Part shown: piece after piece, positions 1-64,000 of the stretch
How the letters are laid out: every line of letters begins with the position of its first letter
How positions within the stretch are numbered: position 1 is the first letter of the stretch
Origin: Dyadobacter flavalbus
Lineage (GTDB): Bacteria; Bacteroidota; Bacteroidia; Cytophagales; Spirosomataceae
NCBI RefSeq assembly: GCF_006149045.1
Contig: NZ_VBSN01000027.1
Location: 372,001-436,000, forward strand
Direction of reading: 5' to 3'
DNA length: 64,000 nt
Made by a program: the position numbers and the translations under genes
Notes under the pieces: model-generated
Told to the model about the DNA's origin: nothing
Databases searched by the model: none
What the model saw: the letters and a program-made list of their open reading frames with translations, nothing else

Positions 1-3000
1 GATGCTGACGGAAAATTCAGTATTGCTGCTTCTCAGAACAGTACACTTGTTTTTTCATTTATCGGTTACAAATCGATCGAAGCACCGGTAGGAAACAAGA
101 CAACACTGGACGTCGTTCTGAACGAAGATGCGTCGCAATTGAATGAAGTAGTAGTAACGGCACTTGGGATTTCCAAAGAACAACGTGCACTGGGTTATGC
201 CACAGCAATCGTAAACAACGAAGCTTTAATCAAAACGGCTTCGCCAAACTTTGCAACGGCACTTTACGGAAAAGCACCGGGTGTGACGATCAATGCAACG
301 CCGGGCGGAGCTACTTCTGGTGTAAGTATCAACATCCGCGGTTTCAGCTCCATTACAGGTAATACACAGCCCCTGATCGTTCTGGACGGTATTCCGATTC
401 GTAACGGTGAGGCTCGCAACGGTGACTTCTGGGCGGATCAGCGTTTGCGCGGAAACGGTCTTCTGGATTTGAACCCTGCTGATATCGAGAACATTTCGGT
501 ATTGAAAGGTGCTTCTGCTGCTGCATTGTATGGCTCGGAAGCTGTTAACGGGGTTTTGCTTGTAACTACCAAAACTGGTAAAGGTAAAAAAGGCCTTGGA
601 GTTGATTTTAACGCCAGCTACAATGTTGATAAAATTGCTTATTTGCCACGTTATCAAGATGTAAGAGGTCCGGGTTATCCGTTGAACTACAACAATGGTG
701 GTCAGGATGCAGCAGGTTTTATCTACTACGATACCGACGGTGACGGCGTTAAGGAAACAAGAGGCTTACTTGGTGCAACAGTTAACTTCGGTCCTAAATT
801 TGACGGACAGCCAGTAATGGCTTGGGATGGAAAGATCAGACCTTATTCTCCATCCGGTAACAGCTATGCCGATTTGTTTGAAAATGCGAGCAGCTCAAAC
901 ATCAATCTCTCTATTTCAAAGGCAACTGACAATGCAAATATCCGTTTTTCATTTACCCGTCAGGACAATGGAATGATTAGCTATAAGTCTAAAAACAGCA
1001 AGAATATCGCTAACCTAAATGCGAGCTTCAACCTGAACAAAAAGCTGAAAACGGATTTAATGGTTAACTATGTAAACCAATATACTTACAACAGACCTTT
1101 TAAAGTGGATCGTATGATCAACAACTTTACGGGTATGATGAACCGTTTTGAGTCAGCTGACTGGTACAATGACAAATACCAGACAAGTCTTGGCTATAAA
1201 TTTGTAACTGGTGCAGGAACGCAAAGCTTGACTCCAAATGAGAACATTATTTACAATGGTTTCAAAGCAGATATTGCGGATTACGTTTGGAACACGAGAA
1301 AGAACCAGTATTTTGAGTACACAGACCGTGTAATCGCAAGTATTACCCAGCACTGGGACATTCTTGAAAGTCTGAAACTAAGAGGCCGTATCGCAACTGA
1401 CTGGACCAGCGAAAGAATGGAAAACCAAGAATACAGTTCATTACCGCTTGCATTCGGATACTCAGGTAATTTTGGAATGGATAACAACTTGTACAATAAT
1501 GTTTACGGTGATTTACTTTTGACCTATACAAAGAAATTTGGTGAGGATGTAACATTATCTGCGCTTGGAGGTTATACTGCAAACAGAACACTGAATACCT
1601 TTATTCAAAGATCAACTAATGGTGGGTTGAGCACTGAAAACTTCTTCGACCTTGGTGCAAGTGTAAACTTCGCCAATGGCAAGCAATCCAGAATCAGATA
1701 CTTGCGCGATGCTTACATGGGAACACTTAATTTCGATTACAAAAGCCTTTTCTTTGTTGAAGGAACAATCAGAAGAGACCGTACTTCTTCATTGGCACCT
1801 GGTAACAATGCATTTGTTTACCCTTCTGTTAATGCCAGCTTTGTGTTCTCTGACGCATTTAGTCTTCCAAAGTTTTTCAGTTATGGTAAATTGAGAGGTT
1901 CGTTCGGGATTGTGGGTAATTATCCTGAAATCTATCGTGCTAACGTAGCATTTGGGCAAGGAAATCTTAGTGTACAGGAAAGAGGAGGTGCTTCGGTACT
2001 TTATACTAACATGAGTGCAGATCGTGGTAACGACAGAATTCGTCCGGAGCAAAAACGTGAATTTGAATTTGGTTTGGAAACTAAATTATTCCAGAACCGT
2101 ATCGGATTAGATATTGCTTACTACAATGCACAGATCGTAGACCAGATACTTCCGCTGAACATTGCAGCTACTACAGGTGCAAGAACCATTCTTGCCAACA
2201 TCGGTACTTTAAGAAACCAGGGTGTTGAAGTTGCCTTTAATGTAAGCCCGATCAGAGCTACCAGCCTGAATGATTTCAACTGGGATCTTACTTTGAACCT
2301 GGCAAAAAACGCAAACAAGGTAGAAAAGCTTACAAATAATTCAACAGAGCTGCTGCACGCTGATTACGATGGAAATGCTGCACAGGTAAGATCAATTGTT
2401 GGTCAGCCAATGGGAGATATTTTTGCGCATGGTATTCTTAGAAATGCGCAGGGGCAAGGTATAGTAGGACCAAATGGTTTGTATCAGTTAGATGGAGACA
2501 ACTGGATTAAAGTAGGTAATGCGATGCCAAAACTTACCGGAGGTTTACTGAATACTTTCAGCTATAAAAACTTCACTGTTGATGCGGTAATTGACTTCCG
2601 TGTAGGCGGACATATTATGCCAACAGGTATTAACTGGATGACATCAAGAGGGTTGACCAAGGAGAGCCTCAATTATATGGACAAGGAGCATGGCGGACTT
2701 TCTTACTACGTAGATGAGAATGGTAAAGGTGTTCAAACATCGGAAGCAGCAGGGCCTGCAGGACAGCCGGTGTACAATGATGGTATGCTGATGGACGGTG
2801 TAACTGCATCGGGTGAAGTGAATACAAATGTGGTTTCACAGGCGGTTTACTACAATTCAACTTATAACTGGGGAGGACCTCAATACGGTAATGCGCGTTA
2901 CGAACTGTATGTTCAGGAGAATACTTACTTTAAAATGCGTGAGCTTTCACTGGCTTACCGTCTGCCTTCCAACATCGGAAGAAAATTGGGTGCCCAGAAC

Positions 3001-3168
3001 GTATCACTATCAGTGTTTGGACGTAACCTTTTCTTCCTGTACAGGACTGTAAAAGATCTGGATGCAGAGCAAACGAACATCAGTTCAAGATGGTATGAAA
3101 ACATCAGCAACGCAGGTAGCAATCCATCTTTCCGCACTATGGGTGTAATGCTGAGAGCCAGCTTCTAA
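1..3168 (+). CDS. SusC/RagA-type TonB-dependent outer-membrane receptor, 5' partial
   Basis: The frame is open from base 1, so the true start and signal peptide lie upstream of the window. The first 45 or so residues are the end of a carboxypeptidase-regulatory-like domain (FSFIGYKS, then LNEVVVTALG), which is the usual lead-in of SusC proteins. A TonB plug domain follows (GKAPGVTI, IRGFSSI, LIVLDGIPI, LKGASAAALYGS), then a long beta-barrel that ends in an aromatic residue (RASF). The family forms the outer-membrane channel that takes up oligosaccharides or peptides with its SusD lid. The SusD gene starts about 15 bp downstream, which supports a SusCD operon. The substrate cannot be told from the sequence. 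Family call is very secure. Confidence 0.96.
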   Translation, partial: DADGKFSIAASQNSTLVFSFIGYKSIEAPVGNKTTLDVVLNEDASQLNEVVVTALGISKEQRALGYATAIVNNEALIKTASPNFATALYGKAPGVTINATPGGATSGVSINIRGFSSITGNTQPLIVLDGIPIRNGEARNGDFWADQRLRGNGLLDLNPADIENISVLKGASAAALYGSEAVNGVLLVTTKTGKGKKGLGVDFNASYNVDKIAYLPRYQDVRGPGYPLNYNNGGQDAAGFIYYDTDGDGVKETRGLLGATVNFGPKFDGQPVMAWDGKIRPYSPSGNSYADLFENASSSNINLSISKATDNANIRFSFTRQDNGMISYKSKNSKNIANLNASFNLNKKLKTDLMVNYVNQYTYNRPFKVDRMINNFTGMMNRFESADWYNDKYQTSLGYKFVTGAGTQSLTPNENIIYNGFKADIADYVWNTRKNQYFEYTDRVIASITQHWDILESLKLRGRIATDWTSERMENQEYSSLPLAFGYSGNFGMDNNLYNNVYGDLLLTYTKKFGEDVTLSALGGYTANRTLNTFIQRSTNGGLSTENFFDLGASVNFANGKQSRIRYLRDAYMGTLNFDYKSLFFVEGTIRRDRTSSLAPGNNAFVYPSVNASFVFSDAFSLPKFFSYGKLRGSFGIVGNYPEIYRANVAFGQGNLSVQERGGASVLYTNMSADRGNDRIRPEQKREFEFGLETKLFQNRIGLDIAYYNAQIVDQILPLNIAATTGARTILANIGTLRNQGVEVAFNVSPIRATSLNDFNWDLTLNLAKNANKVEKLTNNSTELLHADYDGNAAQVRSIVGQPMGDIFAHGILRNAQGQGIVGPNGLYQLDGDNWIKVGNAMPKLTGGLLNTFSYKNFTVDAVIDFRVGGHIMPTGINWMTSRGLTKESLNYMDKEHGGLSYYVDENGKGVQTSEAAGPAGQPVYNDGMLMDGVTASGEVNTNVVSQAVYYNSTYNWGGPQYGNARYELYVQENTYFKMRELSLAYRLPSNIGRKLGAQNVSLSVFGRNLFFLYRTVKDLDAEQTNISSRWYENISNAGSNPSFRTMGVMLRASF

Positions 3169-3183
3169 ATTTTAAAATTGATC

Positions 3184-4791
3184 ATGACAATGAAAAAAAT
3201 ATCATCATTCTTATTGGCAGGACTTATGCTGGTGGCTGCGTCTTGTCAAGAATCCGAGTTTACTAAAAGGTATGCGGATCCTGCAAAGATTTCCGAAACA
3301 ACTATCGAAAAGCAGTATACCGGTATTATGTACACAAACCGGGAGTATATACTGCCAGGTTATGGAAACTACTTTGTTACTTTGAGAACCACGCTGAATC
3401 GGTACAATCAGGCAGTAGGTTGGCCTTTCGAATCAGGTAATTATGTACCAGGTTCAGCCGGTGTACAGGAGGTTTGGTACAACTACTACAATACCTTGTC
3501 TCAATTCCGGGAATTAGAAAAGGTTTATGCAAGTAAATCCGCTGAAGAGCAAGCTAACAAAAAGATCTTTATGCTAACAGCCAGGGTCTATTTGTACGAT
3601 TATACACAACGCATTGTTGACCTTTTTGGAGCAATTCCTTTTACAGAAGCAGGTATGGTAAGCGCCAACAATGGCGATTATGTACAATCAAGTGCCAAAT
3701 TTGATTCACCAGAATCTATTTACACATTAATGCTTGATGACTTAAAGTCAATTGCAACTGAATTGAATGGAACCACATTGAATGCAGGTTATCAGAAATC
3801 TTTTCAGACTTCTGATTTTGTGAACAAAGGAAGCATTGATTTGTGGAAACGTTATACCAACTCGCTTCGTCTTCGTATGTTGATTCGCGTATCTGCTGCG
3901 CCTGACTTCAAAGCGCGTGCAACTTCTGAAATCGGTGAGATTCTGGGTAATACTACTACTTTTCCAATTGTTGAAAACAACGATCAGAATATTCAAATCA
4001 ATGTTTTTGATATCAATACAGATATCAATTCAAAAGGATTTAAGGATGGTATCGCATCTGGCGGTGATTGGTTTGGAAACACTGCAAGCAAGAAAATGAT
4101 CGATCACATGAATACCAATGCAGATCCACGCTTGAAAATCATTTTCGAACCTGGTCAAAAGGCGAACGGTGTTTATGCTGGTATCGACCCGCTTGCAACT
4201 TCGGCTCTGCAGACAACCATGTATCAGAATGGACTGGTTTCAATTTACAACCGATATACATTGAGTAACAACCAATTCTTTCCGGGTGTAATTATCAATG
4301 CAGCTCAGGTAAACTTGATCAAAGCAGAATATTACCTGAACAATGGAAATGAGGCTTTGGCAAAAACAGCTTATGAAACTGCAATCGCGCAATCTGTTGA
4401 TTTCTATAATGATATTCTTGCTGTGACTAATGCAACAGGTATTACGGATGCAACTATTCCTGATCCGGCAACTAGTGCGCAAGTCACTGCTTACATTGCA
4501 AAAGATGCTGTCAACTGGACAAAAGCGACAACGCCTGCTGCAAAACTCAGCCTGATTGCTACTCAGAAATGGCTGCATTTCAACATCGTTCAGGCTTATG
4601 AAAACTGGTCAGAAATCCGCAGACTCGACATGCCAACATTGCAGTTCCAGGTGGACAATGCCAATAACCAGACTACGCCTCCTGTAAGATGGAACTATCC
4701 GGGTAACGAAGTAACTTACAACCCGACCAATTATGCGGCTGTAAGGGAAAATGACAAACTTACAACCAGGCTTTTCTGGGATGTAAAATAA
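3184..4791 (+). CDS. SusD/RagB-like outer-membrane lipoprotein
   Basis: The product is 535 residues, in the normal SusD range. The N-terminus is a lipoprotein signal with hydrophobic core and lipobox LVAASC, so the mature protein is lipid-anchored on the outer membrane. TPR-like helical sequence follows (an RVYLYDYTQRIVDLFGAIPF-type segment near residue 140), and the C-terminus has the family's LHFNIVQAYENWSEIRRLD and RLFWD features. It serves as the surface ligand-binding lid for the SusC channel just upstream. I chose ATG 3184; ATG 3190 is equally possible and gives a shorter signal peptide, while an upstream in-frame TTG at 3178 is unlikely. No glycoside hydrolase lies next to the pair in the same operon, so the ligand is unknown. 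Confidence 0.95.
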   Translation: MTMKKISSFLLAGLMLVAASCQESEFTKRYADPAKISETTIEKQYTGIMYTNREYILPGYGNYFVTLRTTLNRYNQAVGWPFESGNYVPGSAGVQEVWYNYYNTLSQFRELEKVYASKSAEEQANKKIFMLTARVYLYDYTQRIVDLFGAIPFTEAGMVSANNGDYVQSSAKFDSPESIYTLMLDDLKSIATELNGTTLNAGYQKSFQTSDFVNKGSIDLWKRYTNSLRLRMLIRVSAAPDFKARATSEIGEILGNTTTFPIVENNDQNIQINVFDINTDINSKGFKDGIASGGDWFGNTASKKMIDHMNTNADPRLKIIFEPGQKANGVYAGIDPLATSALQTTMYQNGLVSIYNRYTLSNNQFFPGVIINAAQVNLIKAEYYLNNGNEALAKTAYETAIAQSVDFYNDILAVTNATGITDATIPDPATSAQVTAYIAKDAVNWTKATTPAAKLSLIATQKWLHFNIVQAYENWSEIRRLDMPTLQFQVDNANNQTTPPVRWNYPGNEVTYNPTNYAAVRENDKLTTRLFWDVK

Positions 4792-4817
4792 TCGGAAACG
4801 GTAATTTACGGTATTGC

Positions 4818-4856
4818 AAAACGGGCCGGCATTCATGCCGGCCCGTTTTGTTTTTT
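4818..4856 (+). terminator. Rho-independent terminator of the SusCD operon
   Basis: A near-perfect 15-bp GC-rich stem (arms 4818-4832 and 4835-4849, core CGGGCCGGCAT) is followed by a T-rich run to 4856. It lies 27 bp after the SusD stop codon. Confidence 0.9.
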
Positions 4857-4917
4857 ATCGCCAGAGGTTACTGCTGTTTGCAGGAAAGTACCTTGGTAAA
4901 ACAGAAATACATAAAAG

Positions 4918-4963
4918 CAAAATGGCTGAAATACTTGCATAACAAGCAATTTCAGCCATTTAT
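4918..4963 (-). terminator. Hairpin downstream of the minus-strand lyase-fold gene
   Basis: Arms 4920-4932 and 4949-4961 (AAATGGCTGAAAT and its complement) pair over 13 bp, with a further CTTG/CAAG stem inside. On the minus strand it is followed by a T-rich stretch and sits about 40 bp past the stop codon of the gene ending at 5005. Confidence 0.7.
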
Positions 4964-5004
4964 ACAGATTGAATTTTTTTGATTTAAAAACTCAATGCAG
5001 GTAA

Positions 5005-7212
5005 CTAGACAATCAGTAAAGGCTGTGCGATGCGTGACCGAAGGGAATTGTCGTACGAAAGTTCCATATTGGCGTACTCAATGGTAAGTGTCTGCGGCAT
5101 CGGCGAACGGTAAATTCCGAATTTCCAGTATGGTCCGATTCTATCAGGATAGCCGATCTCAATACCCGACAGATCAATCACTTCTTCTCCGTTTTTCCAC
5201 CATTGCAGTTGCCCTCTTGTAGTTGAAAATCGCGTGCGCATTACAATCTTGTGCCAGACTCCACGCGTAAACTGACTGCTTCCTCTGAGTACTGATTTCG
5301 GACTTTGCCTGTGCGGATTGTTAGGCGTTGAGCAGGTGAAAACATTTACGGTATCCAGACCATCCAGCCGCAAGGCAAGAATTGGCGGTGAAGGAACATC
5401 GTGCTCGTCAGGACTTGCATGAAACTGGCCAATGTAGCAGAATTCAGTAGGAGCCAGATTAAGTGCATCGCCCTCTGCTATGCGCATGGAAAATGAAAGC
5501 CAGATGTCCTGATCAAAAGGAAGATCTGAATTCTTCATGTAAAACTCCGAACGTTCCCGGTTCTGGTTATTTATATCACCGTACCAGACGTCTCCGCTTT
5601 TGACCTCAAAGCGATAAATAGGGGAGGATTTATTAATGGCTTTCAGCAACGACCATCTTTTATTGGCATGCTGTGCATTATACATTCTTTCGAAAAAAGT
5701 AATCAGCGTGCCGCTTTCCCCAACTTCTGCATATTCCTGCGGAAACAGGTTTTGTGCCGTTTCTTCCTTGCTGATGATACTGTCGTCCGTATCATAAAAG
5801 TTGATAACCTGCGTTACGCTTGCAGAAGTCGGTATTTCATAGTTGCCGTCGATCTTGCTTGTCCATTTTCCGCCATCCATTCTTTGTATAAATACATCAT
5901 GCAGACCGCTGTTTTCGGGTTTGATCAATGTCACAACATCCGCGGCACGTTTGACCGGCCTTTCATTGGTACGGATGTAACTGGTTGCCGTCAGACCTTT
6001 CTCCACTTGTACGCCCCAGGCATAAATTCCGCTTGATCCGTCGCCCTTGTAAAACTGGCGGCCATTCTGTTCTTCCAGTCCGATAACTGTGAATGTGTAA
6101 GGAAGGTAAGTGATAAAAGTAGCAATGCATCTGAACCAGCCGTTGTTTACTTTCTGAACCAGTGCCGAGGAGAAAATACTGCTTTTGTTTCCAACAATCC
6201 CTTCGGTCAGGTCAAAATGGACAGTCAGTCCGTTCACATTAAAGTAAGCCCATTTGCGCTCGCCTGCTTTCAGATAGGCGCTCATGGTGTAAGTTCTTCC
6301 TATTTCCGTAGCGATAATCGGACTTGGAACAATATAATGTGAAGTAAATGAGGTATTTTCCTGAATTCTGTATGCCGGGTTTTCACCATCCGGGGATTTC
6401 CTGCCGCTTTCTTCAACGGTAGCATACTGCTTCCGCCAGTTGCTGTTGATGAGTGTCTGTGAATACGGAACAAGGTTTATTGCTGCCGGTTCAATAAGCA
6501 CGCCTTCAAGTAATGGATTGTTTGCCGCAACATTGTAATTGTACCGCAGAGGGTAACCGGTAGAGTTGCCGCCTTGTTCCAGCAGGCTGCCTGATATGTA
6601 AAGAAATTTGTTTTCCCGGCCTTCATAATTTATTGAATCGCCGTCGCTCAGAAGGTAAACGTGCAATCCTGAATTCGTATCCAGGTCGGGCATTCCGGTA
6701 ATGGAAAGTTTCCACCAGCCATTTTCCTGATAAGCGTATTTGAGGTCGATCAAATTGGAACTGGCGGAGATGACTGAACCGGTTTCAAGATCAAATTTGA
6801 CGCTCGGGTTTCCTCCGGTATAACTTGCAGAATTAGCAAAACTGAACTGAACACGGCTTGCGGTTGCGGCTTTAAGGTATACGCTGATGGTAACCAGTTC
6901 TCCCTGAACAACCGTTGCATTCAGTGAAAGCCGGTGTTCGCCCGAACCTTCGGTCTCGAACAGCTTCATCGCATTACCGGGCCTGTCAATGGCAGAAACA
7001 TTTTCGGATGCAATGGCGACGGCTCCTACTTTAATCCAGGCGCTGCTGTCTAAATCCTCATTGATGGTAAGGCCCTCTCGTCCTGGCTCGGTAAAATGCA
7101 GATAACCGTCTGATCCGTAATATGATGCCTCACTTTCTCTTGAACTGGAAAAATCGTTGCTTACATATGCAGGCTCCTGCCTGAAATCAAAAACTTTTAT
7201 AGGTGTTAACAT
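5005..7212 (-). CDS. Polysaccharide-lyase-fold protein with two phage-tail-like carbohydrate-binding modules
   Basis: The 735-residue product has three parts. Residues about 45-215 and 235-425 are two copies of a beta-sandwich module with the pattern SAWIKVG/NWRKQ, ...SVYLKA/SAYLKAGERKW, VKFDLETG/VHFDLTEG, GWWKLSI/GWFRCIA; such modules are known from phage tail and adhesin proteins. Residues about 500-720 resemble the heparin-lyase-I-like Polysacc_lyase fold (ERSEFYMKN, QDIWLSFSMRI, YIGQFHASPDE, RGVWHKIVMRTRF, QLQWWKNGEEVIDL, YWKFGIYRS). No signal peptide is visible at the N-terminus (MLTPIKVFDFRQEP), which is odd for a glycan-active enzyme. A close paralogue lies at 40943-43180. Lyase activity and substrate are inference from fold only. 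Confidence 0.78.
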   Translation of the reverse strand: MLTPIKVFDFRQEPAYVSNDFSSSRESEASYYGSDGYLHFTEPGREGLTINEDLDSSAWIKVGAVAIASENVSAIDRPGNAMKLFETEGSGEHRLSLNATVVQGELVTISVYLKAATASRVQFSFANSASYTGGNPSVKFDLETGSVISASSNLIDLKYAYQENGWWKLSITGMPDLDTNSGLHVYLLSDGDSINYEGRENKFLYISGSLLEQGGNSTGYPLRYNYNVAANNPLLEGVLIEPAAINLVPYSQTLINSNWRKQYATVEESGRKSPDGENPAYRIQENTSFTSHYIVPSPIIATEIGRTYTMSAYLKAGERKWAYFNVNGLTVHFDLTEGIVGNKSSIFSSALVQKVNNGWFRCIATFITYLPYTFTVIGLEEQNGRQFYKGDGSSGIYAWGVQVEKGLTATSYIRTNERPVKRAADVVTLIKPENSGLHDVFIQRMDGGKWTSKIDGNYEIPTSASVTQVINFYDTDDSIISKEETAQNLFPQEYAEVGESGTLITFFERMYNAQHANKRWSLLKAINKSSPIYRFEVKSGDVWYGDINNQNRERSEFYMKNSDLPFDQDIWLSFSMRIAEGDALNLAPTEFCYIGQFHASPDEHDVPSPPILALRLDGLDTVNVFTCSTPNNPHRQSPKSVLRGSSQFTRGVWHKIVMRTRFSTTRGQLQWWKNGEEVIDLSGIEIGYPDRIGPYWKFGIYRSPMPQTLTIEYANMELSYDNSLRSRIAQPLLIV

Positions 7213-8170
7213 CTGCCAAAAAAATAATAAAATTATAAATCAGTATACAGTACAGAGTTATAGAATATATTTTACTAAATGTTAAGTTGAAAAGTGTAGT
7301 TATACTCATCCGAAGTTCATCATAAATGCGCTGTCAGTCATCAATGCCTTTCGTTGAATTTTGAGAAAGACACTTGAAGCAACACTTGATAAATAACTTA
7401 AGAATCTATATACAGCCCGGCATTCAAACAACAATCCTGTACTGAATATTGAATTTTCTTACCCAAACTTAATTGAAATCTGATGAAATTCAGGAAAAAC
7501 CTGAAGTGTGCGTGTCCGTTATAACTAAATGGATTACAAAAATATTGCTTATCTAACTTTGCTAAACAATATAACCGGTTTAAGCCAAAATTAAACTATT
7601 TTCTTTTTTTAATATACCGAAATCTTTAAAAAAGAATGAAAAATATGCAGAACCGATGCATTAACATACAATCGTACAGAAGTATAACGAAAGTTCAAAG
7701 GCTTATATACAAGCAGAACCAAGGTCGGTAAATATGATTATAATAATTTTTTTTCCGGCATTTTCATGTAAATGCATTCCCTGGAATATGTTATTTTAAA
7801 GGGAAAGTATCGATTGATCAAACCGCATTCGCTGCATTGTCAAAGTGGTTTAGAATTCTGTAAACCATCCGGAAATGACCAAGTATTTTTCAATTTAAAG
7901 GTGAATTATTTCTACCGTACCAGACAATACGAAGGCTTTTTTTGGGGTATAATCAGCTCGTTGCAATTAGCTTTCTGCGATCAGAAATGCAGCAGTTAAA
8001 AAGTAAATTGTACAACCAGTTATTCAATCGATTTCAAGTAATTATTTGTCAGTAAAATAATAAATTCGGAATCCGTCTTTTTACTCTTGCTTTGATACAA
8101 TCATTCCCGGACATTCGAATCAGGGATACAAATGCCGGGAATATATGATTTGCTTACGTTTCAGAAAACC
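7213..8170. other. Gene-poor AT-rich intergenic region
   Basis: About 960 bp between the lyase-fold gene and a small membrane-protein gene, both on the minus strand. Short open frames here (for example 7772-7999) have no protein-like composition. It probably holds the promoter of the minus-strand gene starting at 7212. I see no clear TAnnTTTG box and no tRNA. Confidence 0.5.
8103..8142 (-). terminator. Hairpin after the small membrane-protein gene
   Basis: Arms ATTCCCGG (8103-8110) and CCGGGAAT (8135-8142) can pair across a loop of about 24 nt, 28 bp past the stop of the gene ending at 8171. There is no good T-tract, so it may be an RNA-stabilising hairpin rather than a terminator. Confidence 0.35.
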
Positions 8171-8608
8171 TTATTTATTTGTTCCTTTAATCACCAGAGC
8201 AGTTACCAGTCCACCGACAAGATACCAGGCGACTGTCAATGCTTTTGTTGTGTTTGTACGGTTTACAGGCGCATCGTTCAGGCCGAGCGGTTTTGTGAGG
8301 GTTAATGCGCCGATTCCTGCCGCAAGCCCGATTCCGGCTCCGCGCAAAAGCACATTCTCCTTTTTTCCTGCACCGATCAGACTGTAATACAATGCATTGC
8401 TTACGACGTCAGCAGCCAGTGTGGCAGCGTACAACGCATTGCCTTTCGGAGGTTCTATGCCTGCACTTTCGAGGATGCCGGACAGGGCTTCTTCTCCGAC
8501 CAGATCAACCCTCGGAGCATTCGGGAAAAAACGTTTTGCACTTTCATGCAGGATATTGAGCACAACGGCACCTGCAAGCCCGGCGGAAATATTGTTTATT
8601 GCTTTCAT
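8171..8608 (-). CDS. Small hypothetical membrane protein
   Basis: The 145-residue product has three or four glycine- and alanine-rich hydrophobic segments: near residues 5-22 (ISAGLAGAVVLNILH), about 60-80, about 88-108 (GAGIGLAAGIGALTL) and about 125-142 (WYLVGGLVTALVIKG). It is therefore probably an inner-membrane protein. I do not recognise a named family. It stands alone, divergent from the lipoprotein gene that begins about 130 bp away on the other strand. The composition is clearly protein-like and the ATG start is unambiguous. Confidence 0.72.
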   Translation of the reverse strand: MKAINNISAGLAGAVVLNILHESAKRFFPNAPRVDLVGEEALSGILESAGIEPPKGNALYAATLAADVVSNALYYSLIGAGKKENVLLRGAGIGLAAGIGALTLTKPLGLNDAPVNRTNTTKALTVAWYLVGGLVTALVIKGTNK

Positions 8609-8735
8609 ATTGGATTTTTAACTGAATTTATTCCAATATTTAAAATATTGTGCCCTGCCAAAAATCATGCGTTTTGTGTTCCGTGTGGATAAATCCGGTT
8701 ATTTTATAAATTACATGCGTATTAACAGAACTTTT

Positions 8736-9458
8736 ATGATCCGTTTCAGAGCCTTAATGCTGTTGCTTTTGACTTCAATTATAACTTTGTTCGGGTGTAA
8801 GGGCTTGAAAGACAATCCTAAATTTGCTTTTGCCGACGGCGTTTACCATTCCCGGGTACAAGGCAAAAAGGCGCAGGTTTACATTGAAAATACCGAAGAT
8901 TCCGTTATCGTCTATGCGCTGAAAAAAGGCTGGCAGCGGCTTTCCCTGAAAGCTTCCTCGCTTCCGAAACAAAGCTATCCGCAGAAAGCAAATGCAGAAA
9001 CCATTCGTGCAAACCGCTATTGGCAAAATGGTTTTGATGTCGATATCCTGACTATTCCGCTCAAATTCCGGCCTTCCGCACCATCATTTCCCAGACAGTT
9101 CAGCAATAATCTTAATGGTGCGGTTTATCTCGGTTTCCGAAACGATACTTACCGGCTTTCCTATGACAGAAACCCGATTGGACAGATCAATCAGAAAATT
9201 AAGCATTACGGTATTTCCGCCGGTATCATCACCGGACTGGGTGCTACCGCCATGAATCCCTATGTTACCAGTAATCAGATTGCCATTGAGTACGACGGCA
9301 TGATCTGGTCAAAAGGCGCTGCGGTCATTATGGGGATCGACAATTTTACGTTCGGCATCATAGGCGGCATCGATCATTTGCTGGATAAAAACAGTGTATA
9401 CTGGCTTTATAACGGCAAGCCTTATCTCGGCCTCGCTGTTGGTCTGAACCTGAACTGA
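8736..9458 (+). CDS. Hypothetical lipoprotein
   Basis: The product is about 240 residues and starts with a lipoprotein signal peptide: basic MIRFR, a leucine-rich core and lipobox TLFGC, so the mature cysteine is residue 21. I chose ATG 8736 because it gives a signal peptide of typical length; ATG 8715 or 8667 would add 7 or 23 residues. The mature part contains a surface-like region (FADGVYHSRVQGKKAQVYIE) and a glycine-rich C-terminal half (GAAVIMGIDNFTFGIIGGID, LGLAVGLNLN) that could be membrane-associated beta strands. No named family is recognised. It ends inside a shared bidirectional terminator. Confidence 0.75.
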   Translation: MIRFRALMLLLLTSIITLFGCKGLKDNPKFAFADGVYHSRVQGKKAQVYIENTEDSVIVYALKKGWQRLSLKASSLPKQSYPQKANAETIRANRYWQNGFDVDILTIPLKFRPSAPSFPRQFSNNLNGAVYLGFRNDTYRLSYDRNPIGQINQKIKHYGISAGIITGLGATAMNPYVTSNQIAIEYDGMIWSKGAAVIMGIDNFTFGIIGGIDHLLDKNSVYWLYNGKPYLGLAVGLNLN

Positions 9459-9482
9459 AATGCTTTTCAGTTCAGGTTTTTA
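9447..9482. terminator. Bidirectional terminator between convergent genes
   Basis: Arms AACCTGAACTGAAA (9447-9460) and its complement (9465-9478) flank a 4-nt loop, with T-rich sequence on the plus-strand side. It lies between the lipoprotein gene and the minus-strand sugar dehydrogenase gene and overlaps the lipoprotein's last codons. Confidence 0.85.
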
Positions 9483-9500
9483 CAACATTATAAAAAGTGT

Positions 9501-11213
9501 TTATTCCTTTACAAGTACTTTCTGCTGAACGACTTTGTCCGCTCCGGCCATACGGACTGTATAAATCCCGGAAGCCAGGGTTTTCAGAGGAATGCTTACA
9601 GCACCGTTTCTGCCGGAAATCTCTTCTTTCTGTGAAATCTGTCCTTTTGTATTAATCAGTTCAAACGACTGAAACGGCTCGTTAATAACTAGATTGATCA
9701 TGCCGTTGCTGATTATGGAAGGCCTTACAAAGTTTTCGCTGAACATGCCGGTCGTGTTAACGGTAATCATTCGGGAGTATTGGAAAGTATTGTCCGTATC
9801 AATCATTTTCAGACGGTAGTAAAAGCTTCCTTTTTCTGTGTTCCGGTGAAAAAAGGTATAATCGGAGCCGGATGAAGCATTTGCGGCCAGTATAGTTCCT
9901 GCTTTTTCAAAACGGATCGCATTGTTGCTGTATTCTATCTCAAACTCGCGGAAATTTCTTTCTTCGGTAGTTTGCCAGGCTAATCTTACACCTTCATTGC
10001 CGGCAGAACCGGAGAAGTCAACTAACGTTACCGGCAGGCCTTCTTCGGTAAAAATGCTGTACACCGCATTGCCTGCAACGGCATATAGTTCACCGCTTTC
10101 ATCTTCGCCAATGTCCACAACGCCGGCCAGCGTGGAAGTCTGGTATTCTTTTACAGAGCCATCGGCAAGTATCTTGTGAATGTCGCCCGAATAATAATCC
10201 ATTCCGATATAGTAGCCATACATCAGCGGGTTTTTCCGGCCTCTGTACACCACGCCGCCGATTACCGATTTTCCTCTTTCGGTACTGTTCGGGTAAGTAT
10301 AAACCGGTATGGTATAATTTTCTGCCGGTCCGCAGCCGGTTCTGTCCGCACCTGGCGTTGCCACATTTCCTTCATAGCATTTCCATCCGAAATTGGCACC
10401 ATTTATGCTTTCATCAGGTAAAAAATTGATTTCTTCCAATGCACCCTGGCCTACATCGCCGATCCAGATACCGTGTTCTTCCCGGTCAAAGCTCCAACGG
10501 AACGGATTTCTCAGGCCTGTTGCAAAAACTTCATTTCCGTACGGATTATCAACCGGTATTTTATAACTGCCCGTTTCTCCTGCCGGCATATTGACATCAA
10601 TCCTCAGTATTTTCCCAAGCAGGCTGGATATGTTCTGGGCATTTCCGGGAACATCGTTGGCACCGCCGCCATCGCCTGTGGACAGATACAGAAAGCCGTC
10701 GTTATACCCGAAGTGAAGTTCTCCGCCGTTATGGTTTCTGTTTACGGGATGCGGTATTTTCAGGATTTCAAAACGCGTATCTGCATTGACTGTATTAGCC
10801 GGGGAAGCTGCGGCAGTATATCTTGCCAGAACCAGATCGCCGGCCAGATCCGTATAATAAGTGTAAATGTAGCCGTTCGTTGCAAAATCGGGGTGAAATG
10901 CAATACTCAGCAAACCGCCTTCGCCCTGCGCACCAACCGTTGAATCCGGCAAATTCATATTCAGATAGGTGGCAGGTGAAGCCAGTGCATTTGCTTCAAA
11001 AACTTTCACAACGCCTCTTCTTTCAGCAATAAAAATCCGGTTGGAACCATCGCCGGCATGTACGATCTGCATCGGTGCTGTGAGGTTTGTCATCACAGGC
11101 GTCATGTTGATTTTAACGTCAGGAGCCTGTGAAATGGCCTGGCCGGCAAGCATTATGGAAAAAAGCAGCAGCAGAAAATTTCGGGAAAATCCAGTAAAGT
11201 CAAGATTTTTCAT
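9501..11213 (-). CDS. Secreted PQQ-dependent sugar (aldose/sorbosone-type) dehydrogenase with T9SS sorting domain
   Basis: The 570-residue product begins with a signal peptide (LLLLFSIMLAGQAISQ). Residues about 35-385 form the six-bladed propeller of the soluble glucose/sorbosone dehydrogenase family, with recognisable blocks: PMQIVHAGDGSNRIFIAER, EGGLLSIAFHPDF, NHNGGELHFG (catalytic histidine region), LSTGDGGGANDVPGNAQ, LLGKILRIDV and GLRNPFRWSFD. A fibronectin-like domain follows (VRLAWQTTEERNFREFEIE), then a type A T9SS sorting domain ending in VVQQKVLVKE. The family oxidises sugars with PQQ; the C-terminus implies export through T9SS to the surface. No PQQ biosynthesis genes are in view, so the cofactor may be acquired from outside. 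Confidence 0.92.
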   Translation of the reverse strand: MKNLDFTGFSRNFLLLLFSIMLAGQAISQAPDVKINMTPVMTNLTAPMQIVHAGDGSNRIFIAERRGVVKVFEANALASPATYLNMNLPDSTVGAQGEGGLLSIAFHPDFATNGYIYTYYTDLAGDLVLARYTAAASPANTVNADTRFEILKIPHPVNRNHNGGELHFGYNDGFLYLSTGDGGGANDVPGNAQNISSLLGKILRIDVNMPAGETGSYKIPVDNPYGNEVFATGLRNPFRWSFDREEHGIWIGDVGQGALEEINFLPDESINGANFGWKCYEGNVATPGADRTGCGPAENYTIPVYTYPNSTERGKSVIGGVVYRGRKNPLMYGYYIGMDYYSGDIHKILADGSVKEYQTSTLAGVVDIGEDESGELYAVAGNAVYSIFTEEGLPVTLVDFSGSAGNEGVRLAWQTTEERNFREFEIEYSNNAIRFEKAGTILAANASSGSDYTFFHRNTEKGSFYYRLKMIDTDNTFQYSRMITVNTTGMFSENFVRPSIISNGMINLVINEPFQSFELINTKGQISQKEEISGRNGAVSIPLKTLASGIYTVRMAGADKVVQQKVLVKE

Positions 11214-11352
11214 AAGCCGGAAGTTTAAGATGATGAAGAATGTTTAAAATAGTTCTACATGCTCATCTTATAACATTGTGCCAGTAAAATCCGGACTCCT
11301 TCCATGGCTTTGATATTGCAAAAAAAAAGTATAATGCTGAAACAGAGAACAT

Positions 11353-11386
11353 AAAAAAGCCTTTCAATCTGCTGACTGAAAGGCTT
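11353..11386 (-). terminator. Terminator of purM
   Basis: Arms AAGCCTTTCA (11357-11366) and TGAAAGGCTT (11377-11386) pair over 10 bp, and on the minus strand a run of six T follows. It lies 18 bp after the purM stop codon. Confidence 0.88.
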
Positions 11387-11403
11387 CAACTGCTTTGCAG
11401 AAA

Positions 11404-12576
11404 TTAGTTATAGTGATATTCGCCGGATTCGTTCCGTATGGTCAGTTTCTTCACAGGAGATTCTTCTACTCTTCCGATCACCTGCGCATCTATTCCAAAG
11501 GATCTGGAAATGCTTATGACCTTTTTTGCATGTGCTTCGGGCAAATAGATTTCAAGCCTGTGGCCCATGTTGAAAACTTTGTACATTTCCTGCCAGCTTG
11601 TTCCGCTTTCCTGCTGGATAAGCCTGAACAAGGGCGGTATGGGCAACAAATTATCCTTGATAATGTGAAGGTTATCAACAAAATGTAGAATTTTCGTCTG
11701 AGCGCCGCCGCTGCAGTGCACCATGCCGTGAATGTGCTGGCGCATCTTGTCGAGCAATGCTTTTGCCACCGGTGCATAAGTACGCGTCGGGGAAAGGATC
11801 AGCTGGCCTACATTCAGCGGACTGCCTTCAACGGGATCTGTCAGTTTTCTGGTGCCGCTGTAAATCAGATCGTCATTTATTTCAGGATCAAAGCTTTCCG
11901 GATATTTCCCTGCCAGATATTTTCCGAGTACGTCGTGCCTTGCCGATGTAAGCCCGTTGCTTCCCATTCCGCCGTTGTAGGCATTTTCGTAAGTTGCCTG
12001 TCCGTACGATGCAAGTCCTACAATCACGTCGCCGGCTTTGATATTGGCATTGTCGATTACTTCGGACCTTTTCATGCGTGCAATCACGGTACTGTTTACG
12101 GTAACCGTCCGCACAAGGTCACCTACATCCGCCGTTTCGCCGCCGGTACTGTATATTTCAACGCCGTAGCTGCGCAGCATTTCCAGGATTTCTTCGGCTC
12201 CGTTGATTACCTCGGCAATGACTTCGCCCGGAATGCGGTTCTTGTTTCTGTCAATCGTGGAGGAATAAAGCATCGGGCCGGTTGCGCCCACACACAAAAG
12301 ATCGTCCGTATTCATTACAATGGCATCCTGCGCAATGCCTTTCCAGACTGAAATGTCACCGGTTTCTTTCCAGTACAAGTACGCCAGAGAAGTTTTGGTC
12401 CCTGCGCCGTCCGCGTGCATTATGGTGCAGTATTCGGGATCGGCAGCAAGCATATCGGGGACAATCTTGCAGAAAGCCTTTGGAAAAAGCCCTTTGTCTA
12501 TTTTTTCAATTGCCTTATGTACATCTTCTTTGGATGCCGAAACGCCGCGCTGGAGATAACGGTCGGTTGTTTTCAT
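11404..12576 (-). CDS. purM: Phosphoribosylformylglycinamidine cyclo-ligase (AIR synthetase)
   Basis: The enzyme closes the imidazole ring in the fifth step of purine synthesis (FGAM + ATP to AIR), in the cytoplasm. At 390 residues it is longer than the roughly 345-residue enterobacterial enzyme, which fits the Bacteroidota form. Recognisable PurM-superfamily motifs are the phosphate-binding HADGAGTKTSLA, AQDAIVMNTDDLLCVGA, GGETADVGDLVRT, GDVIVGLASYGQ, SPTRTYAPV, VHCSGGAQTKI and FNMGHRLEIYLP. It is a single-gene unit with its own terminator and a likely promoter about 40 bp upstream. Confidence 0.96.
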   Translation of the reverse strand: MKTTDRYLQRGVSASKEDVHKAIEKIDKGLFPKAFCKIVPDMLAADPEYCTIMHADGAGTKTSLAYLYWKETGDISVWKGIAQDAIVMNTDDLLCVGATGPMLYSSTIDRNKNRIPGEVIAEVINGAEEILEMLRSYGVEIYSTGGETADVGDLVRTVTVNSTVIARMKRSEVIDNANIKAGDVIVGLASYGQATYENAYNGGMGSNGLTSARHDVLGKYLAGKYPESFDPEINDDLIYSGTRKLTDPVEGSPLNVGQLILSPTRTYAPVAKALLDKMRQHIHGMVHCSGGAQTKILHFVDNLHIIKDNLLPIPPLFRLIQQESGTSWQEMYKVFNMGHRLEIYLPEAHAKKVISISRSFGIDAQVIGRVEESPVKKLTIRNESGEYHYN

Positions 12577-12613
12577 CTGAACCTGTTTATTGGTTTTAAT
12601 CCTTTTAAAGGCA

Positions 12614-12621
12614 CAAAAATA
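12614..12621 (-). promoter_or_regulatory. Likely Bacteroidota -7 box of purM
   Basis: On the minus strand the octamer reads TATTTTTG, an exact match to the TAnnTTTG consensus, about 38 bp upstream of the purM start. I see no matching TTTG -33 element at the expected distance, so the call rests on one box. Confidence 0.4.
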
Positions 12622-12795
12622 GGCAAAAAGGTGCTTAAACCTTTACTTTAATGAAGATCACATTTCTTCAGATCAATCAATAACTTACAGAAAGTATTGA
12701 AAATTAATCAAAATATAGAATTAGATATGCTTATAAAAAGTCCTAGTTTTACAAATATCAGCTTAAAATAGTAAAAGCAATACAATCTCCTGTTC

Positions 12796-13335
12796 ATGGG
12801 TTTGGATGCCGGATTAAAACCATTTTTCATGCAATTTTTAAGTCGTTCCTTTGTCTCCTTTGCCTTATTACTAACTGTTACTTCCACTTGCAATCTAGCA
12901 CTGGCCAATTCCGGGGCAGCAAGGCCGGCGCCTCCCGACAGCCTTCATGCAGTACAATCATTGGTTTCCTTTGCAACAAAGCATCTGCATATTCCATACC
13001 GTTCGGGCGGGGCTTCCAAAAAAGGTTTTGACTGTTCAGGATTTGTAAGATACTGTTTTGACAAGTGGAATATTTCCCTGCCGCATTCCAGCTCCGCACA
13101 GGCAGAACACGGCGAAACCGTCAAACTGGATGATGCAAGGCCGGGCGATCTGATTTTCTTCAAAGGCAACAGTGCGGCAAGCGAGCGCATCGGGCATGTC
13201 GGGATCATCACCGAAGTAGCTCCGGGCTATGTGCGTTTTATCCATTCTGCATGGAAAGGCGGCATTCGCTACGATCTGCTGAATGCCAGTTATTATCAAA
13301 AGCGCTTTGTGGCAATCAAAAGGTTAATGGATTGA
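12796..13335 (+). CDS. Secreted NlpC/P60 (C40) cell-wall peptidase
   Basis: The 179-residue product has a signal peptide (FVSFALLLTVTSTCNLALA) and a complete NlpC/P60 domain. The catalytic cysteine is residue 80 in GFDCSGFVRY, the catalytic histidine is residue 134 in IGHVGII, and the third polar residue is the histidine in FIHSAWKGG. The family cleaves D-Glu-to-diamino-acid bonds in peptidoglycan stem peptides. No cell-wall-binding domain is attached, so it is a minimal enzyme. The cysteine in TSTC within the signal region could make it a lipoprotein, although that lipobox is poor. ATG 12829 is an alternative start that still leaves a full signal peptide. Confidence 0.92.
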   Translation: MGLDAGLKPFFMQFLSRSFVSFALLLTVTSTCNLALANSGAARPAPPDSLHAVQSLVSFATKHLHIPYRSGGASKKGFDCSGFVRYCFDKWNISLPHSSSAQAEHGETVKLDDARPGDLIFFKGNSAASERIGHVGIITEVAPGYVRFIHSAWKGGIRYDLLNASYYQKRFVAIKRLMD

Positions 13336-13417
13336 CAATGCTTTAAATTAAAATCCTTTTACTTGTTTTAAGGCAGCAGAAATAAAGGCTTAATCCTGAT
13401 TTCTTCCCGATTGCTTG

Positions 13418-13425
13418 TAAATTTG
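13418..13425 (+). promoter_or_regulatory. Likely Bacteroidota -7 box of argH
   Basis: TAAATTTG matches the TAnnTTTG consensus exactly and lies 43 bp before the proposed TTG start of argH. Transcription would begin near 13432, inside the longer open frame, which argues for the downstream start. A -33 TTTG is not evident. Confidence 0.45.
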
Positions 13426-13467
13426 CCGGATCAAAATGATCTTTTACATTACTTATTTTCAAGTATT

Positions 13468-14805
13468 TTGAAACTCTGGCAAAAGGAAAATACCGTAACT
13501 TCTGAAAAAATCGAAAAATTCACAGTCGGAAAAGACCGTGAAATGGATCTTCATCTGGCTGAATTCGATGTGCTGGGAAATCTGGCACATGCGGAAATGC
13601 TTCAGACCATCGGCCTGCTTACTGCTGACGAACTGGAAGCATTGCGCGGTGAACTGAAACAGATTTATCAGTTAATTGAAAATGGCGGGTTTGTCATTGA
13701 AGACGGCGTCGAAGATGTTCATTCGCAAGTGGAGCTGATGCTTACGCGAAAACTGGGCGACACCGGGAAAAAAATCCATAGCGGCCGCTCACGCAACGAT
13801 CAGGTGTTGGTGGATATGAAATTATACACGCGTGCGCGCCTGTTTGAGGTTGTTCAGGCAACAGAAAAACTGTTTGACGTACTGGCAAGCCGCTCCGAAG
13901 AACATAAAAATGATCTGCTGCCCGGCTATACGCATCTTCAGATTGCCATGCCTTCGTCTTTCGGCTTATGGTTCGGTGCTTATGCAGAAGGATTGATTGA
14001 TGATGTTATCCAGCTAAATGCTGCTTACCGCCTTGCCAGCCGCAATCCGCTTGGCTCCGGTGCGGGCTATGGTTCTTCTTTTCCGCTGAACCGGCAGCTT
14101 ACGACCGATTTACTGGGATTTGAAGGCATGCATTACAATGTCGTGTATGCGCAAATGAGCCGCGGCCGTACGGAACAGGCTGCTTTAACGGCGATTTCTT
14201 CACTGGCCGCAACCGTTTCCAGACTGGCGATGGACGTTTGTCTGTACAACAGCCAGAATTTCAGTTTCATTACTTTGCCCGATGAACTGACAACCGGAAG
14301 CAGCATTATGCCGCATAAAAAAAACCCGGATGTGGCGGAATTGTTACGGGCGAAAACCAACCGCATGAAAGCTTTGCCGATGGAAGTAACGATGGTTCTG
14401 AGCAATCTTCCTTCCGGATATCACCGTGATATGCAGCTGTTAAAGGAAATTCTGATGCCGGCTTTTGACGAAATTCTGGAATGTCTTGATATTGCTGCTT
14501 TTATGCTGGAAAATATGAAAGTAAAGCAAAACCTGCTGGACGATCCCAAATATGATCTGCTTTTCAGCGTGGAGCGTGTCAATGAACTGGTGATTAACGG
14601 CGTGCCTTTCCGTGACGCTTACCGGCAGGTCGGAGCCGAAATCGGTGACGGAAGTTACACTGCACCGCGCGAACTTAAGCATACGCACGAAGGCAGCATC
14701 GGCAATCTGCAGACGGACAAAATCCGTGAAAGAATGAAGCGGGAAATTGCTGTGTTTGAATATGACAAGGTCAAAAAGGCTCTGCAAGATCTGATTCGCC
14801 AATAA
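13468..14805 (+). CDS. argH: Argininosuccinate lyase
   Basis: The enzyme splits argininosuccinate into arginine and fumarate, the last step of arginine synthesis. The fumarase/aspartase-superfamily signature GSSIMPHKKNPD, with the catalytic serine, is intact. Other family blocks are SGRSRNDQV, PGYTHLQIAMPSSFG, RNPLGSGAGYGSSFPL and LPSGYHRDMQL. I place the start at TTG 13468 (LKLWQKENTVTSEKIEKF onward), giving 445 residues. Bacteroidota ArgH proteins usually begin MKLWQ, no in-frame ATG is available there, and the longer frame from TTG 13411 adds 19 residues that overlap a likely promoter. The next gene starts 2 bp after the stop. Other arginine genes are not in view. Confidence 0.95.
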   Translation: MKLWQKENTVTSEKIEKFTVGKDREMDLHLAEFDVLGNLAHAEMLQTIGLLTADELEALRGELKQIYQLIENGGFVIEDGVEDVHSQVELMLTRKLGDTGKKIHSGRSRNDQVLVDMKLYTRARLFEVVQATEKLFDVLASRSEEHKNDLLPGYTHLQIAMPSSFGLWFGAYAEGLIDDVIQLNAAYRLASRNPLGSGAGYGSSFPLNRQLTTDLLGFEGMHYNVVYAQMSRGRTEQAALTAISSLAATVSRLAMDVCLYNSQNFSFITLPDELTTGSSIMPHKKNPDVAELLRAKTNRMKALPMEVTMVLSNLPSGYHRDMQLLKEILMPAFDEILECLDIAAFMLENMKVKQNLLDDPKYDLLFSVERVNELVINGVPFRDAYRQVGAEIGDGSYTAPRELKHTHEGSIGNLQTDKIRERMKREIAVFEYDKVKKALQDLIRQ

Positions 14806-14807
14806 GT

Positions 14808-16382
14808 ATGATGCCGTCAGCAAAATTATGCCTGCTCATTGCTTTTTCAGTATGGATGATGAGTTTTACGGTAAATACCGGAACCTCAGACCGCACTTCT
14901 GTTTTGCTGGCTGATAAAAAGCTGATTGTATCCGATTCCGCTTCGCAAGGAAAGCAGCTGGCGATGCAGTATTGCCAGCGCTGCCATCTTTTTCCCGAGC
15001 CTGCTTTGCTGGATAAAAACACGTGGGCAAATAGTGTATTGCCAAATATGGGACAACGCCTTGGAGTAAAATTTCCGGGTAAAGACCCGTTTGCAGACCT
15101 GCTTCCGGAGGAGGAAAAAGAAATCCGAAGGCTCAATATTTATCCGGATGCCGCGCAACTTTCGAATGCGGAATGGGAGAAAATTGTAAAATACTACACG
15201 CAGGAGGCTCCTCCGGAGCCGCTCCCGCAAAAGCCCCAGCCGCCGGTTTCAGATCAGCTTGCCTTTTTCAGTGCAAAGGAAATCACAGTTAGCGACAATG
15301 CGGTTCCTAAAACCACGCTGCTGAAATACGACCGGACTTCTTCCCAACTATATGTTGGCGATGCGCAGAATGCATTGTATGTGCTGGACAGCGCATTTCA
15401 GCTCAGCGATACATGGTGGCTTGATACGCCGCCGACAGATATGGATTTTCCAAAAAATGCGCCCCCGTCCTTGCTCACAATCGGGGTTTTTGCGCCTTCC
15501 GAACAGAAGCTCGGACGACTGATGTCGCTGGAAAAAACGGCTGGCCCGGCCGGAACAAGTTTGAATATTCAGCTTCTGCCACGGCCTGTACAGTTTGCAT
15601 CCGCGGATTTAAATATGGACGGGAAAAATGATGCAGTAATCTGCGGTTTTGGAAACCATTCGGGAAAATTATGCTGGCTAGATAATTTCCAGCCTGAAAA
15701 AGAGCATGTTCTGAAAAATCTGCCGGGTGCAAGAAAAGTAGAGATTGCAGATTTTAACCACGACAAAAAACCGGACGTCATCGCGTTGATGGCGCAGGCC
15801 AAAGAAGAAATTTCTGTTTTCTATAATCTTGGAAACGGGAAGTTCAGGGAAAAAGTAGTGCTGCAATTCCCCCCTTCTTATGGAATGAGCTACTTTGAAC
15901 TTGCCGATTTTAATAAGGACGGTTTTCAAGATATTCTGCTGACTAACGGCGACAATTGGGACCTTTCTCCGATAAAGAAGAATTACCACGGTGTAAGGAT
16001 TTACCTGAACAACGGCAAGGACAGTTTCAAGGAAGCCTGGTTTTACCCGCTGTATGGCGCCAGCAAAGCCGTAGCAAGGGATTTCGATCAGGATGGTGAC
16101 CTCGATATTGCCGCAACTTCCTTTTATAATGACCTGGATAATCCGGCACACGGGTTTATTTATCTTTCCAATGAAGGTAAAATGAATTTCAAGGCATGTT
16201 CCACGCCTGCTGCTGCTCCCGGCAAATGGCTGACGATGGAAGCTGCGGATTTTGATAAAGACGGCGACGTCGACATTGTGCTGGGTTCCTATTTTCACAC
16301 AGTCGGCGAAGTTTCCAAACTTGTTTCACACGGCGTTATGTCTTTCCCGCAAATGCTGCTGCTTACGAATACGAAAAAGTAA
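14808..16382 (+). CDS. Exported haem-motif (CxxCH) protein with FG-GAP/VCBS repeats
   Basis: The 524-residue product starts with a signal-like hydrophobic segment (LCLLIAFSVWMMSFTV). Near residue 60 is one c-type haem-attachment motif, CQRCH, in a context (GKQLAMQYCQRCHLFPEP) typical of cytochrome-c-like domains. The rest is a beta-propeller of FG-GAP/VCBS repeats, each with a calcium-binding DxDxDGxxD loop: DLNMDGKNDAVI, DFNHDKKPDVIA, DFNKDGFQDILL, DFDQDGDLDIAA and DFDKDGDVDIVL. It is probably periplasmic or surface-exposed, with an unknown redox or binding role. The 2-bp gap after argH implies co-transcription, a pairing with no obvious metabolic logic. Confidence 0.85.
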   Translation: MMPSAKLCLLIAFSVWMMSFTVNTGTSDRTSVLLADKKLIVSDSASQGKQLAMQYCQRCHLFPEPALLDKNTWANSVLPNMGQRLGVKFPGKDPFADLLPEEEKEIRRLNIYPDAAQLSNAEWEKIVKYYTQEAPPEPLPQKPQPPVSDQLAFFSAKEITVSDNAVPKTTLLKYDRTSSQLYVGDAQNALYVLDSAFQLSDTWWLDTPPTDMDFPKNAPPSLLTIGVFAPSEQKLGRLMSLEKTAGPAGTSLNIQLLPRPVQFASADLNMDGKNDAVICGFGNHSGKLCWLDNFQPEKEHVLKNLPGARKVEIADFNHDKKPDVIALMAQAKEEISVFYNLGNGKFREKVVLQFPPSYGMSYFELADFNKDGFQDILLTNGDNWDLSPIKKNYHGVRIYLNNGKDSFKEAWFYPLYGASKAVARDFDQDGDLDIAATSFYNDLDNPAHGFIYLSNEGKMNFKACSTPAAAPGKWLTMEAADFDKDGDVDIVLGSYFHTVGEVSKLVSHGVMSFPQMLLLTNTKK

Positions 16383-16403
16383 GTTTATGATATGGATATC
16401 AGC

Positions 16404-16452
16404 AGCTGTTAGCCATTCGCTTGCAGCTTTTGGATGTTCGCTTATAGCTGTT
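16404..16452. repeat. Degenerate AGCTGTTAGC-type short repeat
   Basis: Loose copies of a 14-nt unit (GCTGTTAGCCATTC, GCTTGCAGCTTTTG and a third diverged copy) lie just after the haem/FG-GAP gene. They resemble the better-preserved triplicate at 35581-35623. The rest of the roughly 300-bp gap, apart from the two hairpins listed next, shows nothing else. Confidence 0.4.
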
Positions 16453-16611
16453 ACAAAGGTGAAACGCTTGATGAAAGCAATAGACGGAAATTCATAATCC
16501 TGATTGATTTTCTAGTTACTTACTGCAAATCCGGGAGTTGATTTAGAGAATAAGCCGGACATTTATTTTCTCCGAATACTTTACAGTTCCGGTTTGAATT
16601 TGCTTTAAAAC

Positions 16612-16646
16612 AAAAATGCAGCAGCCGGTTAAAGCTGCTGCATTTT
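16612..16646 (-). terminator. Terminator of the malectin-domain gene
   Basis: AAAATGCAGCAGC pairs with GCTGCTGCATTTT around an 8-nt loop. Read on the minus strand it ends in TTTTTGTTTT. It lies about 40 bp past the stop codon at 16683. Confidence 0.8.
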
Positions 16647-16648
16647 AT

Positions 16649-16682
16649 AAAGCTTTCCGAAAAAGTCCGGAAAGCTTTTTTG
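16649..16682 (+). terminator. Second hairpin, oriented for plus-strand transcripts
   Basis: AAAGCTTTCCG (16649-16659) pairs with CGGAAAGCTTT (16668-16678) and a T run follows on the plus strand. It would stop read-through from the argH/haem-protein unit and abuts the 3' end of the convergent gene. Confidence 0.7.
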
Positions 16683-19600
16683 TTATTCAACGATCAGTTT
16701 GGATCGGGTGATTCCGGATTCGGAAGAAACACTGATGATGTAAATTCCTTTTTCGGCATCATTTCCTAATTGCAGCGAAACATTTGCATTTCCTGTATTG
16801 TCCGCAGACACTGTTTTGCTCTGCAGTATTCTGCCTGAAATGTTGATGACAGAGAAAGTTACTTCTTCATTTGCACCGAAATTCTTTGCATCAATATTGA
16901 TGTTGCCGCCGAAATTCGGGTTAGGGAAAACGTTGATTTCTCTTTGCGTTATTTCAGGTTCCAGACTGATTTCTGCTTCCTCAACGCCGGTACGCTGATT
17001 GTTGTTATTGACTTTAAAGATTTCAATTCCCGCAAGTGCAAGCCTGTTGACATTAGGAGCATATTGAATGTTCAGTACGCCATCGCTAACCGTTGTGTTG
17101 AAATCTTTAACCAGTGCCGTTCTGTAACCAACTTCTTTGAAAATATCGAAATCGGATATGATTTTCTGGTTTTCCATCGTCGCACTGAATACACGCGCGC
17201 CTTGTTCCGACCAGTAATTTTCCACAAAGTGCATTCGGATCATATAATTTCCATTCGCAAGCGGAATATTGTATCCGGTTGAAGCCAAGTCAGTCGAAGC
17301 CGACAAGTAAGTCTGGTAAAGCACATCAATGTCTGTTCCTTTTACGTCGCTTAGCGTTACCTGCTTGTCAAGTCTTACAGATCCCGTGCGGTAGTTAACG
17401 TCATTTTCATAAACATTTCCGCCAATCGTCACATTGCTGTCCGAGCCGCCTTTGATCCTTTTCACAACGCTTACCGTAGAAGTGCTGTTGTTTCCGATTC
17501 CGTAAAGCGGGATGCGGAGCGGCGTATTTGCATTGTTGTAACTGATCAGCAACTCTGCATTCTTGATTCCGACGCTGTTCGGGCTGAACTTCACGCTTAC
17601 AGGCGTTGTACCTTGTGCCGAAAGTGTTGTTGTGCCCGGCGCTCCAACGGAGAATTCACTGGCGTTCGGACCTGAAATTTTCACGCTTTTGATATTAACC
17701 ACAGGATCGGTTGTGCCGTTGGAATACGTTGTTCCTGTATTTTTTAGCGTAACATTTACAGATGCACTTGCGCCCGTTAGCGTCGCATTGAAATTGACGG
17801 CAGAAGTTGAACTGGCCAGGTCAGAGTAATTCACTGTTCCTGATTCCGGTTTCACGTTTTCAATGTAATAGATAAGATCCTGATAATCGTAGTTGGTCGC
17901 CGAATTGTTGATGTAGTCCACATTCACAAAATAGGCATTCGGGACAACATTTCCGTTGCGGTCAATCACTTTCAAGAACCGGATACCAATCAGATTACCC
18001 GTGTTTTTTGTTCTGTCAGACCAGGATGTAGAACCGATTTTGATACCGAAAGAACCGGACGGCGTAAATGAAGCCTGTGCCAGTTTGGTAGCAGAATTTC
18101 TGATTCTTGGAGACAAAGATTGTCCGTCAAGTTCACTGTGCGTAAACAAAGTCGTCAATGTGCCGCTTCCTTTGGCATGGTACCTGAACGATTCAACCGA
18201 GGCGCAGCAGCCATGGTATGCAGCCATCTGATACACAGTAACAGGCTTGCTTTGATCCGCTCTTACAAAGTAAGAAGCAGGAACTTCATGAGAACTTGGT
18301 ACGACCGAAGTTCCTTTGATCGTTCCGTCATTGGCCGTATAACCCGTTTTGGACGTAAACCCGAATGCATTGATGATTTCCTGTGCATAAGGCTCGTTCT
18401 TGCCTTCACCGGCTTTCTGGTACAAACCGTGAAGCACTACTTTTTTCACCGGCGCATCCTTGTCATTGCTGTTGATGGTCAATGTATCATGAAAGACTTT
18501 AACCCTTGTCGAGGCATCTTTGGCAATAAACTGAACCGTAACATCGGCATAATTACCGCTGCTGATATTTACCGGATAGGAAGGCGAAGTGCTCGTATTG
18601 ACAGCAGCGATTTTCCATGCGGAAGTATTGGACAAAGTCAGGCTGCTGATGACAAGCTGGGATGCTCCTTTGCTGTTTATCCTGAGTTTTACCTTGTCAT
18701 GGTTGGCATTGTAGGCTGTTGTATCCGGGCTTGTTCTTCTCCACGGTGTCTGGATCAGTGAAAAAGTAAGCTGGTCGTTGGCCGGGAAGTTATCCAGGTT
18801 TTTCAGGACCATATAGCCATTGCCCGACGGAGCAGGCGGTGAATAGATACTGAAAGTGTAAGTGTTGGAAATAGTCTGGTTGTTGTTGCCATCCGAAGCT
18901 TTTACTGTGAGGCTGTAATTTCCCGGTGTATTTACTGTAAAAGGCACTGTGTAATTTGTGTAGGCACCTCCGTTTATTGCATACTGGAAAGTTTTCAGGC
19001 CCGATCCGCCCGCATCCGAAGCAGTCAGGAATATTTTTGCTTCTTTGTCGTACACGCCGGCAGATCTCAGCGTTCCCGTTATTCTCGCACTTGCGGTCGG
19101 AGCCGTTGCATCCGTTACAGTAGTAGCCGGTACAATTGTAACATAGTTTATTTTACTGTTTACAGCCCCTTTTGCATCAATGGTCAGCCGGCCGTCGCTA
19201 ACTTGTACAACAGCCGTTGAAACCCGGAATTTGTTGGAGGAAGAAGGCCTGAAATCAGTTATTGCAGGCAATCCTTCAATATTGATCTGATGATTGCTGT
19301 CGTAATAATTGTTGTCACCTGCACTCACCGTTACGCGGTAAGTGCCATTGGCAATAACATATTCCCAGTAGCCCGGATCTGTATTATTGGCCGTTCCGTT
19401 CATAATCAGCAATGAAAGTTGGCTTGCCGTAACGGTTCCGGTTCTTAACCGCGTATTGGCGGTATAATCAGCAGGCTGTCCGCTAACCGATGAAAACCAG
19501 CCGTAACCGCGACCTGCGTCAAATGGCAAGCCGTTATCCGCCTTGTAGCCGGAAGGGGCAGCAGTGCCCTGCGGACGAAAGTTGATGCTTGCAGTTTGTG

Positions 19601-20522
19601 CTGCTGCTGCGAGTGAAACCGCGGCAAAGTCATCAAATGTATAGGTTACCGCCGAAGAGCCATTGCGGTAAGTTGCAAATATTCCTGCGTATAAATCCCC
19701 GCTTGTCAGGTTCATTTCACCGATGCTCAGAGAAGAGGATGCATACTGGGTTCCGGTGCTGGCAAAAGTTACGCCGTCAGTAGAGTAAAAGCCTTCTACG
19801 GTTTCAGCCTGCGTATCGATCACCATTCGCAGCGTTACAGTTTGGGAGTTCAGGCCACTGATGGTTTCTGTTCTGCGCTGGTCGGGATTGGCCGTGCCTG
19901 AAAGAGTGCTGGATACATCGTTGGTCTCTTTTCTGAGTTCAACCTTGTTGCCGGTAATTCCGAGTTTAATGAAAGTCTTGTCATTGAGCCCGTACCAGAG
20001 TCCGGCCTGCTGCGACTGCGTACCGTTGTATGGATTGACAAGTTTTACCTGAAGCTGGATTTTTGAAGTCGGGCTGATCTTTGCACCCAGCACGTTCAGC
20101 TGGTTGTTGTTGGTCAGGTAATCAATTCCTTTGCCTGCAACGATCTGCAGGCGGCCGCTTGCAAGTGTAATTTTGGACGGTTCATAGCCCGGCACCGATG
20201 TGTTGGACGGCGAGCCATCTACGGCAAGGCGGGTTCCCGAGTATGCGTTAACCGTTGTAAAACCGGTTCCCTGTCCGTTTTTATCTGCAATCGTTCCGGA
20301 AACAGCCGAGTTAAAGGACAGTGAAAACGGCAGGTTAACGTTAACCGCAGTGCAGGCCAATGTACTTACCGGCGAGCAGCCGTCTGCGAGAAGTTTGTTG
20401 TTTTCCGTGGCAGACTTGCTTTGCACGGCAGAAAAAAGCACAAATGACAGGATGGTCATCAAATGCATTTTTCTGAGCGGGGCGAGTAAATAAAAGGGTT
20501 TAATGTACATACATTTTGTCAT
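16683..20522 (-). CDS. Very large secreted malectin-domain protein with T9SS sorting domain
   Basis: The 1279-residue product has an N-terminal signal region (MTILSFVLFSAVQSKS). Domains in order are a LamG-like or concanavalin-like region about 50-305, a malectin-like carbohydrate-binding domain about 310-460 (INFRPQG, GYGWFSS, YRVTVSAGDNNYYDS, NYVTIVP), an Ig-like domain about 475-560 (SGLKTFQYAINGGAYTNY), regions with choice-of-anchor-D-like character (SVKFSPNSVGIKNAELLISY), a second malectin domain about 1040-1190 (MRMHFVENYW-type block, LALAGIEIFKV), and a type A T9SS sorting domain ending ITRSKLIVE. No catalytic domain is visible. It is probably a surface glycan-binding protein. It stands alone between two terminators. 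Confidence 0.85.
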   Translation of the reverse strand: MTKCMYIKPFYLLAPLRKMHLMTILSFVLFSAVQSKSATENNKLLADGCSPVSTLACTAVNVNLPFSLSFNSAVSGTIADKNGQGTGFTTVNAYSGTRLAVDGSPSNTSVPGYEPSKITLASGRLQIVAGKGIDYLTNNNQLNVLGAKISPTSKIQLQVKLVNPYNGTQSQQAGLWYGLNDKTFIKLGITGNKVELRKETNDVSSTLSGTANPDQRRTETISGLNSQTVTLRMVIDTQAETVEGFYSTDGVTFASTGTQYASSSLSIGEMNLTSGDLYAGIFATYRNGSSAVTYTFDDFAAVSLAAAAQTASINFRPQGTAAPSGYKADNGLPFDAGRGYGWFSSVSGQPADYTANTRLRTGTVTASQLSLLIMNGTANNTDPGYWEYVIANGTYRVTVSAGDNNYYDSNHQINIEGLPAITDFRPSSSNKFRVSTAVVQVSDGRLTIDAKGAVNSKINYVTIVPATTVTDATAPTASARITGTLRSAGVYDKEAKIFLTASDAGGSGLKTFQYAINGGAYTNYTVPFTVNTPGNYSLTVKASDGNNNQTISNTYTFSIYSPPAPSGNGYMVLKNLDNFPANDQLTFSLIQTPWRRTSPDTTAYNANHDKVKLRINSKGASQLVISSLTLSNTSAWKIAAVNTSTSPSYPVNISSGNYADVTVQFIAKDASTRVKVFHDTLTINSNDKDAPVKKVVLHGLYQKAGEGKNEPYAQEIINAFGFTSKTGYTANDGTIKGTSVVPSSHEVPASYFVRADQSKPVTVYQMAAYHGCCASVESFRYHAKGSGTLTTLFTHSELDGQSLSPRIRNSATKLAQASFTPSGSFGIKIGSTSWSDRTKNTGNLIGIRFLKVIDRNGNVVPNAYFVNVDYINNSATNYDYQDLIYYIENVKPESGTVNYSDLASSTSAVNFNATLTGASASVNVTLKNTGTTYSNGTTDPVVNIKSVKISGPNASEFSVGAPGTTTLSAQGTTPVSVKFSPNSVGIKNAELLISYNNANTPLRIPLYGIGNNSTSTVSVVKRIKGGSDSNVTIGGNVYENDVNYRTGSVRLDKQVTLSDVKGTDIDVLYQTYLSASTDLASTGYNIPLANGNYMIRMHFVENYWSEQGARVFSATMENQKIISDFDIFKEVGYRTALVKDFNTTVSDGVLNIQYAPNVNRLALAGIEIFKVNNNNQRTGVEEAEISLEPEITQREINVFPNPNFGGNINIDAKNFGANEEVTFSVINISGRILQSKTVSADNTGNANVSLQLGNDAEKGIYIISVSSESGITRSKLIVE

Positions 20523-21383
20523 AATTTATTATTTTGATTTTGATGAGTAATAATGCATTAGATGTAATTCCGGGCAATTTTTAAGTAAGGTAAATTCCAT
20601 TTAAAAGGGCAAAGTGTAAGAATGAAGAATTGGATTGAATATTTTAGGAATTGTTTAAAATTGAAACTTTATACAGTTTTGTTCATCGAAATTAAAGGTT
20701 TGAATATATCATAATTCCAAACCGTGCACATTGACAATTCCTGATACTTAAACGATATTTTATATACGCCGGTTGCTTTGTCAAAATATTTATTTTTCCC
20801 GTTCTGAAACATCTTTTTATAGGTAATCCTTGTTAACTCTCTGATCTGTAAAGAAAATATGATTTAAGAATTTGAAGTATGTTATGCCGGGATTAAACAT
20901 GATAAATATTTGAAGAAGATGGCAGCTGATTATTAATCCTTTGAAGTACTTGAAAGAATGGCTGGCAATGCAGTAAATTATCAATGAACTTTTTACTGTT
21001 TATCACTTTACAAATATAAACCTGTTAAGTTTAATCAATTTTAAATGATAACAAAAATGCTTAAAAATTATTATACGGATTGGAAATATCTGCCGGAATG
21101 GACAAAATAAAATGTAAGACGGACAATAGCATCTTTTAATTTAAATACCTTTCAGCCATCGTTTTAATTATGTGAAACTTATTAGAGAAACATTAAAATT
21201 ACTGACATGCAATATTGTACATTTCCGCAGTGAATTCGAACAGAAATCAAGATGATGCCCTGATTAATATTAAGATGCTGCATAAAGTATGTGAAAATGT
21301 TGTGTGAAGATGCTTGTCAGGCTGTACAAGCCTGCATATTGGTTAAGGTGCTGAAAGCTTACAAACGTGTTTCAAGTGAATAC
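20523..21383. other. AT-rich intergenic region
   Basis: About 860 bp without a credible gene. It should contain the promoter of the malectin gene, which is transcribed leftwards from 20522, but I see no convincing TAnnTTTG box. No tRNA or mobile-element remnant is seen. Confidence 0.45.
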
Positions 21384-21424
21384 AAAAAAAGGCCGTCCCG
21401 ATTTACCCGGGACGGCCTTTTTTT
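21384..21424 (-). terminator. Strong terminator of the surface-protein operon
   Basis: A GC-rich stem (AAAGGCCGTCCCG with CGGGACGGCCTTT) has A and T runs of seven on its two sides, so it can work in both directions. It lies about 35 bp after the stop of the gene ending at 21459. Confidence 0.9.
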
Positions 21425-21458
21425 GTAACAGACTTAATTAATAATCACATTTGGAAGC

Positions 21459-23093
21459 TTAGTTCGCGCTAATGGCAGTAACAACAGTATTATTACTGAT
21501 ATTGCTTTCACCGCCACCAATTTTAAGAAGTGTTGCAGTGACTTTCCGGGTTTCACCGCTAGCCAAGGTTGTCTGCCTTTGCAGTGTAAAGCCTAATATT
21601 GCATTGCCTAATGCCCCAATGGTAACTCCGGGTTTTGAAGTTATAAAAACATGTTGTGAGTCCTCGATAATATCCCAGTTACTATTTTGGTTAGCCTTTC
21701 CACCCAATACTTGCGATATTGTATTGTTTGTTTTCCATGTAATATCAAAGCCGGCTGGTTTGGTAATTGCAAACCTGACGGGTTTGTAAGTAGGCTTGCC
21801 TTTAACTTCCCATATGGTTACTATAAAATCCCTGAGCTGTGCAGCGTTGAAGTTCTGCTCATCGATATCAATGGTCGGTGTCAAATCCGGTTCGCAAAGG
21901 GAATTGTTAACGGCTACAGTTACTTTTGCTGTAGAATTGCCCGTATTGTAGCACTGGTTCAGCGGGTCGTAAAAGAATGCATAGTAAGTGCCGGCAGCAG
22001 CAGCAGACGGGTTAGCAATTGCCGCACCTGTATGTGAAGCATTATCAAACCATACCAATGAAGTCCCTGGCTTGGCAGGCAGATTGCCGTTAAAGGCATC
22101 GCTTAAATTTGCCGTATTGATGTCACAACCGATATTTAAAATTTTTACAGGTATTGTAATCTGAGCATTTCCAGCCCAGCATGGCGGAGCGCAAGCTTTA
22201 ATGTTTACTTTAACCTCATAGGATGGATTACTCCAGCATGCAGCATTGTCAGACTCGAAAAATGCATAATAACTTTTGGAGGTGACAATAGCAGATGGGT
22301 TAAGAACGGTGCCGCCAGTATGATTTGGGTTATCATACCACACTACCTTGCTACCCGCAGGCGCGCTGGTCCCATTGGTTAATACCGAATTAAGATCCAC
22401 AGTCAATGCAGGGCAAGTATTTTCCAAAGTCTTATATGCTTGCTTTGGATCCGGCTCAATTTGAGGAGCTTTAGAACCTGCTATACATAAATCTACAACA
22501 GCATTTTCCCCAATATCTAAACTGGCAGCTCCATGAAGGGTGGAACCCTGAATAAAATGGGCAGTAAAAGTAATTGTTACCGAATTACTTAGAGCAGTGA
22601 AAGGCATCTCCATTTTGATCCACTTATCTCGATTGGCAGCGGTAAATGTAATATTTTGCTGTGCAGAAGTCGCCTCAGTTGGATCTAAAACAGCTTTAAA
22701 AGAACCTGCATAATCACCCATCGGCTCCTGTGGGCTTGAATACCGGGTGGTCAGTATAGAGTAGGTCAGTTTATATTGATGGCCCGGTACCAAACCATCA
22801 ATATTAGTGGTTACTCCCTTGTCAGAAGCATATTGATAATGGGTGTTGATGGAAAGAAAATTACTTGCTCCTGATGGCAAAGCAGGTATGGAAGTCTGCC
22901 AGGGATAGTCTGGGGCTCCTCCCAAATGGGTTTGTGTCGAAACATGGATTCGGTTTGGGTCATTGTTTAAGGCAAAAAAACCGAAAGAAGTCTTACCCAA
23001 GCCAGGTTTATCGTCAGTCTTATACACATGTTGGGCCGTTGCAAACTCAAAGCTTGCCAACACTATAAATAATAGGAAAAATATCTTTTTCAT
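21459..23093 (-). CDS. Secreted surface protein with cysteine-paired Ig-like repeats
   Basis: The 544-residue product has a signal peptide (FFLLFIVLASFEFATAQ). Residues about 45-210 form an N-terminal domain shared with the proteins at 24276-26174 and 38572-40086 (TQTHLGG, FLSINT, GLVPGHQYKLTYSI). Two Ig-like repeats follow (about 230-300 and 310-390). Each has an early cysteine, VVWYDNPNHTGG or LVWFDNASHTGA, then YYAFF and a second cysteine (AACWSNPS, QCYNTGNSTAKV), which suggests a disulphide. The last 140 residues (DLTPTIDIDEQNFNAAQLRDFIV to NNTVV) match the C-terminus of the 24276-26174 protein. No typical T9SS domain is seen. It is last of a three-gene operon. The role is unknown; adhesin or matrix component is a guess. 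Confidence 0.8.
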   Translation of the reverse strand: MKKIFFLLFIVLASFEFATAQHVYKTDDKPGLGKTSFGFFALNNDPNRIHVSTQTHLGGAPDYPWQTSIPALPSGASNFLSINTHYQYASDKGVTTNIDGLVPGHQYKLTYSILTTRYSSPQEPMGDYAGSFKAVLDPTEATSAQQNITFTAANRDKWIKMEMPFTALSNSVTITFTAHFIQGSTLHGAASLDIGENAVVDLCIAGSKAPQIEPDPKQAYKTLENTCPALTVDLNSVLTNGTSAPAGSKVVWYDNPNHTGGTVLNPSAIVTSKSYYAFFESDNAACWSNPSYEVKVNIKACAPPCWAGNAQITIPVKILNIGCDINTANLSDAFNGNLPAKPGTSLVWFDNASHTGAAIANPSAAAAGTYYAFFYDPLNQCYNTGNSTAKVTVAVNNSLCEPDLTPTIDIDEQNFNAAQLRDFIVTIWEVKGKPTYKPVRFAITKPAGFDITWKTNNTISQVLGGKANQNSNWDIIEDSQHVFITSKPGVTIGALGNAILGFTLQRQTTLASGETRKVTATLLKIGGGESNISNNTVVTAISAN

Positions 23094-23177
23094 TTTTAAT
23101 AAATTAAATCATTCAAGAAATGATACTAAATGTGTTGAAGTTACTTCTAAATGAGGACAGGCCATGTTGGTATAAGG

Positions 23178-23207
23178 GGGACTAGTGGGTGTAATCCAGC
23201 TAGTCCC
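23178..23207 (-). other. Intercistronic hairpin in the surface-protein operon
   Basis: GGGACTAG (23178-23185) pairs with CTAGTCCC (23200-23207), extended by TGG/CCA inside. It lies in the 137-bp gap between the second and third genes and has no U-tract, so mRNA processing or partial attenuation is more likely than full termination. Confidence 0.5.
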
Positions 23208-23230
23208 AGATGAGTCCTTAAGTTGTTTCC

Positions 23231-24250
23231 TTATTTTGTAACAATTAATTTATAGCTGTTAATTGTCCCTCCGGTGAAAGTGATCTGCACCAGGTAGATT
23301 CCTGCCGGCCAACCTTTTACATTGATGTTCTTTTCAAGGCTTCCTTGTGATTTGTACACGGACCTTCCCGCTGTATTGGATACGCTGATAGCTGATACTT
23401 TTGACCAGTCAGCCATATCAATGCTCAACATATCCGACACCGGGTTAGGATAAAGTGCTATAGAAGCCAGAGCATCAAAGTATAGTTTACGTATACGGCT
23501 ATACGCGCTGGTTCCGTCTTTATCAATCATGTGCAAACGATAAAAGTTCTCGCCGGCAAAAGGAGCCTTGTCCACAGCCGAATAGGAAATCAGAGACTTG
23601 CTTTCACCTTGCGCAGCAACGATCTGGAAAGTCTCCCATTTCTTTCCGTCTGCACTTTTTTGCACTTCAAACCGGTCACTGTTGGTTTCTTCTGTTGTTT
23701 CCCATTCAAGCAAGGCAGTTGCTTCTTCTTTTTGAACCCTGAAATCTGTAAGTGTAACTGGCTGGGGCTCTTCAATTACTTCCATGCCGGTTGTACTGTT
23801 ATCATTATCAGGATGGTTGCCTACTGTTTGCGGGCCATTGAAAGAGAGCGATGCGGTTATTGTGGAAGACACAGGAGCCAGAATTGCTCCTTTCACTATA
23901 ACACGAAAAGTCTTCGCCTGACCGGCTGCAAGATCGATGTTATACAGCAGCTTTACACTGTGTAAATTTTGTAAAACGATTGATAATCCTGTCAGAGGCG
24001 TACCATCATCGTTGGTAACATCAATAATATCCAGATACTCTGGAACCGAGATGGTTGGCCGCAGTTTGTTAGCCGGTGCGCTAAGCCCGCCAAACGACTC
24101 ATTCAATAGCTTTACTGCTATATATCCTTCCTCATTTTTTATTAGTTTATTAGGCTGACCAAGTATATTGATACTTACATCTTGTGCGCTAAGTTGCTGG
24201 CAGAACATCATGCTGGCAAGCAGAGCTATATTGACAAATGAAAATTTCAT
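23231..24250 (-). CDS. Secreted protein with fibronectin-like and T9SS sorting domains
   Basis: The 339-residue product begins with a signal peptide (NIALLASMMFCQQLSAQ). Residues about 25-160 resemble a DUF11-like or CARDB-like beta-sandwich (AAGQAKTFRVIVKGAI). Residues about 170-260 are a fibronectin-like linker (ALLEWETTEETNSDRFEVQK, GENFYRLHMIDKDG). Residues about 265-339 are a type A T9SS sorting domain (SIALYPNPVSDMLSID, WPAGIYLVQI, SYKLIVTK). It sits 25 bp after the preceding gene and before the repeat protein ending at 21459. It is the only member of the operon with a clear T9SS signal, so it could be the exported partner of the two repeat proteins; that is inference. Confidence 0.85.
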   Translation of the reverse strand: MKFSFVNIALLASMMFCQQLSAQDVSINILGQPNKLIKNEEGYIAVKLLNESFGGLSAPANKLRPTISVPEYLDIIDVTNDDGTPLTGLSIVLQNLHSVKLLYNIDLAAGQAKTFRVIVKGAILAPVSSTITASLSFNGPQTVGNHPDNDNSTTGMEVIEEPQPVTLTDFRVQKEEATALLEWETTEETNSDRFEVQKSADGKKWETFQIVAAQGESKSLISYSAVDKAPFAGENFYRLHMIDKDGTSAYSRIRKLYFDALASIALYPNPVSDMLSIDMADWSKVSAISVSNTAGRSVYKSQGSLEKNINVKGWPAGIYLVQITFTGGTINSYKLIVTK

Positions 24251-24275
24251 TTCGTTAAATTTAATATGTTAATGA

Positions 24276-26174
24276 CTAGTTATTAGCGTCTACGGATGTA
24301 ACGGTATTGTTGTTCAGGTCGTTAAGATCACCACCTGTACCGGCTACAATCGTTGGCGTAATGTTTTGGGTTGTATGAACAGGCACACCATCTTTCCTTT
24401 TGATATGAAAACCGATTAATGCCTGGCCATTGGCCGGAATTATTACGCCTGGTTTGGATTTAACAAAAATCAGATTGTCATTTTCAGAAAATTCCCAATT
24501 GCCATTTTCATTAGGTGTACTGCCCGATACGTTTGAATTTCCGCTAAAAATCGGATAGGTTATATCAAAGCCGCTCAATTTTGTGATCGTAAATTCAATT
24601 TGCCCCGAAGTAGCTCCTCCATTGATTTCAGTAAGTTTAACAATAAAGTCACGGTCGGCACCCGCATTAAAGCTGCGATCATCAATTTGCATGCTCGGTG
24701 TCAAGTCTGTACAAGCCTTGATAGTTACTGTTACACCATTTTCTGACAAGTCCGTGTTGTAGCAGTCCATAACGGGATCCCAGTAAAATGGATAGTACAC
24801 GCCTGCGCCGACTGCTTCCGGATTTGCAATTTTGGTAGGATTTGTATGCGTAGGATTGTCAAACCAGACAATAACTGTGTTAGGCAATGGATCCAGTGAC
24901 TCTAATGCATCGTTCAGATTGACTGTATTTGAATTACATACGTTGGTAAGGTTTTTAGTAGTAATCTGAACTTCACGTGTGCCATCAATGGAAGCCGCAC
25001 AGAAGCAGTCATCTTTTACCAGCACACTGGCTTCTGACTGGTTCGTATTGTAGCAGTTCATAGCTGCATCATAATAAAAAGCATAATAGGTACCCGGGCC
25101 TACCGCTTGCAGGTCAGCACCGCTGATTTGCTTTGGATTGGTGTGCGTTGCATTGTCAAACCAGACCAGCTCAGTTCCTGCCGGTTTATTGCTTACCGTA
25201 ATTGTTGAAAGATCAAACTTCAGATCCGGACAACTGGCCGAAACCGAAGTTTGGCTTAGAATAGCCTGTGCGGTGCCTGCTTTACAAACCGGAGGAGGAA
25301 TACAGATGATATTATCCACCGTAACTGCTGCAGTAGAGTTGTTGGTATTAAAGCAATCATTTCCTTGATCATAAAAGAAAGCATAATAAGTTCCTGCCGG
25401 TGCTTTTGTTGGATCTGCGACCCAGGTTCCCGGATCATGCGTAGGAGTTGTATACCAAACCAATTCAGCACCTTGTGGAATGTTGCCTGTAAAAGCGCTC
25501 GTAAGATCACCTGTTTTTACAGGGCATACTGGTGTAATGGTCGTTGAATTTAAAACTACTTCATTAATGCCTGATTTACATAGATCTTTTATGGTAGAAA
25601 CCTGAAAGTTTAAAACCGTATTAGTTAACGTGCTTGCATGAGGGGCAACAACTAGCCATTCATCCGATTTGGTTGCTTTAAAGGTCAAGGTTTTAGCGTC
25701 GCTCCAACTATCAAAACTAGGTGGAAAAGTGGAAGCTAGGGATTTTCCTTCAAGACCGATATTAAAACCTGGAAGGTAGTATTCAACAATTTCTTGAGGT
25801 ACCTTGTTTATCCTGTACCTGCTAGTCATTGAGCGATATATTATTTCATATGGATGTCCAATAACCAATCCGGTAATTGCCGTTTTTACATAGGGGGAGC
25901 TGGGGTAAGTGGGCTTAGCAAACATAGATAAAAATTTACTTGGCCCAATAATTGTTTGTGGTGACCCAGCTTTAACCCATGTATACAATGCATTTCCTCC
26001 AAGGTGAGTTTGGCTGGAAACGGCTGTCTCCATACTCGGCGATGCTAGCCAGTCGGTAGGAAGTTTATTCAAGCCATAATCACCTTGATCCGTTGGAGCA
26101 ATCTTTGGCTGAGCGAACAGAAGACCATAACTGCATAGCAGCATGGTTAAGATCAGTGTAATTTTTTGTTTCAT
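24276..26174 (-). CDS. Secreted surface protein with three cysteine-paired Ig-like repeats
   Basis: The 632-residue product has a signal peptide (LTMLLCSYGLLFAQ). The N-terminal domain (about 50-205: SQTHLGGNALYTW, FLSMFAK, GLVIGHPYEIIYR) is shared with the gene two places downstream. Three Ig-like repeats follow, at about 215-290, 300-390 and 395-480. Each carries a V/L-V-W-F/Y-D/T-N/T...HT block, a YYAFFYD or YYPFYWD block and a C-F/Y-N-T cysteine motif. The shared C-terminal domain (DLTPSMQIDDRSFNAGADRDF onward) closes the protein. It is the first gene of a three-gene operon. Function is unknown. Confidence 0.82.
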   Translation of the reverse strand: MKQKITLILTMLLCSYGLLFAQPKIAPTDQGDYGLNKLPTDWLASPSMETAVSSQTHLGGNALYTWVKAGSPQTIIGPSKFLSMFAKPTYPSSPYVKTAITGLVIGHPYEIIYRSMTSRYRINKVPQEIVEYYLPGFNIGLEGKSLASTFPPSFDSWSDAKTLTFKATKSDEWLVVAPHASTLTNTVLNFQVSTIKDLCKSGINEVVLNSTTITPVCPVKTGDLTSAFTGNIPQGAELVWYTTPTHDPGTWVADPTKAPAGTYYAFFYDQGNDCFNTNNSTAAVTVDNIICIPPPVCKAGTAQAILSQTSVSASCPDLKFDLSTITVSNKPAGTELVWFDNATHTNPKQISGADLQAVGPGTYYAFYYDAAMNCYNTNQSEASVLVKDDCFCAASIDGTREVQITTKNLTNVCNSNTVNLNDALESLDPLPNTVIVWFDNPTHTNPTKIANPEAVGAGVYYPFYWDPVMDCYNTDLSENGVTVTIKACTDLTPSMQIDDRSFNAGADRDFIVKLTEINGGATSGQIEFTITKLSGFDITYPIFSGNSNVSGSTPNENGNWEFSENDNLIFVKSKPGVIIPANGQALIGFHIKRKDGVPVHTTQNITPTIVAGTGGDLNDLNNNTVTSVDANN

Positions 26175-26658
26175 ATGATTTTATTTTAGTTTTTAAACGC
26201 TGAAGTGTGATCAGCTAAATCCATTTTCCTGCAATGATAGGATGTATAAATTTGTGATAATTACGTACTTACCAACGGGCGTATTCTGGTTACCAAATGG
26301 TCATTCTTGTAGCGTATCTGGGAATTGAATCGGGTAAGCTGAGGCAGATTAGTGGCAACAGGAGCTGAAATATCTGTGATACAACTGTCTGGTCAGAAAA
26401 AGCAGGTATTTACAAACTTTGACGGCCGGCCTGACAAATCCGGTGAAGAACTGTCTTGTTCAACTTGCAATAATCTCAGAAAGCTGCTTTTCAGATACAA
26501 CAGTCTATCGATGGATTTGCGGATATACGCACACCCACAACAAATCTTTGTAAAAGCAGAATAAATTTATTGTCCCGCGAATGTTTTGTGTACGGGGACT
26601 TAAACTATGGCACGTTATTTACATAAAAATTTACAGTAGCAATTAAACTGTTTAATGT
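26175..26658. other. Divergent intergenic region
   Basis: About 480 bp between the leftward surface-protein operon and the rightward zinc peptidase gene, so it must hold both promoters. A 70-codon open frame at 26352-26564 lacks protein-like character. No clear consensus box for either direction is seen. Confidence 0.45.
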
Positions 26659-27507
26659 ATGCGTTGGCAGGATTTACGAAGAAGTGGAAATGTTGAAGAC
26701 CGCCGCGGAATGTCCGGTGGCGGCAAATTTGCAATAGGCGGAATCGGGGCAATAATCATGCTGGCAATCGGTCTACTGACCGGCCAGGACCCCGGTGTGA
26801 TATTATCCAATATACAGGGAAACCAGACAACCGAACAGGCACAAACCCGCCCTCCCGGCCCGCGCCCGGATGACAGGACTGCTGATTTTGTTTCCGCTGT
26901 TCTGGGAAGTACGGAGGATGTTTGGACCGAGATTTACGCGGCCAATGATGCACAGTACGAAAAACCGACTTTGCAGATATTTGAAGATGCCACGCAGAGC
27001 GGCTGCGGAGGAGCATCTTCGGCAATGGGGCCGTTTTACTGTCCGGCTGATCACAAGGTTTATATTGATCTTGACTTTTGTAATGAACTCAGAAACAGGT
27101 TTAAGGCACCGGGGGATTTTGCAGTCGCCTATGTCGTTGCGCATGAAGTAGGCCATCACGTACAGAATACAATGGGCATTTCCGAGCAGCTTCAGAGGCA
27201 GCGCGGACGCATCAGTGAGGCTGAGTACAACAAACTTTCGGTCAAGCTGGAACTTCAGGCTGATTTCCTTGCTGGCGTATGGGCAAACCACGCACAGCAA
27301 ATGAGCAACATTCTGGAACCGGGCGACCTTGAAGCTGCGCTTACTGCCGCCAATGCGATCGGTGACGACAAGCTGCAAAAGGAGTCACAGGGATACGTCG
27401 TACCGGATGCATTTACGCACGGTACTTCACAGCAACGAATGTACTGGTTTAAAAAAGGTTTCGAAACGGGCGACCTCAATCAGGGAAAATACGAGGATAT
27501 AAGATAA
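26659..27507 (+). CDS. Neutral zinc metallopeptidase, YpfJ family, membrane-anchored
   Basis: The 282-residue product starts with a basic segment (MRWQDLRRSGNVEDRRG), then one transmembrane helix (FAIGGIGAIIMLAIGLLTG). The peptidase domain has the zinc motif HEVGHHVQ with two histidine ligands and the catalytic glutamate, and the downstream ELQADFLAGVWA supplies the third ligand. YCPADHKVYIDLDF is another family block. The tail includes SQQRMYWFKKGFETGD, also typical. The bulk is predicted on the periplasmic side. The substrate of this widespread family is not known. It ends in a terminator shared with the convergent receiver gene. Confidence 0.95.
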   Translation: MRWQDLRRSGNVEDRRGMSGGGKFAIGGIGAIIMLAIGLLTGQDPGVILSNIQGNQTTEQAQTRPPGPRPDDRTADFVSAVLGSTEDVWTEIYAANDAQYEKPTLQIFEDATQSGCGGASSAMGPFYCPADHKVYIDLDFCNELRNRFKAPGDFAVAYVVAHEVGHHVQNTMGISEQLQRQRGRISEAEYNKLSVKLELQADFLAGVWANHAQQMSNILEPGDLEAALTAANAIGDDKLQKESQGYVVPDAFTHGTSQQRMYWFKKGFETGDLNQGKYEDIR

Positions 27508-27513
27508 CAACCC

Positions 27514-27547
27514 GAAGCCGGATAATATTTACTGTCCGGCTTCTTTT
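27514..27547 (+). terminator. Terminator of the zinc peptidase gene
   Basis: GAAGCCGGA (27514-27522) pairs with TCCGGCTTC (27535-27543) and TTTTA follows. The right arm lies inside the last codons of the convergent receiver gene, so the two genes share the element. Confidence 0.8.
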
Positions 27548-27927
27548 ATAGCTTTGAAAAGCTCGTCGGAAAGGGATTCTATGGAAGGCTGTTTTTTAAG
27601 GATTCTTTTAATTCCCAGATCGTTAATCGTTTCCTGCGTAATCAGTGGCTCTATTCCGGACAGAATGAATATGCTGGTTTCTTCCAGTTCCGCAGCGTTC
27701 CTCAATAGTGGAATGCACTCATTGGCATCCATATAAGGCATATGCCAATCCATGAAAATATAGTCGGGTATTGCATAATGATCGTCTTTCAAGATATTGA
27801 CTGCTTCCGGGCCACTGGAAGCAAACGTGCAGTTGACATCCGGAAAAACCTGTTTCAATGCATACTGAAACAACTCCTGATCGTCTGCATCGTCATCAAT
27901 CAAAAGACAAGTTACATTTCCTTCCAT
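27529..27927 (-). CDS. Stand-alone response regulator receiver domain
   Basis: The product is about 132 residues from ATG 27927 (MEGNVTCLLIDDD); the longer frame from 27969 adds 14 residues of poor quality. It is a complete receiver domain: acidic triad IDDDADD, phospho-acceptor aspartate in IFMDWHMP, switch serine in IFILSG and the conserved lysine in RILKKQ. There is no output domain. Such single-domain regulators act in phosphorelays or bind target proteins. No histidine kinase is adjacent; the nearest is at 30.5 kb, which has its own receiver. Confidence 0.9.
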   Translation of the reverse strand: MEGNVTCLLIDDDADDQELFQYALKQVFPDVNCTFASSGPEAVNILKDDHYAIPDYIFMDWHMPYMDANECIPLLRNAAELEETSIFILSGIEPLITQETINDLGIKRILKKQPSIESLSDELFKAIKEAGQ

Positions 27928-28569
27928 GGCATTATGCTGTTTAACTGTCAATATGCATTGGTTCCACAATTTTTATGCCTTGAAAGCCTTTTTGCAGCCA
28001 TTTCAAATAACAAACTTTTCAAAAGGGCAAATTAACTGATGCTTCGGTGCCTTGCCGTAAACAGAAGCTGATCTGAACAGCCGTACCTGTATGAAAGCCG
28101 GCTTTTTTACATTATCCGGAGGAGAGAAAATTTTTCCGCAAATCAGAATTTTTTAATCCGTTATACCTCAGCTTCGTACCGGGCTCTTAATGTTGAAAAA
28201 ACCTGCCGCATACCGGTCACATGCCAAAAAGTAGACTTGGGATGTCAAAAATTACATTCGGGACAACTTGTGTTTTACAATGCCTGGCGCAAACATCAAA
28301 TTTGTATCACGCTGTTAAACGAGGCACTTCACTCACAGCAGGATAAACTAAATCTGTTAGCCATGAAATTGTATTCTATCCCAGAACTTCCGGCTTTCAT
28401 GCTGAGGAAAGTTGCATGTTGCTATAAAGAAAAATCCGGCATATTCCTGCGCTGAAACCAGCCATGCAAAACCTGAAAACAAAAATGAACGAAGGGTTGT
28501 AATGGCCATGCGCGTATAATTGCTTCCGTCAGCCCCGTGATAAATCCCAACCGAATTTTATATTCTGTA
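27928..28569. other. Divergent intergenic region
   Basis: About 640 bp between the leftward receiver gene and the rightward Reg_prop lipoprotein gene. A 72-codon frame at 28237-28455 is not convincing. TATAATTG near 28516-28523 is one mismatch from the TAnnTTTG box and could serve the lipoprotein gene, but this is weak. Confidence 0.35.
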
Positions 28570-29556
28570 ATGAAACGTTTACTAAGTGTGCTTTTACTGA
28601 TTACCGGAATGCTGGAAGGATGTAAAAACAATCCGGAAAAAATTACTTTCCAGTCTCCGGAACCGGAATGGGTTATCTACAATGCTGCCAATTCCAGGCT
28701 GCCCGACAATCAGGTTAACGCCATTGCCATTGATACAAAAGATGTTAAATGGATCGGAACAGCAAACGGACTTGCCCGGTTGGAAGGCACCGGCTGGACA
28801 TTGTACAATCCTGAGAATTCCGGCTTGCCATCAGCCGTTATACAGGCGCTGGCCGTGGAAGAAAACGGCGCGGTCTGGGCGGGAACAAACAAGGGGCTTG
28901 CAAGATTTGACGGAGCAAAATGGACGGTTTACAAAACAGATAACAGCGCGCTGGAAGCAAATGCCATCACAAGCATTGTGCATGACAGCAAACGCCATAT
29001 AACCTGGATCGGTACGGAGAAAAATCTGGCAAAATTCGACGGCAGCAAGTGGGAAAGCCTCGATCTCGCAGATAACATGATCATTTCTCTGGCCGTTGAC
29101 AAAAACGGGGCAATTTGGGCGGGTACTTTCAATCACTTTGCTTTTATCGGAGGAATCAGCAAGTACGATCAGGGGAAATGGACGGTTTCCCGGCTTGACC
29201 TTAAAGGCTATCCTTCCACTTTTCCGTTTGCTCTGGCAGTTGACAATCAGAATGCCGTGCTGGCCGTACTGGGCGGAACTTCTGTAAAAAGCGTGGTCCG
29301 CATCAGTGACGGTTACTGGCAGGAAGTGAGGCAGCCGGAAAAAGCAAGCGGTTTGAAAACCATCCTGCTGGAAGGCGATAAAATCTGGGTGGGAGGAAAC
29401 ACACTTGCACTGTTTGGCAATCCCGGCGCCGAATGCCTGACCGTACCCGAATCAGGTTCCAGTATCAGTGCAATGGCCCTTGACAGTAAAGGCAGAAAAT
29501 GGCTGGGTACCGTTTTCGGAGGAATTGCAGTTTATCAAACATCATTAAAACAATAA
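28570..29556 (+). CDS. Lipoprotein with two-component-regulator propeller (Reg_prop) repeats
   Basis: The product is 328 residues from ATG 28570, chosen because it directly precedes a lipoprotein signal (MKRLLSVLLLITGMLEGC); a GTG at 28537 is the only longer option. The mature protein is a beta-propeller of Reg_prop-like units with the recurring pattern W.iGT..GLArfDG..WtvY...NS.L (WIGTANGLARLEG, WAGTNKGLARFDG, WIGTEKNLAKFDG, WAGTFNHF, WLGTVFGGIAVY). In Bacteroidota such propellers usually form the sensor half of hybrid two-component systems that bind glycan fragments. Here the propeller is a free lipoprotein, and the LytTR gene starts 12 bp later. The two are probably co-transcribed. Confidence 0.88.
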   Translation: MKRLLSVLLLITGMLEGCKNNPEKITFQSPEPEWVIYNAANSRLPDNQVNAIAIDTKDVKWIGTANGLARLEGTGWTLYNPENSGLPSAVIQALAVEENGAVWAGTNKGLARFDGAKWTVYKTDNSALEANAITSIVHDSKRHITWIGTEKNLAKFDGSKWESLDLADNMIISLAVDKNGAIWAGTFNHFAFIGGISKYDQGKWTVSRLDLKGYPSTFPFALAVDNQNAVLAVLGGTSVKSVVRISDGYWQEVRQPEKASGLKTILLEGDKIWVGGNTLALFGNPGAECLTVPESGSSISAMALDSKGRKWLGTVFGGIAVYQTSLKQ

Positions 29557-29568
29557 ATTATAACAGCC

Positions 29569-29961
29569 ATGAAAACAACAGTAATGAATCCATTTTCAAG
29601 AGTAATTACACTTGCAGGCAGCAACACCGCCAACCTGGTGCCAGTATATACCCCGGGCAAAGTGCTCTGGCTGGCGGCTCACGAAATAACGCATCTTCAG
29701 GGTGAAGGAAATTATACTTACATCCATACGCGCCAGGGCAAGAGGCATATAGTTTCCAAAACGCTGAAAAATGTTCAGGAAATATTGTGTGCGGACTTTT
29801 TACGGGTGCATAAATCTTACGTGATTAACCCGGAATACATAACAGCCCGCCTGGATGCAGATATGCTGCTGATGAGCTGCGGACATAAAGTTCCTATTGC
29901 AAGAAGAAGAATCAGAGAAGTTCAGGAACGGATATCCATTGGTTATCTGGCCGTAGGATAG
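29569..29961 (+). CDS. LytTR-type DNA-binding protein without receiver domain
   Basis: The 130-residue product is almost entirely a LytTR DNA-binding domain (residues about 30-120): ITHLQGEGNYTYIHTRQGK, KTLKNVQEIL, FLRVHKSYVINPEYI and HKVPIARRRI. The usual N-terminal receiver is absent; the first 30 residues are unstructured-looking. It follows the Reg_prop lipoprotein by 12 bp and is closed by two hairpins. With no phosphorylation site it must be controlled by its abundance, by oligomerisation or by a partner protein. A related free LytTR class is common in Bacteroidota. Confidence 0.92.
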   Translation: MKTTVMNPFSRVITLAGSNTANLVPVYTPGKVLWLAAHEITHLQGEGNYTYIHTRQGKRHIVSKTLKNVQEILCADFLRVHKSYVINPEYITARLDADMLLMSCGHKVPIARRRIREVQERISIGYLAVG

Positions 29962-29987
29962 AATTTCCTGCCGGAACCCGAATAAAT

Positions 29988-30026
29988 AAAATGACCAGGA
30001 ACAACTATTTCGTTTCTGGTCATTTT
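29988..30026 (+). terminator. Terminator of the Reg_prop/LytTR unit
   Basis: AAAATGACCAG-type arms (29988-29998 with 30016-30026) pair over about 11 bp around a 17-nt loop, ending in TTTTGATT, 26 bp after the stop codon. Confidence 0.75.
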
Positions 30027-30030
30027 GATT

Positions 30031-30054
30031 GTCCGGGCATTTTTCCCGGACTTT
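30031..30054 (+). terminator. Second hairpin after the LytTR gene
   Basis: GTCCGGG (30031-30037) pairs with CCCGGAC (30045-30051) and is followed only by TTTG. It may back up the first terminator or serve the convergent small gene. Confidence 0.5.
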
Positions 30055-30117
30055 GATGCGTTTGCTGCTGATGAAATTTGTTTTTCTGACGGTAAGTCAA
30101 AGTAATGGTTCAAAAGA

Positions 30118-30378
30118 TTAATTGTTCAGTCCTCTTCCTGTTTTGTGCTGAAGTTCGTCAATGCGCTTGGATGCATTGGCTTTACTGAGGTTTTCATCAA
30201 ATTCAACACCCGCTTCGTCAGAAAGTGTTTTAAGATACGACTTCTGAGCACCAGTCATAGGCTCGTCGCCCGTAGTCCATTCGTCCGGATCTTTAACTGT
30301 ATTGGAACCTTGTATATCCTGGTTTTTGTTTGCAGAATCTCCCTTCTCATCAAACAATTCTTCATTTTTATTACTCAT
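30118..30378 (-). CDS. DUF3072-type small protein
   Basis: The 86-residue, acidic and hydrophilic product matches the DUF3072 pattern: DPDEWTTGDEPMTGAQKSYL, then LSDEAGVEFDENLSKANAS and KRIDELQHKTGRGL at the C-terminus. There is no signal peptide or membrane segment. The family has no established function. It stands alone, convergent with the LytTR unit and divergent from the histidine kinase. Confidence 0.85.
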   Translation of the reverse strand: MSNKNEELFDEKGDSANKNQDIQGSNTVKDPDEWTTGDEPMTGAQKSYLKTLSDEAGVEFDENLSKANASKRIDELQHKTGRGLNN

Positions 30379-30531
30379 TTATTATAAACACCAGGATGGA
30401 AATGATTGTTCCTGTTATTCTGGTCTAAAAATTGTAAGATTCCCCGGATTAAAATAATTGGTTCTGGATTAGGTATAAATTCGCCTAAAGATTCAAAATA
30501 AGTGTATATTGAATATGGAAGCCGAACAACC

Positions 30532-33276
30532 ATGACAACCGTGAACGAGGAAGTTAAAAAAAACGGGATTTTTGATCTGATACCGCCGTCTGTTGATCAG
30601 GGTCATATCATATGCAAAGTTTTGTATAATGAAAATGATGATGCCTGTGATCTCCGTTTTCTGGATTTTTATGCAGTGCCCGAATCGGAAAGCGCCGACG
30701 CGGTACCGGAAATAGTTGGAAAGACAGTCCGTGAACTTTATCCCGAAACGGCATCCTGCTGGATTGAGAAAGCAGATCATGCAAGCCGCACAAAACAGCA
30801 GACGTATATAGAGTATTATACCAATGCCTTAAAGCACTGGTTTGATGTTTACTTCCTTTTTACCGGAAGCAAAGATGAAGATCATGTTTCGGTTATTTTC
30901 AGGAATGTAACCGGACAAAAGCAAAATGAAGCGGTGAATGCTTTTTTGCTGGAAGTTCAGGACAGCATGGCAGGGCAGGATACAGCAGAGAAAATCGCGC
31001 ACACGGCAGGGGAGAAAATCGGCTCGTTTCTGGATGTTGCATTTTGCCAGTTTTTACATATAGAATATACCCTTGCAGAATGGGAGCTTCTTTATCAATG
31101 GCATACAGAAGACGGACAGGTAAATCACGAAATCATATCCATGCCGTACTGGCGGGACGAAGCATTCAGGCATGCGGCACGCGCCGGCAAAAGTATTGTA
31201 TTCCCAAAGCAGGGCAACGAGCCGGAAAAGGCTGAAAGTGCAGACACAGCCGGAAAGGAGTTATCTTATGTAGCTGTTCCGTTTCACCGCAATGATGCGC
31301 TGACATTCGTTCTGATCGTCGGAAATCCGGGCCTTCGGAACTGGCAGCCTTTTGAAATAAAACTGATTGAAGAGTCGTCTGCCCGGGTTTTCCCGCACCT
31401 CGAACGTGCGTTGGAAAAAACGGCTATGAAAGAAAAGGAAGCACTTACGCAAATTGTAGTTGACACTACAGAACTTGCAACATGGGAATGGAACCTGATT
31501 GTAGATGAAATAAACTGGAACAAGCAGCATTTTGAACTTCTGGGCATGGAACCGAAGGATGAACGGGTCAAATCGGAGGCTTTTCTGAACCATATTTATC
31601 CAGACGACAAGGAATTCGTTACCGCAGAGCTGGCAAAGTCGGTTCACGAAAATCTACCTTTCAGTGCAGAGTTCCGTATTGTCCGCGACGATAATATCAT
31701 CAGGTGGATGAGTGGCTACGGCCGGGTTACGCAGCAAAAAAACGGGGTTACAACGCATATGAGCGGCGTAATGCTGGATATTACCGAGCGTAAACAGACT
31801 GAAATAACACTGCGCAACAGCGAGGAAAGGCTGCGGAAGCTTATCAATGATGTTAAGGATTATGCTTTGTTCATGATCAGCACAGATGGTATAATCATCG
31901 AATGGTCGCCAGGTGCGGAAAAGATCAAGGGGTACACGGACGAGGAAATTATCGGAAAGCATTTCTCCATCTTTTATACACCGGAAGAAATAGCTGACAG
32001 TCAGCCTGAAAAAGAGCTGGCAAAGGCTATGGCCGAAGGACATGCTGAAACGGAGGGCGTGCGCGTGCGTAAAAGCGGAGAACGTTTTCTGGCGAGTGAA
32101 GTGGTGACGGCTGTTTATAATATCAACGGCAAGCTGACCGGCTTCAGTAAAATAGCCCGCGATATTGGAAAGCACAGGCAAGTACACCGGTTGCCAAAAC
32201 AGCCTGCGGAACAATTTAGAAGTGTAGTTAACAGCATATCGGAATATGCCATCATTATTTACGATACCGGCAATTACATAACCGACTGGAATCCCGGCGC
32301 CCAGATTATGTTCGGCTTCACTCCCGAAGAAGCAATCGGGCAGTTTGCAGATATTATTTATACAGATGAAGATAAAGCAGCAGGCATTCCGGAAAAGGAA
32401 ATTCTTGCTGTCCGGAAGGAAGGACGTGCGGTTGACGAGCGTTATCATGTGCGTAAAGACCAATCGCAGCTGTATGTTTCCGGCATCATGTCGCCGCTGT
32501 ACAATAAGGACGGAAAGCTGGCCGGGTATGTGAAAGTCGCACGTGACCTGACGGAGCGTAAAAAAATGGAACAGACCCTTAAAGATGCAGACCGCCGGAA
32601 AGATGAATTTATGGCCATGCTGGGACACGAACTGCGCAATCCGCTGGCACCGATCCGGAATATACTTCAGATCCTGAAACTGACCCACCAGAACGACGAA
32701 GCGCTGAATTCTTCTGTTGATATGATGATGCGGCAGGTGGATCACATTGTTCATCTGGTAAATGACCTGCTGGACATGAGCCGTATCAACAATGGAAAAA
32801 TAAATTTTCGTCCCGAACGCACCGACCTGGTTTCGGTTACAAAACGTGCAATAGAGATGGCCAGGCCAATGTTTCAGGCCGGAAACAGGGTTTTAACAGT
32901 TCATTTGCCTGAAGAATCTATTTACATTGACGGAGATATTACACGTATTATTCAGATTATTAATAATTTGCTGAGCAATGGCGTTAAATATACTTTGGCA
33001 GAAGGCCGGGTAATACTTACTTTGGAGCGTGTAGAAGATGAAGCCGTGCTGAGTGTAAAGGACAATGGCGTAGGAATTGCCAGAGAGCATCAGAATGAAG
33101 TTTTTGAAACCTTTGTTCAGATCAATGCAACAATTGACCGATCCATGGGCGGCCTCGGACTTGGGCTTTCTATGGTCAAGCAGCTGGTCGGGCTGCATGG
33201 CGGATCTGTAAAAGTGATTAGCGCCGGGCTTGGTACAGGAAGTGAATTCATAGTAAAATTTCCTGTAATAGATTAA
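30532..33276 (+). CDS. Multi-PAS/GAF sensor histidine kinase, soluble
   Basis: The product is about 914 residues from ATG 30532 (a GTG at 30502 is less likely). In order: an N-terminal PAS-like region (about 20-120), a GAF-like region (about 130-290), then three PAS/PAC units (LATWEWNLIVDEINW; DYALFMISTDGIIIEWSPGAEKIKGY; EYAIIIYDTGNYITDWNPGAQIMFG), a HisKA domain with phospho-acceptor histidine in MLGHELRNPLAP, and an HATPase domain with N, G1 and G2 boxes (NLLSNGVKYT, VKDNGVGI, GGLGLGLSMVK). No transmembrane segment is seen, so it senses a cytoplasmic signal, possibly light, redox or a small ligand. The receiver gene 18 bp downstream is its likely partner. Confidence 0.95.
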   Translation: MTTVNEEVKKNGIFDLIPPSVDQGHIICKVLYNENDDACDLRFLDFYAVPESESADAVPEIVGKTVRELYPETASCWIEKADHASRTKQQTYIEYYTNALKHWFDVYFLFTGSKDEDHVSVIFRNVTGQKQNEAVNAFLLEVQDSMAGQDTAEKIAHTAGEKIGSFLDVAFCQFLHIEYTLAEWELLYQWHTEDGQVNHEIISMPYWRDEAFRHAARAGKSIVFPKQGNEPEKAESADTAGKELSYVAVPFHRNDALTFVLIVGNPGLRNWQPFEIKLIEESSARVFPHLERALEKTAMKEKEALTQIVVDTTELATWEWNLIVDEINWNKQHFELLGMEPKDERVKSEAFLNHIYPDDKEFVTAELAKSVHENLPFSAEFRIVRDDNIIRWMSGYGRVTQQKNGVTTHMSGVMLDITERKQTEITLRNSEERLRKLINDVKDYALFMISTDGIIIEWSPGAEKIKGYTDEEIIGKHFSIFYTPEEIADSQPEKELAKAMAEGHAETEGVRVRKSGERFLASEVVTAVYNINGKLTGFSKIARDIGKHRQVHRLPKQPAEQFRSVVNSISEYAIIIYDTGNYITDWNPGAQIMFGFTPEEAIGQFADIIYTDEDKAAGIPEKEILAVRKEGRAVDERYHVRKDQSQLYVSGIMSPLYNKDGKLAGYVKVARDLTERKKMEQTLKDADRRKDEFMAMLGHELRNPLAPIRNILQILKLTHQNDEALNSSVDMMMRQVDHIVHLVNDLLDMSRINNGKINFRPERTDLVSVTKRAIEMARPMFQAGNRVLTVHLPEESIYIDGDITRIIQIINNLLSNGVKYTLAEGRVILTLERVEDEAVLSVKDNGVGIAREHQNEVFETFVQINATIDRSMGGLGLGLSMVKQLVGLHGGSVKVISAGLGTGSEFIVKFPVID

Positions 33277-33294
33277 TAATTAACCAACATACAA

Positions 33295-33699
33295 ATGTCA
33301 ACTCCACAGATAAAAGAAAAGGACGAGCGCCGGCGCATACTGGTTATTGATGATAATCATGATGCTGCCGATACCTTGGCCATGATGCTTCAACTCACAG
33401 GCAATGAAGTAAAAACCTGTTACAACGGACTGGACGGCGTGGCAGCTGCCGAAAGTTTTCAACCGGTAGCCGTTATGCTGGACATCGGAATGCCGGATGT
33501 CAACGGATACGAAACCTGCCGGATGATCCGGGAAAAGGAATGGGGAAAATCGATCGTTATCATCGCACTGACCGGCTACGGGCAACAGGATGACATTCAG
33601 AAAAGCAAGGAATCCGGGTTCAATGCACACCTGGTGAAACCCCTGCATTTGCCTGATCTTACAAAACTTCTCGATATACTGCTGCCAAAAGCGGAATAG
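33295..33699 (+). CDS. Response regulator receiver domain, partner of the upstream kinase
   Basis: The 134-residue product is a receiver domain alone: IDDNHDAADTL, phospho-acceptor aspartate in VMLDIGMPDVNGYE, switch threonine in ALTGYG and lysine in HLVKPLHL. It lies 18 bp after the multi-PAS histidine kinase and is surely co-transcribed with it. PAS-kinase plus CheY-like receiver pairs of this type are common. With no output domain, the receiver must act on another protein. Confidence 0.94.
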   Translation: MSTPQIKEKDERRRILVIDDNHDAADTLAMMLQLTGNEVKTCYNGLDGVAAAESFQPVAVMLDIGMPDVNGYETCRMIREKEWGKSIVIIALTGYGQQDDIQKSKESGFNAHLVKPLHLPDLTKLLDILLPKAE

Positions 33700-33945
33700 C
33701 CTTACTTCACGCTATCAAAAACGGATACCTTGCCTGAAACAAACCGGAAATTTCATTTTCGACAAGATCGTAAATGCCGGCTTGTAAAGGCTTGCCGTTA
33801 TTCCGTTTTTTGCAAAATTTGATTTATTGGTTAATAAATAGAAGTTAGCAAACATCCTCGGAAAGTTTTGTTTCAAATTTACAGCAGTCCTGGGAAGTTG
33901 ATTATATTTAAAATAATCTATTGTTTATTTCCTAAAACTCAAAAT

Positions 33946-35562
33946 ATGAAACTGGTATTTTCCCTGATTGTTTCTTTTTACCTGATGACTGTTCAGGCGC
34001 TTTTCCCTGAATATAACAAGAAAGCTGCTCCGCCCGTACAAGCAGGCAGGCAAACGAACAAGCAACCACAAACAAAGGAACTTCCGAGAATTGCCATCGC
34101 CGGACTGGGCATAGAATCCAGTACATTTTCGCCTGCACTCACCAATGAAGAGGCTTTTCATGCAAAGTACGGAGCTGAAATATTTACTTCGTACCCTTTT
34201 TTAACAGCCGATTCGCTGGACCGGAAACGAGCCAACTGGCTTCCTGCGCTGGTCGGGAAATCATTGCCGGGCGGTGCAGTTACAAGAGAAGCTTACGAAT
34301 CGCTTGTAAAACAGACGCTTGATCTGCTTAAAAGGAATGGTCCTTATGACGGTCTTTTCTTTGATATTCACGGGGCCATGAGCGTTGTGGGCCTTGATGA
34401 TCCCGAGGGCGATCTGATCGTAAGAATCCGGGAAGTTGTCGGTAAAAAGACGGTTATTTCAACTTCCATGGATTTGCACGGAAATGTTTCATGGCGGCTG
34501 GCACAAAATACGGATCTGATCACCTGTTACCGCATGGCGCCGCACGAAGATGCCATGCAGTCGAAGAAACGTGCTGTTGAAAATCTGTTGGCCAGAATCG
34601 AAAGCGGAAAGGGCAAGCCTGCATACAAAGCCTGGATTCCGGTTCCGATATTGCTGCCGGGTGAAAAAACAAGTACAAGAATTGAACCTGGAAAAAGCCT
34701 TTACGCGAAAGTTGCGCCTGCATCGGTACAGCCGGGAATTGTGGATGCGGCAATCTGGATCGGTTATGCATGGGCCGATGAACCCCGCAATCATGCCGTA
34801 GTAATGGTGACCGGTGATGACAAGGAGAAAGTAACCAGCACGGCTGAACAGCTTGCATCAAGTTTCTGGAAAGTACGTTCGGAATTCGGGTTTGTGGCGC
34901 CTACGGGCACGCTGCAGGAAAGTCTTGACAAGGCCATTGCCAGCCATAAACACCCGTTTTTCATCAGTGACTCAGGCGATAACCCGACTGCCGGAGGCGC
35001 AGGCGACGTGACCTGGACGTTAAAGGAAATTCTTGCACGGCCTGAATTCAAAGCAGAAAACGGGCCTTCTTTGATATATGCTTCCATTCCCGGGCCGGAG
35101 TTTGTAAAAAGCGCCATTGCTGCCGGGGTAGGAGGAAAGGTGGACGCCTATGCAGGTGCGAAAGTGGATGCACGGTTTGCTCCGCCGATCAGACTTGCGG
35201 GCATTGTGGAATCCATTGAACACGGCGACAAAAATGCAGAGACCGAAGTAGTTGTGAAAGTCGGGAGCGTGCATGTGATTGTAACGCAAAAACGCAAGCC
35301 TTATCATAAAGAAAACGACTTTACAAGACTGGGCCTCAATCCCCGGAAATCAGATATTGTTGTGGTCAAAATCGGTTACCTTGAACCCGAACTTTATGCC
35401 ATGCGGGCAGACTGGATACTGGCGCTTACGCCCGGCGGTGTAGATCAGAATCTGGAAAGACTGCCGTATAAAAGGATCAAAATGCCGATGTTCCCGTTCA
35501 GCAAAAACATGGCCGATCCGGATCTTTCAGCCAAAATCGTTCCTTCGTCGGATGGTATATAA
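33946..35562 (+). CDS. Exported M81-family (MlrC-like) metallopeptidase
   Basis: The product is about 538 residues from ATG 33946, which opens a signal peptide (MKLVFSLIVSFYLMTVQALF); the longer frame from 33868 adds implausible sequence. The N-terminal domain has M81 blocks IAGLGIESSTFSP, GLFFDIHGAM, STSMDLHGNVS and TCYRMAPHEDAM, including the presumed zinc-binding histidines and acids. The C-terminal MlrC_C domain has FISDSGDNPTAGGAGDVT and ends with PGGVDQNL. The family is named for MlrC of microcystin-degrading bacteria, but most homologues have unknown substrates. No mlrA-like gene is nearby. An export signal suggests a periplasmic role. It stands alone. Confidence 0.93.
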   Translation: MKLVFSLIVSFYLMTVQALFPEYNKKAAPPVQAGRQTNKQPQTKELPRIAIAGLGIESSTFSPALTNEEAFHAKYGAEIFTSYPFLTADSLDRKRANWLPALVGKSLPGGAVTREAYESLVKQTLDLLKRNGPYDGLFFDIHGAMSVVGLDDPEGDLIVRIREVVGKKTVISTSMDLHGNVSWRLAQNTDLITCYRMAPHEDAMQSKKRAVENLLARIESGKGKPAYKAWIPVPILLPGEKTSTRIEPGKSLYAKVAPASVQPGIVDAAIWIGYAWADEPRNHAVVMVTGDDKEKVTSTAEQLASSFWKVRSEFGFVAPTGTLQESLDKAIASHKHPFFISDSGDNPTAGGAGDVTWTLKEILARPEFKAENGPSLIYASIPGPEFVKSAIAAGVGGKVDAYAGAKVDARFAPPIRLAGIVESIEHGDKNAETEVVVKVGSVHVIVTQKRKPYHKENDFTRLGLNPRKSDIVVVKIGYLEPELYAMRADWILALTPGGVDQNLERLPYKRIKMPMFPFSKNMADPDLSAKIVPSSDGI

Positions 35563-35580
35563 GTTTGATGAGTGCAAGTA

Positions 35581-35623
35581 GCTGTTGGCTTCTGGCTGTT
35601 AGCTTCTGGCTTTTAGCTTTTAC
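35581..35623. repeat. Tandem 14-bp repeat, three copies
   Basis: GCTGTTGGCTTCTG, GCTGTTAGCTTCTG and GCTTTTAGCTTTTAC follow one another directly. A degenerate relative lies at 16404-16452. Both lie in short gaps after plus-strand genes. Confidence 0.75.
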
Positions 35624-35647
35624 TTGTTCAACTTGAATTGAACAGCT

Positions 35648-35704
35648 AAAAAAAGACCAGCTGTAAAACATTGGATTTAGATCCTTTGTTTTACAGCTGG
35701 TCTT
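35648..35704 (-). terminator. Long hairpin terminator of the PRC-barrel/OmpA genes
   Basis: An 18-bp perfect stem (arms 35653-35670 and 35687-35704, beginning AAGACCAGCTG) is followed on the minus strand by a run of seven T. It lies 23 bp past the PRC-barrel stop codon. Confidence 0.9.
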
Positions 35705-35726
35705 CTGCTTTGTATATTATTAAAAC

Positions 35727-36230
35727 TTACTGATTCGTATTCCAGCGATTGCCGTAAAAGCGTTTCTGATTAAAATGCTCATGCTCGTAAAATCCTTCCG
35801 GATGGCTTTCGTAAGAAGTGGCGCCTGCTGCTACTGCCGCTGCCAGCCCTGAAAAAGTATTCCGGATAGCAGACTCGGTTGCCGGTGTTATGTTTCCTTT
35901 TTCGTATTCAGGCAATCTGTAAACCTGTCTGGAAGCCAGCTCGGCAATAATTACTTCGTCGTCACTTTCATGCAGCGTTGCCAGTCCGATTGGTAACAGG
36001 ACGTTCTTCGAGCTGGAGTTCACCTCGTTTGCATCCAAATCCATAACGATATACAACACCTTGCGGGATACTTTATCAAAAATCAGTTCCTGTACTTCTC
36101 CGATTTTATTGCCCGATACATCTTTGACTTTCCAGCCTTTGATATTGGGTTGTCCGTCTGCTATCTCGAAATCACTTCCGCCCAGTTCTTCAAGGCGGTT
36201 GTTATCTGTTGAATTTTCATTGATGGCCAT
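35727..36230 (-). CDS. PRC-barrel domain protein
   Basis: The product is about 167 residues from ATG 36230; the longer frame from 36257 adds nine unlikely residues. Residues about 30-100 are a PRC-barrel: IKGWKVKDVSGNKIGEVQEL and RKVLYIVMDLDA. The C-terminal part (TPATESAIRNTFSGL, then a histidine- and tyrosine-rich tail) is less typical. PRC-barrel proteins occur in photosynthetic, RNA-processing and envelope stress contexts. Here it follows an OmpA-like gene by 51 bp and a YsnF-like gene is upstream, a grouping that suggests a general or envelope stress response. Confidence 0.88.
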   Translation of the reverse strand: MAINENSTDNNRLEELGGSDFEIADGQPNIKGWKVKDVSGNKIGEVQELIFDKVSRKVLYIVMDLDANEVNSSSKNVLLPIGLATLHESDDEVIIAELASRQVYRLPEYEKGNITPATESAIRNTFSGLAAAVAAGATSYESHPEGFYEHEHFNQKRFYGNRWNTNQ

Positions 36231-36281
36231 TGTTGTTTCATTTAAGGTTTTAACCACTTTCTGCTAAGTCAAAATGCGGTT

Positions 36282-36902
36282 TTACTTTTGTTTCATCACT
36301 ACAATTTCAACCCTGCGGTTCATTTGTCTTCCTTCCGCAGTTGAATTGGATGCAACCGGGTCATTCTGCCCTTTGGATTCAACAGAAATCTTGTCGTTGG
36401 AAATGCCGGCATTTTTTATCAGCCAATCTTTAACCGATTCTGCGCGCTGCTTGCCAAGTTCGGCATTATGGCCTGCTGAACCGGTTGAATCTGTATTTCC
36501 GTAAACAGCTACCGAACCTCCGGTAAAACGCTTCTTGAGGGAAGCCGATATTTGCTGAAGCTGTTTTTCAGCACCGGACTGAATGTTGGAATCATCCGTT
36601 GCAAACAGTACATTTTCACCCAATCCGTAAATGGTGTAATTATCGTTTCCTCTTACTGTAATGCTTGTATCCGTTATTTCTTCATAAGATGCATTCGGGG
36701 CATTAAAGTCGATATTGCCCCAGTCAGGAACGGTCACCGCTTCAATTTTTGCAGAACTGTCTTCTGTTACAACTTCTGTTTCAGCTACATCATCTTTGCC
36801 GCAGCTTCGGAACAGGAAAATAAGAGCGAGGATAACAAGTGCAAGAATAAGCCATATCCACCATGGCGATTGTTTTTTAGGTTGTACGTCGAGTTCGGCC
36901 AT
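36282..36902 (-). CDS. OmpA-family protein with N-terminal transmembrane anchor
   Basis: The 206-residue product has a single strongly hydrophobic helix near residues 14-31 (WWIWLILALVILALIFLF) followed by RSCGKD, so it is tethered to the inner membrane. The C-terminal 110 residues form an OmpA/MotB peptidoglycan-binding domain: NVLFATDDSNIQSGAE, VAVYGNTDSTGSAGHNAELG, KQRAESVKDWL, KGQNDPVASNSTAEGRQMNRRVEI. It likely links the inner membrane to peptidoglycan. It is upstream of the PRC-barrel gene and probably in the same transcript; a terminator separates it from the YsnF-like gene. Confidence 0.93.
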   Translation of the reverse strand: MAELDVQPKKQSPWWIWLILALVILALIFLFRSCGKDDVAETEVVTEDSSAKIEAVTVPDWGNIDFNAPNASYEEITDTSITVRGNDNYTIYGLGENVLFATDDSNIQSGAEKQLQQISASLKKRFTGGSVAVYGNTDSTGSAGHNAELGKQRAESVKDWLIKNAGISNDKISVESKGQNDPVASNSTAEGRQMNRRVEIVVMKQK

Positions 36903-36932
36903 AACTATTTTAAAAACGGTTGTTATAAATTA

Positions 36933-36967
36933 AAAATAAAGGCTTCAGCTTCTGCTGAAGCCTTTAT
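36933..36967 (-). terminator. Terminator of the YsnF-like gene
   Basis: ATAAAGGCTTCAG and CTGAAGCCTTTAT pair over 13 bp around a short loop and are followed on the minus strand by TTTTTA. It lies just after the stop of the gene ending at 36993. Confidence 0.85.
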
Positions 36968-36992
36968 CACTGACTTCTGAAATGAAATTGAA

Positions 36993-37904
36993 TTACAGAT
37001 CCAGACCTGATTTTCTCAGTCTTTCCTCATCTGTAAGATCTTCAACCTCAACTTGAGTACTGCGTACGGTATCGCTGATCACTTCTTCTCTTTCGTCCAC
37101 ATCTTTTACAAGACTTACTTCTTCAACCACGCGTGCTTCTTTGGATACAACCGGAACTTCGGCATGCTCGATTACTTCGATTGTTCCTTCTTTGAATGTT
37201 GTAAAATCAGCTTCTGTAGCAAGACGGTCAACGGATGTTCTTTCTACGGATACAAATTCTTCTCTCAAACGGATGCTTTCCTCAACAGGGCGGTGTACAA
37301 TACGGCTTTTCAGTCTTACTCCGCCAGTTTGTACTTCACGTTTTCCAACATGCAGTTCTTCTTTAATAACAGGTATAGCGCCGGTGCCGGTTACATTATC
37401 GCCGACAGTTGTTCCGGTTGAAAGCGTTGAGTCCGTCAAATCGGTTGAAAGCGGAGTACTGCCTGTTACGCCGGTTAAGGTCGGATCGACATAAGCTGTA
37501 TCTGTGGTCAGCGTGGAACCTGTCGCCAGCGTGGAATCGCCGTATGATGATTTTGAAGTATCTTCATCAATATCAACTGCTCCGTAATTGTCCAGAATCC
37601 TGGCTGCTTTTTCAGCTTCGTCTGCTGTTCTTGCATGTACCGTCAGGATGGTTCCTCTGCGGCCTGCTTCTGTATACCGGTCCAGATCATCATCATCGTC
37701 ACCGAACAGGTTCCTGAAGAAGTTTCCGATTCCATCGGATGATTCATCTTTTCTGTGCGAATCTGCTGTGTAATCAGTACCTGTTGTTGTCGAAGATGTT
37801 TTTATATCAACATTATCGCTTGTAAATCCATTTGCAAGCAGATACTTCTGAGCTTCCTGTGCTTCACTTGTATATTCGAAAATTCCTACTACTGTACTTG
37901 ACAT
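36993..37904 (-). CDS. General stress protein with YflT-like N-domain and YsnF/AvaK (DUF2382) C-domain
   Basis: The 303-residue acidic product has two recognisable parts. Residues about 1-115 resemble the general-stress-protein 17M/YflT domain (VVGIFEYTSEAQEAQKYLL, AGRRGTILTVHARTADEA, ARILDNYGA). Residues about 185-295 are a DUF2382 (YsnF/AvaK) domain (PVIKEELHVGKREVQTGGV, RIVHRPVEESIRLREE, VERTSVDR, EVIEHAEVPVVSKEARVVEE). A threonine- and serine-rich linker separates them. The families are linked to desiccation and general stress in Bacillus and cyanobacteria. It lies upstream of the OmpA and PRC-barrel genes, forming a stress cluster. Confidence 0.9.
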   Translation of the reverse strand: MSSTVVGIFEYTSEAQEAQKYLLANGFTSDNVDIKTSSTTTGTDYTADSHRKDESSDGIGNFFRNLFGDDDDDLDRYTEAGRRGTILTVHARTADEAEKAARILDNYGAVDIDEDTSKSSYGDSTLATGSTLTTDTAYVDPTLTGVTGSTPLSTDLTDSTLSTGTTVGDNVTGTGAIPVIKEELHVGKREVQTGGVRLKSRIVHRPVEESIRLREEFVSVERTSVDRLATEADFTTFKEGTIEVIEHAEVPVVSKEARVVEEVSLVKDVDEREEVISDTVRSTQVEVEDLTDEERLRKSGLDL

Positions 37905-38571
37905 GATCTTGGTATTTTAGGTTGTGGAATGATTAATTGTAATACGGAGTGCTCATAAAATTTTTGTGCCAGCCGGAATTCATTGTGCCGGCTGCTGCTG
38001 CTCAGCAATCATTTGCCGGATCCGGAGTCTGCCCATGCTGTTGAATGATAAAATTGCTTTCACAGCAGTATAAAGCGCGTATAAACCCTCGGTGCATTTA
38101 CGCCGAAACAGCGGTTCAGGAGCTTTGTACCGTCTATATTATATATGTTTTGAAATGCTGCGGAAATTCCGGTTTCTGCCTTTCGTGTTTACAGTTGAGG
38201 AATGATACTCCCATTTTGCGGCTTGTTGTACTTGAATATCTTCGATTAAATCCCTGTTTTACAGAGCTGATCATCAGAAATCAGTCATGCCAGAACTTAA
38301 AAGTTAACAAACGCTTTACATTGGAATTCAGGATTCGCCAGTGCAGTTGAAACAAAAATCCGTACAGAAACCCGGATGTGGTTTTATGTGTAAAAGTTAT
38401 TCCGATTCGTATGTGCCCGTTTTATCAGAATTACAATTTGTACCGGTAAGTAATCCGGTCCGGCCATTGGATTGATCGATTCGCTTTCAAAATGTGCTAA
38501 GCCATAATATTGAATCACTATTTATCTGCGGGCAAAGTGATCAGAATTGAATTAACTCCATTTAAAAAACC
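37905..38571. other. Divergent intergenic region
   Basis: About 670 bp between the leftward YsnF-like gene and the rightward T9SS repeat protein. It should contain both promoters. An open frame at 38045-38350 has no protein-like composition. No consensus box is convincing. Confidence 0.4.
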
Positions 38572-40086
38572 ATGAAAAGAAAATTATTACACACAGCAGC
38601 TTTGATGTTCTCCTGCTTTGGTCTGGTGCAGGCACAGTTTCTGCCGAAAGTAAATACGCCGGCATGCTTGTCCTGCGTACCGGCTGGCTGGCACGGCTCC
38701 AGTGTTCCCGCAGGTCACATGCCGTCGGTTTCCAAGAACCTTTATTACGGAAGTCCTTACAAACTGGATAACTTCACACAAGTGGACTATTCATTTGCTC
38801 CGACATTGCCTGCTGCCCCTTCCGGGAAGTCTACTTTCTTGAGTATCAATAACACAAAGGATATTCAAACGTCGGCATTTTCAGTAATTACCGGATTGGT
38901 AAAACACCACCGTTACAAGGTAAATTTCAGTCTGAGTACGGCCAGGATTCATTATAATCACAAGAAAACGGGCAACCAGATGAACTATGCCGTTTCAGGC
39001 TACGCCAAATCTGCAAAGGTAAGTCTGAGCAATGGTGCGTTCGGATCGGAAGAAGTTGTTTTTACGCCGGGTACACACACGGACAAATGGGTTCCGGCCA
39101 GCATTACATTTACAGCGCTTGACAAGCAAGCAGACCTGCATTTTACAGGTACCGGCAGCAATGCCTCGCCGGGAATTGCAAACCTGGATTTCCCGGCGGC
39201 ACCAGTTCAGCCATTGTGCAGTGCGACTCCGAAGCAGATTGCTCTGAAGACAAACAAGGTCAATGCATTTTATTCCAAAACTTTTGATCTTGCAAGTTCC
39301 AAAAACATTGCGCAGCTTCCTGTCGGTACGCCGGACAATATTCCGGACGGATTTTCTGTGAAGGTTTTTGACAATCCGAATCACACGGGAAGCCCTGTAA
39401 AAACGATATCAAAAACCGGAACGTTTTATTACTTTTTCTATGACGAAGTATTTGGCTGCTATAATACAGACCATTCCACAGCCAAACTGACGGTTGAATA
39501 CATGGCAGAAGTTCAGGTGCCTTTAAAAGCTTCCACGCTGACAAATACATGTCCGCAGAATACAGCCAATCTTAATAATGCCGTTGCAACATTTAACGGA
39601 AGCAGCTACCCGGTTGTATGGTTTGACAATCCGACGCACAGCGGCCTGAGAGTAAGAACGCCGGAAGCAGCAACGACCGGAACTTACTATGCTTTCTTTT
39701 ACGATGTTGAAAAAGGATATTTCCTGACGGACCATTCCGTTGCGAAGGTAAAAACACTGCAGTGCGTAACGCCGGTTCTGAACATCAATGCAAGAACTGC
39801 GGCAAACGAAGCACCGGAAAATAGCGGAATTCAGGATACGGATGTAACATCGGAAATAAATGTTTATCCGAATCCTGTATCTGATTTACTGAATATTGAA
39901 TCAGCAGACTGGGAAAATGTTTCTGCTGTTCAGATTTATAATGCAAATGGCAAGCAGGTTTACCAATCCGGTTCAAAGCCTGCAAATACGGTAGACACCA
40001 AAAATCTGCCTGCCGGTACTTACCGGGTAAAAGTATCCGGAAAAGACCATTCTGTCCATAATTCCAGAATCCTGATCGTGCGATAA
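38572..40086 (+). CDS. Secreted repeat protein with T9SS sorting domain
   Basis: The 504-residue product has a signal peptide (LMFSCFGLVQAQ). The N-terminal domain (about 60-205: FLSINNT, GLVKHHRYKVNFSLST) is the one shared with the two proteins of the 21.5-26.2 kb operon. Two Ig-like repeats follow, with the diagnostic blocks KVFDNPNHTGS / VVWFDNPTHSGL, YYFFYDE / YYAFFYD and GCYNTDHSTAKL. Unlike its relatives it ends with a type A T9SS sorting domain (INVYPNPVSDLLNIES, LPAGTYRVKVSG, SRILIVR). This T9SS domain closely resembles that of the 23231-24250 protein. It stands alone. Function is unknown; surface adhesion is plausible. Confidence 0.85.
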   Translation: MKRKLLHTAALMFSCFGLVQAQFLPKVNTPACLSCVPAGWHGSSVPAGHMPSVSKNLYYGSPYKLDNFTQVDYSFAPTLPAAPSGKSTFLSINNTKDIQTSAFSVITGLVKHHRYKVNFSLSTARIHYNHKKTGNQMNYAVSGYAKSAKVSLSNGAFGSEEVVFTPGTHTDKWVPASITFTALDKQADLHFTGTGSNASPGIANLDFPAAPVQPLCSATPKQIALKTNKVNAFYSKTFDLASSKNIAQLPVGTPDNIPDGFSVKVFDNPNHTGSPVKTISKTGTFYYFFYDEVFGCYNTDHSTAKLTVEYMAEVQVPLKASTLTNTCPQNTANLNNAVATFNGSSYPVVWFDNPTHSGLRVRTPEAATTGTYYAFFYDVEKGYFLTDHSVAKVKTLQCVTPVLNINARTAANEAPENSGIQDTDVTSEINVYPNPVSDLLNIESADWENVSAVQIYNANGKQVYQSGSKPANTVDTKNLPAGTYRVKVSGKDHSVHNSRILIVR

Positions 40087-40190
40087 AAAGCAGCGTTTAT
40101 GCTGAAATGAATGTGACGGCCCGCAGATGTCAAGGTACATTCAGTCAGCCTGCAAGTAATCCTTACTGGTACCAATGGATTTTGCATCTT

Positions 40191-40222
40191 CCTTCCCGGA
40201 CATTTTCGGGAAGGTTTCTTTA
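40191..40222 (+). terminator. Terminator after the 38.6-kb T9SS gene
   Basis: CCTTCCCG (40191-40198) pairs with CGGGAAGG (40207-40214) and a T-rich stretch follows. It lies about 100 bp after the stop codon. Confidence 0.65.
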
Positions 40223-40243
40223 TTGTTACGGTTGTATACAGAT

Positions 40244-40284
40244 CTCAAAACAAAAGAGAACCTGAAAATGCATTCAGGTTCTCT
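40244..40284 (-). terminator. Terminator of the lyase-fold/Tat-signal unit
   Basis: AGAGAACCTGAA pairs with TTCAGGTTCTCT (arms 40255-40266 and 40273-40284), and TTTTGTTTT follows on the minus strand. It lies about 25 bp after the stop of the gene ending at 40311. Confidence 0.85.
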
Positions 40285-40310
40285 CCATATGTGGTAAGAT
40301 GCTTTTGCGC

Positions 40311-40931
40311 TTAATTGCCGTGCATCACCTTTAACGTTTTTGTAAATTCTTCGCAGCTTACTTTAACGAGCAGCATTCCTTTTGCATATGGTTGTACATC
40401 AAATGTAAACTGATCCGTAGTATTCGATTTGGTTACTTTCTCTTTAATGAGCGTATTTCCGCGGATGTCAAAAATTTCAACTTCAGGAGTGGTATTTGCC
40501 GGTCCGGTAATGCTGGCAACTACTTTTCCGCCGCGTATGGGGTTTCCTAAAAGTACTGCGTCCCATTCCAGTTCTGCTTCTACATCTTTGGATGGCATTC
40601 CCGGATGCAAATAGGAGTCGGTTGTTTCATGATCAATGTAAACCGATAATTCTGTGGTTCCGTCTTCACCTGTGTACTCAATAATGCATGAATGATCAGG
40701 AATCTGTAAATTTCCCTTTTCGCCGGTAATACTGATAACCTGCTTTTTCCCGTCTACCAAAAATTGATATTTTCCATCAGGAGTGGGCATGGTTATGCTC
40801 AGTGGCCTTGTGCCCGGACCAAGCGGCTGAATCTGTTTCTGCTTTGCGAGAGACGGCAAAGCGATTCCCGACATGACAGTAGCCAATCCCATGGCTGTCA
40901 TCTGAATAAATTTTCTGCGTTCCAATGTCAT
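40311..40931 (-). CDS. Exported protein with twin-arginine-like signal and sorting-domain-like C-terminus
   Basis: The 206-residue product begins LERRKFIQMTAMGLATVMSG..., a twin-arginine (Tat)-like pattern (R-R-x-F) followed by a moderately hydrophobic core and a LPSLAKQ cleavage-like site. Residues about 45-150 are a beta-rich region (DGKYQFLVDGKKQVISITG). The last 60 residues (VEIFDIRGNTLIKEKV, YAKGMLLVKVS, KTLKVMHGN) resemble a degenerate type A T9SS domain, but the usual G-x-Y position is not tyrosine. It follows the lyase-fold gene by 11 bp and shares its terminator, so the two likely act together. No named family is recognised. Confidence 0.72.
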   Translation of the reverse strand: MTLERRKFIQMTAMGLATVMSGIALPSLAKQKQIQPLGPGTRPLSITMPTPDGKYQFLVDGKKQVISITGEKGNLQIPDHSCIIEYTGEDGTTELSVYIDHETTDSYLHPGMPSKDVEAELEWDAVLLGNPIRGGKVVASITGPANTTPEVEIFDIRGNTLIKEKVTKSNTTDQFTFDVQPYAKGMLLVKVSCEEFTKTLKVMHGN

Positions 40932-40942
40932 TTTTGATTTAC

Positions 40943-43180
40943 TTAGGCGATTGCTAAAGGTTTTGAAACCCTGGAATAAAGGGATGATGATTTAGTGATT
41001 TCCATGTTGGCAAATTCAATGGCAAGACTTGCCGGATGCGCATTGCGGTAAATACCGAATTTCCAGTAAGGCCCTATCTCGTCCGGATAGCCGATCCCGA
41101 TGCCTGAAAGGTTGATTAATTCCTTTCCGTTTTTCCAGAACTGCAGCTGGCCTTTGGTCGGTGAGAACCTTACCCGCATTACTATTCGGTGCCATTCACC
41201 TCTCGGAAGCTGCGTAGTGCCCCGTAGTACAGCTTTCGGGTTTTCTCTGTGCGGATTGGCTGTAGTTGCGCAGGTATAAACAGTCATCGTATCTGTACCT
41301 TGCAGCCTGAGTCCGAGCACAGGGCTGGAACTCACATCCCTGTCGTCCTCGCTGGCATGAAATTGTCCGATGAAACAAACCTCTCCTGAATCATAATCAA
41401 GCGCTTTGCCGGGTAGAATCCGAATGGAGTAAGAAACCCAAATGTCCTGATTGTGCGGAAGGTTTGCATTCTTTTGGTAAAATTCCGAACGTTCCTTCGG
41501 CTTTGTACTGTTTGCATCTCCGGCCCATCTGTCGCCCGAGTTGACCTGTACACGAAATATCGGAGCCGTTTTGTTTAAGGCCTGCTGAAGAGACCACGAT
41601 TTATTAGGCGTCTGTGAATTGAACTCGTTCCCCAGAATCATGACCCGCGTGTTGGTTTCGCCGACACTTGCGTAGTCCGGAGGAAAAAGCTGCTGAGCTG
41701 TTTCGTCCTTCAGTTCCAGAGGCTGGTTTGGCTTGTAAAAATTAACAACTTGTACGGCATTTTCAGAAGCGTCAATTTCAAAATTTTCAGACTGGTTAAC
41801 CAGCCATGTTCCGCCGTCCTTGCGCTGTACAAAAATGTCATTTCGCTCTGCACTGGCCGGTTTAGGCAAAACAACTTCATCTGCTGATCTTGTGGCCGGA
41901 CTTTCTTTTGTACGGATGTAGCTGGTCATTTTTTCACCTTTTTCCAGCTGGATTCCCCATACAAGAATTCCGCTGTTGCCGTCTCCCCGGTAAGATGGCG
42001 TTGAGTTGGAAGGCTCAGGTCCTATTTTGGTAGAGGCAGAACTGCCGGCTTTGAATGTAGCAGAGCAACGGTACCAGCCATTCCCTGCGCTTTCCATAAA
42101 GACGGCAATGTAACTGGGATTGAAAGTTCCTACTTTTCCATTGGCGAGGTCAAAATGTGCTGTGGATCCGTCTATGTTGAAATAGGCCCATTTACGTTCG
42201 GATGCTTTCATGAATGCACTGAAAGTGTAAGTGCTTCCCGAGGACGTAGAAATTGAATTAGCTGGTGAAATATAGTGTGACGAACTATTTCTATCTTCTT
42301 TGAGCTTGAATGCATTCAGAGTTCCGTCCGGAGAGCGGGTACCTGTAGTGACAATAACCGAATACTGCTTCCGCCATGAGGAATGATCAAGCAACTGAGA
42401 GTACCGGATCAGGTTTGTTGCTGCTGCTTCAATAAGTGCACCGATCAAAGTAGGCGTGCCTTCCAGGTTATAATTATACCTTAAGCCAAGATTGGTGACT
42501 ACCGTATTAGGTATATATGTAGTCGCACTGGAGCCTTGTTCAAACTGTGCGCCCCATGCATAAAGGTATTTGTTCTCATTTCCTTCATAATTGATAGAAT
42601 AACTGTCATTTAACATATAAATATGCAATCCGGATGATGTTCCGAGATCCGGATTACCTGTTATTTTCAGTCTCCACCAGCCGTCACCGCTATTACTTGC
42701 CTGATAACTAAGTACATTTGAGCTTGTAGAATAAAATTTACCGGTTGAAAGATTAAATTTAACACCCGGGTTTCCACCTTTGAAAGCCGATCCGTTCAAA
42801 AAACTGAACTGTACTTTGTCGCATGTTCCTGCTTTTACATATATGCTGATCGTAAGTGGCACGCCTTTTGCTACTGTTAAAGAGCGGGAGATTCTGTGTT
42901 CCCCCGAACCGCTCTTTTCCTTGATTCTGTTTGCCGACTTAGAGCCGTCGATTGTTGAGATGGTGCCGGGTATGGATGCCGTTGAACCTACGCGCATCCA
43001 GTCGCTGGTTGTAAAATCCTCACTGTGTGTCAGCATGTTACTGCCTTGTTGGTCAAAGTGAAGATAACCGTCGGCTCCGTAAAATGATGCTTCGCCCTTT
43101 CTGGAAAAAGTCAATGAACTGTTCAGGGATGCACCTTGTCTGAAATCAAATTCTTTTAGTGGGGATAATATTTCTGCCAT
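40943..43180 (-). CDS. Paralogue of the 5.0-kb lyase-fold protein with two carbohydrate-binding modules
   Basis: The 745-residue product has the same layout as the 5005-7212 protein: an N-terminal MAEILSPLKEFDFRQG with no signal peptide; two modules (TTSDWMRVGSTAS, ISIYVKAGTCDKVQFSF, GWWRLKI; then SSWRKQY, FSAFMKASERKWAYFNID, GWYRCSATF); and a heparin-lyase-like domain (ERSEFYQKN, QDIWVSYSIRI, FIGQFHASEDDRDVS, RGEWHRIVMRVRF, QLQFWKNGKELINL, YWKFGIYRN). The two are clear duplicates. Unlike the first copy it has a downstream partner with a Tat-like signal. Lyase activity is inferred from fold and unproven. Confidence 0.78.
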   Translation of the reverse strand: MAEILSPLKEFDFRQGASLNSSLTFSRKGEASFYGADGYLHFDQQGSNMLTHSEDFTTSDWMRVGSTASIPGTISTIDGSKSANRIKEKSGSGEHRISRSLTVAKGVPLTISIYVKAGTCDKVQFSFLNGSAFKGGNPGVKFNLSTGKFYSTSSNVLSYQASNSGDGWWRLKITGNPDLGTSSGLHIYMLNDSYSINYEGNENKYLYAWGAQFEQGSSATTYIPNTVVTNLGLRYNYNLEGTPTLIGALIEAAATNLIRYSQLLDHSSWRKQYSVIVTTGTRSPDGTLNAFKLKEDRNSSSHYISPANSISTSSGSTYTFSAFMKASERKWAYFNIDGSTAHFDLANGKVGTFNPSYIAVFMESAGNGWYRCSATFKAGSSASTKIGPEPSNSTPSYRGDGNSGILVWGIQLEKGEKMTSYIRTKESPATRSADEVVLPKPASAERNDIFVQRKDGGTWLVNQSENFEIDASENAVQVVNFYKPNQPLELKDETAQQLFPPDYASVGETNTRVMILGNEFNSQTPNKSWSLQQALNKTAPIFRVQVNSGDRWAGDANSTKPKERSEFYQKNANLPHNQDIWVSYSIRILPGKALDYDSGEVCFIGQFHASEDDRDVSSSPVLGLRLQGTDTMTVYTCATTANPHRENPKAVLRGTTQLPRGEWHRIVMRVRFSPTKGQLQFWKNGKELINLSGIGIGYPDEIGPYWKFGIYRNAHPASLAIEFANMEITKSSSLYSRVSKPLAIA

Positions 43181-44011
43181 AATTTGTGGAACATTATTTT
43201 ATTTAACAAACAACAATACTGGGGTACGTTGAAATGGAATAAATTTTTAATCGACTTGTATAGCTTTTGAATAGGCACAAAGTTTCCGGTACACAAAAGT
43301 TTCCAATCAAGGTTACTCAGTGTCCTGATTTAAAAAAAACGTCTATTTTTTAACATTGTAAGGGGTTAACTGCAAACAGGAAACGACGTTTTCGTGCCTG
43401 TCGCAGTATTCTCATTCAAGTCATTTCCGAATTTGAAAACGCGGAAACAGCCTGACAGCAAATCCGAAAACTTACTGTGAAAAATTATTTAATGTACTTT
43501 GTTGATGACAGATAATTCAAACTTTTTATTTTTTCAGGTGCATCACCATAACTGGCTTAACCGATGCTGATAGTTAGATAATCCAACAGGTTATCTATAT
43601 AGAGGAGTAGACTTATGATACAAACCTATTAAAAAAATTTAATAAATAGGTTGTCATGACAAATAAAATTTGAAAAATATCCGGAAAACGTGCCTGTTTT
43701 TCAAACTTGAAATACAATTTTTTATTTAGATAATACAAGTTCTGATTTCGGCATTTTTGCAAGCATTTAATTTGCAAGTTACTATAAATCAAACAGTTAA
43801 ATTTACAAACAGAAGATTGCATTTCTATTGTTAGTCTACTGTATTTATATACTATGTATGCAACTAAAACAAGGCAAAAATTTTTTTAAATTATTTAAAA
43901 AAATTCTAGAACCTGGATATTTTTCGATGTAGTGTGTTGTCAAATTTCGTTGTAGAAGGATATTAAGTTTTATAAGTCCGTAAACCTAGTTTGTAGATTA
44001 ACTTCTTCATT
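43181..44011. other. AT-rich intergenic region
   Basis: About 830 bp, one of the most AT-rich stretches in the window, between two leftward genes. It must carry the promoter of the lyase-fold gene starting at 43180. TATTGTTG on the minus strand just upstream is one mismatch from the -7 consensus. A 69-codon minus-strand frame at 43613-43822 is unconvincing. No terminator for the 44012 gene is obvious. Confidence 0.4.
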
Positions 44012-46414
44012 TTAGCCCTCTTCTCCCTCATCCGAACCACTGTTTCTTTCTTTTTCCTTAGCGCGATTGAGCCGGTAAGAAAATGTAACTACAAACTGCC
44101 GCGTACGCCACAGCGATTCGGAACTTGAATAATAGCCTGCGTTTTCCGTAATGCTGCGCTGCTTCCGGCTGTTGAGCAAGTCGCGTACGCTTGCTGTAAC
44201 CGTTGCTTTTCCTTTCAGCACATCCCGTGCGAGGCCAAGGTCAATAGAATACTGCGCCAGATTTTTTCCCTGTGTAGTTTTTCTTGGTGCCCGATAATTC
44301 AGCGAAGACTGAAAATCTACATTTTTGAACAAAGTAGCTCTGGAAGAAACCCGGCTTGTCCAGGTATATGTATCGCTTTTGAGAATAATATCATTGTAAA
44401 TGCCCTGATTTACCGCCCTGAATATGTTGGCATTGGCTGTCCATTTCCACCAGCTGAAAGGATCGTAGGTAAGGTTGAATTCAAAGCCATAAGAATCGCC
44501 TGTGGATAAATTGACAGGAGTAATTCTCGTAAATCCGGTAGAGTCCACGGAAGTTATATTTTCAACAACACCAAGCCTGTGCCGGTAATAAATGCTTGAT
44601 AATAAGGTTCCTTTTTCCATATTGAGCAGATGTCCGGCTTCAAAGGAATGCGTATATTCGGGGTTCAGCAATGGATTTCCAGCCCTGAAAACACGTGAAT
44701 CGCTGAAATTGGAAAACGGAAGCAAATCCCGGAAACCCGGCCGGCTGAGCCTGTAACTGTAACTGAGTTGTAAAGTCTGGGAATCTTCGAGCTTGTACGA
44801 AAGATGAACGCTGGGAAACAAATTAAAATACTTCCGGTGACTTGTAAGGCCGGTTTTTTTCAGTTCTGTCAGAATATCGGAATACTCGCCGCGTAAGCCT
44901 GCCTGTATGAAAAACTTGCCGAACTGATTGCTGGCCATAAGGTAAGCTGCATGTATTTTTTCATTGTATCCGAGCCTGTTATCAAAATCCGGAAGGATGA
45001 TCCAGTTCATATTTTCATTCTGCTGATGTACAGAAAAATCATTGTCCAGCAAGCGTACGGAGCTTTTCAGACCGGTTTCAACTTTGCCGCTTTTTCCGAA
45101 AGGATGAATGTAGTCCAGCTGAAAAAGCATGTTTTTCTCATCTTCTGTATTAAAGGAGCGTTGATGAATGCTTGCCGTTTCGCCGGCTGTACTTTCATTG
45201 AACCGGGAAGATTCTGTTTCATCACTCAGAATGTATTTTGCAACAATAGCCAGACTCTGATCTTTTCTTTCAAAAGTTTTGCTGTAATCAATTGTAGCTT
45301 CAAAATTGTTCCTCGGCTCGGTTTCCCTTTCTGTGCGGAGTACCGTCCGGGTAAGAATATTATTAAAGTCAAAGTCCCGGTATTCCAGCAATGACTGATT
45401 GGTATTGCTGGATCTTCTGTAAGATACACTTCCTGTGAGCGTATTGAAGTTGTTTATGAAATAATCCATTCCAGCCGTAAAGTTGTTGGAAATGCTGCTG
45501 CGGTTTCGTTTGCTGGTCTGCTCATATACGAAACTTGTATCTGCGCTGTTGTATTCCTGACGCGAATTACCTCTTCCTGGCCCTTCGCGGTACATGTTTC
45601 CGTAACTGGCAATCAGGTTTACCTTTCTTTTTCTGTAATTGATATTGAACGAGCCGCCAAAGTTGTACGGATAACCGCCCGTAGCTGTAAATGAGCCGTT
45701 TAGTCCATATCTGATGTTTTTCTTCATGATGATATTGAGAATTCCGACTTCACCTTCCGCATCATATCTGGACGAAGGATTCGTAATGATTTCAATGCTT
45801 TCAATGAGGTCGCCGGGGATCTGCCGCAATGCATCGGCCGGATTCATGCCGATCATTCCGGATTGTTTTCCATCAATCAGAATTCGTACGTTCTGGCTTC
45901 CGCGCAATGCCACGTTGCCTTCGACGTCTACAGTGACAGACGGCATGTTGTTAAGGATGTCAGAAGCGTTGCTGCCAATGTTGCTCAAATCCTTTCCTAC
46001 ATTGAAAACGCGCTTGTCAAGCTGCAGATCCATCTGGCTTTTTTCACCTTTTACCACCAGTTCTTCCAATACCTTTGCATTGGATTTCAGGGAAATTATT
46101 CCCAGATCAATACTTTGGCCAGCAACGTTGACATCGGGAACGATCTTCTCATCCAGTGTTAAATAACTGATTTTGAGGAAATAATTTCCAGGTTTTGCCG
46201 GGATTGCAAATCTGCCGTTTTCATCCGATGCAATGCCGCCGGAAAGAACCGAATCTTTGGATGTATAAAGCGCTACATTGGCAAAAAGAACAGGCTGTTT
46301 GTTCCCGTCTTCAAGCTGCCCGCCGATTACATATTCATCGGCGGCCTCATCCTGGGCAAAACAAGGTGAGATCAGGAAAACTGACAAAGCCAGTATTAAC
46401 GACAAGATTTTCAT
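44012..46414 (-). CDS. TonB-dependent receptor with outer-membrane beta-barrel family 3 features
   Basis: The product is about 800 residues from ATG 46414, which opens a signal peptide (ILSLILALSVFLISPCFAQ); 14 extra upstream codons are unlikely. Residues about 30-110 are a carboxypeptidase-regulatory-like domain (NKQPVLFANVALYTSKDSV, NYFLKISYLT). A TonB plug follows (QLDKRVFNVGKDLSNIGSNASDI, LRGSQNVRILIDGKQSGM, SIEIITNPSSRYDAEGEVGI). The barrel has the family's LSYSYRLSRPGFRDLLPF and LLNPEYTHSFEAGH blocks. This is not a SusC: no SusD gene is adjacent. The ligand is unknown. Confidence 0.93.
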   Translation of the reverse strand: MKILSLILALSVFLISPCFAQDEAADEYVIGGQLEDGNKQPVLFANVALYTSKDSVLSGGIASDENGRFAIPAKPGNYFLKISYLTLDEKIVPDVNVAGQSIDLGIISLKSNAKVLEELVVKGEKSQMDLQLDKRVFNVGKDLSNIGSNASDILNNMPSVTVDVEGNVALRGSQNVRILIDGKQSGMIGMNPADALRQIPGDLIESIEIITNPSSRYDAEGEVGILNIIMKKNIRYGLNGSFTATGGYPYNFGGSFNINYRKRKVNLIASYGNMYREGPGRGNSRQEYNSADTSFVYEQTSKRNRSSISNNFTAGMDYFINNFNTLTGSVSYRRSSNTNQSLLEYRDFDFNNILTRTVLRTERETEPRNNFEATIDYSKTFERKDQSLAIVAKYILSDETESSRFNESTAGETASIHQRSFNTEDEKNMLFQLDYIHPFGKSGKVETGLKSSVRLLDNDFSVHQQNENMNWIILPDFDNRLGYNEKIHAAYLMASNQFGKFFIQAGLRGEYSDILTELKKTGLTSHRKYFNLFPSVHLSYKLEDSQTLQLSYSYRLSRPGFRDLLPFSNFSDSRVFRAGNPLLNPEYTHSFEAGHLLNMEKGTLLSSIYYRHRLGVVENITSVDSTGFTRITPVNLSTGDSYGFEFNLTYDPFSWWKWTANANIFRAVNQGIYNDIILKSDTYTWTSRVSSRATLFKNVDFQSSLNYRAPRKTTQGKNLAQYSIDLGLARDVLKGKATVTASVRDLLNSRKQRSITENAGYYSSSESLWRTRQFVVTFSYRLNRAKEKERNSGSDEGEEG

Positions 46415-47186
46415 AGCAGCATTGATTTGAGTAGCCGTTGTACAAGGTTTGGGCAAATGGGGTCCGATGTTATATACCAGCTGGCAAAAATCTGTGCCAC
46501 AAATATTTATCTATGAAGTTAATTGCTGTAAAAGGCAATCGGCCGTAAGTTGAAATCCTGTTTTCCGGAAATTACAGAAAGAATGATCTGATCACTTTTT
46601 TGCTGAAAACTTCCCTCAGCCATAAAAAAAATACTGCCACGCTTTAATTTAAAATTATTCGTACCGTTTAAACCGACTTAATGGATTTAGATCGATCAAA
46701 GTACTTGAAGGTTCAGTAAAGGATTGAATATGAAAGATTGCTGCCCCAATCTCTATTTAGTCCTAGCATATCTTTTCAGAAAGCACGCGTGTTGTCTAAT
46801 TGGTTTGCACACGCCGGTCAAATGATTTTGAGACGGAGATCGTCAGTAATTCCACTCTCAAAGTTGTGGATTTCTCTTTTTTCTCCCAATTTGCAGCAGC
46901 CGGTGAGAAACCGATGATTACCTTTCAATAAATGAGTATCACCTACTGCACATTGGCTTTTGAAAGCAAAATCGTATCGGATAGTATTGCAGAAAGAAGT
47001 TTTTCTGTGAAAGTAAAGGTACAAAGGCATAAAGGTTACAACGTAAGGGGTGCGGCGAGAGAAGTTTGCTTCAGGAATACAAACGTTGGCGGTCCATTCA
47101 AAAATTAACCTGTTCCGCATTACTGATTGTAAAGGGCTGGAAAACACACACCTGATCAGGAAAAATAAATTTATAGTCTTCTGCTG
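46415..47186. other. Divergent intergenic region
   Basis: About 770 bp between the leftward TonB-dependent receptor and the rightward acyltransferase gene. A 136-codon minus-strand frame at 46818-47228 is not protein-like and overlaps the acyltransferase start, so I leave it out. No clear promoter boxes are seen. Confidence 0.4.
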
Positions 47187-48368
47187 ATGATTGAAAATGT
47201 TACACAGCCCCAAACAGGAATTTCGCACAAAGTCCAGCGCATTTTCGGATTAGACCTGATGCGGGCTTGTTCTATATTAATGGTGTTTCTTGCGCATTCC
47301 ATACCTATAAATCCCTTTGCAAACCTGTTTCCTTTTGATTATCTGTTCATTGGCGTGGAGGCATTCTTTGTGCTCAGCGGATTGCTGATCGGACGTATCA
47401 TCCTGAATACCATCTTCAGGCCCCGCATCAGCTGGCGATCTATCCGGTCTTTCTGGGTGAACAGATGGCTGCGCACCTTTCCGGCTTATCTGCTGACCTT
47501 TGCAATCCATTATTATATATATAGTCCGTCACCAAACAGGTTATTTTATTTGATTTTTGTACAGAATATAGTTACTCCGCCGCCCGGTTTTTTCCCGCAT
47601 TCATGGAGCCTGGCTGTTGAGGAATGGTTTTATCTGCTTTTCCCGTGTTTGCTTCTGGCAGCAGCGTACATGCTGGGAAATTACCAGAACCGGCATCGCA
47701 TTTACCTGACCGGCATTGTGTTCGTGATCTTGCTCGGATTGCTTGCAAAGCTTGGGTACCATTTGTTGTACTCGCAACATTTTATCCCTTATCTGCTTGA
47801 AAATAAGATGCTTTTTCCAGGCTGGAAGGTTTTTGATTCACCTGCCGGCAACTGGGACAATATGCGGAAAATGGTTCCGTTCCGGATTGATTCCATAGCA
47901 TACGGATGCCTGATCGCATATATTCTTGAAAAATACAGCTTGTCTCAAAAAACCAGGGTTTGGCTGCTCGTGGCAGGAATCATCGGCATTGTATGCTGTT
48001 TTCCAATTATCAAGCATACGATTGCACAAGGGAAAGCCAATTTTTTTACGGATGTTTTCCTGCTTCCGTTCTGTTGCTGCTCTTTCGCACTGATGCTGCC
48101 GTATGCGGTATCCTGCCCGCGTCCGGGAAAGTGGGCCGTTAAGCTGGTGACAACCATCAGCCTCACATCCTATTCTTTTTATCTGATCCATGTTTTGATA
48201 CTTGAACGGGCTATAAACCTTTATCAAAACAATTCCACAGAAGCATTCGCTCCAAAATGGGCGGTTTTTGCTGGTGCATACGGCATCATATATCTGGTAT
48301 CCTTGCTGATGTATAATCTGGTGGAATTGCCTTTTATGAATTACAGAAAGAAGCTCTCTCCGAATTGA
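47187..48368 (+). CDS. Membrane acyltransferase, acyltransferase-3 (OafA) family
   Basis: The 393-residue product has about ten hydrophobic segments. It carries acyltransferase-3 hallmarks: GLDLMRACSILMVFLAHS with the family's conserved arginine and histidine near residue 35, FIGVEAFFVLSGLLIGR, WVNRWLRTFPAYLL, and HSWSLAVEEWFYLLFP near residue 140. The family O-acylates surface polysaccharides, peptidoglycan or small molecules from the membrane. It is monocistronic, so the substrate cannot be guessed from neighbours. The start at ATG 47187 fits the usual short cytoplasmic lead-in. Confidence 0.95.
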   Translation: MIENVTQPQTGISHKVQRIFGLDLMRACSILMVFLAHSIPINPFANLFPFDYLFIGVEAFFVLSGLLIGRIILNTIFRPRISWRSIRSFWVNRWLRTFPAYLLTFAIHYYIYSPSPNRLFYLIFVQNIVTPPPGFFPHSWSLAVEEWFYLLFPCLLLAAAYMLGNYQNRHRIYLTGIVFVILLGLLAKLGYHLLYSQHFIPYLLENKMLFPGWKVFDSPAGNWDNMRKMVPFRIDSIAYGCLIAYILEKYSLSQKTRVWLLVAGIIGIVCCFPIIKHTIAQGKANFFTDVFLLPFCCCSFALMLPYAVSCPRPGKWAVKLVTTISLTSYSFYLIHVLILERAINLYQNNSTEAFAPKWAVFAGAYGIIYLVSLLMYNLVELPFMNYRKKLSPN

Positions 48369-48644
48369 TCTCTCCATCTGAATTTCTTCCATTACCGACT
48401 TTCTTCTGAAAACCGGGTTTTCTCAACTTGTAACTCCAAAATGTAACTTATGGTTATATACGTTAGCTATTTTCTTATGCAATCGTTTGCATTCTGTATT
48501 TAGTTCAGCGAATAAAGCTGCGTGGTTACTTCAGAAGGATTATATCTGACTTTTGCAGGATGCATTTTTTTGTTTTTGTAACCAGGTGTTGAAAGAGGAT
48601 GGTTCTGTAAAGCATTTTTTCTTTTACAATCATGCATATGGAGC

Positions 48645-48664
48645 AAATCCCTTCGGGATTTTTC
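48645..48664 (+). terminator. Small hairpin in the gap before the 48.8-kb gene
   Basis: AAATCCC and GGGATTT pair around TTC and are followed by TTTCTTT. It lies in the 387-bp gap 48369-48755, which holds no gene, and is about 280 bp after the acyltransferase stop. It may terminate that transcript or lead that of the next gene. Confidence 0.5.
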
Positions 48665-48755
48665 TTTCATATTAATGCTGGATCCACATTTAAAATGTTG
48701 ATTAAATTCGATATATTGGCTTGGTTATAAGCACAATTCCTGACCACGAAAATCC

Positions 48756-50066
48756 ATGAATCCAACACGTCTTTTTAGCGCCGGAGCAATCATTTTTACA
48801 GCACTGGTCTTGCCTGTATATGGTCAGCAGGCAAGCCGGGGAAACTTGTATATTTTTGGCGGCTCGCAAATGACGCTTACTGGTTTTCATACTTTTAAGA
48901 ACAGCAAGAAAGGAATGTTTCCGGGCGTTATCATTACAGACCGGCAGGCACCGATAAGCATTCTCAATTTTGCAGATAATACATCTCATGCCGGTGCAGG
49001 AGAAAATACGCATGTTGATGGCTACGTCCAGAAATATGGCCATACACCGTTTATTTTTCCGGTTGGTGACAACGGATTTTACGGGCCTTTTGCTGCTTCC
49101 GGCGACGGTACTACGGGCGCTTACTATCATGCCAATCCTTCCATAGCCGTTACAAGCAATATAACAGGCGGCAATTATCCGGCACTTCCGGCCGGCGCTC
49201 CTTTTCCGGTAGAAGCGAAAGCCGATACACTTCAAGCAGTGAGCACGGTGGAATACTGGGATATTGACGGTACCAATGCAACTCCCTTAACACTGACGTG
49301 GGACCCGGGCAGTAACCTGGCTGCATTGACGGGCTCAAAGCTGAGCCTTCTGACAATCGCTGGCTGGAACGGAGAAAAATGGACTGTAATTCCGTCGGCT
49401 GTGGATTTTACTTCTGTTTTGGGAATCGCCAGTAATTTGTCCAAAGGTTCCATTACGTCTACGGTAGCCATTGTTCCGAACCAGTATAAAGCTTACACAT
49501 TTGCTGCGCGTATTGAAAACTACCCGGGATCTGTAATCCGGTTCTCGGCGGAGCCAAAAGATAATACGGCCGTTTTGAAACTGAATGAAAGTGAAAAACC
49601 CGATGCTGATTTGATTGAAATAGAACGCAGCGTAAAAGGTGTAAACTGGGAAAGAATAGGCAAGTTTGAAGCCTCAGCCCTGAATTCAGAGGTAAACAGC
49701 TATTCTTTTATTGATGATAAAACGGTCATCGGAGAAAACCTTTACAGACTCCGAACTGTAAACCATGACGGCACTTTTACATACAGTCCGGTCAAAAGTG
49801 TAATGATGGAAAGAGGCGTTGAGGAAATAGCTGTTTTCCCCAATCCTGCTTCGGACCGATTGAAAGTAAGTCTGAAAAATGAAGTCAGATGGAGCCAGGT
49901 CAAAAGCTTTAAAGTAAGCAATGTCAAAGGCCAGGATTTTACAGATCTGGTTAAGGTACAGGATGAAGAACTTAACCTGAACGGACTTAGTAATGGAACT
50001 TACATTATTTCAGTGACCGGGCAATCGGGCAAAGTTTCACATACCAAGTTTGTTGTTGCCAGATAA
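48756..50066 (+). CDS. Secreted protein with T9SS sorting domain
   Basis: The 436-residue product begins with a signal peptide (AGAIIFTALVLPVYGQQ). Residues about 28-260 are a beta-rich region of a type seen in many Bacteroidota surface proteins (NLYIFGGSQMTLTGFHTF, HVDGYVQKYGHTPFIFPVGD, STVEYWDIDGTNATPLTLTWD). A fibronectin-like linker follows (VIRFSAEPKDNTAVLKLNES, GENLYRLRTVNHDGTF), then a type A T9SS sorting domain (IAVFPNPASDRLKVSL, LSNGTYIISVTG, SHTKFVVAR). No catalytic motif is seen. It converges with the tandem pair of secreted paralogues just downstream. Confidence 0.85.
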   Translation: MNPTRLFSAGAIIFTALVLPVYGQQASRGNLYIFGGSQMTLTGFHTFKNSKKGMFPGVIITDRQAPISILNFADNTSHAGAGENTHVDGYVQKYGHTPFIFPVGDNGFYGPFAASGDGTTGAYYHANPSIAVTSNITGGNYPALPAGAPFPVEAKADTLQAVSTVEYWDIDGTNATPLTLTWDPGSNLAALTGSKLSLLTIAGWNGEKWTVIPSAVDFTSVLGIASNLSKGSITSTVAIVPNQYKAYTFAARIENYPGSVIRFSAEPKDNTAVLKLNESEKPDADLIEIERSVKGVNWERIGKFEASALNSEVNSYSFIDDKTVIGENLYRLRTVNHDGTFTYSPVKSVMMERGVEEIAVFPNPASDRLKVSLKNEVRWSQVKSFKVSNVKGQDFTDLVKVQDEELNLNGLSNGTYIISVTGQSGKVSHTKFVVAR

Positions 50067-50105
50067 AGTTGGATTTTCAGATTGCCAAAGTTGATTTTTA
50101 AACAA

Positions 50106-50825
50106 TCAATTCTGATAAATCAGACTAATATATCCCGCAGTAACTTTGGTAGTGCAGCCAGGCTGAGGATTTTTAATGTCTGCCCTGATAGAAAACCCGA
50201 CCCGGTCATAAGATGAAATTACAGCCGGAACGGAAACATTATAGACAAAATTTTCGGCATACACCGGCGAAAGTCTGTCGCGCGTTCCGGAATTTTCAAT
50301 TACAACGCCGTTTCGCACCAGATCTACAGACAAGCTCATTAAAGAAGTGCCCGTACAGCCACTGCTGTTCACCATTTCAAGTCGGGTCCTTACATCATAG
50401 TTTCCCGGCTGGCCTACAATAAATCCCTTTTCATCGAGAATCCATACTCCGCCGCTAAATAGTCTGAAATTTGGATACGGAATAATTTGTACACTATCAT
50501 CTTGTAATTCAGTTGTATGTGCCCCGTCGCAAATTCCTCTTGCAAACGGGCTCAGGCTGTTGGGAGTTATCAGCTTCCAGCTTGCTCTTCCCTGCGCATC
50601 GCTTGTAAGTACCCGGCCGTTTCCTTGCGATCCGTCCCGGATCGTAATCTGGCCGGTGGATTTGTCTATCCGGAACCTGCGGCCGTTGGTTACGCCTTCT
50701 ACTTCCAGACTGGCATTGGGATCGACTTTCGTAATGTTATTCCCGATTTTGAATTGTGCAAATGCAGCTTCGGAAAAGACAAGCATTGCGAAAAAGTACG
50801 AGCAGAACAGGAATGTTTTTTTCAT
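50106..50825 (-). CDS. Secreted tail-fibre/C1q-like protein, copy B of a tandem pair
   Basis: The 239-residue product has a signal peptide (FCSYFFAMLVFSEAAFAQ). Residues about 25-85 (KIGNNITKVDPNASLEVEG, GRRFRIDKSTGQITIRDGS, GRVLTSDAQGRASWK) resemble the beta-rich stalk seen in many Bacteroidota tail-fibre-like secreted proteins. The C-terminal 130 residues form a beta-sandwich with two cysteines (SSGCTGTSL, QPGCTTKV), a GNYDVRTRLEMVN block and YDRVGFSIRADI, which I compare with C1q/TNF-like jelly rolls by pattern only. It lies 10 bp after its near-duplicate. Function is unknown. Confidence 0.78.
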   Translation of the reverse strand: MKKTFLFCSYFFAMLVFSEAAFAQFKIGNNITKVDPNASLEVEGVTNGRRFRIDKSTGQITIRDGSQGNGRVLTSDAQGRASWKLITPNSLSPFARGICDGAHTTELQDDSVQIIPYPNFRLFSGGVWILDEKGFIVGQPGNYDVRTRLEMVNSSGCTGTSLMSLSVDLVRNGVVIENSGTRDRLSPVYAENFVYNVSVPAVISSYDRVGFSIRADIKNPQPGCTTKVTAGYISLIYQN

Positions 50826-50835
50826 CAGACGGCCA

Positions 50836-51552
50836 TTAATTTTGATAAACCATCTGAAAACTTCCGGCTACGACTTTGGTTGTGCAGCCCGGTTGGGGAT
50901 TTTTTATATCTGCCTTAATGGAAAATCCTATGCGGTCACCACCCAAAGCACCACCCAGAACGGAAACATTGTAAACGAAATTTTCAGCATATACCGGTGC
51001 CAGCCTGTCATCCGTGCCGGAATTTTCCAGTACAACGCCATTTCGTATCATATTTACCGATAAGCTCATCAGAGAAGTGCCCGTACAGCCGGCGCTATTC
51101 ACCATTTCCAGTCTGGTTCTGATATCATAATTTCCTGTCGTGCCGACTATTAATCCAATCGGATCAACGCTCCATTCTCCAATTAAAACAGAAATATTAG
51201 GATATATAATCGTTTGCGCAATGCCATTTTCCAGTACATCTGTGTATGCACCATAATAAATTGCTCTTGAAAAAGGAGCAAGGCTTGTTGAATAAATCTG
51301 CTTCCAGCTTGCTCTTCCCTGCGCATCGCTTGTAAGTACCCTGCCGTTTTCCTGCGATCCGTCCCTGATCGTAATCTGTGCTGTAGATTTGTCTATCCGG
51401 AACCTGCGGCCGTTGGTTACGCCTTCCACTTCCAGACTTGCATTGGGATCGACTTTCGTAATATTATTCCCGATTTTCAGTTGTGCAAATGCAGCTTCGG
51501 AAAAGATGAGCATTGTGAAAAGGAACGAGCAGAACAGGAATGTTTTTTTCAT
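50836..51552 (-). CDS. Secreted tail-fibre/C1q-like protein, copy A of a tandem pair
   Basis: The 238-residue product starts at ATG 51552 (MKKTFLFCS); an ATG at 51561 adds three residues. The signal peptide and the first 85 residues are almost identical to copy B, while the C-terminal 150 residues have diverged, most of all in the first 40 (IYSTSLAPFSRAIYYGAY against LITPNSLSPFARGICDGAH). The two cysteines are kept. It is the first gene of the pair and probably drives both. A recent duplication with faster change in the head domain fits a binding role. Confidence 0.78.
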   Translation of the reverse strand: MKKTFLFCSFLFTMLIFSEAAFAQLKIGNNITKVDPNASLEVEGVTNGRRFRIDKSTAQITIRDGSQENGRVLTSDAQGRASWKQIYSTSLAPFSRAIYYGAYTDVLENGIAQTIIYPNISVLIGEWSVDPIGLIVGTTGNYDIRTRLEMVNSAGCTGTSLMSLSVNMIRNGVVLENSGTDDRLAPVYAENFVYNVSVLGGALGGDRIGFSIKADIKNPQPGCTTKVVAGSFQMVYQN

Positions 51553-51913
51553 TATGAACATGAATAAGGACGATTATCAAGGTTTGCTGACAGCTTTTTA
51601 CAGCATGAAATATTGTATTCAATTTGATGAAAATAATTGGATTTACAAGTGTATTTCCTGCAAACTGCATACAACAATCCGTAATTTTTAATACGTCGTT
51701 TATTCAGATTCTGAAATCTTCAGAAACAAGTTTATTTGTTTGTTTCACTGTCATTTATATACTAAAACTAATTGCATGAACATGCACGCATGAAGCTGCA
51801 GTTATTCTGTGAATACCTTGCAAATAGTTGTATTTTCAAGTCTTTGCAAAGCAATTTTCAGGATTGGCTTATTCAGCCTGAATGATTTGGCAAAAAGAAA
51901 AACCCAGCATTGT
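51553..51913. other. Intergenic region upstream of the tandem pair
   Basis: About 360 bp containing the promoter of the tandem pair. The open frame at 51809-52000 is not convincing. No clear -7 or -33 box is seen. Confidence 0.35.
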
Positions 51914-52348
51914 TTATTCGAAAGAAAGCAAAAAGTAAAAGCCGTCTTCCGACTCGCCGTTGCCGGTAATAATCCAGCCTTGCGACCGGTAAAAGTTTAA
52001 AGCTCTTTCGTTTTTCTGCAGACATTTGAGTGTAGCCGGCCGGGCCATTTTATCCAGACAAGCATTCAGGAGCGATTTGCCAATGCCTTTGCCGGTGAAA
52101 GAAGGATTTACAAAAAGAGAATGAATGAAATTGTCAGGCGGCCACCATGCAATGAACCCGACGGGTATGTTCTGACTTACGGCCACAAGCAAAGTTTCAT
52201 CTTCAGTTACCGCATCAAAATCGTGCAGCTGAAAAGTGTCAGGGCCAATCCAGGGAAAAGCAAACCGGCGCGCCTGCATATAAACCTGCCGCAGTTCCTG
52301 CGTATGCTGCGGCGTATATTCCAGAATGGTGAAGATCGGATCTTTCAT
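51914..52348 (-). CDS. GNAT-family N-acetyltransferase
   Basis: The 144-residue product is a full-length GNAT domain. The acetyl-CoA-binding A motif is LFVNPSFTGKGIGKSLL (near residues 78-94), preceded by the B-region VGFIAWWPPDNFIHS and followed by LKCLQKNERALNFYRSQGW, the usual asparagine/tyrosine block. The acceptor (small amine, amino acid or protein N-terminus) cannot be told. It stands alone with no neighbour that hints at a pathway. Confidence 0.92.
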   Translation of the reverse strand: MKDPIFTILEYTPQHTQELRQVYMQARRFAFPWIGPDTFQLHDFDAVTEDETLLVAVSQNIPVGFIAWWPPDNFIHSLFVNPSFTGKGIGKSLLNACLDKMARPATLKCLQKNERALNFYRSQGWIITGNGESEDGFYFLLSFE

Positions 52349-52906
52349 GTGTGTACAGCTCTTTTAGGATGACTAAAATAAAACATTTGTTGGTATTTTA
52401 TCAAACATGATTTTACCGGAATGATCAAAGGGAGCAGCTGTATCGTGCACGGGTGGCTGCCTGCTACTCATCGTCACTGATGAAAACAGGAACATAATGT
52501 GGCTGTCCTTGCAGCAGTTTGAGCCGCCACGCAGCGTATATTGGTAGCGGTATGCAGCAGTTAAGGGTGAATTCCGGAAAGTGCTTATTGAAAAAGTGTA
52601 AATCGAGGTCAGCCAAAGAAGAAAATTGAAGCAAACTGGCTGTGATTCAGGATAATCTTTACGAATTGGCTCGGAACCGGCATATTCAGTCGTGGGTATA
52701 TGCAAAAATTGTTCCTTCTGTAATAACAACCGATAAATAACTGAAATGTGCATGATTAATGCCATTATGGTGACAAAATTGTGGAAGTAATTCAGCTTTG
52801 ATCCAAAATACTTGTGAAATTCTGAAAAACTTACGGGAATGACATTTGTTGAGTACTGTCTCTTGGTATCAATAACAGTAATAACAATTCAAACTCATGT
52901 CAGATT
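52349..52906. other. Divergent intergenic region
   Basis: About 560 bp between the leftward GNAT gene and the rightward manganese catalase gene. A 130-codon minus-strand frame at 52373-52765 has no recognisable protein features. No promoter consensus is seen with confidence. Confidence 0.4.
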
Positions 52907-53809
52907 ATGATTCTAAGAATGGACCGGCTGCCTATTGAGCTGCCAACACCTACCAATCCATCGCCCAACGACGCAGCAGCTATTCAGGAGTTGCTGGGAG
53001 GAAAATTTGGAGAGATGTCGACCTTGATGAATTACACGTTCCAGTCATTTAATTTCCGTGGACGCAAACGCCTCAGACCCTTTTATGACCTTACAGCAAG
53101 TATAGCAGGCGAGGAGTACAGCCATATTGAAGTGGTATCTTACGCCATTAATCTCTTATTGACCGGAACAACAAAACGTGGGTTTGATCCGGAACCGGGC
53201 CCGCTGAAAGAAAGCGTGAATGCCCGTCTTTCCCGTCACTTTATTGCCAGCGGACAAGCTTCTTTGCCGATGGATTCCATGGGCGACTGGTGGACAGGCC
53301 AGAACGTGTTCAGCAGCGGTAACCTGAAGCTGGATTTGCTGCATAACTTCTTTCTGGAGTGCGGAGCAAGAGCAAACAAAATGCGCGTTTATGAAATGGT
53401 CACAGATCCTACCGCACGTGAAATGGTTGGGTTCCTGCTTGTTCGCGGCGGTTTGCATGTTGTTGCCTATGCAAGAGCACTGGAAATTCTGACCGGCGTG
53501 GCGGTTACCAAACTGGTTCCTGTTCCTGACCTGAGCAACAAAGCTTTTCCGGAAACACGGAAGTATGAGGAAAACGGCGTTCACAGAAAGCTGTATACAT
53601 TCAGCAAGGACGATTATCAGCAGGCCGGTCTGGTTTTCAACGGGCCGCATCCTGAAGACGGATTGCCTCTGGAAGTAGTTTTCGGTTCACCTGAAGGCGT
53701 GCCGATGCCGGACCTGGAAGAAGAGCCGCAACTGAACTCGCCGGGCGCAGACGGCATCGATCCTGAAATGTTCCGTGACATCGCCATGAAGCTGGGTATT
53801 AAATTCTGA
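52907..53809 (+). CDS. Manganese (non-haem) catalase
   Basis: The 300-residue product is full length for the family and disproportionates hydrogen peroxide in the cytoplasm. The dimanganese ligands are recognisable: glutamate 36 in KFGEMSTLMNY, glutamate 70 and histidine 73 in AGEEYSHIEVV, and later FFLECGARANK and RGGLHVVAYARAL for the second Glu/His pair. Start 52907 gives MILRMDRLPIEL, matching the usual M-[FI]-L-R-x-D-R-L opening; ATG 52919 would remove that. It is a single gene with its own terminator. Confidence 0.97.
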   Translation: MILRMDRLPIELPTPTNPSPNDAAAIQELLGGKFGEMSTLMNYTFQSFNFRGRKRLRPFYDLTASIAGEEYSHIEVVSYAINLLLTGTTKRGFDPEPGPLKESVNARLSRHFIASGQASLPMDSMGDWWTGQNVFSSGNLKLDLLHNFFLECGARANKMRVYEMVTDPTAREMVGFLLVRGGLHVVAYARALEILTGVAVTKLVPVPDLSNKAFPETRKYEENGVHRKLYTFSKDDYQQAGLVFNGPHPEDGLPLEVVFGSPEGVPMPDLEEEPQLNSPGADGIDPEMFRDIAMKLGIKF

Positions 53810-53830
53810 TTTCTGGTTAATAATATTTTT

Positions 53831-53872
53831 ATAGCGGACAGGAATTTGCTTTCCTGTCCGCTATTATTTTTT
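53831..53872 (+). terminator. Terminator of the manganese catalase gene
   Basis: A perfect 14-bp stem (ATAGCGGACAGGAA, 53831-53844, with its complement 53851-53864) is followed by a T-rich run. It lies 22 bp after the stop codon. Confidence 0.92.
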
Positions 53873-54045
53873 CGGCAAATTTTATAATGGACGTTACAGT
53901 CGCATTGACAAATCAACAATTGTTGATTGCTCCATATCAAACTGCCACATTAATTATCCTTCGGTTGAAAATCATTCCGGTTTTTAAAATGAAAAACAGA
54001 AGTTAAATGTATCTTGCCTGAAACATTCAGCTATTCTTTTTCAGC

Positions 54046-54924
54046 ATGTCCGGAAATTTTCTTTCAGCACTTTTATTATTGTTTTGTATAACAGCGCAAG
54101 CGCAGCTTGTATCGGATTCGCTGCTGATTGAAGGACGGCAACGGAGTTTTTTATACAATAAACCGAAAGCCGTCAAACCCGGCGCAAGCCTTGTCTTCAT
54201 TATGCACGGCTCGGGCGGCGATCCGCAAAGTATCGTAAGTCATGCCACGAAGCTGGAAGCCAGATCCGAAGCTGAAAACCTGATCATTGTTTATCCTGCG
54301 GGTTATAAAAGATACTGGAACGAATGCCGGAAAGCTTCTACGGCTTTGACGAATGTTGAAAATGTGAATGAAGAAGCCTTTTTTGACGGCATGATCGCCT
54401 ATTTTAAAAGCAAATTCAACATCAATGAAGCGCATGTTTTTGCCAGCGGTTTTTCCGGCGGCGGTCATATGGCCTATAAACTCGCTTTGACAATGCCCGG
54501 AAAGATTAAAGCCATTTCTGCCATTGTAGCCAATTTGCCGACGCAGGAAAATATGGATTGCACGCCTATGAACGTACCCATTCCGGTGATGATCACCAAC
54601 GGCACAGCCGACCAGACAAACCCTTATAACGGCGGCGAAGTCAATACGCCGGGCGTAACGCTGGGCACCGTTCGTGCGACGGAACAATCGTTTCAATACT
54701 GGGCAAAGCTGGATGGACATGATGGAAATCCGGCCAAAACGATGCTGCCGGATGCAGACAAGAACAATGATGTTACAGTTGAAAAATACACGTATCAGAA
54801 AAAAGGAAAACCCGAAGTCACGCTGCTGAAAGTAATCAACGGCAAGCACGAGTTTCCAACTGATTTCGATGTTTTCGAAGAATCCTGGGCTTTTTTCAAA
54901 AGGCAGATTACGGCAGAAAAATAA
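54046..54924 (+). CDS. Secreted esterase, PHB-depolymerase/feruloyl-esterase-like (LpqC family)
   Basis: The 292-residue product has a signal peptide (LLLLFCITAQAQ). It is an alpha/beta-hydrolase of the polyhydroxybutyrate-depolymerase-like group: oxyanion region VFIMHGSGGDPQS, nucleophile serine in ASGFSGGGHMAYKLA, probable acid aspartate in NGTADQTNPYNGG and catalytic histidine in NGKHEFP. The family includes PHB depolymerases, feruloyl and acetyl-xylan esterases; the sequence alone does not decide. TATCTTGC about 30 bp upstream is close to the -7 consensus. Confidence 0.88.
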   Translation: MSGNFLSALLLLFCITAQAQLVSDSLLIEGRQRSFLYNKPKAVKPGASLVFIMHGSGGDPQSIVSHATKLEARSEAENLIIVYPAGYKRYWNECRKASTALTNVENVNEEAFFDGMIAYFKSKFNINEAHVFASGFSGGGHMAYKLALTMPGKIKAISAIVANLPTQENMDCTPMNVPIPVMITNGTADQTNPYNGGEVNTPGVTLGTVRATEQSFQYWAKLDGHDGNPAKTMLPDADKNNDVTVEKYTYQKKGKPEVTLLKVINGKHEFPTDFDVFEESWAFFKRQITAEK

Positions 54925-54979
54925 GCATTCAAGGAACGTCGGTCCTTTTAAAGCAACTGAAATCTTTTTTGTATAAATA

Positions 54980-55026
54980 GAGTAAAGAACCGTTTCGTCC
55001 TTCGTCCTTTACTCCATTTTCCCTTT
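54980..55026 (+). terminator. Hairpin downstream of the esterase gene
   Basis: GAGTAAAG (54980-54987) pairs with CTTTACTC (55007-55014) around a 19-nt loop and a T-rich run follows. It lies about 55 bp after the stop codon. The large loop makes the call moderate. Confidence 0.5.
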
Positions 55027-55029
55027 ATG

Positions 55030-55272
55030 CTACTTTCCAATTTTCTCAAGGCGCTGGAAGAAAAACAGCAACTCCCTGAAAGAAAGAAAAATGTCATGCA
55101 TACGTGGATTGTGGCCGGCTTCCTTTTGGAATGCCATGAAATCGCTGTAAATCATCCAGAGATCATTTGTCCAGGCTGCTGGACTGCTTACTGCAAGTAA
55201 TTCTTCCACTTCTTGTCCATAAGCGAGAAGTCTTAAATCCGAAGATTGCGAAGTGTGCGTGTTTGTGTTCAT
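55030..55272 (-). CDS. Small hypothetical protein downstream of the structured RNAs
   Basis: The 80-residue product looks helical and soluble, with conserved-looking aromatic blocks (SPAAWTNDLWMIYSDFMAFQ, MHDIFLSFRELLFFFQRLEK). No signal peptide or known motif is recognised. Its start lies about 22 bp after the T-tract of the structured RNA at 55294-55373, on the same strand. It is therefore either the gene controlled by that RNA or simply the next gene. No downstream partner on this strand exists. Confidence 0.68.
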   Translation of the reverse strand: MNTNTHTSQSSDLRLLAYGQEVEELLAVSSPAAWTNDLWMIYSDFMAFQKEAGHNPRMHDIFLSFRELLFFFQRLEKIGK

Positions 55273-55293
55273 TTCTTTTACGAATTAAAGGAT

Positions 55294-55373
55294 AAAAAAA
55301 GCCCTGTCTAAGGTGTCCTAACGCTCGTAAAAACGTTCGGGGGACTTTCGCCGCACCCACACCATAACAGGGC
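55294..55373 (-). ncRNA. Structured RNA motif, copy 1, with terminator-like tail
   Basis: Read on the minus strand, the ends pair (GCCCTGT with ACAGGGC). Inside, GGTGT pairs with ACACC, enclosing two hairpins: one with a GGC-GAAA-GTC tip (GNRA tetraloop) and one of about seven pairs (AACG...CGTT). The outer stem is followed by seven T, as in an intrinsic terminator. Copy 2 lies about 190 bp upstream. The GNRA loop and T-tract both favour the minus strand. I do not recognise it as a known riboswitch or RNA family. It could be a small RNA or a cis-regulatory leader of the 80-residue gene. Confidence 0.65.
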
Positions 55374-55566
55374 AACTCTTGCAAGATCATTCATATGTTT
55401 ACGAAATTAGGAGCGCCAAGATTCAAAATATTTCAGGAAAATTGCAAATGCAGATAGTGAAAGACTTACATTTTTATGATGTAAAAAACAACTTTTAGGC
55501 GTAAGCAAATTTGGTTGAAGCTAAAACGCAGTAGAGCATTAGCATGACTAACAATTCAGCAAAAGT

Positions 55567-55638
55567 GCCTTGTCTTAGGTGTCCAAACGCTCATAGAAGC
55601 GCTTAGGAAGCTTTCGCTGATCCTCACCATAACAAGGC
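55567..55638 (-). ncRNA. Structured RNA motif, copy 2
   Basis: It has the same layout as copy 1: outer stem GCCTTGT with ACAAGGC, inner GGTG with CACC, a hairpin tipped AGC-GAAA-GCT, and an eight-pair hairpin starting AAGCGCTT. The outer stem differs from copy 1 at one pair (C-G to T-A) and the GNRA hairpin at others, yet pairing is kept. The single-stranded TTATGGTG, GAGCGTT and GGACACCT segments are conserved. There is no strong T-tract after this copy. Confidence 0.62.
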
Positions 55639-55852
55639 AATGCTTTTGAGTTTTTTCTGCTCAGGATTTCAAAATGCAAAGTTCCGGAAGGTTTTACAGC
55701 AATTGCAAATTTAAAAAACAAAAGAATTATAAAGGTTCAGTAAACCCGAATGTACAGTTGTAAATTACTTAGCATCCAATGCGAAGCTTCGTAAGGGTAT
55801 GATCCTGATTCTGTGTCTCGTGCCTGAGGGTATTTATAATCAGGTGTAAAGA

Positions 55853-56395
55853 ATGAGTAAACAGGATATCTTGATAAAAGCAATTGCGCAGGCTTTTCAC
55901 GAGCATTATGAAGCTTTACACCGATATGCATACACGATTTTAAGAGAAAATGAGACGGCAAAGGATGTCGTGCAAAAGGTATTTCTGTCACTTCTGGAGC
56001 GAACGGACAAGCTTGAAATCAAAATTTCCCTTCAATCTTACCTTTTTAGATCCGTTTATAACCATTGCATCAATCATCGGAACAGAACACCAAAATTTGT
56101 GGATCTGGATCAGGTTTCAGATGAATTCAGTAGTGGCAGGAATAGCATTAACCAAGTAGAAGTGAATGAAGTACAAAAACAAATCAGTGCGGCCATTGAA
56201 AAATTGCCGCCTCAATGCAAAATCGTGTTCCTGAAGAACCGTGAGGAAGAAAAAACCTATTCTCAGGTGGCATCAGAAATGGGAATTGCGGTTAAAACAG
56301 TAGAAGCACAGATGACAAAAGCACTAAAAATTTTGCGTATAGAGCTGGCAGAATTTCTGTCCTGTCTAGTGACCATGATTAACCTTTTTAATTAA
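55853..56395 (+). CDS. ECF RNA polymerase sigma-70 factor
   Basis: The 180-residue product has region 2 (ETAKDVVQKVFLSLLER, YLFRSVYNHCINHRNR) and region 4 (LPPQCKIVFLKNREEEKTY, GIAVKTVEAQMTKALKIL), so it is a complete ECF-type factor of the FecI-like Bacteroidota group. It begins an operon: the anti-sigma gene starts 9 bp later, followed by an STN-domain outer-membrane protein. By analogy to FecI/FecR surface signalling, it is released when the membrane sensor detects its cue. The gene lies in an AT-rich block. Confidence 0.95.
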   Translation: MSKQDILIKAIAQAFHEHYEALHRYAYTILRENETAKDVVQKVFLSLLERTDKLEIKISLQSYLFRSVYNHCINHRNRTPKFVDLDQVSDEFSSGRNSINQVEVNEVQKQISAAIEKLPPQCKIVFLKNREEEKTYSQVASEMGIAVKTVEAQMTKALKILRIELAEFLSCLVTMINLFN

Positions 56396-56403
56396 AAGAA
56401 ATC

Positions 56404-57129
56404 GTGACAGACATACAACCTTTACTCACTAGGTATATTTCGGGTGAAGCAACACCGGATGAAGCCGAAGTTATTGAAGCGTGGATCAATGAATCTGCGC
56501 AAAACCACAAAGAATTTCAATGCCAATGGAAGATTATCGAACTGACATTCGCAGGCGGAAATCACCAATTGCCGGATATAGAAACGGAATGGAAAATAAC
56601 AGAAAACAAGTTAAAGAAATGGAACGGAATCTCTGCAGATGCAAATGCCTGGTATAAACTATTTTTTTATAAGTTACTCGTAATGGGAGTTATCACAACC
56701 ATTGTAACTGCCATTTTCGTGTTAAACCCTTTTGATAAGGAAGCAAAAGTTACAGAAAAAGCGGATAAAGACAGCCTATTGCTTTCCGGTAAAAAGGAGT
56801 TAAGTATTCCTAATGACGAACCGGTAAAAATGAGTAAGCGGGAAAGGAATAACATCAGTGAAACGTATACAAGTTTAACCAAATACAACAGCATTGTCTT
56901 TGATTTCAGCGATATGCCATTAAATAAGGTTGCAGGTTCTCTTGAAAAAGAGTATGGGGTTTCAATCATACTGGAAAATCCGGATGCAGGAAATTGCAGA
57001 ATTACTTCACGTTTTGAGCATAAAACATTAACAGAAATATTGGACATCATGGGATTTACACTTGGGTTCAAATACAAATATTTACCTGAAATAAATCGTA
57101 TTCTGATACTGGGAAATGGGTGTAAATAA
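56404..57129 (+). CDS. Short FecR-like anti-sigma factor (DUF4974)
   Basis: The 241-residue product starts at GTG 56404, 9 bp after the sigma gene. It has an N-terminal cytoplasmic part that matches FecR (LLTRYISGEATPDEAEVIEAW), one transmembrane helix near residues 92-110 (VMGVITTIVTAIFVL), and a C-terminal DUF4974-type domain (FSDMPLNKVAGSLEKEYGVSI, LTEILDIMGFTLGFKY). The central periplasmic FecR domain of about 100 residues, which typical 320-400-residue members have, is missing. It overlaps the next gene by 14 bp. The loss suggests altered signal reception. Confidence 0.88.
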   Translation: MTDIQPLLTRYISGEATPDEAEVIEAWINESAQNHKEFQCQWKIIELTFAGGNHQLPDIETEWKITENKLKKWNGISADANAWYKLFFYKLLVMGVITTIVTAIFVLNPFDKEAKVTEKADKDSLLLSGKKELSIPNDEPVKMSKRERNNISETYTSLTKYNSIVFDFSDMPLNKVAGSLEKEYGVSIILENPDAGNCRITSRFEHKTLTEILDIMGFTLGFKYKYLPEINRILILGNGCK

Positions 57130-58342
57130 AACTTGTTTTTTGTTACTATTAATTATTATTATAACCGTACTGAATCATCAAGGTTATTCACAAAGAAAGA
57201 CAAATAGAAATTTGTCATTAAGGTTGCAACTAAAAGGCAAGATTTCCCTTGATTCACTTACCCGGTATGTACATTTGCACACAAGAATCCGATTTTCCTA
57301 TAATTCAGAAAAAGTCAGCAACAACTTAATAATCACATTGCCTAGAAAGCAATATTCTCTGGCAGAATTACTAAAACACATTACTAAAACGACTTCGTTA
57401 ACCTATCACATTCTTCATGAATATGTTATATTCCAAAGTAAACCGGATTTAAAAAATCATCTAATTTCAGGCATAAACCATACGGATAAAAAATCGGAAA
57501 AGAATAGTAATCAAAAATTAACAGGTAAATTTCAACAATATAATCATGTAAAGGGTAGGAAACTGAAATCTTTAAAATTCGCGCAAGTCAATCCAAATAC
57601 AGATGAAAAATTAGTTAACGTTAGACAACATAAAGAAACTGATTTTGATATTTGGACAAGCAGGATCTACGAGATGAAGCGAATCGCAAAATATAGTGAA
57701 AAACCAGTTAAAGGTATTAATTATACTTTAAGAGGTTCCCAATCAATCGGTAAGCTGAATAGTACGATACAGATGACAGACAAATTTTCAAAACCTGCTT
57801 CTGTGTTCAAATGGCATATTAATGCCGGTATGTACGCTTCGGAATTGTCTTATGCAAATATTGCGTATGAGGTTGGTTTCAAGCCAATCCATTTGTTTTC
57901 TTCTGTGGGTACTAACTTTAAAATTGCCAATTGGCGAATTGGCCTTGGTGCTGTGTTGAAAGATAAAGTCAAATCACAATATCAAATAAGCGCTACTGTC
58001 GGGTTTTTAAGACAAAAGGAGTCGTTTGGTTCTGGGCAATCAAAAGAAAATACATTGGTGAATGGAATATTATACACAGGCGCTATGTCGTGGAATAAAA
58101 AACTAACCTCAAAGTGTATTTTAAAGATAGGGCCTACTTTCAATATTCTGAAAACAAGGTATTTTATTAATGACAAACCGGCACTTGTCCGCAACTTTCC
58201 ATTCGGAACAAAGTGGTATGAAAGTGAATTAAGTCTGATTGATCCGCCTTTTTTACTGCAAAATACGTATTCCATAGACAAGTCATCCTGTGTTAAAAAA
58301 TGGATTGGACTATCAATGGGATTTTATTACTGTTTTTTATAA
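57116..58342 (+). CDS. STN-domain outer-membrane protein of the sigma/anti-sigma operon
   Basis: The 408-residue product starts at ATG 57116, overlapping the anti-sigma gene by 14 bp. A signal peptide (FLLLLIIIITVLNHQGYSQ) precedes an STN (secretin/TonB short N-terminal) domain at about residues 35-110, the part that in FecA-type receptors contacts FecR. A charged linker follows and then a C-terminal region with alternating hydrophobic strands (WRIGLGAVLKDKVKSQYQI, ISATVGFLRQ, WIGLSMGFYYCFL) compatible with a small outer-membrane beta-barrel. No TonB plug domain is present, so it is not a transporter of the usual sort. The sequence is very AT-rich. Confidence 0.75.
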   Translation: MGVNKTCFLLLLIIIITVLNHQGYSQRKTNRNLSLRLQLKGKISLDSLTRYVHLHTRIRFSYNSEKVSNNLIITLPRKQYSLAELLKHITKTTSLTYHILHEYVIFQSKPDLKNHLISGINHTDKKSEKNSNQKLTGKFQQYNHVKGRKLKSLKFAQVNPNTDEKLVNVRQHKETDFDIWTSRIYEMKRIAKYSEKPVKGINYTLRGSQSIGKLNSTIQMTDKFSKPASVFKWHINAGMYASELSYANIAYEVGFKPIHLFSSVGTNFKIANWRIGLGAVLKDKVKSQYQISATVGFLRQKESFGSGQSKENTLVNGILYTGAMSWNKKLTSKCILKIGPTFNILKTRYFINDKPALVRNFPFGTKWYESELSLIDPPFLLQNTYSIDKSSCVKKWIGLSMGFYYCFL

Positions 58343-58399
58343 TATATAATAAGGGTGTTCAATGCTATTTGTGACTTACTTAAAACATGTAAACACACT

Positions 58400-59179
58400 A
58401 TGATAGCATTATTGAATACAGCGGAAAGGATTAATGATTCGTATCAGATAAACAGCTATGTTTTTCAGCGTCATGTATTTGCCTATAAAGCAGCAATAAA
58501 GTATCTGAAAGGTCTTGTTATTGAGCTTGGTTGCGGTACCGGCTACGGGCTTGAAATATTATCTCCTTATTGTGACTGGATTGCAGGAGTGGACAAATAT
58601 CAGCCCGATTATAAATGCATTAATTCTAAAAGTGCTGTTTTCAGGAGTTATTTACCACAGTTGAATAACATTGGCAGTAATTCATTTAATACCGTAATTT
58701 GCTTTCAGGTTATTGAGCATATTGAGGATGATGTCCTGTTGCTAAATGAAATCCACCGGATCCTTAAACCAGGTGGAAAAGTCATTCTTACAACGCCCAA
58801 TAAACTCATGTCATTGACACGGAATCCGCATCATATAAGAGAATATACGCCTGAAACAATGAAAGAACTGGTTGCTTCCAATTTTAAAATATATGATATC
58901 AAGGGAGTCTATGGGAATAGTTTGGTTATGCAGTATTTTGAATCAAATAAAATAAATATAAGAAAATTCAGCCGTCTAGATATCTTTAATTTACAGTATC
59001 GATTACCTGCTGTTTTATGGAAAATTCCTTATGATATTGCAAATAACATTAACCGATTTTTGCTCTATCAGCAAAATGCCATTATTTGTGATTGTATCAA
59101 ATGGAATGACTATTATCTTGATCATGTTGGAAATGAATGCCTGGATTTTTTCGTAGTAGCTGAAAAGGACATTAATTAA
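58400..59179 (+). CDS. Class I SAM-dependent methyltransferase
   Basis: The product is about 259 residues from ATG 58400; a GTG at 58355 would add 15 less plausible residues. The SAM-binding motif I is VIELGCGTGYGLEIL near residue 40, the acidic post-motif is AGVDKYQPD, motif II is VICFQVIEHIEDD and motif III is LKPGGKVILTTPN. This is the Methyltransf_11 style often found in glycan or lipid pathways. The acceptor is unknown. A GtrA-family gene follows by 85 bp, and such pairs often sit in glycosylation loci. Confidence 0.93.
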   Translation: MIALLNTAERINDSYQINSYVFQRHVFAYKAAIKYLKGLVIELGCGTGYGLEILSPYCDWIAGVDKYQPDYKCINSKSAVFRSYLPQLNNIGSNSFNTVICFQVIEHIEDDVLLLNEIHRILKPGGKVILTTPNKLMSLTRNPHHIREYTPETMKELVASNFKIYDIKGVYGNSLVMQYFESNKINIRKFSRLDIFNLQYRLPAVLWKIPYDIANNINRFLLYQQNAIICDCIKWNDYYLDHVGNECLDFFVVAEKDIN

Positions 59180-59264
59180 AAAAAATATCGTTTAAAATTA
59201 AAAACAACTTTCAAAAGATAGTTAATGAAAAAGATAGTTAAAAGTAATTTGAGTAAACAGGCGG

Positions 59265-59819
59265 ATGAATATAATTGATTTGGTTTACCTGCCATTTAGA
59301 CGAATCTTTTCAATACAGACTTTCAGATATGTTTGCTGTGGCAGCTTCGTCACAGCATTAGGAATTGTTGTATACTATTTTAGTTATCATTTTTTACTTG
59401 ATTGTTTTTTTACAGAAAAAATAATCAATGGACAATATACAGAGCAGATTGTAATAGGCCGTTTTTTACTTACTAAATACCTTTCAGCATACCTTGTATC
59501 TCTGGTCGTTAGTTTCCCTTTGGGATTTTACTTGTCCAGATCTGTTGTATTTCAGGATTCTCAACTTACAGGCAAAATACAGCTGCTTCTTTACGTATTG
59601 TTGCACCTACTGAATGCAATCCTGAATTATTTTCTACTCTATTTTCTTGTGGAGTATTGCGGATTTTGGGTAACTCCGTCCCAGTTCATCGCAACAATAG
59701 TAATTGCCGGTTTCAGCTATTACTTTCAAAAACACATTTCTTTTTACAGGCAAAGGCAGCCTGTTCTTTCTGCGAAACTTTTTACTACGCAGGAAAACAG
59801 ACAGCGTCATAAAATCTGA
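59265..59819 (+). CDS. GtrA-family membrane protein
   Basis: The 184-residue product has four hydrophobic helices (FRYVCCGSFVTALGIVVYYFS; TKYLSAYLVSLVVSFPLGFYL; LLLYVLLHLLNAILNYFLLYF; FIATIVIAGFSYYFQK). The pattern is that of GtrA-like proteins, thought to be flippases for undecaprenyl-linked sugars. A basic tail ends the protein. It follows the methyltransferase and may share its transcript. No glycosyltransferase partner (GtrB) is in view. It closes the AT-rich block. Confidence 0.85.
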   Translation: MNIIDLVYLPFRRIFSIQTFRYVCCGSFVTALGIVVYYFSYHFLLDCFFTEKIINGQYTEQIVIGRFLLTKYLSAYLVSLVVSFPLGFYLSRSVVFQDSQLTGKIQLLLYVLLHLLNAILNYFLLYFLVEYCGFWVTPSQFIATIVIAGFSYYFQKHISFYRQRQPVLSAKLFTTQENRQRHKI

Positions 59820-60256
59820 TTGCCATTGATTAATCAGCCTCAAATTTTAATCCATAAAGTAGTCTCGCTATTAGTTTGAAATACCCACCTTATGTATATA
59901 GCTCACATAAGGTCTGCAAAAAAAGTAACTAAAATTGGGGCAGCATTGTAGTTAAAAAAACAGACCCTGTGTTTTTTATGACAAACGAAATATAATTTTT
60001 TATAGAAAAGGCCGGCCGAATGCATCGTGCGAAAACGAGTGGATTTACGAAGAAAACATTTATACGCTATTGATTTGTAATATTCGTATGGTTATAATTT
60101 ATCCTAATTGATTCATATAGAAAAAGACAATAGGAATATTTAATGTTATTTTAATTTGGATTTAATGCCATGCTAACCAACGTTGGCGCTATTTGTGACC
60201 AAGTTTAGACCGGAGCTCAATATTTTACACCTCGTCTTTATACGGTTTTGCCGCCA
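59820..60256. other. Intergenic region with palindromes
   Basis: About 440 bp of AT-rich sequence at the right end of the AT-rich block. It contains a hairpin with arms CCTTATGT (59888-59895) and ACATAAGG (59905-59912), and a 10-bp palindrome CCAACGTTGG near 60178-60187 that could be a repressor site ahead of the efflux operon. No gene is seen. Confidence 0.4.
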
Positions 60257-60679
60257 ATGATAAAGTTGTTCAGATTCTACTTTTCAATTTGTATCCTCCT
60301 GTTGACTGCATTTGTTCAACGCCATGGAGGTGCAGATGAGTCTGTTTACCTTTCTTCATTTCAAAATTTCAACGTTTCGGCACTTCCCGGCAATGGTGTT
60401 TTAACCAGTAACCTGCATCTGAACTTCGAGGCAGACCATTCCGGTAAGGAAAGAAAAAGTGCTGTAAGTGTTGCCGTGAATGCCGAAGAAAAGGAAGATG
60501 AATCAGTTGCTTCCAGAAAGTACATTGCCGTAAGCAAGGGCCTTCATGCTGCCTTATGTACGCAGACTGGCAGGCAACTCTGCCATCATATCAGCAGAAG
60601 CATATTTTACTTCAGGCATTTTACTTATTCTGCAACTTACAGGTTGCTGTATCTCAAACTGAAAGTCTTCCGGATCTGA
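60257..60679 (+). CDS. Small exported hypothetical protein preceding the RND efflux genes
   Basis: The 140-residue product starts at ATG 60257 with a signal-peptide-like segment (LFRFYFSICILLLTAFVQ). The middle is hydrophilic and acidic (AEEKEDESVASRK) and the C-terminus is aromatic (IFYFRHFTYSATYRLLYLKL, then KVFRI). No motif is recognised. It lies 121 bp before the efflux adaptor on the same strand. Composition supports a real but unnamed gene; the alternative is a fortuitous frame. Confidence 0.6.
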   Translation: MIKLFRFYFSICILLLTAFVQRHGGADESVYLSSFQNFNVSALPGNGVLTSNLHLNFEADHSGKERKSAVSVAVNAEEKEDESVASRKYIAVSKGLHAALCTQTGRQLCHHISRSIFYFRHFTYSATYRLLYLKLKVFRI

Positions 60680-60800
60680 TACCAAATCCTGAACAGGCGC
60701 AGTCGCCTGTTTTTCCCGGCACGCCGCACCTATTGAATGCGGCACATAATGCTGAAACAAGAATTATCAAGAAAACCATATTGTATTAACTAACAAAATA

Positions 60801-61883
60801 ATGAAGAGGATTCTCATGGCCATGAGCTTGTGTGCGTTGTTGTTCGGCACAAGCTGTGAATCAAAAAAAGAGGAGAAAGAAGAAGAAGTGGAATATTCGG
60901 TGACAAGTCCTTTGCAGAAAGATACGCTGGTTACCAAAGAATATGTCGCTCAGATTCATGCCATCAGCCACATTGAGCTGAGGGCTCTGGAAAAAGGTTA
61001 TCTCGAAAAGATTTATGTAGACGAAGGTCAGTCGGTAAAGAAAGGTCAGCTGATGTTCCAGATCATGCCGATGATTTATGAAGCTGAAACAAAAAGGGCG
61101 CAGGCAGAGGCCAACTTTGCTGAAATTGAGTACCAAAACACAAAATCACTTGCGGACAGCAATGTGGTTTCCAAAAATGAGCTTGCTCTGGGCAAAGCCA
61201 AATTTGACAAGGCAAAAGCAGAACTGGGATTGGCGCAGGCGCATTTGAGCTTTACGCAGATCAAGGCTCCGTTCAATGGTATTATGGACCATTTTCAGGC
61301 AAGGCTCGGAAGTCTTGTGGATGAAGGCGACTTGCTTACAACCTTGTCGGACAACAGTAAAATGTGGGTTTATTATAACGTACCCGAAGCTGAATACCTG
61401 GATTACAAAACGCAGATCATCAAAGACGGCGCACTGAAAGTAGGACTGCTGATGGCCAACAACAAGATGTTTGATTATCCCGGCGTGGTTGAAACCATTG
61501 AAGCTGACTTTAACAATGAAACGGGTAACATTGCTTTCAGAGCTACATTCCCGAATCCGCAAGGACTTTTGAGACATGGCGAAACGGGTAATATCGTAGT
61601 GAAGATGCCATTTAAGGATGCGCTGATCATTCCTCAGAAAGCTACCTTCGAGGTTCTGGAAAAGAAATACGTTTATGTGCTGGATAAAAATAATGTGATC
61701 AGATCCAGGGAAATTACCATAGCAGCCGAGCTGCCGCACATTTTTGTGGTTAAGTCCGGTTTGAACAAAGACGACAAAATACTTCTGGAAGGCTTGCGTC
61801 AGGTCCGCGAAAACGAAAAGATACACTCCAAATTCGTGCAGCCTGATTCTGTAATCTCCAATTTAAATCTTTATGCCGAATAA
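60801..61883 (+). CDS. RND efflux periplasmic adaptor lipoprotein (AcrA/MexE type)
   Basis: The 360-residue product has a lipoprotein signal (AMSLCALLFGTSC) followed by a charged stretch. The membrane-fusion-protein core is clear: IELRALEKGYLEKIYVDEGQ (barrel-sandwich half), a coiled-coil hairpin about residues 90-150 (AETKRAQAEANFAEIEY, LALGKAKFDKAKAEL), then IKAPFNGIMDHFQARLGSLV, a beta-barrel, and ALIIPQKATFEVLEKKYVYVL. It bridges the inner-membrane pump encoded 25 bp downstream and an outer-membrane channel, which is not in view. The substrates are likely hydrophobic or amphiphilic compounds. Confidence 0.96.
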   Translation: MKRILMAMSLCALLFGTSCESKKEEKEEEVEYSVTSPLQKDTLVTKEYVAQIHAISHIELRALEKGYLEKIYVDEGQSVKKGQLMFQIMPMIYEAETKRAQAEANFAEIEYQNTKSLADSNVVSKNELALGKAKFDKAKAELGLAQAHLSFTQIKAPFNGIMDHFQARLGSLVDEGDLLTTLSDNSKMWVYYNVPEAEYLDYKTQIIKDGALKVGLLMANNKMFDYPGVVETIEADFNNETGNIAFRATFPNPQGLLRHGETGNIVVKMPFKDALIIPQKATFEVLEKKYVYVLDKNNVIRSREITIAAELPHIFVVKSGLNKDDKILLEGLRQVRENEKIHSKFVQPDSVISNLNLYAE

Positions 61884-61908
61884 CCGGGTATTCTAAAAAC
61901 ACAAAGAC

Positions 61909-64000
61909 ATGTTCAATCAATTCATAAGAAGACCTGTATTCGCTATTGTGATTTCGATCATGATCGTCTTTATAGGCATCCTGGCAATTGAGAAATTACC
62001 CATTTCCCAGTTCCCGGACATTGCCCCGACAACCGTAAATATTTTTATAGCTTATCCCGGAGCCAGTGCCGACGTACTGGTGAAATCCACGCTCATTACG
62101 CTGGAACAGGCGATCAATGGTGTTCAGGACATGCGGTATATCGCTACCGATGCAACCAGTGCGGGGGAGGCGACGCTCAGGATCATCTTTGAGCCCGGGA
62201 CCGACCCCAACGTTGCCGTTATCCGTGTAAAAACAAGGGTGGACCAGGTTATGCCGCTTTTGCCGGAACTTGTACAGCGGGAAGGGGTTATTATTTCGCC
62301 GGTTCAGCCGAGTATGCTGATGTACGTCAACCTTTATTCCAAGGAAAAAAGCATTGACGAAAAATTCCTGTTCAACTACGCTACGGTTAAAATGATTCCG
62401 GAAATCCAGCGGACCAAAGGGATTGCCAGAGCGCAGATCTTGGGTAGCCGCAGGTATGCCATGCGTCTTTGGCTAAACCCGGAGCGTATGCGTGCGTATA
62501 ATGTCTCTACGGAAGAAGTAATGAAGGCGGTAGGAGAACAAAGTATCGTAGGCCGGCCGGGCCGGATCGGGCAAAGCTCGGGTATCGCTGCACAATCGCT
62601 GGAATATGTACTTACTTATAAAGGAAGGTACGATAAACCGGAAGAGTATGAAAACATCATTATCCGGGCAAATCCGGCGGGTGAAAGCATCCATTTAAGG
62701 GATATTGCCAAAGTGGAACTGGGAAGTGAATTCTTTGATATTTATTCCAACCTGGACGGGCATCCTTCGGCGGCCATCGTATTGCGACAAAATTACGGCA
62801 GTAACGCCAGTGATGTAATTGAAGAAGTAAAGAAGAAGCTGGATGTAATGAAAGCGTCCTTTCCTCCGGGCGTGGATTACAAAATCAGCTATGACGTTTC
62901 CCAATTCCTGGACGCGTCGATCGAGCAGGTTATTGATACATTGAGAGATGCGTTTATCCTTGTTGCGCTTGTTGTTTTCGTATTTCTTGGCGACTGGCGT
63001 TCTACTTTGATCCCGATCCTTGCTGTTCCGGTATCGTTAATTGGTGCGTTCTTCGTGATTCAGGGTTTCGGGCTTTCCATTAACCTGATTACGCTTTTTG
63101 CCCTTGTACTCGCCATTGGTATTGTGGTCGATGACGCGATTGTCGTCGTCGAGGCCGTGCATGCGAAGTTTGAAGAGGAGCCGGGCATATCGCCTTACAA
63201 TGCGGTGAAAAAAGTACTTGCCGAAATCAGCGGAGCCATTATCGCGATTACAGCCGTTATGGTGTCTGTATTTCTTCCGATCTCTTTTATGTCGGGCCCG
63301 GTGGGTACTTTCTACCGCCAGTTCTCGATTACCATGGCGAGTTCCATTGTAATCTCGGCCTTGATCGCCCTTACGCTTACTCCGGTGCTCTGCGCCATGC
63401 TGCTGCAAAATCATCATGGTCATGCGAAGAAGAAAAACGTACTTACCAAAGCGTTGGATAGCTTTAACCGGATTTTTGACCGGCTTACAGGAAGATACGT
63501 AGGCTTGTTGAAAAGAATTGTCAGCCGCAGGGTTGTTACCTGGGCCGTATTGCTGCTTTTCTGCGCCGGAATTGTATTTGTGAACAAAATTCTGCCGTCC
63601 GGATTTATCCCGAATGAAGACCAGAGTACGATCTATGCGATTATCCAGACACCTCCGGGTTCTACGCTGGAAAAGACCAACGAAGTTTCCCGCCGTCTTC
63701 AGAGAATTTGTGAAGAAGTGGGCGGAATTGAATCGGTATCTTCTCTGGCCGGTTACGAAATCATGACCGAGGGTAGGGGTTCCAACGCCGGTACCTGTCT
63801 GATCAACCTGAAACCATGGCATGACCGTGACAAGAACGTGAAGGAAATCATGGAAGAGCTGGAAGCCAAAACAAGAGGGCTTGGAGCCGTGGTCGAATTC
63901 TTTGAACCGCCTGCCATTCCTGGTTTCGGTACTTCCGGCGGTTTCTCCATGCGTTTGCTGGATAAAACATCCGATACGGACTATGCCGAATTCGACAAGA
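61909..64000 (+). CDS. RND multidrug efflux pump (HAE1 family), 3' partial
   Basis: The frame opens at ATG 61909 (MFNQFIRRPVFAIVISIMI) and runs past the window end; about 697 of an expected 1,040 residues are seen. Features of hydrophobe/amphiphile exporters are clear: first helix, then KLPISQFPDIAPTTVNIFI and YPGASADVL; the fourth transmembrane helix with two proton-relay aspartates (VLAIGIVVDDAIVVVEAV); MVSVFLPISFMSGPVGTFYRQF; and LTLTPVLCAMLL. The second large periplasmic loop begins at about residue 560. It is a drug:proton antiporter with the adaptor upstream; an outer-membrane factor probably follows. Confidence 0.96.
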   Translation, partial: MFNQFIRRPVFAIVISIMIVFIGILAIEKLPISQFPDIAPTTVNIFIAYPGASADVLVKSTLITLEQAINGVQDMRYIATDATSAGEATLRIIFEPGTDPNVAVIRVKTRVDQVMPLLPELVQREGVIISPVQPSMLMYVNLYSKEKSIDEKFLFNYATVKMIPEIQRTKGIARAQILGSRRYAMRLWLNPERMRAYNVSTEEVMKAVGEQSIVGRPGRIGQSSGIAAQSLEYVLTYKGRYDKPEEYENIIIRANPAGESIHLRDIAKVELGSEFFDIYSNLDGHPSAAIVLRQNYGSNASDVIEEVKKKLDVMKASFPPGVDYKISYDVSQFLDASIEQVIDTLRDAFILVALVVFVFLGDWRSTLIPILAVPVSLIGAFFVIQGFGLSINLITLFALVLAIGIVVDDAIVVVEAVHAKFEEEPGISPYNAVKKVLAEISGAIIAITAVMVSVFLPISFMSGPVGTFYRQFSITMASSIVISALIALTLTPVLCAMLLQNHHGHAKKKNVLTKALDSFNRIFDRLTGRYVGLLKRIVSRRVVTWAVLLLFCAGIVFVNKILPSGFIPNEDQSTIYAIIQTPPGSTLEKTNEVSRRLQRICEEVGGIESVSSLAGYEIMTEGRGSNAGTCLINLKPWHDRDKNVKEIMEELEAKTRGLGAVVEFFEPPAIPGFGTSGGFSMRLLDKTSDTDYAEFDK

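Follow-up and report, generated by a model that had tools for sequence, protein, structure and literature searches.

The c4-2 RNA that lies directly upstream of an 80-amino-acid gene in Dyadobacter flavalbus is very probably a C4-type antisense RNA, encoded within the leader of the very gene whose translation it blocks. The window, by which we mean the whole 64,000-nucleotide stretch of DNA that was analysed, holds two c4-2 copies on its minus strand, and of these it is copy A, not copy B, that has target sites and a gene of its own (Table 1).

We propose that the cassette, in which site 1 with the leader ATG is followed by c4-2, site 2 and the start codon of the 80-amino-acid gene, is read as a single transcript, and that c4-2 would be made from this leader transcript. 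The RNA would fold into a closed stem carrying two hairpins, and the hairpin 2 loop and the junction segment would each pair with one half of site 2 and so block the ribosome. Less surely, pairing at site 1 may silence the leader open reading frame (ORF), whose translation would unfold c4-2. Cassettes of different code within one genome should not cross-talk, because their loop and site codes differ from locus to locus, and each unit would be insulated from the others in this way.

Table 1. Coordinates of the c4-2 RNAs, antisense segments, sites and ORFs within the window
Feature	Position	Strand	Remark
c4-2 RNA copy A	55298..55374	-	RF02944, 52.5 bits, full model 1-79
c4-2 RNA copy B, orphan	55562..55641	-	RF02944, 65.3 bits
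T-tract, putative terminator or small-RNA 3' end	55294..55300	-	Directly 3' of the copy A outer stem
Antisense loop of copy A, TTTTACGA	55325..55332	-	Hairpin 2; 8-nt complement of 55276-55283, 7-nt complement of 55398-55404
Antisense junction segment of copy A, TTAGGA	55316..55321	-	6-nt complement of site 1 TCCTAA, 4-nt complement of site 2 TCCT
Site 1 loop target, TCGTAAA	55398..55404	-	Upstream of the leader ATG; match equalled by 0.66% of shuffled loops
Site 1 junction target, TCCTAA	55407..55412	-	Complementary to TTAGGA
Site 2 loop target, TCGTAAAA	55276..55283	-	Three bases upstream of the 80-aa start codon; match equalled by 0.18% of shuffled loops
Site 2 junction target, TCCT	55289..55292	-	4-nt junction match only
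Leader ORF, 28 aa, putative	55308..55394	-	Starts just after site 1 and runs through copy A
80-aa gene, predicted target	55030..55272	-	ORF; relatives lie directly downstream of c4-2 copies

A known structured RNA in two copies

Both copies are structured RNAs of a known family, c4-2 (Rfam RF02944), each aligning over positions 1-79 of the 79-position model and each above the gathering cut-off of 41. The original prediction, made from the sequence alone, had described them as belonging to no named family and as a possible new class; the Rfam search that it proposed returned this known family for both copies and so removed the novelty. Copy A also scores 93.6 bits against our own model, R1, although it is among the 46 copies from which R1 was built. 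Between 54900 and 55900, RF02944 is the sole Rfam family listed at E<=1, where only the best of overlapping clan members was kept and a weaker match to RF01695 could therefore be hidden. Rfam types c4-2 as "sRNA", not as antisense, and groups it in clan CL00128 with C4 of phage P1 and c4-a1b1.

The structural description, positions included, has held up, with two corrections. The outer stem, the GGTG/CACC inner stem, the GAAA hairpin and the second hairpin are present in both minus-strand segments, and the T-tract does lie 22 nt before the start of the 80-amino-acid gene at 55272. The claim that covariation marks a selected, structured small RNA is borne out by 46 distinct copies: on an alignment made from sequence only, the 22 pairs are standard in 94.3% of cases, against 88.8% in shuffled alignments and 34-48% when the partners are slid by 1-3 columns. 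Changes on both sides occur in 12 of the 22 pairs, a number reached by 1 of 500 shuffles, and the alignment contains 64 cells with such two-sided changes against a shuffled mean of 19.2. The GAGCGTT segment, which had been singled out as conserved, is indeed common to the two window copies but varies across the c4-2 family; it covers the end of the hairpin 2 loop and the 3' strand of that hairpin. The two copies are also not equivalent, target sites and a gene being found for copy A but not for copy B. A run of six or more T at the position of the T-tract is found in 30 of 97 c4-2 copies.

The c4-2 family is thus already known. We found no description of its targets in the literature searched, a search that did not take in the original c4-2 report, which is said to be that of Weinberg et al. 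2017. To judge from the name c4-2, a resemblance to C4 had been noticed when the family was described, so that part of the antisense finding may be in print. Among the papers searched, the accession RF02944 occurs in one, the Rfam 15 paper, in a table of families improved with R-scape; a 2010 paper on candidate RNAs has C4 and c4-a1b1, but no mention of c4-2 was found there; and c4-2 does not occur in the accessible portion of a flavobacterial transcriptome paper (PMC9723704). No paper linking Dyadobacter, small RNA and toxin-antitoxin was found in the literature searched.

Variable loops and their predicted target sites

The principal evidence for an antisense function is that the hairpin 2 loop varies from locus to locus and that, in most cases, a sequence complementary to it is found immediately 5' of an ATG some 25 nt downstream of c4-2, with a second complement upstream of c4-2, near a second ATG. 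All 97 copies from 30 Dyadobacter genomes could be parsed, with a downstream window in 94 and an upstream window in 85. In the 18-nt stretch that closes with the gene ATG, the mean longest run complementary to the loop is 5.88 nt over 85 distinct pairs, compared with 3.67 nt when loops are exchanged at random between loci (sd 0.11; highest value in 10,000 permutations 4.14; z about 20). In the 18-nt stretch that closes with the leader ATG it is 6.32 nt over 72 distinct pairs, compared with 3.75 nt (highest value in 10,000 permutations 4.19; z about 22). Runs of at least 6 nt occur in 51 of 85 downstream and 53 of 72 upstream pairs, and in 6.4% of all other pairings.

Permutation among loci ignores relatedness, and the test was therefore repeated on representatives chosen by edit distance, single-linkage grouping having chained 60 copies together. 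With 27 representatives whose loops are at least 4 edits apart, the means are 6.26 nt upstream against 3.71 permuted and 5.59 nt downstream against 3.68; with 10 representatives at least 6 edits apart they are 6.5 against 3.69 and 5.8 against 3.55. Allowing G-U pairs gives the same picture.

Matches of at least 6 nt on both sides are found in 45 of the 83 copies that have both windows, and these comprise 28 distinct loops; 77 of the 97 copies have such a match on at least one side, and the remaining 20 have no run of 6 nt or more in either window. The downstream Watson-Crick run in the 18-nt window is shorter than 5 nt in 23 of 94 copies. Some of these low-run copies are orphans or apparently genuine losses, and some reach longer matches once G-U pairs are allowed or the window is widened. 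Among the 11 related loops of one group, the match to site 1 is always 7 nt, and that to site 2 ranges from 2 to 8.

A second antisense element reinforces the first. The six bases before CACC, which we call the junction segment, covary with a second target element situated 5' of the loop target, as in the pairs TTAGGA-TCCTAA, TTAGGT-ACCTAA, CTTGGA-TCCAA, CTGGGA-TCCCA, TTTGGA-TCCAAA and AAAGGC-CCTTT. The mean junction run is 4.65 nt downstream against 3.64 permuted (maximum 4.01; n=88) and 4.80 nt upstream against 3.80 (maximum 4.17; n=75), with a match of only 0 to 3 nt in some copies. The cassettes accordingly display the C4-type architecture, namely two antisense segments and paired flanking sites, the second of which precedes a start codon.

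The leader ORF that follows site 1 covers the 5' half of c4-2 and has the consensus MKNLxxxALLWCG. Its start is present in 85 of 97 copies, and 74 of those 85 share one frame relative to the RNA. From these sequences, the leader ORF may be translated, or its ATG may merely mimic site 2. Only 30 of the 85 upstream regions conform to a strict promoter pattern, so that no promoter is claimed.

The predicted target gene, orphan copies and wider distribution

An intact gene of about 80 codons starts within about 40 nt of 74 of the 97 c4-2 copies, a count in which a frameshifted gene wrongly taken in (G002_C17) is offset by an intact one that was overlooked (G006_C30_256579). The remaining copies are tandem orphans, stand before broken or partial genes, or are gene-free, and six have no family gene within 700 nt. 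The 80-amino-acid family gave no convincing match in Pfam, NCBIfam, PHROGs, PADLOC or the PDB sequences; its best library match, in PADLOC, reached E 0.013 for 1 of 22 members. AlphaFold models the protein as three helices (pLDDT 87.7), and Foldseek returned nothing at E<=0.001 for this model against PDB and BFVD. A tblastn search of phages and plasmids with the window protein gave no match, and a search of viral contigs for loci related to its gene found none.

The c4-2 scaffold is kept while the downstream protein changes, because the downstream gene of genus g151 encodes a 77-amino-acid family with no detectable relation to the 80-amino-acid family (hhalign probability 0.4%), and the downstream gene in G138, G141 and G205 looks like a third type. 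No relative of the g151 protein was found in phages, nor of the g151 locus in plasmids, and the G138 protein matched nothing in plasmids or viral contigs. By eye, a 171-amino-acid ORF that follows c4-2 in G205 (L226, 460-972, minus strand) seems to join the third type to a C-terminal half resembling the 80-amino-acid family.

Conversely, the 80-amino-acid gene can do without c4-2, as is shown by relatives free of the RNA. Such relatives recur in Dyadobacter (L258-L263; G000:C1:767766-768002 and its relatives), and no c4-2 was detected at them by Rfam (L258-L263, L266) or by R1 (L258-L268). At L258 the gene is divergent from one that, by eye, resembles a helix-turn-helix regulator. Further relatives of the gene, some of them partial, at L172, L175, L180, L184, L186, L188 and L189 also gave no c4-2 by Rfam or R1. 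A separate feature of the gene is an RNA hairpin formed by ES-x-DS codons near its start (L037-L128), with synonymous covariation: over 45 distinct loci the third bases of the E and D codons are G-C in 17, A-T in 26, G-T in 2 and A-C in 0 (Fisher 1.6e-10). The 80-amino-acid gene of the window lacks the exact ES-x-DS motif and has a weak version of it at 55236-55247, minus strand.

Copy B is an orphan, a putative antisense RNA with no detectable target or gene. The longest match between its loop and its own flanks is 5 nt, an exact search of its own genome for the two-part pattern TCCAAA-TCATAG-ATG found no site, and the only 80-amino-acid family gene within 700 nt downstream of it is that of copy A. 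A comparison with another genome, G006, bears on the history of copy A. The esterase-like neighbour gene in G006 aligns to that of the window at 90% identity over 817 bases and lies 185 bp from a copy-B-like orphan c4-2; in the window, 640 bp separate the esterase-like gene and copy B, and copy A and its gene lie inside this interval. Beyond the G006 orphan, the upstream flank of the window gives no alignment, and the sigma-factor-like gene found upstream in the window has no close relative in G006 (best 33% identity). This comparison, which is one-sided and not a clean empty site, suggests that copy A is gained and lost together with its gene; the reading of copy A as an insertion is weakened because G006 shares one side only.

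In four genomes c4-2 copies stand in tandem, with five spacings of 258-298 bp in all. At several loci, among them G000:C1:363754-363987, G017:C2 (L064) and L110, c4-2 persists beside a small gene that carries a truncation, a frameshift or a stop.

The RNA is widespread in Dyadobacter, being present in 30 of 48 genomes with one to nine copies each (97 matches, 94 over the cut-off), and was not found in the 51 non-Dyadobacter genomes of the same search. Three further copies (L149, L158 and L269) were found; R1 scores L158 at 83.5 bits and L269 at 81.6 bits, and both had been missed by Rfam-based searches. The counts are lower bounds, since the large searches used stricter filters and scored few candidates per genome. 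In wider searches c4-2 is present in at least 34 of 222 genomes and 4 of 36 genera of the family, in at least 18 of 390 genomes of the order, including one of another family (G384), and in at least 11 of 395 genomes of a phylum sample (10 over the cut-off), nine of these in genus g151, of the same class and another order. The family is thus not confined to Cytophagales, the order for which the original prediction had suggested a new class, and two copies lie in viral contigs.

Loop matching extends to these distant copies. In five copies from three other genera of the family, the downstream run is 7-10 nt in all five (counted directly, with no permutation) and the upstream run is 7 nt in all but one, where it is 5 nt. 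The G384 copy has a 14-nt loop match spanning the last two bases of the start codon and the codons that follow, with no upstream site. For genus g151, where 18 of 35 matches were examined, the means are 7.2 nt upstream against 4.0 permuted (n=15) and 5.6 nt downstream against 3.7 (n=17), the latter mean being lowered by start codons assigned wrongly by the automatic procedure in at least four of the 18 loci (L276, L279, L282 and L291). In the same genus, L280, the second member of a tandem pair, lacks a site on either side. L283, a match that scores below the cut-off in another genome, has no such layout. Among 35 viral stretches with a 14-base motif, two contain c4-2, and both copies have loop matches of 9-10 nt on both sides; a second viral motif search returned no stretches. 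These copies lie in IMG/VR contigs (L293, 13941-14023; L313, 1910-1994) beside small target proteins without known identity, and one of the contigs encodes proteins that, by eye, resemble capsid, protease and replication proteins.

Alternative readings and relation to known systems

Other readings of the locus have to be weighed against the antisense one. A transcription attenuator, in which c4-2 and the T-tract act as a terminator and pairing of the loop with site 1 in the same transcript controls read-through, would account for the seven T that follow copy A and for the position of site 1 upstream, probably on the same transcript. Attenuation alone needs no site 2, however, and site 2, which lies downstream of the terminator, matches the loop nearly as well as site 1 (5.88 against 6.32 nt); the outer stem could well stay intact when the loop is paired, and six or more T follow only 30 of the 97 copies. 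We consider this reading improbable. A folded DNA element, such as a transposon end or recombination site, is harder still to credit. In IS200/IS605-like elements the loop of the folded DNA guides strand pairing to flanking repeats, and here too repeated sites flank a structure that is multicopy and patchy, while the copy A unit is absent beside the matching gene and orphan of G006, where one side can be compared. Yet the sites are pinned to start codons, c4-2 is a member of the C4 clan, the early codons of the gene keep an RNA-type hairpin through synonymous changes, and inspection by eye of the ORFs between 52 and 59 kb revealed no transposase; we think it very unlikely. The original prediction had also raised a riboswitch, and the compact, conserved structure ahead of a gene speaks for that or another ligand-binding RNA. 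We disfavour it, to the point of giving it almost no credence, because the most variable part of the RNA is the antisense loop, which follows the start-codon sites on either side, and because the genes downstream are not the same in all taxa: those of Dyadobacter and g151 show no detectable relation, and those of G138 and G141 look different again. The six copies with no family gene within 700 nt also speak against it.

The antisense reading may be extended to a type I-like toxin-antitoxin system, with c4-2 as the RNA antitoxin and the 80-amino-acid protein as the toxin. This would fit the presence of up to nine copies per genome in 30 of 48 Dyadobacter genomes under many codes, and the survival of several copies beside broken genes. 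There is also a precedent in P1, whose C4 RNA represses icd, an inhibitor of cell division, according to the annotation of the P1 record and the available text of PMC8198154 and PMC8546580. Against this, the predicted three-helix protein matches no toxin family, has no fold match in PDB or BFVD at E<=0.001 and shows no homology to Icd (hhalign probability 0.8%), and we regard the extension as possible, with the balance tilted against it. More tentatively still, c4-2 may be a reprogrammable antisense cassette of Bacteroidota chromosomes and phages, in which the scaffold would be kept while the two-part code (loop and junction) and the guarded protein are swapped; genomes would then carry several mutually insulated, addiction-like units, and some orphan RNAs may neutralise incoming units of the same code.

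C4-type regulation is known from P1-like phages and, if the antisense reading is true, it reaches the chromosomes of Bacteroidota. An Rfam family typed "sRNA" gains from sequence alone a specific, testable mechanism and a predicted target; the 28 distinct loops that match on both sides offer a ready natural series for the study of antisense specificity; and the guarded proteins, which have no match in the libraries searched, are clear candidates for functional tests.

In summary, c4-2 resembles the C4 RNAs of P1 and P7 (RF01695) and c4-a1b1 (RF03163) in its clan (CL00128) and as an RNA of about 77 nt between two target sites. Like P1 C4, it has two antisense segments, with site 1 upstream and site 2 just before the start codon of a small gene. 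In the P1 record, C4 is annotated between the "a1/b1" and "a2/b2" sites before icd, and our script, run on P1 C4 as a positive control, recovered the annotated sites as the two longest runs in each flank, with b1 short of its last base; the c4-2 loop target corresponds to b of P1 and the junction target to a. Unlike P1 C4, the RNA studied here is chromosomal and multicopy, and its target has no detectable homology to Icd; unlike in the P1 immI operon, the next ORF lies on the opposite strand and there is no ant gene, so that the icd-ant arrangement is absent. The comparison with type I toxin-antitoxin systems runs along similar lines. In those systems the antisense RNA lies opposite the gene, whereas c4-2 lies upstream on the same strand and its neighbour has no toxin match; what the two have in common is a small RNA predicted to block translation of an adjacent small gene.
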